Origin: a virus
Reading direction: 5' to 3' (one strand)
DNA: 27,379 bases
Virus record (IMG/VR): IMGVR_UViG_3300017917_004094
Coordinates: 1-27,379 of that record
In this document: positions 1 through 27,379 of the stretch, piece by piece
Numbering within the stretch: the stretch's first letter is position 1
Layout of the letters: every line of letters begins with the position of its first letter
Notes under the pieces: model-generated
What the model saw: the letters and a program-made list of their open reading frames with translations, nothing else
Databases searched by the model: none
What the model was told of the DNA's origin: nothing
Translations under genes and position numbers: made by a program

Positions 1-1
1 C

Positions 2-331
2 CATGAGGTTAGATCTGGTATTAACTTCCTTATTCAGTCGCCCTCATCGGATATTAATCTTTTGGGAGCTATTGATATGCAAAAGTACCTTGAACAGTCT
101 AGTCTAGATGCAAAAATCTTCGCACTAGTGCATGACTCGATACTCGCTGAGGTACGTGAACAGGATGTAGAAGAGTACAAGACTAGGCTCAAGTCATTTG
201 TTCAAAAGGACCGTGGTCTCACTATTCCGGGTTGCCCAATTGGTTGCGACTTTGATGAAGGTGATGACTATTCATTCGGTAAGTTTGAGGAGAAGTTCTT
301 TGCTAACAAGAACATTGAGGTCTTATCATAA
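2..331 (+). CDS. DNA polymerase, family A, C-terminal fragment
   Basis: This is the last 109 residues of a family A (Pol I-like) DNA polymerase, which would copy the phage genome; the rest lies before the window. The frame is open from base 2. Residues 7-17 (INFLIQSPSSD) match the conserved Asn-x-x-(I)Gln helix of family A enzymes, with S-P-S-S in place of the usual G-T-A-A. Residues 43-46 (VHDS) are palm motif C, with His44 and the metal-binding Asp45. Most family A enzymes have HDE here; HDS occurs in some phage branches as far as I recall. A TTG at 62 and the ATG at 77 are internal, not starts. The stop overlaps the next gene by 32 bases. The family call is firm, but the 5' part and any exonuclease domain cannot be seen. 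Confidence 0.88.
   Translation, partial: HEVRSGINFLIQSPSSDINLLGAIDMQKYLEQSSLDAKIFALVHDSILAEVREQDVEEYKTRLKSFVQKDRGLTIPGCPIGCDFDEGDDYSFGKFEEKFFANKNIEVLS
288..292 (+). promoter_or_regulatory. Ribosome binding site AGGAG for the TTG start at 300
   Basis: AGGAG lies 7 bases before a TTG at 300. No ATG occurs in this frame between the polymerase stop and base 489, so this site decides the start of the next gene. It sits inside the polymerase reading frame. Confidence 0.5.
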
Positions 332-794
332 AATAGACTTTCCCGTCTTTAGAATATCAGATGAACCTGTTATAATAGATGGGCTGGTATTCGTAGACGG
401 GAGAGTTATAGATGATAGGAATATTCCCGCAGAAACATTGGGGCAGAGAAGGCTTCTAACTAGTCATGAGCTAGCTCCAATAAAAAAGATGCGAGAGAAT
501 ATAATAGATCTTATAAAAGAAAAAATACCAGTAGAAAGTTGGTATATAGATAGACTTGGCAAACCTTTTAAGTATAAACGTACTACAAGACTTAAAATTA
601 TAAGCCATAAAATTGATAAAGTAATTTATAGGAATACTTATTCAATAATTATAGTAAATAAGGTGAACTTTCCAATAGTACTAGAAAGACCACCAAGTGG
701 TAGTTTTGCTCAAATACTTTATTATAAGGAATATCCGTGGAAGTTATATTCAATAACGGATGAAAAGCAAAAATCTACTTTTAAGAAAGCGTAA
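300..794 (+). CDS. Conserved-looking phage protein of unknown function, TTG start
   Basis: The function is not recognised. The reading frame is open from 198, but the part before 300 overlaps the polymerase and looks like frame shadow. I chose TTG at 300 (164 residues) because AGGAG stands 7 bases upstream; TTG at 315 is a second option. The first ATG after the polymerase (489) would remove the region IDFPVFRISDEPVIIDG, which looks like real, ordered protein. The sequence is mixed alpha/beta with a basic middle (RLGKPFKYKRTTRLK) and an aromatic C-terminal part (YYKEYPWKLYSI), with no membrane segment or known catalytic motif. From memory, similar proteins (IDFPVFRISD... R-P-P... PW-x-LY) occur in T4-like cyanophages; this was not searched. 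It is coupled to the next gene by TAATG. Confidence 0.65.
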   Translation: MLTRTLRSYHKIDFPVFRISDEPVIIDGLVFVDGRVIDDRNIPAETLGQRRLLTSHELAPIKKMRENIIDLIKEKIPVESWYIDRLGKPFKYKRTTRLKIISHKIDKVIYRNTYSIIIVNKVNFPIVLERPPSGSFAQILYYKEYPWKLYSITDEKQKSTFKKA

Positions 795-1537
795 TGAAAC
801 TATCTAGAAAACAAAGACGGATGCTTGAACAAGGTAAGTTCGAAGAAGAGCAGCATATTGAAAAACTGCCTAAAATACGAACAATTAAACCCATAACAGA
901 TAACCAAAAACAAGCATTTGAAGATTTTTACGATGGTCAAAACTTACTTTTAACTGGCTCTGCTGGTACAGGTAAAACATTTATTGCTTGTTATCTAGGC
1001 TTAAATGAGGTTTTGAGAAAGCCTGAGGTTTACGATAGTTTAACGATAGTTAGGTCAGTGGTACCCACTAGAGATATGGGATTTATCCCAGGTAAAATTC
1101 ATGAAAAACAGCAGGTTTATGAAATGCCGTATACTTCTATCTTCCAAGAAATGTCTATGGAGGACGATAGAAGGTTTTATGATAAACTAAAAAATCAAAA
1201 TATTGTTAATTTTATTACAACATCCTTTATACGTGGACATACATTAAAGAATACAATCATAATTGTAGATGAGATTCAAAATATGAATTTCAATGAACTA
1301 TGGACCGTAGTTACACGTGTTGGAAAAAATTGTAGGATTGTTTTTTGTGGTGACATAAAGCAAAATGATCTATACAACCAAAGAGAAGAAAGTGGTTTTA
1401 AAAACTTCTTTAAGATACTTCATAATATGAAGTCATTCTCTACAACCGAGTTTAACATAAATGATATTGTAAGAAGTGATATGGTAAAAGAATTTATTTC
1501 AACAGCAGATAAATTAAGCATATCACCCAATACTTAA
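794..1537 (+). CDS. phoH: PhoH-like P-loop ATPase
   Basis: This 247-residue protein belongs to the PhoH-like ATPase family, common in marine phages and related to the N-terminal half of superfamily 1 helicases. Its role in phages is not settled; RNA handling and phosphate-stress roles have been proposed. Walker A is GSAGTGKT (55-62), preceded by the Gln-rich NQKQAFEDF (37-45) typical of the adenine-contacting Q motif. Walker B is IIIVDEIQN (155-163), and FCGDIKQ (184-190) is the sensor-like motif after it. PTRDMGFIPG (91-100) is also typical of the family. The N-terminal 30 residues are charged and probably flexible. The start overlaps the preceding stop (TAATG), so it is probably translated by coupling within the replication operon. 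Confidence 0.9.
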   Translation: MKLSRKQRRMLEQGKFEEEQHIEKLPKIRTIKPITDNQKQAFEDFYDGQNLLLTGSAGTGKTFIACYLGLNEVLRKPEVYDSLTIVRSVVPTRDMGFIPGKIHEKQQVYEMPYTSIFQEMSMEDDRRFYDKLKNQNIVNFITTSFIRGHTLKNTIIIVDEIQNMNFNELWTVVTRVGKNCRIVFCGDIKQNDLYNQREESGFKNFFKILHNMKSFSTTEFNINDIVRSDMVKEFISTADKLSISPNT

Positions 1538-1548
1538 TGGAGTAATAA

Positions 1549-2826
1549 ATGCCAAGAGCTATTATAACAAATAGGATTTTTATAGAAACAAATCCCGAAG
1601 TAGAAAAAGAGCTCTTGAGAAATTTAACATATAGCATAGCTAATTATAGAACAGATCTACCCCCTAGAATAATAACTACCGCTAGGATTATACGTGATGG
1701 ACTCATGAGTATTCCTAGCGGTAGAGTTGATCTTATTCCTAAAGATTATCAAATTGTGCAGCAACGAGTAAGTAAACCAGTAGAGTTTCCGGAATTTAAG
1801 TATAAATTACGTCCCTCACAGCAAGAAATATATGATGCTGTAAACTCAGATTGTTTTATAAATGCATGGACATCTTGGGGCAAAACATTTACTGGGTTGG
1901 CGGTAGTAGGTAAGCTCAGCCAAAAAACCTTAATTATAGTACATACTCTGGCGCTTAGGGATCAATGGAGAGATGAAATAAGAAAGGTCTATAATATAGA
2001 GCCTTCTATCATAGGCTCAGGTATGTTTGATACATCTGGGCTTATTACTATAGCAAATGTTCAGAGCTTATATAAAGCTCCACCAGATTTAATAAATAAA
2101 AGTTTTGGTACGATTGTTGTAGATGAATGTCATCATATACCATCTAGGACCTTCTCTGCAATAATTGACGCTAATCATGCAACCTATAAGATAGGACTTT
2201 CAGCCTCCTCCAGACGTAAAGACGGTCTGCATGTGTTGTTTCCTGATTTTTTTGGTAAGACGCATTACAAGCCGCCAAGAGAAAACTATATGGTGCCAGA
2301 AATTCATCGTATACAGTTACCAATAAGACTAAGTGATGGAACTGAAACCTGGGCGGTGAAACTAAATAATTTGGTTACCCTAGAAGAGTATCAAAAAAGT
2401 ATCGCACTGATTGCAGCTAGTTATGCATCAAAAGGGCATAAGGTACTTGTTATTGGATCTAGAACCCACCTTCTAGAAAGATGCCAAGAGATTACACCAG
2501 GTAGCATATGTATAATAGGTCAAACAAAAGACAGAGAAAGTCAGATAAATAAGATAAAGTCTGGTGAAGCAAAGATACTTTATGGAAGTACAAACATACT
2601 CTCAGAAGGTATCTCTATTAATGAACTTAGCTGTCTTATTTTAGCAACACCACTAAATAATGAACCCCTACTAGAACAGCTTATTGGACGGATTATTCGA
2701 TTACAGCCTAATAAACCTAAGCCAATTGTGATTGATCCATTGCTTATAGGTAAAACAGCCAATAAACAAGCACAGTTAAGAAAGGGGTATTATTTACGCC
2801 AAGGTTACGAAATCAAAGAGCTATAA
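1549..2826 (+). CDS. uvsW: UvsW-like superfamily 2 DNA helicase
   Basis: This 425-residue SF2 helicase resembles T4 UvsW, which unwinds branched DNA and R-loops, reverses forks, and helps switch to recombination-dependent replication. RPSQQEIYDAV (88-98) is the Q-motif region. Walker A is WTSWGKT (107-113), with Trp in a place usually held by Gly or Ala. Motif Ia is around TLIIVHTLAL (127-136), motif II is VDECHH (191-196), motif III is LSAS (217-220), motif V is STNILSEGIS (347-356), and motif VI is QLIGRIIR (377-384). A small N-terminal domain of about 80 residues precedes the helicase core, as in UvsW. TGGAG at 1538-1542 supports the ATG. The gene contains a 12-bp inverted repeat (1676-1724). 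It could instead be called a generic DEAD/DEAH helicase, but the gp46/gp47 neighbours favour UvsW. Confidence 0.86.
   Translation: MPRAIITNRIFIETNPEVEKELLRNLTYSIANYRTDLPPRIITTARIIRDGLMSIPSGRVDLIPKDYQIVQQRVSKPVEFPEFKYKLRPSQQEIYDAVNSDCFINAWTSWGKTFTGLAVVGKLSQKTLIIVHTLALRDQWRDEIRKVYNIEPSIIGSGMFDTSGLITIANVQSLYKAPPDLINKSFGTIVVDECHHIPSRTFSAIIDANHATYKIGLSASSRRKDGLHVLFPDFFGKTHYKPPRENYMVPEIHRIQLPIRLSDGTETWAVKLNNLVTLEEYQKSIALIAASYASKGHKVLVIGSRTHLLERCQEITPGSICIIGQTKDRESQINKIKSGEAKILYGSTNILSEGISINELSCLILATPLNNEPLLEQLIGRIIRLQPNKPKPIVIDPLLIGKTANKQAQLRKGYYLRQGYEIKEL
1676..1724 (+). repeat. 12-bp perfect inverted repeat inside the helicase gene
   Basis: CTACCGCTAGGA at 1676-1687 is the exact reverse complement of TCCTAGCGGTAG at 1713-1724. 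The 25-base loop contains a second palindrome, ACTCATGAGT (1701-1710). It lies about 130 bases after the helicase start codon. No T-run follows, so it is not an intrinsic terminator. Confidence 0.7.
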
Positions 2827-2866
2827 AAAATTTAGCTTGACTTTCGCTAGGAGATATGTTAAACTT

Positions 2867-3244
2867 ATGATTCTATTCGACTGGGAAAAGATTCGTAGTG
2901 ATTCTAAAGGTAAAATTGGCACTATAATTCAAATTATAAGTGCTATAACTTGGCCAGAAGTTTTACCTACTAAAAGACAACTTATAGTAAATAAATTTTA
3001 TGGCAAAGATTTTTCAGGTAATTCTTTTCTACTAAATCCAGAAAGTTTACTTAATAAAAAATATGAGCTAAAAGCAAAAGATATAGTTGAGTACATAATG
3101 CTAGCCTCAAAAAGATCTTATGCGGATTATTTAATAACTGGCAATAGAACGTTAAATGTAAGACTACTACCTTATGTTATAGCAAGCAATGAACTAATAA
3201 CAATTAAAAACAATGAAATATATTTCAAATATGAAGGAAGTTAA
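2867..3244 (+). CDS. Small protein of unknown function between helicase and ssDNA-binding protein
   Basis: The function is not recognised. I chose ATG at 2867 (125 residues, beginning MILFDWEKIR); a TTG at 2837 would add ten residues of poor quality. AGGAG at 2849-2853 is 13 bases upstream, which is long but possible. The protein is soluble-looking and mostly helical, with no signal peptide or membrane segment. The segment SFLLNPESLL (about 54-63) and the ending NNEIYFKYEG are the most distinctive parts. T4-like marine phages carry small proteins at comparable sites, and in T4 the gene before gp32 encodes the helicase loader gp59; this protein is too short to be gp59 and I claim no homology. 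Ten of its 16 Ile codons are ATA, unlike the gene that follows. It ends 2 bases before that gene. Confidence 0.7.
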   Translation: MILFDWEKIRSDSKGKIGTIIQIISAITWPEVLPTKRQLIVNKFYGKDFSGNSFLLNPESLLNKKYELKAKDIVEYIMLASKRSYADYLITGNRTLNVRLLPYVIASNELITIKNNEIYFKYEGS

Positions 3245-3246
3245 AA

Positions 3247-3885
3247 ATGGCACTGTCATTTAATCAAGTCAAAGGCGAAGCAAGCAAAGAAAAGACTCCT
3301 AGCTATAAAATGCGCGATGGTGAAAACCGTATCAGGCTTTTTGGTGGAGTTCTCGCTAGGTACATCTACTGGGTTCCTAATAGGGAAGGTCAAAAGACTC
3401 CAGTTGAATGTCTTAGCTTTAATAGAGAGACTGAAAAATTTAATAATGGAGAAAAAGATTGGGTTAAAGAGTATTTTCCAGATCTTACTCCTGAATGGGC
3501 CTATGCAAGCCTTTGTATTGATCTGAAAGATCCCGGAGCGGTAAGAATCTTCAACCATAAGAAAAAGCTTTTTGCAACGATCGTTAATATGGTCGAAGAA
3601 CTGGGAGATCCGACCGATCCTACAACGGGCTGGGATATTGTTTTCAATAAAGCAAAATCTGGTCCTAAGATTTATAATGTGGAGTACACGGTTATGCAAC
3701 TTAAGTGCAAACCTAGGGCTCTTACAGAAACTGAACTTGGTATGTTCAGTAAACATCCAACTATTGATGAAGTTCTTCGTCGCGCACCTCCAGAGGATAT
3801 CAAGAAGTATCTTGATGAACTTAGGGCCGGTGCCCCTTCTACTAAAGAAGGAATTGATGATGAAATTCCGGCGGAATTTAGCTGA
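3247..3885 (+). CDS. Single-stranded DNA-binding protein, gp32-like
   Basis: This 212-residue protein is probably the phage ssDNA-binding protein, coating single strands at forks and recombination intermediates. The N-terminus has a short basic stretch (VKGEASKEKTPSYKM), like the gp32 region for cooperative binding. An OB-fold-like middle follows, with aromatic and basic residues (ENRIRLFGGVLARYIYWVPN, 26-45; DWVKEYFPD). The last residues, EGIDDEIPAEFS, form an acidic tail of the kind used to recruit partner proteins. The Cys/His zinc site of T4 gp32 is not evident. GAAGGAAG (3233-3240) is a strong ribosome binding site. None of the 11 Ile codons is ATA, in contrast to neighbouring genes, which suggests selection for high expression. 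A strong hairpin lies just after the stop. The assignment rests on context and overall pattern, not on a catalytic motif. Confidence 0.74.
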   Translation: MALSFNQVKGEASKEKTPSYKMRDGENRIRLFGGVLARYIYWVPNREGQKTPVECLSFNRETEKFNNGEKDWVKEYFPDLTPEWAYASLCIDLKDPGAVRIFNHKKKLFATIVNMVEELGDPTDPTTGWDIVFNKAKSGPKIYNVEYTVMQLKCKPRALTETELGMFSKHPTIDEVLRRAPPEDIKKYLDELRAGAPSTKEGIDDEIPAEFS

Positions 3886-3891
3886 TGATTG

Positions 3892-3922
3892 GGAGGCGGA
3901 ATTCGTTCCGCCTCCTTCTCTT
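3892..3922 (+). terminator. Strong hairpin (probable terminator or 3' end stabiliser) after the ssDNA-binding gene
   Basis: GGAGGCGGAA (3892-3901) and TTCCGCCTCC (3906-3915) form a perfect 10-bp GC-rich stem around a TTCG loop, 6 bases after the stop codon. The tail TTCTCTT is a short, imperfect T-run. It could be a partial terminator or a barrier to 3' exonucleases that raises the level of the ssDNA-binding mRNA relative to downstream genes. Confidence 0.75.
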
Positions 3923-3936
3923 ATAAAAAGGTATGC

Positions 3937-4881
3937 ATGAAAGATATATTATTTACAGCTGATCTTCACATAAAGCTAGGCGCAAAAAACATACCAACTA
4001 ACTGGGCTTTAAATAGATATAACCTATTTTTAGAGCAAGTTAGTAGAATTGAAGAAAAAGCAGGATTACATATTGTAGGTGGGGATATATTTGATAGGCT
4101 TCCATCTTTGGCAGAACTATCTATATATTTCAAGTTTGTGGGTTCATGTAAAATACCTACAATTATATTTGATGGAAATCATGAAGCCACTAAGAAGAAT
4201 GAAACCTTTTTTGATTCCTTAGTACAAGTAACAGCATCCTTAAATCCATTAGTAAGTGTTGTTACTAAGACTATTGAGTATGATAACTTTACTATATTAC
4301 CATATGCTGATCTACATAAAAAAGATAGCATAGAAAAATGTAATAAAGCTAAACCTCTTTTTACACATGTCAGAGGAGAAATTCCTCCACATGTTAAACC
4401 TGAAGTTGACCTAGATAGATTTTATGATTTTCCAGTAGTATTTGCGGGAGACTTACATAGTCATTCAAATACACAAAGAAATATTGTATATCCAGGTAGT
4501 CCGATGACTACAAGTTTTCATAGATCACTTGTAGAAACAGGATATCTCCTTATAGATAAAAACTTTGATTGGAGTTGGCATAAGTTTAATTTGCCACAAC
4601 TTATAAGAAAGACAGTAAGTTCTCCAGATGAAATGGTCCCAACAGATTTTCATCATACTATTTATGAGCTAGAAGGAGACTTGCAGCAGCTTAGCACAGT
4701 TGCAAACTCAGATCTTCTTGATAAGAAAATAGTAAAGCGAGATACAGAGGTAACTCTAAATTTAAAGGATAAAAGTCTTGCCGAAGAGCTGGCACTTTAT
4801 CTAGAAGAAGTTTTACAGCTTCCTGATGATACAAGAGAGAGCGTACTGGAGGTATTTAATGCTAACTATAAAGGAAATTAG
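3937..4881 (+). CDS. Recombination nuclease subunit, gp47/SbcD/Mre11-like
   Basis: This 314-residue calcineurin-like phosphoesterase is the nuclease half of a Mre11-Rad50 type complex, T4 gp47, which resects DNA ends for recombination. Metal-binding motifs appear in order: D9-x-H11 (TADLH), GGD 48-50, GNHE 80-83, the His in LFTHV (144), and GDLHSHS 171-177. The open frame extends back to a TTG at 3889, but that part is the hairpin behind the previous gene. ATG at 3937 has AAAAGG 5 bases before it and starts directly at the first beta strand (MKDILFTADLH). The residues after about 210 would be the capping and partner-binding region. The gene overlaps the gp46-like gene by 23 bases, so the two subunits are probably translationally coupled. 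Confidence 0.9.
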   Translation: MKDILFTADLHIKLGAKNIPTNWALNRYNLFLEQVSRIEEKAGLHIVGGDIFDRLPSLAELSIYFKFVGSCKIPTIIFDGNHEATKKNETFFDSLVQVTASLNPLVSVVTKTIEYDNFTILPYADLHKKDSIEKCNKAKPLFTHVRGEIPPHVKPEVDLDRFYDFPVVFAGDLHSHSNTQRNIVYPGSPMTTSFHRSLVETGYLLIDKNFDWSWHKFNLPQLIRKTVSSPDEMVPTDFHHTIYELEGDLQQLSTVANSDLLDKKIVKRDTEVTLNLKDKSLAEELALYLEEVLQLPDDTRESVLEVFNANYKGN

Positions 4882-6646
4882 TTGGGGAAATTGTTTTAGT
4901 TATGGGGATAAAAATAGTATCAAGCTAGATGAAAATAATATAACTCAACTTATTGGGGAAAATGGCTCAGGAAAATCATCTATAGCCCTTATTATTCAAG
5001 AAGCTTTATTTAATAAAAACTCTAAAGGAATAAAAAAAGCAGATATTCCAAATAGATTATTATCCGATAAATATTGGATTAAACTTAACTTTGATTATAA
5101 TTTAAAACAATATGAGATAAATTTAGATCGTAAGTCTACTTTAAAAGTTAAACTTATAGAAGACGGAGCAGATATTAGCTCCCATACTGCTACAGATACC
5201 TTTAAAACTATAGAGAAAATACTAGGTATCGACTTTAAAGTATTTGTTCAGCTTATGTATCAGAGTACGACGGATGGACTCTCATTCTTAACAGCCACAG
5301 ACACTAACAGAAAAAAGTTTCTGATAGATCTTTTTGGTCTTAATGAATATGAAGAGTATCATGAGTTATTTAAGTCTTTGGTGCAAAGTACAACACAAAA
5401 AGTTAATCAAACTACTGGATCTATTGATGCAATAACTAATTGGATTCGTAAAAATGAAAATCAATCTAATTTTATGGACCAAATAGAGTTACCTGAGCCA
5501 CCAACAGATAATGCCGAATTATGGGCCTTAAAAGATAAGGCCAGTAGAATCAAAGAAATTAATCGTAAGATTAATGATAATAATAAGTTAAAAGAGTTAC
5601 TTGAACAGATTACTTGGGATGAAGATATTATAAAACTTCAGAAACAAGATCCGGCAGAACAAAATGGTAGAGTTGGAGAAATAAACGCTGAGCTTAAAGC
5701 TCTTGGTACTTTAGTAACTAAAATAGAATCACTAGGAGATAAGTGTCCTACTTGTGAGCAAGAGATAAATAAAGAGCTACAGGCTTCTTTAGTTAAAGAA
5801 GCTAAAGATAAAGCTGTGGCATTAAAAGCAGAAAGAACTACTGTACAAGAAATAATACAACAAATAAATGAGCTTAATAAGCGTATCTCTGATAATAAAA
5901 CTAAAAAGCAGGAATGGGAAGCTATCTATGCAAAAATAGATAGGTCATTATCTAGAAATATCGAGGATATTAACGATATATTAGATACCATTACAGAACT
6001 CGAACAAAAAATTGCGCTAGAAAAACAAAAGTATGATAAAGCTTTAAAAGATAGTACTAATATAGAGAAACATAATGCTCGTATAAAACTTATCTTGGAG
6101 CAACTTGAGGAGCATCGCGCCGATTTGGAAAAATCCCAAATAAATTTACGTGCGTTGTCAAATGAGTTATCATTAGTGGAAATTCTAAAAAAGGCTTTCT
6201 CCACTAATGGACTAGTTGCATATAAGCTAGAAAATCTTGTGAAAGACTTAGAGCAACTTACTAATGTATATTTAGCAGAATTATCTGATGGTAGATTTAC
6301 ATTATTGTTTTCTATAGTATCCGATAAGCTAAATGTAAAACTTACCGATAGTGGAAATGATATTGATGTAACCGCTTTATCGAGCGGAGAATTAGCACGA
6401 GTAAATACTGCTACACTTTTAGCTATAAGAAAGCTAATGAACTCAATATCTAAGACTCAAATCAATATATTATTCTTAGACGAAGTAATAAACGTACTAG
6501 ATGAATATGGTCGTGATAGACTAGTAGAGGTTCTTCTACAAGAAGAAGGATTAAATACTTTTCTAGTAAGTCATTCTTGGTCGCATCCGTTGCTAAATAA
6601 AGTTCACATACAAAAAGTGGATGGAATTAGTAGCATAAAGAAATGA
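4859..6646 (+). CDS. Recombination ATPase subunit, gp46/SbcC/Rad50-like
   Basis: This 595-residue SMC-type ATPase partners the gp47-like nuclease. Walker A is GENGSGKSS (33-41). Two coiled-coil arms (about 165-290 and 310-490) flank a zinc hook, CPTC (296-299), which dimerises such proteins through zinc. The ABC signature SSGE starts at 508 in SSGELARVNTATLL, Walker B is ILFLDE (537-542), and the switch His is in LVSHSW (572). The arms are short compared with bacterial SbcC, in line with phage gp46. An upstream ATG at 4826 is in frame, but ATG at 4859 has TGGAGG 6 bases before it and begins with the typical first strand (LTIKEISWGNCFSYG). The gene is rich in ATA and AGA codons, like most of this operon. 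Confidence 0.92.
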   Translation: MLTIKEISWGNCFSYGDKNSIKLDENNITQLIGENGSGKSSIALIIQEALFNKNSKGIKKADIPNRLLSDKYWIKLNFDYNLKQYEINLDRKSTLKVKLIEDGADISSHTATDTFKTIEKILGIDFKVFVQLMYQSTTDGLSFLTATDTNRKKFLIDLFGLNEYEEYHELFKSLVQSTTQKVNQTTGSIDAITNWIRKNENQSNFMDQIELPEPPTDNAELWALKDKASRIKEINRKINDNNKLKELLEQITWDEDIIKLQKQDPAEQNGRVGEINAELKALGTLVTKIESLGDKCPTCEQEINKELQASLVKEAKDKAVALKAERTTVQEIIQQINELNKRISDNKTKKQEWEAIYAKIDRSLSRNIEDINDILDTITELEQKIALEKQKYDKALKDSTNIEKHNARIKLILEQLEEHRADLEKSQINLRALSNELSLVEILKKAFSTNGLVAYKLENLVKDLEQLTNVYLAELSDGRFTLLFSIVSDKLNVKLTDSGNDIDVTALSSGELARVNTATLLAIRKLMNSISKTQINILFLDEVINVLDEYGRDRLVEVLLQEEGLNTFLVSHSWSHPLLNKVHIQKVDGISSIKK

Positions 6647-6652
6647 GATTAA

Positions 6653-7087
6653 ATGTTAAAAAAATTATTACTTATATTATTTCTTATTCAGCCAGCTTTT
6701 GCCCAACAAGAAAAAGGTATTACTTATAATGCAATTGTAACGAGGGTTATTGATGGAGATACTGTTGCAATTGAAGCAAAGTGGGTTCCTGCTCCACTAA
6801 AGCCTGAAATAAGTATACGAATATATGGAGTAGATACTCCTGAAGTAAAAGGCAGAGCACAGTGTCAAACTGAAGCAATTTTAGGCGCAAAAGCTAGTGA
6901 ATATACTAAAAAATTAGTTTCTGGTGCTAAAGATAAAAAAGTAGTTCTACTTAAATGGGATAAATATGGCGGCAGGATATTAGGCGATATTATCTTAGAT
7001 AATAAGAGTTTAAGAGAAGCTTTAATACAAAATGGATATGCTAAAGAATACTACGGGGATGCTAAAACCTCATGGTGCTCTAAATAA
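6653..7087 (+). CDS. Secreted thermonuclease (staphylococcal nuclease family)
   Basis: This is a 144-residue SNase-family endonuclease, which cuts DNA and RNA using calcium in the known members. Catalytic residues align: R56 in RIYGVDTPE (like Arg35), D61 and E64 (like Asp40 and Glu43), and R108 in GGRILGD (like Arg87). IDGDT (33-37) supplies further metal ligands. The N-terminus MLKKLLLILFLIQPAFA is a textbook signal peptide with a signal peptidase I site after A17, so the enzyme should be exported to the periplasm or outside. Cys71 and Cys142 could form a disulfide there. It sits 6 bases after the gp46-like gene and 14 before the resolvase, inside an otherwise cytoplasmic replication operon. 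It could degrade host or competitor DNA at the envelope; that is inference. Confidence 0.9.
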   Translation: MLKKLLLILFLIQPAFAQQEKGITYNAIVTRVIDGDTVAIEAKWVPAPLKPEISIRIYGVDTPEVKGRAQCQTEAILGAKASEYTKKLVSGAKDKKVVLLKWDKYGGRILGDIILDNKSLREALIQNGYAKEYYGDAKTSWCSK

Positions 7088-7101
7088 AGAAATGAGGTTA
7101 T

Positions 7102-7551
7102 ATGGTAGATTCGAGAGCAAAAGGAGCGCGCGGAGAGTATGCCGTGCGGGATCTACTTAGAGAATATACAAAGTTAGAGTGGGAGAGAACGCCAGGATCT
7201 GGAGCTCTTCCATATCTAAAGGGGGATTTATATATTCCTAATAAAAAACAGCAATTTATTATAGAAGTAAAAAACTATAAAGATAGTGCAATAACTGAAA
7301 AACTACTTACATCTAGTGTAGCTGATTTACACAAGTGGTGGATCAAACTTGAGCACCAAGCAAACTCAGCAAACTGTATACCAATACTTTTTTTCAAACA
7401 TGATAGAAGTAAATGGTTTATTGCTGTTAAAATTAAACCAACTAACTCAAAAAAATATCTTTACATGAACCTTCCGCCGTGCTACATTATGCTAGCTGAA
7501 GATTGGCTAAAAGAAGAATGGACAAATTATGCTGTTGAAATCAATGGTTGA
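7102..7551 (+). CDS. PD-(D/E)XK nuclease, Holliday junction resolvase-like
   Basis: This 149-residue protein has the core of the PD-(D/E)XK nuclease fold as seen in archaeal Hjc-type resolvases and phage endonucleases. The N-terminal helix RAKGARGEYAVRDLLRE carries E12. RTPGSGALPYLKGDLYIP contains D42 after the basic, Gly-rich loop. FIIEVKNYKD gives E55-x-K57 for metal binding and catalysis. The C-terminal half (ILFFKHDRSKWFIAVKI) completes the sheet. Context fits branch resolution: it lies with gp46/gp47-like proteins, a UvsW-like helicase and a FEN-type nuclease. A different role, such as nicking or packaging-related cleavage, is possible, since the fold alone does not fix the substrate. 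The end overlaps the next gene by 23 bases. Confidence 0.72.
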   Translation: MVDSRAKGARGEYAVRDLLREYTKLEWERTPGSGALPYLKGDLYIPNKKQQFIIEVKNYKDSAITEKLLTSSVADLHKWWIKLEHQANSANCIPILFFKHDRSKWFIAVKIKPTNSKKYLYMNLPPCYIMLAEDWLKEEWTNYAVEING

Positions 7552-8374
7552 GGAACCCAAGGATCCAAAAAATACGTTGATAGTGGATGCTCTTAACCTG
7601 GCTTTCCGCTGGAAACATGCTGGAAATATATACGATATGCCGTATGGATTCAACGATACAGTTCGATCGTTGGCCAAATCTTATGATTGTGGCAAAATTG
7701 TTGTACTGGCAGATGGTGGATCTGCTTGGAGAAAATCACTGCATCCAGGGTATAAAATGACTCGGCGTCTTAAGCACGAGAATGATACTCCGGAGGAAAA
7801 AGAAGCCTCTCAGGAATTCTTTGGATATTATGAAAAAACTCTTAAGGATTGCAAGTTTCCAGTTATTAAATTAGCTGGAGTAGAGGCAGATGATATCGCA
7901 GCATTTATGGTAGAGCATAAATATGATTTAGATATTAATTCTATTTGGCTTATTTCCTCAGATAAAGATTGGGATCTTCTAATAGAAGAAGATGTTTCCC
8001 GCTTCTCTACAGTTACTAGAAAAGAAACTACTGTTGATAATTGGGATTATCCGGTTAGCATTGAAGATTATGTTCACTTCAAAACGCTAATGGGGGACAA
8101 AGGTGATGATATTCCAGGAGTTGATGGAGTAGGTCCTAAACGAGCAGCAGATCTAATTGCTGAACATGGCTCTATCTTTGATATTATAGCTAAAATGCCT
8201 TTTAAAGGTAAAGCAAAGTATATCCAAGCACTTAATGAGGCAAAAGATCAACTTTTGCTTTCATATCAACTAATTGATATTAGATCATTTTGGGCTGATT
8301 CAATAGGTGATAAAATTCCTGAGCTAAAGCAAAAACTTAGCGAGATATACCCACAGGTAGTGTGGAAAGGATAA
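7529..8374 (+). CDS. 5'-3' exonuclease / flap endonuclease (T4 RNase H-like)
   Basis: This 281-residue FEN-family nuclease would remove RNA primers and 5' flaps during lagging-strand synthesis. Metal-binding acidic residues are visible: D20 (LIVDALNLAFRW), D62 (VVLADGGSAWR), E119/D121/D122 (GVEADD), D145/D147 (SSDKDWD), and D190/D193/D194 (MGDKGDDIPG). The helix-three-turn-helix DNA-binding region follows at DDIPGVDGVGPKRAADLI (193-210). Length fits stand-alone phage FENs rather than the Pol I N-terminal domain. The start is uncertain: ATG at 7529 or at 7544, neither with a strong ribosome binding site, both inside the previous gene, implying coupling. It ends one base before nrdA. Its Lys/Arg-rich helical arch region (about 66-90) includes RRLKHENDTPEEKEAS. 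Confidence 0.9.
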   Translation: MLLKSMVEEPKDPKNTLIVDALNLAFRWKHAGNIYDMPYGFNDTVRSLAKSYDCGKIVVLADGGSAWRKSLHPGYKMTRRLKHENDTPEEKEASQEFFGYYEKTLKDCKFPVIKLAGVEADDIAAFMVEHKYDLDINSIWLISSDKDWDLLIEEDVSRFSTVTRKETTVDNWDYPVSIEDYVHFKTLMGDKGDDIPGVDGVGPKRAADLIAEHGSIFDIIAKMPFKGKAKYIQALNEAKDQLLLSYQLIDIRSFWADSIGDKIPELKQKLSEIYPQVVWKG

Positions 8375-8375
8375 A

Positions 8376-10151
8376 ATGAAACTTGACTACAGTAGAGATG
8401 CTATACTAGATGAGTTTAGCATTAAAACACTAAAAGATAGATACATGCTACCTAGTGAAACCTCTCCTCAAGAGGCTTTTGCTAGGGCAGCTAAAGCATT
8501 TGCTGACAATGAAGATCATGCACAAAGACTATATGACTATGCTAGCCAACATTGGTTTATGTTTGCTACCCCACTATTATCTAATGGAGGTAGCTCACGT
8601 GGACTTCCTATATCCTGCTTCTTAAATTATGTTGATGATAGCAGGCATGGTATCACAGAAATTTTTACAGAAGATGCCTTTTTATCTTCAGTAGGTGGAG
8701 GGATTGGAACGTACTGGGGTGACATCAGATCTAATGGAGTAAAAACTTCTTCAGGTTCTGAAAGCACTGGGGTTATTCCATTTATGAAGGTTAGTGATTC
8801 CCTTATGCTTGCTTTCTCACAAGGAGTTACTCGTCGTGGATCTAATGCAGCCTATTTACATATTAGTCACCCTGAAATAGAGGAGTTCCTAGATATTCGT
8901 AAACCCACTGGAGATGCAAACCGTAAGTGTCTAAACTTACATCATGGTATTGTAATTCCAGATAAATTTATGCGTATCATTGAGAAAGCAACTGAAAATA
9001 AAGGCTTTGATGATTCTTGGCCCTTGATTGATCCACATAATAAGGAAGTTATTAAGATAGTATCTGCTAAGGCTTTATGGATTAAAATAATTCAAAATAG
9101 GGCTGAAACAGGTGAACCGTACATTATGTGGGAAGATACTGTTAATGATGATATTCCTGACTTCCAGCGGAGGCTGGGACTTAAGGTTCGTCAATCAAAC
9201 CTATGTTCTGAAATTACACTACCTACTGACCAAAATAGGACAGCAGTTTGTTGTCTATCCTCAGTTAATCTTGAGAAGTTTGATGAGTGGAAAAACAATG
9301 AACAATTTATTCCTGACTTAATTAGAATGCTGGATAATGTTATACAGTATTTTATAGATAATGCTCCAGAACAATTATATAAGGCAATATATTCTGCATC
9401 TAGAGAACGATCACTTGGACTTGGTGCTATGGGATTCCATGCCTACCTACAGTCAAAAGGTATCCCATTTGAGAGTCCTATGGCCAAAGGTCTTAATATG
9501 CGTATGTTTGCTAAGATTAAAGAAGAGGCAGTAAATGAGACCAAAAGGCTTGCCGAAGAAAGGGGACCGTGTCCCGACGCGAAAAATTTTGCTTCCATTA
9601 GAAATGCTCATCTTTTGGCTATTGCTCCTAATGCTAGTAGTAGCATTATCTGTGGCAACACTAGTCCAGGAATTGAGCCATACCGTGCGAATGTTTTTAA
9701 CCAAAAAACGATGAGTGGCACGTATATGTTAAAAAATAAGTACTTAGAACAAGTACTTGACAAACATGGAATCAATAATGAAAAAACGTGGTCTTCAATT
9801 ATGGCTAACAGGGGCAGCGTTAGCCACCTCGATCAGCTTACTCCTTATGAAAAAGATATTTTCAAGACAGCCGTTGAAATAGATCAGCGCTGGATAGTTG
9901 ATATGGCAGCGGATCGTCAAGAGCATATCTGTCAGTCCCAGTCTCTTAATCTTTTCTTTCCAGCTGATGTTAGTAAACAGGAACTGCACTATGTACATAT
10001 GATGGCATGGAAGCGGGGAGTAAAAACACTTTACTACCTTAGATCAGAAGCGTATCGTCGTTCTGATGATTTATCTAGAAAAACAGAGAAGTATAACTTT
10101 GATTTTTCTAAGCCAGTCTCAGATAGTGACTGTGTTGCTTGTGAGGGTTAA
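8376..10151 (+). CDS. nrdA: Ribonucleotide reductase, class I, large subunit
   Basis: NrdA reduces ribonucleoside diphosphates to deoxyribonucleotides for phage DNA synthesis. Catalytic residues are present: C81 (LPISC, like E. coli Cys225), N275/C277/E279 (QSNLCSEI, like Asn437/Cys439/Glu441), C292 (VCCLSSVNL, like Cys462), and the radical-transfer pair Y553/Y554 (TLYYLRSEA). The C-terminal CVAC (586-589) is the shuttle cysteine pair that passes electrons from a thioredoxin or glutaredoxin. At 591 residues it is much shorter than E. coli NrdA (761). No N-terminal ATP-cone is visible, so inhibition by dATP through that site should be lost. The specificity-site loop region (SVGGGIGTYWGDIRSNG) is present. 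AAAGGA precedes the ATG. The adjacent nrdB makes it class I. Confidence 0.95.
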   Translation: MKLDYSRDAILDEFSIKTLKDRYMLPSETSPQEAFARAAKAFADNEDHAQRLYDYASQHWFMFATPLLSNGGSSRGLPISCFLNYVDDSRHGITEIFTEDAFLSSVGGGIGTYWGDIRSNGVKTSSGSESTGVIPFMKVSDSLMLAFSQGVTRRGSNAAYLHISHPEIEEFLDIRKPTGDANRKCLNLHHGIVIPDKFMRIIEKATENKGFDDSWPLIDPHNKEVIKIVSAKALWIKIIQNRAETGEPYIMWEDTVNDDIPDFQRRLGLKVRQSNLCSEITLPTDQNRTAVCCLSSVNLEKFDEWKNNEQFIPDLIRMLDNVIQYFIDNAPEQLYKAIYSASRERSLGLGAMGFHAYLQSKGIPFESPMAKGLNMRMFAKIKEEAVNETKRLAEERGPCPDAKNFASIRNAHLLAIAPNASSSIICGNTSPGIEPYRANVFNQKTMSGTYMLKNKYLEQVLDKHGINNEKTWSSIMANRGSVSHLDQLTPYEKDIFKTAVEIDQRWIVDMAADRQEHICQSQSLNLFFPADVSKQELHYVHMMAWKRGVKTLYYLRSEAYRRSDDLSRKTEKYNFDFSKPVSDSDCVACEG

Positions 10152-11105
10152 ATGTTACTAGAAACTAGAGACTATTATAAACCTTTTGAATACCCATGGG
10201 CTTTTGAGGCATATAAAGCTCAAAAGAAAATGGAATGGCATCCTGAGGAGGTACCTCTTGCGGATGATATCAAAGACTATAATAATAAACTTAGTCCAGA
10301 AAATCGCAAGCTTATCACACAGATCTTTCGTTTCTTTACTCAGGGAGATGTAGATGTTGCTGGTGGATATTGCCAACATTATCTACCAACATTTAAACCA
10401 CCGGAAGTTCGTATGATGATGGCGTCATTTGCTAGTATGGAAGCTACCCATATTGAAGCATATTCACTTCTTATTGAAACGCTGGGATTATCTGATGATG
10501 AATACAAGATGTTTAATAACTTCAAGGCAATGCGGGAAAAGCATGAGTATCTTCAACGATTTAATATGGAGACACCTGAAAACATCGCAAAATCACTTGC
10601 AGTTTATTCAGGGTTTACGGAAGGAGTGCAACTCTTTTCCTCATTTGCAATCTTACTTAACTTCCCTAGGCATAACCTTATGAAGAATATGGGACAGATC
10701 GTATCTTGGTCTGTGCGAGATGAAAATCTTCATGTTGAAGGTATGACAAAACTATTTAGAACATACATTGAAGAAAATCCTCATCTTTGGACAGACTCTC
10801 TTAAGTCATCTCTCTATTCCATAGCAGAACGCATAGTAGAATTAGAGGATGCTTTCATTGATACATGCTTTGAAGGAGCTTCTATACCGGGACTTGTTCC
10901 AAACGATGTTAAAATGTATATTCGTTATATCGCTGGACGTCGCCTTAATCAGTTAGGATTAAAAAATATCTTCTATGTAAATGAGAATCCTTTACCATGG
11001 ATAGATGCTATGATTAACGCTGTTGAACATACTAATTTCTTTGAGAATCGTCCTACTGAATATGCGAAAGCTTCAACTACTGGTAACTGGGAGGACATCT
11101 TTTGA
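10152..11105 (+). CDS. nrdB: Ribonucleotide reductase, class I, small subunit
   Basis: NrdB carries the di-metal centre and stable tyrosyl radical that starts the NrdA reaction. All ligands can be placed: D66 (FTQGDVDVAG), E97 and H100 (MEATH), E157 (FTEGVQLF), E191 and H194 (RDENLH). The radical Tyr is Y104, with the E-x-x-H-x-x-x-Y spacing of E. coli E115/H118/Y122. The 34-residue spacing between E157 and E191 equals E. coli, while the segment between H100 and E157 is shorter. The C-terminal tail (STTGNWEDIF) is the probable NrdA-binding peptide. The ATG follows the nrdA stop directly, so the subunits are coupled. An intact radical Tyr argues against class Ic. No nrdI or nrdH is seen in the window. 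Confidence 0.95.
   Translation: MLLETRDYYKPFEYPWAFEAYKAQKKMEWHPEEVPLADDIKDYNNKLSPENRKLITQIFRFFTQGDVDVAGGYCQHYLPTFKPPEVRMMMASFASMEATHIEAYSLLIETLGLSDDEYKMFNNFKAMREKHEYLQRFNMETPENIAKSLAVYSGFTEGVQLFSSFAILLNFPRHNLMKNMGQIVSWSVRDENLHVEGMTKLFRTYIEENPHLWTDSLKSSLYSIAERIVELEDAFIDTCFEGASIPGLVPNDVKMYIRYIAGRRLNQLGLKNIFYVNENPLPWIDAMINAVEHTNFFENRPTEYAKASTTGNWEDIF
11089..11094 (+). promoter_or_regulatory. Ribosome binding site GGGAGG for the TTG start at 11102
   Basis: GGGAGG lies 7 bases before the TTG start of the methyltransferase and within the last codons of nrdB. The start overlaps the nrdB stop (TTGA), so this site decides an unusual start codon. Confidence 0.75.
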
Positions 11106-11719
11106 TAACCCATATTAGAGAGGGACTACAGGTAGGATTTAAAAATACTTGGACATGGCCAATCAAAGATGAGGGAGCCTGGGACTGGTTGCAATACGAA
11201 AAAGATCTTCCAGATCGTATAATGCCGTATGTAAAAAATAAAGACTGCTGCATTACAGCAGGTGCACATACTGGAGTATATGCTTATCAATATGCTAGAA
11301 TATTTAATAAAGTATTTGCATTTGAGCCACATCCCGTTAACTTCTATTGCTTATCAGAAAATGTAATTGAAGAAAATGTTATTAAGTTCCAAGCATGTTT
11401 ATCAAATCAAAGAAAAATGGTAGGGTTACATACAGAGCATATTCCTAATAGTGGAGGATACTATGTTGTACCTGGAAACTTATGTATGACTATGCTTATA
11501 GATGATATACCCGTACAGCCAGATCTTATACATCTAGATGTAGAAGGACATGAGTTCGAAGCTTTAAGTGGTGCAATTAATATCCTATCTACTTCTAGTC
11601 CTACTATAGTAATTGAGACAATACCAAATTACAGTACAGAAAAAGCTGAAAAATTATTATATAGTTTAGGCTATAAAGTAGCCGAAAAACTACGACATGA
11701 TACTATCTTTGTAAAATAA
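11102..11719 (+). CDS. FkbM-family SAM-dependent methyltransferase
   Basis: This 205-residue Rossmann-fold methyltransferase resembles the FkbM family, whose members O-methylate sugars and small molecules. The SAM-binding motif I is ITAGAHTGVYA (51-61), with Ala-Gly replacing the more common (V)D-x-G-A-N. FEPHP (74-78) is the acidic loop for the SAM ribose and is diagnostic for FkbM, as are LDVEGHE (145-151) and IET (171-173). The start is TTG overlapping the nrdB stop, supported by a strong ribosome binding site. It is the last gene of the plus-strand operon, just before the terminator. The substrate is unknown; capsule or LPS sugar, phage glycan or nucleotide are all possible. No membrane segment is present, so it acts in the cytoplasm. 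Confidence 0.85.
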   Translation: MITHIREGLQVGFKNTWTWPIKDEGAWDWLQYEKDLPDRIMPYVKNKDCCITAGAHTGVYAYQYARIFNKVFAFEPHPVNFYCLSENVIEENVIKFQACLSNQRKMVGLHTEHIPNSGGYYVVPGNLCMTMLIDDIPVQPDLIHLDVEGHEFEALSGAINILSTSSPTIVIETIPNYSTEKAEKLLYSLGYKVAEKLRHDTIFVK

Positions 11720-11722
11720 AAT

Positions 11723-11756
11723 AACCCCGGTAGTTTTCACTACCGGGGTTTTTTTA
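11723..11756. terminator. Bidirectional intrinsic terminator between convergent operons
   Basis: CCCCGGTAGT (11725-11734) and ACTACCGGGG (11739-11748) form a perfect 10-bp stem around TTTC, extended by AA/TT on the outside. Seven T follow on the plus strand, and the minus strand runs into TTATTTTATTTT. It fills the 34-base gap between the methyltransferase gene and the tail operon. The minus-strand stop codon (11754-11756) starts inside the T-run. Confidence 0.96.
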
Positions 11757-12407
11757 ATAGTTTGTCACATCAACAACAATAATACCATAATTTGGATCTG
11801 AGTAACTATCAGAATAGCCCGGAGTTCCACTATAAGTATAGTCTTCAAATGCTCCATCTGTTACTGATATAACATTAGAGCTAACTGTAATGTATCCTAA
11901 CGTACTACTATATGCAATAGTTCCACCTCCTAGATCATCGGCAGTCCAAGATAATCCATTACTTGTTTGTATAACAGCATAGCTTCTTCCACTCGTATAA
12001 GTACCAGGAGCAGAACCAGATATTCTTATAGGTTTTCCCCCTGTTTGGTATAAAAGAATACCTGAAGAATTATAGACCCGTAATCCTGCATTACCAGTTA
12101 CATTAACTCCCTGATCAAATACATAATAATTAAATGTAGTATTGTTAGTTCTAGACATTATAGTAAAAGTCCAAGTACTACCTGAAATAGATATAAAAAA
12201 GCTACAAACTGGATTACTATTATTACTAAGTGCAATCATTGGACTAATACAATTATTAACAGTAATTTGGGTTTTGTATACTGTTCCACCACCTACCGTT
12301 TGAGAGGTGTTACAGGTACCAGAGCCACTTTGTCGTAGTTGAAAATTTGGTCTTGAACCATCTATCTGGTAGACTCCATAATCATTTTTTATACGTAATC
12401 CAACCAT
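11754..12407 (-). CDS. Distal tail/fibre-associated protein with two GLR-type modules
   Basis: This 217-residue protein is probably a surface part of the tail tip or fibre; the exact role is unknown. It is rich in Ser, Thr, Gly and Asn with beta-sheet character and has no signal peptide. It contains two copies of a short module: residues 2-28 (VGLRIKNDYG...FQLRQSG) and 107-131 (AGLRVYNSSG...IRISG), each with GLR, a Tyr or Asp/Gly turn, and a closing Arg-x-x-G. The neighbouring 92-residue protein starts with the same module. From memory, small proteins starting with AGL-x-V-x-x-x-DG occur after the J gene in other siphoviruses. Three Cys (32, 53, 68) lie in the first half. It overlaps the upstream stop by TAATG and is the last gene of the tail operon before the terminator. 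Confidence 0.7.
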   Translation of the reverse strand: MVGLRIKNDYGVYQIDGSRPNFQLRQSGSGTCNTSQTVGGGTVYKTQITVNNCISPMIALSNNSNPVCSFFISISGSTWTFTIMSRTNNTTFNYYVFDQGVNVTGNAGLRVYNSSGILLYQTGGKPIRISGSAPGTYTSGRSYAVIQTSNGLSWTADDLGGGTIAYSSTLGYITVSSNVISVTDGAFEDYTYSGTPGYSDSYSDPNYGIIVVDVTNY

Positions 12408-12685
12408 TAGTATACTCCATAAATTAATTTATATGTTCCACTACCTCTACCACTCCACGACCAGCTTAGTAGCGTACCTGTAGTACTTATCGTGGGCATT
12501 TCTGCCCCAAAGCTAGCTACTGATACTATCATCCAAAACGGAGTTCCAGATGTTAAATCATTATCAGTTAAATTTCCATCTACAGTACCAGTAAGAGTTG
12601 TTACTCCTAGTACTCTACCAAGTTTGCTAGTTGTGTCAAATATAAGATTACCTGAAGCGTCATATTCTCTCAATCCTGCTGGCAT
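12407..12685 (-). CDS. Small tail-associated protein with one GLR-type module
   Basis: This 92-residue protein begins AGLREYDASGNLIFDTTSK followed by LGRVLG, a module seen twice more in the gene downstream. The rest is beta-rich (TPFWMIVSVASFGAEM; LLSWSWSGRGSGTYKLIYG) and looks like a small folded domain. It is probably a fibre tip or accessory component, judged only by place and composition. The ATG at 12685 lies 3 bases after the fibre stop and is inside a hairpin stem (12678-12704), so it is likely translated mainly by ribosomes finishing the fibre gene. GGTGA in the loop is the only ribosome-binding-site-like sequence. Confidence 0.7.
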   Translation of the reverse strand: MPAGLREYDASGNLIFDTTSKLGRVLGVTTLTGTVDGNLTDNDLTSGTPFWMIVSVASFGAEMPTISTTGTLLSWSWSGRGSGTYKLIYGVY

Positions 12686-12704
12686 ATGTCACCATATGCC
12701 TAGC
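12678..12704 (-). promoter_or_regulatory. Hairpin with GTGA tetraloop covering stop and start codons
   Basis: On the minus strand, GGCATATG and CATATGCC pair perfectly around the loop GTGA, a GNRA-type tetraloop. Three more pairs (GCT with AGC) extend it past one bulged base. The fibre stop TGA is in the loop and the start codon of the 92-residue protein is in the 3' arm, so the stem should hide that start until a ribosome translating the fibre opens it. Confidence 0.6.
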
Positions 12705-15700
12705 TGGACACGTAGTACGTTTGTACTATCATAAACTTCAATAATATTATCTTTGATCTCAACCCTAGCACCAGTAGTTGCTGTTCTAAGAGTACCTATT
12801 GTTGCTGTAATAGCTGATAGAGATGTAACATTCATTTTATTTGCGGCAACAGTACCAGTTACAAGTAGATTTCCATCTATAACTTCTGTTTGGTTATCCC
12901 ACGAAGTTCCGTTGTATATCCAAACAGACTGTCCTGTTGGGGCTCCTATTGTTCCTTTAAAGAACCAAGCTTGATCACCAGCTACAGCAGTACCTGGAGT
13001 AGTACCAACAAATACTCCTTTTGTCCAAGCTTCCGCTGCGTCTCCTGAAGTAGCTGGTAATCTACCGTCTGTTCCTGTAGCATAATCTATTGCATCAACA
13101 TCAATATGCCATCTACCAGCACCTCTAGCTCCATTGGTACCATTAGTACCATTAGTTCCGTTTGTGCCATTAGTTCCAGCCTTCGATTTACTAAAAGATT
13201 GAACTTTAGTTATAGTGAAGGAGGCTCCATTAATACGCTTACCAGTTATAGTGTAGGTTATAGAAGCCTGATCAGCAGTCATAGCACTATGATTATTTAC
13301 CGTAGCATATGTTCCGCTATCTGTTATACTACCAACCGTAATATTTGTTGGAGTACTAGATAGTGTCCATGAACTATTAGCCGTACCTACGCCATCATAG
13401 TTTAATTCTGTAGTACCTTCATATACTCGTATTGTGGTTCCACTACCATTATAGGTAGAAACTGTACCACCACTATCTGCAGGAAGAACATGTGCCTCAT
13501 TACTTAAAATAGCATCAAGAGAATTACTGCCATCATAGAGTTTAAGTATTGTTACTTCATCGAATTGACTTCCAGAAAGACAGCGTACTCTTAATGAAGT
13601 AGCTGATCCCCAAGCTGTATTGTCATGAGCCAGCGAGTATGTCGAAGAGGTTTGAGTTCCAGACAGGTTAGTCCAAGCAGTACCATTCCAATATTCCCAG
13701 TCATAAGTTGTAAGCCCCCCGAATAAGCTAGCAGAAAGTGTTATAGATAAGCTAACTGGAAGAGTTGCTCCAGCAAGATACTTAAATGTTTGATCTCCTG
13801 TTATAACAACATATTGTGCATTAGTACCATTTGTACCATCAGTACCTGCTTTTGACTTTGATATCTTATACACTTTATCTAGGGTAGCTGTACCATTAAC
13901 GGCTCTTAATGTAAAAGTTTCAGCATCAGTTGTCCAAGAAGCACCTGATAAGCTGTAAACCCCAGTAGTTTTATTTAATGTAAGAGTTAATCCATTTTGA
14001 ACTTTTGTCCATGTTGTGCCACCACCATCAGTTCCACCAACTATACTAAAGGTAGATGATGTTGTTACTTCTGTTGTACCCTTAAAAACCTTATAAGTAC
14101 CACCGGCATCAGTTAATGCATAACCTGTTCCACCAGAAGTAGCAGCAACTACATGTGATTCATTACTTAAATATGCATTATAAGAATTTTCCCCATCTGC
14201 AAGAATAGGAACAGTCTCAACATCTAATAGAGAAGTTGTTCCCCCAGAAAGATAGAGTTCTCCTTTAACATACTTAACACTACTTGGAATAGTATAAGTT
14301 CTTGATGTTTCATCGGCTGTACTTTGATCTTGAAGTGTAAAAGTTGTTCCGTTTGTACTAGTATATATTTTAAAACGTCCCGAATAAGCCACTGGAGCGC
14401 TAGTTCCGCTTATAGACCATCCATAAAAAGTTATAGTTGATGGTGTATACGTACCATCTGTATTTTGCTTAATACCTCCAACTGAAGGATCTAAGCGATA
14501 ATTAACTCCACCACCACCAGCTGCACCAGACTTAACTTTAGTAACCGTAAATCTAGCTTGACGAGTTACATATCCAGTTCTAGTAATACTAAAATCTACG
14601 TAAGCTTGATCCTGACTAATTGCAGTAACAGTATACTTTTTAGAGATTCCATCATCGGCAGTTGTTAGTGAACCAGTAACGCCTGTGGCTGAAGGAGTAA
14701 TTGTCCATAAGTTTGTAACATTAGTTTGACCAGAAAATACTTTAATTAGCGTTTCTGCTCCGGTAAAACCTACTGGAGTACCATCAGATAAGCAAGCTAT
14801 TGTATGCGCTTCATTTGATAAATCTACAGTAACTGCATCCGTTAATACTGGATTCCACTGTAGCGCATTAGCATCCCAACTATATACTTGATTAGAGTTG
14901 GTATCTAATACAGTTTCTCCATTATAAACACCAGTTATGGTTGTAATATCTATACTTCTTGTCCCAGTTAATCCTGTTACAGTTTGTACCCATTGAGTTC
15001 CATCCCATAAAAACATAATGGAGTCAGTAGTTCTAAACCATAAAGATCCAGCAGAAGGGCTAGTGGGAGCTGTTGCAGATTCTGTAATAGTACTTGGGCT
15101 ACCTTGTACCCACTCTGTTCCACTCCAACTATATATAAGATTATCAGTAGATAAAACAACTGTACGCCCAGCATAATTTCCCACAGTAGGTAAGGATGTA
15201 ACAAATTCTACTGGAGAATTATTCTCTGATTTAACTGTAAAGTATGGTTCAAGAGAATACGCCGAACCAACTCTAGTTATTTTACCTACAATAATATCAT
15301 TTATAATATCGGGATAATATCTGGGTATTTGCACATCCCCAGCAGTAGTGATAGGTCTATCTACTAATATTGCTTTATCATTAATATATTTGTTAAGTAT
15401 ACACCACTTATTTCCAACTTTTACTAATTGAGACTCTTTTCCCTGTAGCATTGAAAAACTAGATACACTACTTTTTATAACAGTATTATCTACCGTTACA
15501 TTTGCTGTAGCGGCTAGGGTAATCAATGCATCAATGGGTGGAGTATCTGTTATATCTTGATAATAAACTGCTTTTAAGCTTGTCGAGGAATCAGGAGATT
15601 GTGGAAGTTCTGTTATCTCTTTAAAGATCCTAAAACCAGTTGTAGTATCTGCTCCCGCATTAGTAGCAGTTGCAGTATTCCAAGTAACTGATGTAGTTGT

Positions 15701-16288
15701 AGAACTACCAGAATCACTATAAATCTGTCTAGCAATATATAATGTCTGTCCAATAGTAAAACTACCGGGAGTTAAGCTCCAACTATTTGGTGTAGTTGGA
15801 GCAGTAAACTGACCAGAGGACCATGTGTAAGTGCTAGTACCACTAGGAAATGTGGTAGGAGCTCCAGTTGATGACCATCTATAAACATCTAGTATAGCAG
15901 TTCTAGTAGTAGCTACCGCTGCATAAGTTAGTGGATATACTATATTAGCAGTAGGCCAAGTTACTGTACTTGTAGAAGTTGCCGCACTATCGGATATAAT
16001 AACTGAGATACCCCATAGAGTTTGTCCAGCACTAGCAGATCCAGGAGTTAAGCTCCATCCATTAGTTGTTGCCGGTAGTGTAAAGGTACCATCTGCCCAT
16101 GTATATGTACTACTTCCCTGTGGATAGGTTGTAGGTGCAAAAGTACCCCACTTATACAATTCTAAGTAACCCACCCTTTGCCCTATGTTACCACCCCCTC
16201 TATTTAGGGTTGCGGCTGGCAAGCAATAACATAGCCAAGCAGTTTCGCCATCTGCTACGTTATTTATGGTTATACCAGTATAGCTCAT
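12689..16288 (-). CDS. Large repetitive tail fibre protein
   Basis: This 1199-residue Ser/Thr/Gly-rich protein is probably a tail fibre or the distal extension of the tip. Residues 41-112 and 133-203 are tandem copies (YTW, SLTPGS, IGQTL and TSTVTW recur). A W-x-G-T-x-W hairpin motif recurs at about 388-394, 428-434, 868-873 and 1125-1131. Three Ig-like units start with LSNE(A/S)H at 490, 707 and 928, each followed by a short Lys/Ser linker. Collagen-like Gly-x-y runs occur at 815-823 and 1038-1052 (five GTN triplets), likely trimer-forming. The C-terminus (GNLLVTGTVAANKMNV... ARVEIKDN) resembles the end of lambda gpJ-type proteins (DUF1983-like). It starts at ATGA overlapping the gpJ stop, with GGAG upstream, so gpJ function may be split over two chains. 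Confidence 0.82.
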   Translation of the reverse strand: MSYTGITINNVADGETAWLCYCLPAATLNRGGGNIGQRVGYLELYKWGTFAPTTYPQGSSTYTWADGTFTLPATTNGWSLTPGSASAGQTLWGISVIISDSAATSTSTVTWPTANIVYPLTYAAVATTRTAILDVYRWSSTGAPTTFPSGTSTYTWSSGQFTAPTTPNSWSLTPGSFTIGQTLYIARQIYSDSGSSTTTSVTWNTATATNAGADTTTGFRIFKEITELPQSPDSSTSLKAVYYQDITDTPPIDALITLAATANVTVDNTVIKSSVSSFSMLQGKESQLVKVGNKWCILNKYINDKAILVDRPITTAGDVQIPRYYPDIINDIIVGKITRVGSAYSLEPYFTVKSENNSPVEFVTSLPTVGNYAGRTVVLSTDNLIYSWSGTEWVQGSPSTITESATAPTSPSAGSLWFRTTDSIMFLWDGTQWVQTVTGLTGTRSIDITTITGVYNGETVLDTNSNQVYSWDANALQWNPVLTDAVTVDLSNEAHTIACLSDGTPVGFTGAETLIKVFSGQTNVTNLWTITPSATGVTGSLTTADDGISKKYTVTAISQDQAYVDFSITRTGYVTRQARFTVTKVKSGAAGGGGVNYRLDPSVGGIKQNTDGTYTPSTITFYGWSISGTSAPVAYSGRFKIYTSTNGTTFTLQDQSTADETSRTYTIPSSVKYVKGELYLSGGTTSLLDVETVPILADGENSYNAYLSNESHVVAATSGGTGYALTDAGGTYKVFKGTTEVTTSSTFSIVGGTDGGGTTWTKVQNGLTLTLNKTTGVYSLSGASWTTDAETFTLRAVNGTATLDKVYKISKSKAGTDGTNGTNAQYVVITGDQTFKYLAGATLPVSLSITLSASLFGGLTTYDWEYWNGTAWTNLSGTQTSSTYSLAHDNTAWGSATSLRVRCLSGSQFDEVTILKLYDGSNSLDAILSNEAHVLPADSGGTVSTYNGSGTTIRVYEGTTELNYDGVGTANSSWTLSSTPTNITVGSITDSGTYATVNNHSAMTADQASITYTITGKRINGASFTITKVQSFSKSKAGTNGTNGTNGTNGTNGARGAGRWHIDVDAIDYATGTDGRLPATSGDAAEAWTKGVFVGTTPGTAVAGDQAWFFKGTIGAPTGQSVWIYNGTSWDNQTEVIDGNLLVTGTVAANKMNVTSLSAITATIGTLRTATTGARVEIKDNIIEVYDSTNVLRVQLGIW
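13133..13177 (-). repeat. Five tandem 9-bp repeats coding Gly-Thr-Asn
   Basis: Five 9-base units of the form GGN-ACN-AAY code a collagen-like run in the fibre gene. The copies differ mostly at third codon positions, so the repeat is kept at the protein level. Copy number could change by slippage without shifting the frame. Confidence 0.9.
13178..13507 (-). repeat. Ig-like repeat unit 3 of the fibre
   Basis: Codes residues 928-1037, from LSNEAHVLPADSGG to the SKSKA linker before the GTN run. It matches units 2 and 1 in its opening, in the (I/Y)-x-V-(F/Y)-x-G-(T/Q)-T strand, and in the final ITKV-type strand. Confidence 0.75.
13820..13846 (-). repeat. Three tandem 9-bp repeats coding Gly-Thr-Asp/Asn
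   Basis: A shorter collagen-like run (GTD-GTN-GTN, residues 815-823) follows Ig-like unit 2, as the five-copy run follows unit 3. The shared placement suggests unit plus linker was duplicated as a block. Confidence 0.85.
13844..14170 (-). repeat. Ig-like repeat unit 2 of the fibre
   Basis: Codes residues 707-815, from LSNESHVVAATSGG to KISKSKAG. The linker SKSKAGT is identical to that of unit 3. Confidence 0.75.
14519..14821 (-). repeat. Ig-like repeat unit 1 of the fibre
   Basis: Codes residues 490-590, from LSNEAHTIACLSDG to TVTKVKSGAAG. It is the most divergent of the three and ends in a poly-Gly linker rather than a GTN run. Confidence 0.7.
15680..15892 (-). repeat. Fibre N-terminal tandem unit, copy 2
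   Basis: Codes residues 133-203. It aligns with copy 1 (41-112) almost without gaps, sharing STYTW, NSWSLTPGS/NGWSLTPGS, GQTL and SVTW/TVTW, which shows an old tandem duplication of about 71 residues. Confidence 0.85.
15953..16168 (-). repeat. Fibre N-terminal tandem unit, copy 1
   Basis: Codes residues 41-112, beginning LELYKWGTFAPTTYPQGSS; paired with the copy at 15680-15892. DNA identity is clearly lower than protein similarity, so the duplication is not recent. Confidence 0.85.
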
Positions 16289-19200
16289 AGTTTTACTCCA
16301 TTATTGATAACTGCCTCCACCCCTGAAGGAGATGTAAATTTATAATAGTTAGAAATAGATATAGTATTGTTATTTATAATAATAGGCTTACTAAAAGTTC
16401 CACCCTTAACAAGTCCAGTTTGTACAACTTGTCCAGGAATAGACTTATTGTTTAGTACAGAGATTTTTGTAAATTTAGGTTTTGACATTGGTCCTGCAAT
16501 GCTTTTAACCTGTATACTGAACTCATAATCTCCGCTAAGTATGTTAGTAACTGTATAAGTTGTAGAGTCTGGAGAAATTTCTGCCGTTACAGGTTGACCC
16601 GTAGAATCAATATATTTTATTATAATTCTATCTAAGTTTTGATATCGTACCTGTAGTACTCCTGAACCTTCAGTAGGCATTGTCCAACTTAAAACTATAT
16701 CCGCTGTTTGTACACCTGCAGCATCTTTCTTTAAACCTTCAGCACCTAGTGTTTTATACATAACAGCAGCGGTAAAATTAGTAACAGAAGGTATATCAAC
16801 CTGATAAGGAACAACTTGAGGAGCATCCGCAATATAGTCCTCGCCTATTAAATCAAATTTACTGTTATAGTGCTCAGCAGCTGAGATACTATAACTACCG
16901 GGAGACTCTTCTGATATGCCTAATATCTTATATTCTTTTATTCCCGCTGTAGTTTCTACGCCCTCTGATGTATAAGCAGTAATTGCCCATATAAACTCTG
17001 ATAAAGGAGCTACAGAAAATGCAGAGCCTACAGTAAGTGTAGTAATATTTGTACCAGCAGCCGTTGTTATAGTTCTAGTCTCTATATGTGTATCAGGACT
17101 ATACTGCGTATAAACTGGATTACCACTTGTGTCAACTAGTACTGCTGATTCTCGCTCAGCAGGTATAGAAGGTTCAACATCTGGGAGTATATCTCCTTGA
17201 ACAAATGTTTGAGGAGTTCCTCCAACTGATATAGTTGCAGTTTTTTGAGCTAAATATGTAGCTGATCCTGTAACTAAACAGTGTAATTTATATGTATATC
17301 CACTTTGTAAAGTAATAGGAGAATCAATGGTTACTTGAGTAGTTGTAGCAGATACTATACGTCCAGAGAATCTTACTGAGTTTCTATCTGCATCTTGAAT
17401 GCCAATAATACTCCCTGGCCTAAGATAGCCAGCATTCTCTCCTGTTCTAAAAGATACAACTTCTTTTTGCATCTTAGATGTAAGTAACTTCCACTTTGCA
17501 TACCGAAGTGCCTGGCTTCTGCTAGTAGCCCCAAATGCAACTACTTCCTCAGTAAAAATACGATTTTTTGCAACGATATCTTCAATATCATCATATATCT
17601 CTACTGCTTGTTCATAGAAATTATTGCGATCATTATACGTCACGGCTATTTGATTGGGTCTAGTTTTAGTACCAGTACCTTCATAGGAAAATGTACCTTG
17701 AATATTTCCTTTTGTAAATACATATACAGGTTCTCCTGGTCTATCTCCTTCTACAGTAAACTTACCTTCTACCCAATACGGAAGTGCTAACATAGTTGTA
17801 CAGAAATCTTTTATAACTTTATACGCTTCTGTAGATTGAGTTAAATATACCCCACAGGTAAATCTAGGTTCAAGTCCCCCAGATCCATTTGGTACAAGTT
17901 CATCGCAGTATCTAGCTAGTGAGTATAGCGAATAATCATTTATTTCTTGGCTAGAAATCCAATTACCCAATCCCCATCTTTTGTTTAAAAGAATCTCTCT
18001 TAAGTTCCAAACTGGATTATCGCAGTATGTTCTTTTAAATGTTCCATTCCATAGACCACTATAAGAAGCTACTCCTGTGGTGGATTCTTGTCTGGTTGTA
18101 TAGTTCGATGGAACCTCTACTTGTACCCCATAGCAATGATAGCGTCTTTCAGGAAGCTGTCCACTAAATTCATTACTATCCACCATTATTGCAGCGTATC
18201 CTGAATGTGGATACGTTAATTTATCGGTAATGAAAGCTTGAACGTTTTTTAGTGTACTTCCATTAGTGTACGAAAGATATTCTTTATCATACTGTGTATA
18301 GTTATCTGGAGTAACTCGTCTAACTACAACCCTGAAACTTGTAAATGGTTTAAATTCTTCGATACTAAAACGGAAGGAATAATCAAAAGAAACTTCTCTT
18401 TGAGCGTCTACATCTCCAGATTTATTATTTATTACTGAGACTGGAACCTGATTATGCGTAAGGTATAAAAGAGAGGAGGCTAAATTTACTTCCTCTGTAG
18501 TAGGACCAAACATAAGTTTAGATACGTAAGGAGTTACACCATTGTCTTCTGTAGTTCTATATTCAAAGAATATTTGAAAGGTTGCAGCAGCTCTATTAGT
18601 AGTACTATTTTTACTATCTGTTAAATTTAATCCACTGGGAAAATTTATAGTAACCACTAACTCATCTATTTCTGAAGCAACTCCGCCCAGTTGAGATGAG
18701 GTAACTACAACTTCTCCGCCGCTAGTAGCTCCATCAGCGAGTTTTCCACCTATACCGCCCCCTATAAAGTTTCCTAGTTTATTTGCATTAAAATAGTCTA
18801 TATACTGCTTAAGCTCTGCGCCAGAGTTGTATCCATAGCTTGCCTGATTAAAAGAAGGAAAATTTATTACTGGAGTTTGGTTTAATGCACCTCCACGAAA
18901 AGCTACCCTAACATCCCTAAAGTTTGTAGAACTAGAAACATTTTCATAGTTTAATTCATTATTTGCACCAACTAATATAATTGGACTTGATGGAATAATT
19001 GCAGCGGCAGTCTGCAAGTTTGCTCCAATCGGCGACGTGGTTCGCATAGTTGCCAATGAGTAGTGATCCCAAGTAACTGTTCCAGAAGTTGCGGTAAAAG
19101 TACAAATTTTATCAAGTACAGCTTGAGTAGAGCTAATTATCTGTATAATTTCTCCCTCAAATACTTCTCCCGCTGTACTTCTAACTCTAATCTTTTGATA

Positions 19201-19608
19201 TAGTCCACCATCCCCTGCGGTATTACTTGCTAACATACTATTAGTAAAAAAACTACTAGAAGTTGTAACATTAGGAGAGCCTACTGTTACAGAAGCTAAG
19301 TTAGTAGATCCACCTCCACCTATAACTAGTATAGGTCTTACTTCACCACTAATATACGTATGTGTAAAGTTTATCGAAGATGTACTAGGCATGGATAAAC
19401 TACCAAATGCCGAACGAGAATCATACTGTGTAATTGATACTTGCTTTAATTCACTTTTATTAACAATTGGAGTTTTGTTTAAATAAATAGAGTTAAGCCC
19501 ATTAACTAAAGTTATTGGGCCCTCACTAATTAAGTCATAAACAACTGCATTATTTGTTATACCTGCAGAAGTGCCTATAGATCCAGTGCTAGAATAGTAA
19601 GTTGCCAT
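16285..19608 (-). CDS. Tip attachment protein J (host specificity protein)
   Basis: This 1107-residue protein matches lambda gpJ, the central tail tip protein that binds the host receptor. The N-terminus has the hallmark VVYDLISEGPITLVNGLNSI (22-41). CDNPVWNLREILLNKRWGLG (529-548) is the strongly conserved gpJ core motif. Further on come the D-R-P-G-E-P and R-A-L-R-Y-A-K-W type segments of the phage-tail domain. A fibronectin III-like domain lies at roughly 945-1055 (IVLSWTMP; YEFSIQVKSIAG). The C-terminus, after SIPGQVV, is short, and the coiled trimeric end usual for gpJ is found instead at the end of the next protein. AAAGGA precedes the ATG, 16 bases after the gpI stop. The receptor cannot be inferred. 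Confidence 0.93.
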   Translation of the reverse strand: MATYYSSTGSIGTSAGITNNAVVYDLISEGPITLVNGLNSIYLNKTPIVNKSELKQVSITQYDSRSAFGSLSMPSTSSINFTHTYISGEVRPILVIGGGGSTNLASVTVGSPNVTTSSSFFTNSMLASNTAGDGGLYQKIRVRSTAGEVFEGEIIQIISSTQAVLDKICTFTATSGTVTWDHYSLATMRTTSPIGANLQTAAAIIPSSPIILVGANNELNYENVSSSTNFRDVRVAFRGGALNQTPVINFPSFNQASYGYNSGAELKQYIDYFNANKLGNFIGGGIGGKLADGATSGGEVVVTSSQLGGVASEIDELVVTINFPSGLNLTDSKNSTTNRAAATFQIFFEYRTTEDNGVTPYVSKLMFGPTTEEVNLASSLLYLTHNQVPVSVINNKSGDVDAQREVSFDYSFRFSIEEFKPFTSFRVVVRRVTPDNYTQYDKEYLSYTNGSTLKNVQAFITDKLTYPHSGYAAIMVDSNEFSGQLPERRYHCYGVQVEVPSNYTTRQESTTGVASYSGLWNGTFKRTYCDNPVWNLREILLNKRWGLGNWISSQEINDYSLYSLARYCDELVPNGSGGLEPRFTCGVYLTQSTEAYKVIKDFCTTMLALPYWVEGKFTVEGDRPGEPVYVFTKGNIQGTFSYEGTGTKTRPNQIAVTYNDRNNFYEQAVEIYDDIEDIVAKNRIFTEEVVAFGATSRSQALRYAKWKLLTSKMQKEVVSFRTGENAGYLRPGSIIGIQDADRNSVRFSGRIVSATTTQVTIDSPITLQSGYTYKLHCLVTGSATYLAQKTATISVGGTPQTFVQGDILPDVEPSIPAERESAVLVDTSGNPVYTQYSPDTHIETRTITTAAGTNITTLTVGSAFSVAPLSEFIWAITAYTSEGVETTAGIKEYKILGISEESPGSYSISAAEHYNSKFDLIGEDYIADAPQVVPYQVDIPSVTNFTAAVMYKTLGAEGLKKDAAGVQTADIVLSWTMPTEGSGVLQVRYQNLDRIIIKYIDSTGQPVTAEISPDSTTYTVTNILSGDYEFSIQVKSIAGPMSKPKFTKISVLNNKSIPGQVVQTGLVKGGTFSKPIIINNNTISISNYYKFTSPSGVEAVINNGVKL

Positions 19609-19624
19609 TAATATATTCCTTTAT

Positions 19625-20434
19625 TTAGTACCTGCTACCAGTTCCCATATTAGCATCGGTAATAAGTTGACCCGGTGTAGGATCCACAGTATTGTTAGTA
19701 TCTATAACTGGTGTTCCTGGTACCGTTGGTGTAGTACCTCCACCATTATTAGTTCTATCAGATGACCCATATGTAGTAAGAGTTCTTACTGCTCCCGATA
19801 CAGCACCTGAACTAATTACAACTCCACCAACTATCATTTCTCCAAATAGAACAGGTACAGATACTCCAGATGCTACAGTATTTTCAGGTCCTTCAAAAAG
19901 ATAATTACTATCATTTGTATCTACAGACGGATCTGGTGCCATAAGCTGGGCAAGTCCTGTAGTTGCTAAAGATACTCCAAGCACCCCAATACCTGCTAAA
20001 GCAAGCTGACCTGCCACACCAGCAACATAGGCTGCTGTACCTACACCTCCGGCAATTGTTCCAGCTCCTAGGACACTTACCGCACCCCCAGCACCTGCTA
20101 ATGCACCTGCAAATGGAAGGGCCCACCAAGCAAAAGCCAAAAGAGCGATACCGGCTATAATTTTTGCACCGCCAGACTTAGCACCTGCTGGAATAGGAGT
20201 AATAATTATTGTATCTTTAGTAATATTATATAGTAATTCATCTTCTCCTATAAAGTCCTCACCAACTTGAATAGAAAAGTTACCACCAGCTTCAACAAAA
20301 TCTATTAATTCCTTACGAGATTCTGGATAATTAGCCTCTAGACAAGCAATGGCGTCTGTAACCCTATTTGCACGTATATTCCACTCACGTCCATATTTAT
20401 CTCCAATAAACCCTTCGAATATTATATTTTTCAT
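19625..20434 (-). CDS. Tail assembly protein, gpI-like
   Basis: This 269-residue protein matches the lambda gpI tail assembly family, needed for tip assembly next to gpJ and gpK. Residues 1-80 form a ubiquitin-like domain (NIIFEGFIGDKYGREWNI; DTIIITPIPAGAKSGG). Residues 91-166 are a long Gly/Ala-rich hydrophobic stretch able to form several membrane helices. NYLFEGPENTVASG and VPVLFGEMIVGGVVISSG (177-210) are the family hallmark just before the Gly/Thr/Pro-rich tail. The gene overlaps gpK by 38 bases, the same length as the gpK/gpL overlap. Whether gpI stays in the virion is not known from sequence; the hydrophobic region would fit a membrane contact during assembly or DNA entry. Confidence 0.9.
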   Translation of the reverse strand: MKNIIFEGFIGDKYGREWNIRANRVTDAIACLEANYPESRKELIDFVEAGGNFSIQVGEDFIGEDELLYNITKDTIIITPIPAGAKSGGAKIIAGIALLAFAWWALPFAGALAGAGGAVSVLGAGTIAGGVGTAAYVAGVAGQLALAGIGVLGVSLATTGLAQLMAPDPSVDTNDSNYLFEGPENTVASGVSVPVLFGEMIVGGVVISSGAVSGAVRTLTTYGSSDRTNNGGGTTPTVPGTPVIDTNNTVDPTPGQLITDANMGTGSRY

Positions 20435-21137
20435 ACCTATAAATTCCTTTTATAAATTCTCCCCAGAATGGGTATATATTTTCTCTACAAGAAAGCCTAT
20501 TATGGGCATGATGAAATATTAAATCATTTTCTAAATATACACCTAGATGATTACAAACTTTATGATTAACAGCAAAAGTAAGTAAGTCTCCATATTCTGG
20601 TATATCTACTTTCTTAAAGGGTAATTTACTAAGTTCATCTTCTATATATGTATATCCTTTAAGCCACCAATCATCTACCCACTCTTCATGTCTTGGTTCA
20701 AGTAATACATCATGTCGAAGGTACCAGTCTCTTGCTGCCTCGAAACAATCTTTCTTTCCGAAAACATATTCTCTACCTAATAAACCCTTATAATTATCAG
20801 GTTGTACAATTGTATATTCCAGAGAATCTCTATTAAATATTATATATGGGATTTTTATAGAATTACAAGCCACAATATCATATTCGCTAGGTATACAATT
20901 GTTTAAATGAGCATGAAAAATATACAATATATCTCCAGTTAGAGAGTATTTTGTAAATTCCCTATGATCAAGTTCAAAGTTATCTTCTTTACTAGAAGAA
21001 ACATTTTTTATTGGTATAAAAGTTAACTTACCTTTTTTAAGATAAATGATCCCGCATGGTTCTGCGGGATCATTATATGTCTTTAACCAACTTTTAATAT
21101 TATCTAGAATACCTTCTAGCGGCGGGGAATCCACCAT
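20397..21137 (-). CDS. Tail tip assembly protein, gpK-like (JAMM and NlpC/P60 peptidases)
   Basis: This 246-residue two-domain protein matches lambda gpK. The N-terminal JAMM/MPN metallopeptidase domain shows E26 (AEPCG), H75-x-H77 (FHAH), S84 and D87 (PSEYD), the zinc-binding set. The C-terminal NlpC/P60 domain shows Cys131 (KKDCFEAARDWY), His197 (NHLGVYL) and a downstream His in DLIFHHAH, a likely Cys-His-His site for cutting cell-wall peptides. In lambda-like phages gpK acts in tip assembly; the NlpC/P60 domain may also help penetrate peptidoglycan. AAAGGAG stands about 8 bases before the ATG, so the start inside the gpL gene is well supported despite the 38-base overlap. A 12-bp perfect hairpin covers codons around E26 (21045-21074). 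Confidence 0.93.
   Translation of the reverse strand: MVDSPPLEGILDNIKSWLKTYNDPAEPCGIIYLKKGKLTFIPIKNVSSSKEDNFELDHREFTKYSLTGDILYIFHAHLNNCIPSEYDIVACNSIKIPYIIFNRDSLEYTIVQPDNYKGLLGREYVFGKKDCFEAARDWYLRHDVLLEPRHEEWVDDWWLKGYTYIEDELSKLPFKKVDIPEYGDLLTFAVNHKVCNHLGVYLENDLIFHHAHNRLSCRENIYPFWGEFIKGIYRYEKYNIRRVYWR
21045..21074 (-). repeat. 12-bp perfect hairpin inside the gpK gene
   Basis: AATGATCCCGCA and TGCGGGATCATT pair perfectly around a 6-base loop, about 64 bases after the gpK start. No T-run follows on either strand, so it is not a terminator. The encoded peptide (NDPAEPCGII) includes the JAMM glutamate. Confidence 0.85.
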
Positions 21138-22185
21138 AGGGAAGCTCCTTTGTATTATCTAAGTCCACAGAAACCACTCCACTTTCTATCTTAGCCCTAA
21201 ATCGAATAGCACAGCTAGTTAACTTTTTTCCGCATAAATCAATACGTTTCCAATAGTAAGAGTTAGTAAGCGGATCTTTATTTTGATTAGGATTTATGGC
21301 CATATAGATTTTATTATTTCTTATAACACAATTATTATAATTACTATCACTATAGGTAACATAAGAAGTAACTGTATCCCATACTGTATATAGTTTTACA
21401 CGTCTAAAATTTGCAATATTAAAAGTACCACTTGAGCCTACTAGAGCTTGATAGTATAAGTTAGCTGAAACACTAGTAGTTCCTCCGCCCACATTATTTC
21501 TAGTTACTGTTCCTGATACTTTATATAAGTTTCCTTTTACTGCTGTACCTGCATAAGTAGTAAAGTTACTATCAACACCAGAAGATAGCCAATTATTATT
21601 TATATCAAAATAAGCTAATACAGAATTATTACTTGCTTCTTTAAATGTACAACCACCTATTTTTTCTCCACTTCTATCAGAAGCTGCCCCTTGATAAAAC
21701 CATGGGCACGTATTAGGTACAATAATTCTGCTAGGTATACTTACCCCGGCTAGATCAAATGCCGTTGTTAGTTCAAAAGTAACTGTTAGTGGTGTCTCAC
21801 TTTCTATCCTATCAATAATGAAAGATTGTATAGGAAGTTCAACCGGGGGATTAGAAGTAAGATTATCTGCTAGTGTTCTTCTTCTTACAACTTTTGCCCC
21901 AAGTAATCCATCATTACTTATACCAACTTGGTCCTTGAAAGTAGATAAAACATTAGCAACAATAAGTCTAGGTCTAGCATAGGCTCCTTCAGACTTATGT
22001 TCATATCCTGTAAACTCTATAGGTAGTGGTATATATGTTCCAACTACAGCATTATTTATATAATCTCTAAAAGTTACTTGAGTATGGTAGTTTGTAAAGT
22101 AGTAATTAGTGCCAGAGATAGTAAATATAAATAACTCTACTAAATCATTCTCTACTCTTTGTTTATTAAGATCATCTACTATCAT
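21100..22185 (-). CDS. Minor tail protein L with insertion in the iron-sulfur region
   Basis: This 361-residue protein matches lambda gpL, a tip hub component whose C-terminal domain binds an iron-sulfur cluster through four Cys. The hub part is residues 1-155 (HKSEGAYARPRLIVANV; SFIIDRIESETPLTVTFEL). Cluster cysteines are C160 (NTCPWFYQG), C179 (IGGCTF), C318 and C325 (DLCGKKLTSCAIRF), followed by the family ending LPYGGFPAARRYSR. In lambda gpL (232 residues) the second and third Cys are about 23 apart; here they are 139 apart. The insert (about 183-315) contains a C-terminal piece, VWDTVTSYVTYSD... KIYMAINPN... YYWKRI, that looks like a small chitin-binding-type carbohydrate module. The start overlaps the previous stop by ATGA. 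Confidence 0.9.
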   Translation of the reverse strand: MIVDDLNKQRVENDLVELFIFTISGTNYYFTNYHTQVTFRDYINNAVVGTYIPLPIEFTGYEHKSEGAYARPRLIVANVLSTFKDQVGISNDGLLGAKVVRRRTLADNLTSNPPVELPIQSFIIDRIESETPLTVTFELTTAFDLAGVSIPSRIIVPNTCPWFYQGAASDRSGEKIGGCTFKEASNNSVLAYFDINNNWLSSGVDSNFTTYAGTAVKGNLYKVSGTVTRNNVGGGTTSVSANLYYQALVGSSGTFNIANFRRVKLYTVWDTVTSYVTYSDSNYNNCVIRNNKIYMAINPNQNKDPLTNSYYWKRIDLCGKKLTSCAIRFRAKIESGVVSVDLDNTKELPYGGFPAARRYSR

Positions 22186-22550
22186 AGGAATACTACCTCT
22201 GCTTGTGCTTCAATTTTACCATATAAAGAGTTTAAAAGTATAGTGTTCCATGAATTTATAACAACTTTTTTGGTAATAGATCCAGGAAAACTAAAAAGTA
22301 TAGTTTTTGTACCTTTTAGATCACTAAAATACGTATCTATAACTTTTATATACGCTCTAGGACGATTTGCTATAGTAAATGTAAATGTCTCTTCAATATA
22401 GTTGATACCATCAACTCTTGATTGTTCTAAGAGAAAATCTTGAGATCTCTGCTCTAGTTTTCTTATAGTTGCATCTATACTAGGATTTCTATCTACTGTA
22501 ACAACTGTAGAAGAAGCGAAGTAAGGTGTTGGAACTGTAAAAGTAATCAT
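22182..22550 (-). CDS. Minor tail protein, probable second gpM-like protein
   Basis: This 122-residue protein lies between gpM and gpL. Its C-terminal half (FTFTIANRPRAYIKVIDTYF; GTKTILFSF; KVVINSWNTIL; IEAQAEVVFL) follows the same pattern of strands, helix and closing (E)-x-VF as the gpM protein before it, so I read it as a diverged paralogue. Lambda has a single gpM here. The N-terminal half (RNPSIDATIRKLEQRSQDFLLEQ) is more helical and does not match. It is joined to both neighbours by TAATG and ATGA overlaps. An unrelated tail protein remains possible, since the similarity is weak and judged by eye. Confidence 0.72.
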   Translation of the reverse strand: MITFTVPTPYFASSTVVTVDRNPSIDATIRKLEQRSQDFLLEQSRVDGINYIEETFTFTIANRPRAYIKVIDTYFSDLKGTKTILFSFPGSITKKVVINSWNTILLNSLYGKIEAQAEVVFL

Positions 22551-22933
22551 TATGTACCTCTAAACACTTCATTAAACTCTGTACTTAAGGAGTATAAATA
22601 GCCATTCATAAAAGATTTTGAGTACTTTGATACATTTACCTTTACTAGTTCAGAGGATCCGTCACTTACAATATAAAAGTTAGGTACAACTGCTGCACCA
22701 AGAAGAGCAAAGTAGGATTCTATCAAATTTATCTCTTCAATGTCACGACCACTAAAAGATGCAGAAATTACTCTTCTTCTAGGACCAATGGGGATGGATA
22801 GTGAATATCCATCCCCGAACTTGGTAACTCTTTTTGGCATAGTATTCTGTATACTAACACCATTATCTAGATGAATTATCCTATCTCTAGTTAAGCTTAG
22901 TGTGCCGCTAGGAATAGTGAACCTTACAATCAT
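22550..22933 (-). CDS. Minor tail protein M
   Basis: This 127-residue protein matches the lambda gpM family (Phage_min_tail), which links the tape measure initiator complex to the tail tip hub. Typical features are RVTKFGDGYSLSIPIGPRRR (35-54), a first strand VISASFSG, the helix EEINLIESYFALLG (66-79), and the closing YLYSLSTEFNEVFRG. Length is near lambda gpM (109). It follows the tape measure gene by TAATG, exactly as in the H-M order of lambda. The codons for FGDGYSLSIP form a perfect 11-bp hairpin (22790-22816). Confidence 0.88.
   Translation of the reverse strand: MIVRFTIPSGTLSLTRDRIIHLDNGVSIQNTMPKRVTKFGDGYSLSIPIGPRRRVISASFSGRDIEEINLIESYFALLGAAVVPNFYIVSDGSSELVKVNVSKYSKSFMNGYLYSLSTEFNEVFRGT
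22790..22816 (-). repeat. 11-bp perfect hairpin inside the gpM gene
   Basis: GGGGATGGATA and TATCCATCCCC pair perfectly around a 5-base loop. It is much richer in G and C than the surrounding gene and no T-run follows, so it is not a terminator. Confidence 0.85.
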
Positions 22934-25900
22934 TATGCTGCCCCGTATCTATTAAGCATACCTCCAGGCATTTTTTGTGCCTGAAGTTCTTTCTGAACAG
23001 CTGTTGCAATTGCACGTCCAAGATTATTCATATCCATACCCTCTGTCTGTGTAGTAGTTTGCCCATTGCTGGACATATTGACATTTACCGAAACATTATT
23101 TTGCTGCGAAGTTCCCTGACCATGCATTTGAACAGGTATAGCTCGGCCATTTGGAAGAGGAACAACGGCCTCATTATAACGACCTTCTCCTACAAGATAT
23201 GTTGGCTGTCTTATGATGCCTTCAACACCACTAGCCCTATTCATAACCCCGCCGATGGCCATTGGTATTATACCACCATTAGCTAAACCAATAGTAGAGG
23301 ACCGTGGTTTTACACCTTTTGCTGCTCCAGGTATTGTTCCCCCAGCGGCGGCCGGAATAGGAGGTGCTCCCATGAGTGTTCTTATTGCAGCAATAGCTGT
23401 TTCTATAGCAAGCTGTACCAGAAGTTCCGTTATAACCCTAGCTATAGTAGCTAGTATAGCCTTACCCATATCCTTAAAAGCTTCTGAACTTTTCTTGGAT
23501 CCATCAATAATGGAAGCAAATGCATCTGTAAAGCTTGAGTATACAGAATCCATTATTTGTTGTGTACCATCCAAATATGTATTCATAGTGCTTAAAGCAG
23601 CTGCGGTATTTTGAATATTAGCAACCATTGCAGGATTACTAAGAAGTTCTAATACTCTTACTGAATCTCCACCACTTATTTGATTTAGTACAGTATCAAA
23701 AGCTTTCTGCATCTGTGGAGGCATAAATCCTGCAGCTCCTAGTGTTGCCTTATTGATGCTCATTTGTCTTTGTGCTTCTAGCATTCTAGCAATAGTATTG
23801 TCTGTAGTTGTTAGAGGAGTGTTAGCTTTTTCATTAGATAGTTGTTGTTTATATAGTTGTAGTTGAGTACCTCGTAAGATTTCTGTAGCAAGGAGCTGTT
23901 CATAGTATTTCGCATCTGTGCTACTTAATATATTCCTACCTAATTCTTTAGCCCTCTCATCTTTTGAATTCTTAATAGCGTTCTCATACTCTAGTCTAGC
24001 AGTTTGATAATTTATATCTAAAATTTGTTGTTTTAAGGTTGTTTCAGTTTCAAAATTACGTATCTGATCTTCTAAAAATGCTATTTTATCTTCATGTTCT
24101 TGCTTAGCTAAGTCATACTCTTCTTTAGCTGTAAGATTTCTACCCTGTAACGCAGCTTGCCTCTCTAGGCCACGACGTCTACCCTCTAATTGAGCAGCTC
24201 TTAGATCACTAGTTGCACTAGTCTGCTCCTTTATAAGATCTAGAAGTTTTTCTTCATCTTTTAGTTTTTCAGAACGTAGATATTTTTCTCCATTATAGTA
24301 TTTTATAATTAGTTCAAAAGAAGTTTTTTTACTTTCAAGAAGGCGCTTTTCCTGATCAATAGCAGCAGTTGCTGCGTCCTTTCTAGCATTTTCTGCACCT
24401 ATTTGAGCATTTATAGAGTTAATTTCAGCTTGCGTAGCAGTTTTATTAGCTGCTTTTTGTTGCAATTCTTTTACTTTTGCGTCATTATTTGCTACTATTT
24501 CCGCTCTTCTTTTTGCTAGTAAATCTATTTCTTCCTTATAAGTGGATAAAAACTTTGTTTGGTCTGATATAGCAGATATTCCTTTATCAATATCAATACC
24601 TTCAAGTTTTAACTTATTAACTTTATCTAGCTCTTCAGCTATTTGTTGGGTAGTTTGCGCAACCTTTAGGTTACTTTCTGCGGTACTAACAGCAGAAGAG
24701 GCTCTTGACGCAGCCGCGCTTAGGTTAAGATAAGAATCTTTAAGAGCATCAGTCTCTGCCTTAGCCTTCGTAGTTGACTCTGCAGAGTTTTCTAAAGCAA
24801 CTCTAAATTCTTTTAATATGACCTCCATCATATTATCCTTAATTAAACCAGGTGGCATAGCCTGTATATAACTGTAAGTACGTAAAGTGTAGGCTAGCTT
24901 ACTATAATTATCAATGGCGTCTTGCATTGTTTTAGTATCTGCACCCATTAAAATAAGTTGATTCATTTGTTCAGTAAACTTATCTAAAGGATTGTCTTTT
25001 ATATACTGTGAAAAAACATCAATAGTAGTTTTTGTATCAATAGTATTATTTTTAAGATCAGTAAAAAATTTATTTATTGAATTAGAGTTATCATTTATAG
25101 ATGCAGCAATTTTATCCATTGGGGTTGTAGTGACCTTATTAAATTCCGCAAATGCATCAGTTACAGCCTTACCAGAATCAGCTAAATCTCTATAACTACT
25201 TGTTATGTTAGCATTTTTATCTAGTAAATTTCTAGCTATAGTTAATGCTTGTTCTCTACTTTTTGCTAATCCAATTTCTGCAATTGCAGCATCTACCGCT
25301 GCTTCACCACTAGTAGCCAATGTACTTTGAAGTACGGCTTCTATTTTCTCAGTCTCTATAGAGGTAGCATTTAAATCTTTTAATTTCTGTTCAAGAGAAC
25401 CATACTGTTTTATACCTTCACTTATATTCATTCCTGAAAAGGGATTCACAGTTGGTGCTGCATTTACTTCAAAACGACCTCTACTTAATAATCTCGGTAT
25501 TTCAATAGAAGATTTTTTAACTTCATCTATAGTTTTATCTAAGTCGTCTCGTAGAGCTTTTGCTTGGTTAATAAGAGCATCGAAAGCTTGCCCACCCTTA
25601 CCAGCCTTACTTAATTTGGTAATTTCAATATTTTGTTGTTTTAAACTATCCGCAAAATCTTTGGCAGCTTTATCTGCTTCTCTCTGCCCAGCAGTAATAA
25701 GATCTATTATGCCAACTATAGCTTGAAAGCCCATAATAAATGCTGAGATAGGCCCAAGTAGCATACTTATACCACCACCAAGCAAGCCAATTGCTCTAGT
25801 AGCACCAGAAACAACTCCACCTATTTTTGAAAATCCTTTAACTGCAGTACTAACTACTTTACCTGATTTCTCAGAGGCTTTTAATCCTGCCTGGGTAAAG

Positions 25901-27378
25901 TTGTCCATTTCTTGGCCAAATGCAACGCCTATTCCCTTAAATAATCCTTTAATCCCAGATACTGGGCCACGAGCAAAAGCTTCCTGTATATCCGCAAAGA
26001 CAACCTGTTGTTGCGTTAAAAGTATACCTTCTTTTTTAAGATTATTTACTTGAACTTCTGCTGCCGCCTGTTTCTGTTTTTCTATAGTAATAAATTTTTC
26101 ATTTTGAATAATATTATTTAAATCTTTTTTTCGTTGTTCAAGTGCTGCTAAAGCTTTTGTATCAGCTGCAGTTCCTTTTGCTTTTTCTATTTCTATTTGT
26201 TTACCTAATTCAAGATGATCACTTTGTAACTTAGAAATTATTTCGCCACGTTTAGTTTGATCTTGAGAAAATATTCCTTTACCAACAGTTTTTGCTTCAT
26301 CACCAGTATAAACTTTACCAATACCAGCTCCAATATCTCTCTTTATATTTTTCTGTTCAGCTATAGCATCTTTTGATACTTTTGCAAAATATTCAGTTTT
26401 AGCTGTTACTCTTTCCATCTTATTGGTTAAGTCTTCAAGCGATGCCCCAAAAGAGGGTATAACTTTACTAGCTGCTGAACCTAATACAGCAGTTAAAGGT
26501 ATAAGTGCAAGTGCTGGTGCTTTAGCAAGTAGATTAATAAAAGGTGTTAATATATTTGCAACAAGCTGTAATAACTCTGTACCAAGTGTTCGTACTGAAG
26601 CGGCCAACTGATCAAAAGCATTTACAGGTATTCTATCAGCAATATCTTTATATTTATCTAAACCTTGTTCTGCAACTGCATTAGCAAATGCTTGCTGTCT
26701 TTCTGTTTTAGTAAGTTGAGAGGCTAATTTACCTTGCTGTTTTGCATATTTATCTACAGCATCATCAAGACGAACCATAATACCAAGTTCATCAAGAAGT
26801 TCTGGTTCTAACTTAACCACACCTCTCACAAGTCTATCAAGAGAATCTCCCATATCTCTACCAAGAGCAGAAGCGGCCCCTTTAGCGATAGTGGTAAGAT
26901 TTTCTAGCATCTTGGGATTTAATCCCCCTGATACTCCTAAAGCAGTTGCACGCATAGCATCAGTTGCTGAAATTGCGTCCCCTGTTATTGTTTGTAACTT
27001 TTTAGAAACCAGTGTTAAAGAAATTCCAGCTTGAGCTCCAACAAGTTCAAGGCCCTTACGAAGCTGCTCAGTTTGAGCAGCTTTTTGTAAGGCCTGAAAA
27101 GCAGCAGTAACAGCAAATAAGTTAGCGGCTAGTGTAGCATATGCTGCAACGAAGCCACCAGTATCAGAACCTCCAGCCAATGCAGCAAAGTCACGTCCTT
27201 CGGCCCCACGACTACCTATTGCACCACGGGCCTGCCTATAGCTACGCGTACTTATGCCGGCGGAAGACATTGCCTGTTTCCCGGTTCTAGTGTCTCTAAT
27301 ATCATTTCCGCGAAGTGAGGCATTATTGGTAGCATTTATAGCATCCGTCAGCCTTCTCTGGTTTTTAATTGCTCCATC
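22933..27378 (-). CDS. Tail tape measure protein, N-terminus outside the window
   Basis: The frame is open from the window edge, so at least 1481 residues are present and the true start is upstream; the ATG at 27270 is internal because the 36 codons before it read as the same kind of sequence (LTDAINATNNASLRGND). Tape measure proteins fill the tail tube, set its length and leave with the DNA. Long helical and coiled-coil regions dominate (for example around 24000-24800), with hydrophobic stretches near 25700-25810 (LLGGGISMLLGPISAFIMGF) and 23350-23450. The C-terminus has the lambdoid ending PTYLVGEGRYNEAVVPLPNG and PGGMLNRYGAA. At the usual 0.15 nm per residue, a tail of about 220 nm or more is expected. 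Confidence 0.93.
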   Translation of the reverse strand, partial: DGAIKNQRRLTDAINATNNASLRGNDIRDTRTGKQAMSSAGISTRSYRQARGAIGSRGAEGRDFAALAGGSDTGGFVAAYATLAANLFAVTAAFQALQKAAQTEQLRKGLELVGAQAGISLTLVSKKLQTITGDAISATDAMRATALGVSGGLNPKMLENLTTIAKGAASALGRDMGDSLDRLVRGVVKLEPELLDELGIMVRLDDAVDKYAKQQGKLASQLTKTERQQAFANAVAEQGLDKYKDIADRIPVNAFDQLAASVRTLGTELLQLVANILTPFINLLAKAPALALIPLTAVLGSAASKVIPSFGASLEDLTNKMERVTAKTEYFAKVSKDAIAEQKNIKRDIGAGIGKVYTGDEAKTVGKGIFSQDQTKRGEIISKLQSDHLELGKQIEIEKAKGTAADTKALAALEQRKKDLNNIIQNEKFITIEKQKQAAAEVQVNNLKKEGILLTQQQVVFADIQEAFARGPVSGIKGLFKGIGVAFGQEMDNFTQAGLKASEKSGKVVSTAVKGFSKIGGVVSGATRAIGLLGGGISMLLGPISAFIMGFQAIVGIIDLITAGQREADKAAKDFADSLKQQNIEITKLSKAGKGGQAFDALINQAKALRDDLDKTIDEVKKSSIEIPRLLSRGRFEVNAAPTVNPFSGMNISEGIKQYGSLEQKLKDLNATSIETEKIEAVLQSTLATSGEAAVDAAIAEIGLAKSREQALTIARNLLDKNANITSSYRDLADSGKAVTDAFAEFNKVTTTPMDKIAASINDNSNSINKFFTDLKNNTIDTKTTIDVFSQYIKDNPLDKFTEQMNQLILMGADTKTMQDAIDNYSKLAYTLRTYSYIQAMPPGLIKDNMMEVILKEFRVALENSAESTTKAKAETDALKDSYLNLSAAASRASSAVSTAESNLKVAQTTQQIAEELDKVNKLKLEGIDIDKGISAISDQTKFLSTYKEEIDLLAKRRAEIVANNDAKVKELQQKAANKTATQAEINSINAQIGAENARKDAATAAIDQEKRLLESKKTSFELIIKYYNGEKYLRSEKLKDEEKLLDLIKEQTSATSDLRAAQLEGRRRGLERQAALQGRNLTAKEEYDLAKQEHEDKIAFLEDQIRNFETETTLKQQILDINYQTARLEYENAIKNSKDERAKELGRNILSSTDAKYYEQLLATEILRGTQLQLYKQQLSNEKANTPLTTTDNTIARMLEAQRQMSINKATLGAAGFMPPQMQKAFDTVLNQISGGDSVRVLELLSNPAMVANIQNTAAALSTMNTYLDGTQQIMDSVYSSFTDAFASIIDGSKKSSEAFKDMGKAILATIARVITELLVQLAIETAIAAIRTLMGAPPIPAAAGGTIPGAAKGVKPRSSTIGLANGGIIPMAIGGVMNRASGVEGIIRQPTYLVGEGRYNEAVVPLPNGRAIPVQMHGQGTSQQNNVSVNVNMSSNGQTTTQTEGMDMNNLGRAIATAVQKELQAQKMPGGMLNRYGAA
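27050..27095 (-). repeat. Long two-part hairpin inside the tape measure gene
   Basis: The inner stem AAGCTGCTCA (27061-27070) pairs perfectly with TGAGCAGCTT (27074-27083) over a 3-base loop. An outer 9-bp stem pairs AGGCC and TTAC (27050-27059, one bulged C) with GTAAGGCCT (27087-27095). In all 19 pairs form within 46 bases. No T-run follows the full structure. Confidence 0.85.
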
Positions 27379-27379
27379 A

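Follow-up and report, generated by a model that had tools for sequence, protein, structure and literature searches.

A predicted hairpin over the start codon of a small phage tail gene, probably a by-product of codon complementarity at a tight gene junction

The start codon of a 92-aa tail gene is buried in a stable predicted RNA hairpin, which also holds the stop codon of the tail fibre gene just upstream. We consider it fairly probable that this is an ordinary tight tail junction, operating by termination-reinitiation, and that the hairpin is an unselected by-product of codon complementarity between the end of one protein and the beginning of the other. The hairpin itself is probably lineage-specific and not selected. 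The window, i.e., the whole stretch of DNA analysed, corresponds to a 27,379-base virus record in which the tail genes are all located on the minus strand. The features of the junction and its surroundings are the following:

16285-19608, minus strand: J-like protein (phrog_31, central tail fiber J)
12689..16288, minus strand: fibre gene, 1199 aa, with the C-terminus RVQLGIW-stop
12673..12709, minus strand: entire predicted hairpin, including the GCU/AGC and GUCC/GGAU helices (fold)
12681..12700, minus strand: perfect 8-bp hairpin GGCATATG-GTGA-CATATGCC over the fibre stop and the start of the 92-aa gene
12689..12693, minus strand: GGTGA, Shine-Dalgarno-like element 5' of the ATG (duplex -6.9 kcal/mol)
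12689..12691, minus strand: TGA stop of the fibre gene, within the loop and sharing the frame of the following ATG (TGA CAT ATG)
12683..12685, minus strand: start codon (ATG) of the 92-aa gene, within the 3' arm
12407..12685, minus strand: 92-aa gene (phrog_2427, function unannotated), beta-rich domain predicted
11754..12407, minus strand: 217-aa gene (phrog_4062), sharing a related N-terminal part with the 92-aa gene

The arms of the 8-bp stem (12700-12693 with 12688-12681) enclose a loop at 12692-12689, whose sequence GTGA fits the GNRA type. Past a bulged A (12701), GCT (12704-12702) pairs with AGC (12680-12678), and the predicted fold adds a second outer helix, GUCC/GGAU, between 12709-12706 and 12676-12673. 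The junction RNA of the fibre and 92-aa genes reads GUCCAGCUAGGCAUAUGGUGACAUAUGCCAGCAGGAUUG, in which GGCAUAUG and CAUAUGCC pair perfectly on both sides of the GUGA loop. A first-pass annotation had placed the hairpin at 12678-12704, with an 8-bp stem and three further pairs past a bulge, a GTGA loop of the GNRA type, the fibre TGA in this loop and the ATG in the 3' arm; its sequence, coordinates and geometry are all correct.

The 91-nt fold has an energy of -31.6 kcal/mol (z -4.66), and none of 200 shuffles was equally low. The minus strand of the window has 12 perfect hairpins of at least 8 bp (loops of 3-8 nt), where ten shuffles average 4.2, and six of the 12 are longer than the junction hairpin. 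By fold energy the junction hairpin exceeds chance; by the count of perfect hairpins it is unexceptional. Perfect hairpins are about three times as numerous on this strand as in shuffles; some of 10-12 bp are present within the tail genes at 21045-21074, 22790-22816 and 15776-15802.

The junction was compared with those of related phages. Fibre ends related to that of the window were found in 55 viral loci, and 80 of 235 loci with J relatives were kept, while relatives of the small protein came from 17 viral loci, one genome locus (L154) and 22 named phage stretches. The junction-finding HMM, iterated three times, covers the small and the 217-aa proteins alike, and 167 open frames of this kind were collected. 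Junctions at least 90% identical over 54 nt were merged and HMM matches starting after profile position 6 were skipped. The resulting 105 non-redundant junctions comprise 51 located 5' of the small gene (window included) and 54 between the small gene and the next one. Ten rows (one each from L091, L098, L090, L108, L122, L146, L155, L156, L157 and L158) were dropped when the start, or an upstream stop within reach, was not found; in several of these the small gene does not adjoin the fibre gene, which restricts the counts to adjacent pairs. The junctions are labelled by homology, with a few doubtful labels (e.g., L115 and L124), and the homologous rows are related, not independent. The aligned homologs of the small protein are 30-42% identical to the 92-aa protein.

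Stop and start codons are separated by -8 to +4 nt at 45 of the 51 small-gene junctions and at 51 of the 54 next junctions. The commonest spacing is -1 (TAATG, TGATG, etc.), with 24 and 31 instances, respectively. In the window, the gap between the fibre stop and the ATG is +3 (spacer CAT), and the start of the 217-aa gene overlaps the end of the 92-aa gene as TAATG. Such overlaps and very short gaps fit termination-reinitiation, which PMC6728339 describes at overlapping gene pairs, with local structure near the start proposed to block de novo starts. The window shares with these pairs a stop and a start only a few nucleotides apart, and in its homologs a putative Shine-Dalgarno element lies inside the upstream gene; it differs in its +3 gap and in having GGTGA in a loop rather than GGAG or GGGG.

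At the small-gene junction, the terminal glycine codon of the preceding gene ends in a purine in 19/27 cases (background 34.7%, p 1.7e-4), and at the next junction in 35/37 (background 48.7%, p 2e-9), the background being the other glycines of the same upstream genes and the relatedness of the sequences making these p-values overstate independence. Glycine codons able to pair (GGY) are found in eight of 22 rows, where 14.2 are expected (p 0.012). On the simplest reading, the purine-ending glycine would reflect selection for a Shine-Dalgarno sequence (GGGG, GGAG), which would oppose the hairpin. The window glycine is GGC, and its GGTGA element, located mostly in the loop, has a duplex energy of -6.9 kcal/mol against a median of -6.8 over the 51 junctions. 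Likewise, at 12395-12425 of the window (minus strand) and in its homologs, the small protein has a conserved G-V-[YF]-stop terminus that encodes a Shine-Dalgarno-like stretch for the next gene.

The codons of the two protein ends account for most of the pairing. The fibre end RV-x-x-G-[IV]-W is encoded as GUN, then C or A, and further on GGN RUN, and the small-protein start M-P-x-G-L as AUG CCN ... GGN YUN. With C or U as N, GG-N-R-U can pair with A-U-G-C-C, and GUN-C matches GGN-Y when the third bases are suitable. Most of the helix thus follows from the protein motifs by themselves, and the third base of a single glycine codon determines the inner stem. Codon shuffles that kept the protein unchanged placed a perfect 8-bp stem over the ATG in 28 of 5000 cases when the spacer was random and in about 2.2% of 600 when it was the real one, and 21 of 1500 codon shuffles were as costly to open as the window junction. 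The chance of the window stem under this synonymous null is about 0.6-2.2%, which by our own arithmetic becomes about 11-36% for at least one such stem across 20 gene starts, making the hairpin notable but not compelling.

From these observations, we infer the following course of events. Ribosomes completing one gene would probably go on to translate the next, first the small gene and then the 217-aa gene (termination-reinitiation). For most relatives, the next gene would draw its Shine-Dalgarno element from the final glycine codon of the gene before it, GGG or GGA in G-[VI]-[WFY]-stop. In the window phage, this codon is GGC and the spacer is CAT; given the near-complementarity of the codons for RV-x-x-G-[IV]-W and M-P-x-G-L, this combination would by chance produce a strong hairpin. 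As long as it is present, the hairpin would block de novo starts and leave the small gene reliant on ribosomes arriving via the fibre. Conserved protein ends at gene junctions can therefore be RNA-complementary and produce striking hairpins from coding constraint alone, and junction hairpins need a synonymous-codon control before they are labelled regulatory.

The hairpin had previously been proposed to keep the small protein in step with the fibre and perhaps to set the ratio of the two. A conserved, selected switch or ratio-setter is not supported by the comparison, which finds phages that retain both proteins and have lost the stem, the outcome named in the same annotation as refuting. A perfect stem of at least 6 bp over the AUG occurs at two of the 51 junctions, those of the window (8 bp) and L145 (9 bp); three more (L101, L085 and L116) join the stem-bearing junctions when G-U pairs are allowed. 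RNAalifold returned zero pairs and no consensus structure for the 22 rows carrying both protein motifs. In the register shared by these rows, 75% of the cells are paired and none shows a compensatory change. The pair between the central glycine codon and the AUG (Gly3-AUG) is broken in 14 of the 22 rows of alignment A3, or in 14 of 21 without L162, a misaligned row that ends before its fibre end. Zero compensation is in itself weak evidence, since one arm is fixed by the ATG, CCN and GGN codons; the broken glycine-codon pair would be the stronger argument. Homologous junctions are on average slightly more open than synonymous codon shuffles: the mean opening-cost z without the window is -0.37 at the small-gene junctions (n=50, t -2.66) and -0.40 at the next junctions (n=53, t -3.19).

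In L145 (2479-2515), a GC-rich distant relative, the same junction carries a 9-bp perfect hairpin, CTGGGGCAT-CTGGTA-ATGCCCCAG, unrelated to that of the window and also followed by outer pairs past a bulge. A repeated palindrome was ruled out, as the hairpin has a single match in the window, the site itself, and the exact 20-mer no further match in other viral contigs. A conserved RNA element was likewise ruled out by the missing RNAalifold structure and an Rfam search of the hairpin that gave no match.

The most serious alternative is a selected switch restricted to this lineage, to which we give perhaps one third of the weight of the by-product reading. In such a switch, the stem would hide the AUG until a ribosome translating the last fibre codons occupies the 5' arm, by unfolding with or without reinitiation, so that the small gene would be made only in step with the fibre. 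The degree of occlusion supports it. Freeing the AUG of the 92-aa gene costs 10.5 kcal/mol, compared with 0.1-3.5 for the other 19 valid starts of the window, and opening the 24 nt around it costs 19.1 kcal/mol (3.5-10.6 for the others). It is the most occluded of the 20 valid gene starts checked, two plus-strand positions (3931 and 4856) being excluded as they are not start codons. None of the other ATG triplets in the tail region (202 in all) is as hard to free, and among the 51 homologous junctions the AUG cost is highest here. This cost is constant with flanks of 30-150 nt and drops to 2.1 kcal/mol when the 5' arm is covered, as by a ribosome on the final fibre codons. The melting of the stem by a ribosome at the fibre stop, suggested earlier, is in this respect borne out by calculation. 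The RNA past a ribosome parked on the stop folds weakly (-4.6 to -6.6 kcal/mol), so reinitiation would be unblocked. As the start is occluded and becomes free once the 5' arm is covered, fibre-dependent translation of the 92-aa gene is physically plausible. The similar stem in L145 points in the same direction, as do the low chance of the window stem under the synonymous null and the number of stems of at least 8 bp: two against 0.19 expected in the 58 rows labelled as small-gene junctions, window included, and one against 0.17 when the window is excluded (50 rows).

Such mechanisms are documented in PMC12548453 and PMC6728339. The former reviews RNA-unfolding and reinitiation models of coupling, with phage f1 VII-IX, MS2 coat-lysis and E. 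coli rpmI-rplT as examples. As in RNA-unfolding coupling, the window start lies in a stable predicted structure that upstream translation would open; the known cases come with mutational evidence, whereas the window stem is predicted and non-conserved. Conservation or compensation, as a sign that selection keeps the structure, was not found among the homologs at 30-42% identity, and the homologous junctions tend toward open structure. Moreover, PMC12548453 states that, when genes lie close together, the terminating ribosome has to leave before another can start, and close spacing would let reinitiation couple the genes without any hairpin. Coupling of the small gene to the fibre is consequently retained in part: the AUG is buried and, by calculation, freed once the 5' arm is covered, but the stem occurs at two of 51 junctions and covariation is absent. 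Because a close relative of the exact window junction was not found among the loci searched, a lineage-specific switch keeps a minor share of the probability. The junction would at best be a fresh instance of textbook translational coupling and, if functional, another case in which coupling ties the amount of a tail part to that of the fibre.

More speculatively, tail operons of this family may hold a protein-encoded hairpin in which, owing to the codon-level complementarity of the conserved RVxxGIW-stop and MPxGL motifs, synonymous changes around the glycine codon toggle the start between a Shine-Dalgarno-driven (GGR) and a hairpin-locked (GGY) state. On this idea, which we regard as rather unlikely, the locked state would have arisen independently in the window and in L145.

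Coupling to the fibre is not needed as a rule, given the phages in which the small gene lies away from it. In L155-L158 (Drexlerviridae), the small gene and its 217-aa-type neighbour are on the strand opposite the tail-fibre/J gene and have their own purine-rich Shine-Dalgarno-like stretches; there, both adjoin recombination genes. The small gene of L108 is on the other strand from the fibre, and in L088, L090 and L098 about 80-200 nt of extra sequence separates it from the fibre end.

Structure at a start codon generally lowers expression, and the small-gene start is the most occluded in the window. The hairpin might then mainly damp the output of the small gene rather than tie it to the fibre, which seems improbable. 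By its usual footprint, a terminating ribosome would cover the stem, past which the RNA folds only weakly. PMC7518266 links structure after stop codons to reduced reinitiation; its ribosome termination structure resembles the window hairpin in being mRNA structure near a stop codon, but was measured outside the footprint of the stop-codon ribosome, whereas the window hairpin lies inside.

Readthrough of the stop, adding a small domain to the fibre end in the shared frame (TGA CAT ATG, spacing +3), is very improbable: only five of the 51 homologous junctions are in frame with the upstream gene, the hairpin encloses the stop instead of standing 3' of it, and other window genes end normally in TGA. 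A terminator or RNA-processing site, suggested by a stable stem at a gene boundary, is just as improbable, with no T tract 3' of the stem, no place in the window's list of terminator-like stems, no Rfam match, and a terminator-like hairpin already present on both strands at 11723-11750.

The 92-aa and 217-aa proteins share their N-terminal region (hhalign probability 94%), so that 11754-12685 (minus strand) consists of two tandem related genes; the 217-aa type consensus repeats a similar motif internally. The small protein is modelled as beta-rich, with a mean pLDDT of 84. It had no match in Pfam or NCBIfam, and its model none in the PDB at E 0.001 with Foldseek. Weak PDB matches (E 0.13 and above) were led by Sf6 tailspike chains and included a pyocin fibre, and nine viral predictions, mostly unnamed, matched at E 0.001. 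The model and these matches would fit a tail-tip part.

Among named phages, tblastn with the 92-aa protein gave no match at E 0.01 and, at E 10, only a 17-residue match in six records, through which the Drexlerviridae arrangement came to light. A related-locus search with the same protein confirmed none of eight candidates, a junction DNA pattern search returned zero matches, and the open literature, searched with limited terms, showed no paper on the fibre/92-aa junction among the matches listed. L002, which among the J-protein contigs is nearest (85% over the query part), stops short of the fibre end. L003, L004 and L006 extend downstream, where an HMM search gave no small-gene match, although they are about 70% identical in the J query region; judging by these three, the fibre-end module looks mosaic. 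Past the 217-aa gene, the hairpin at 11723-11750 has a 12-bp stem with T-rich stretches on either side and, lying between convergent gene blocks, is likely a bidirectional terminator.
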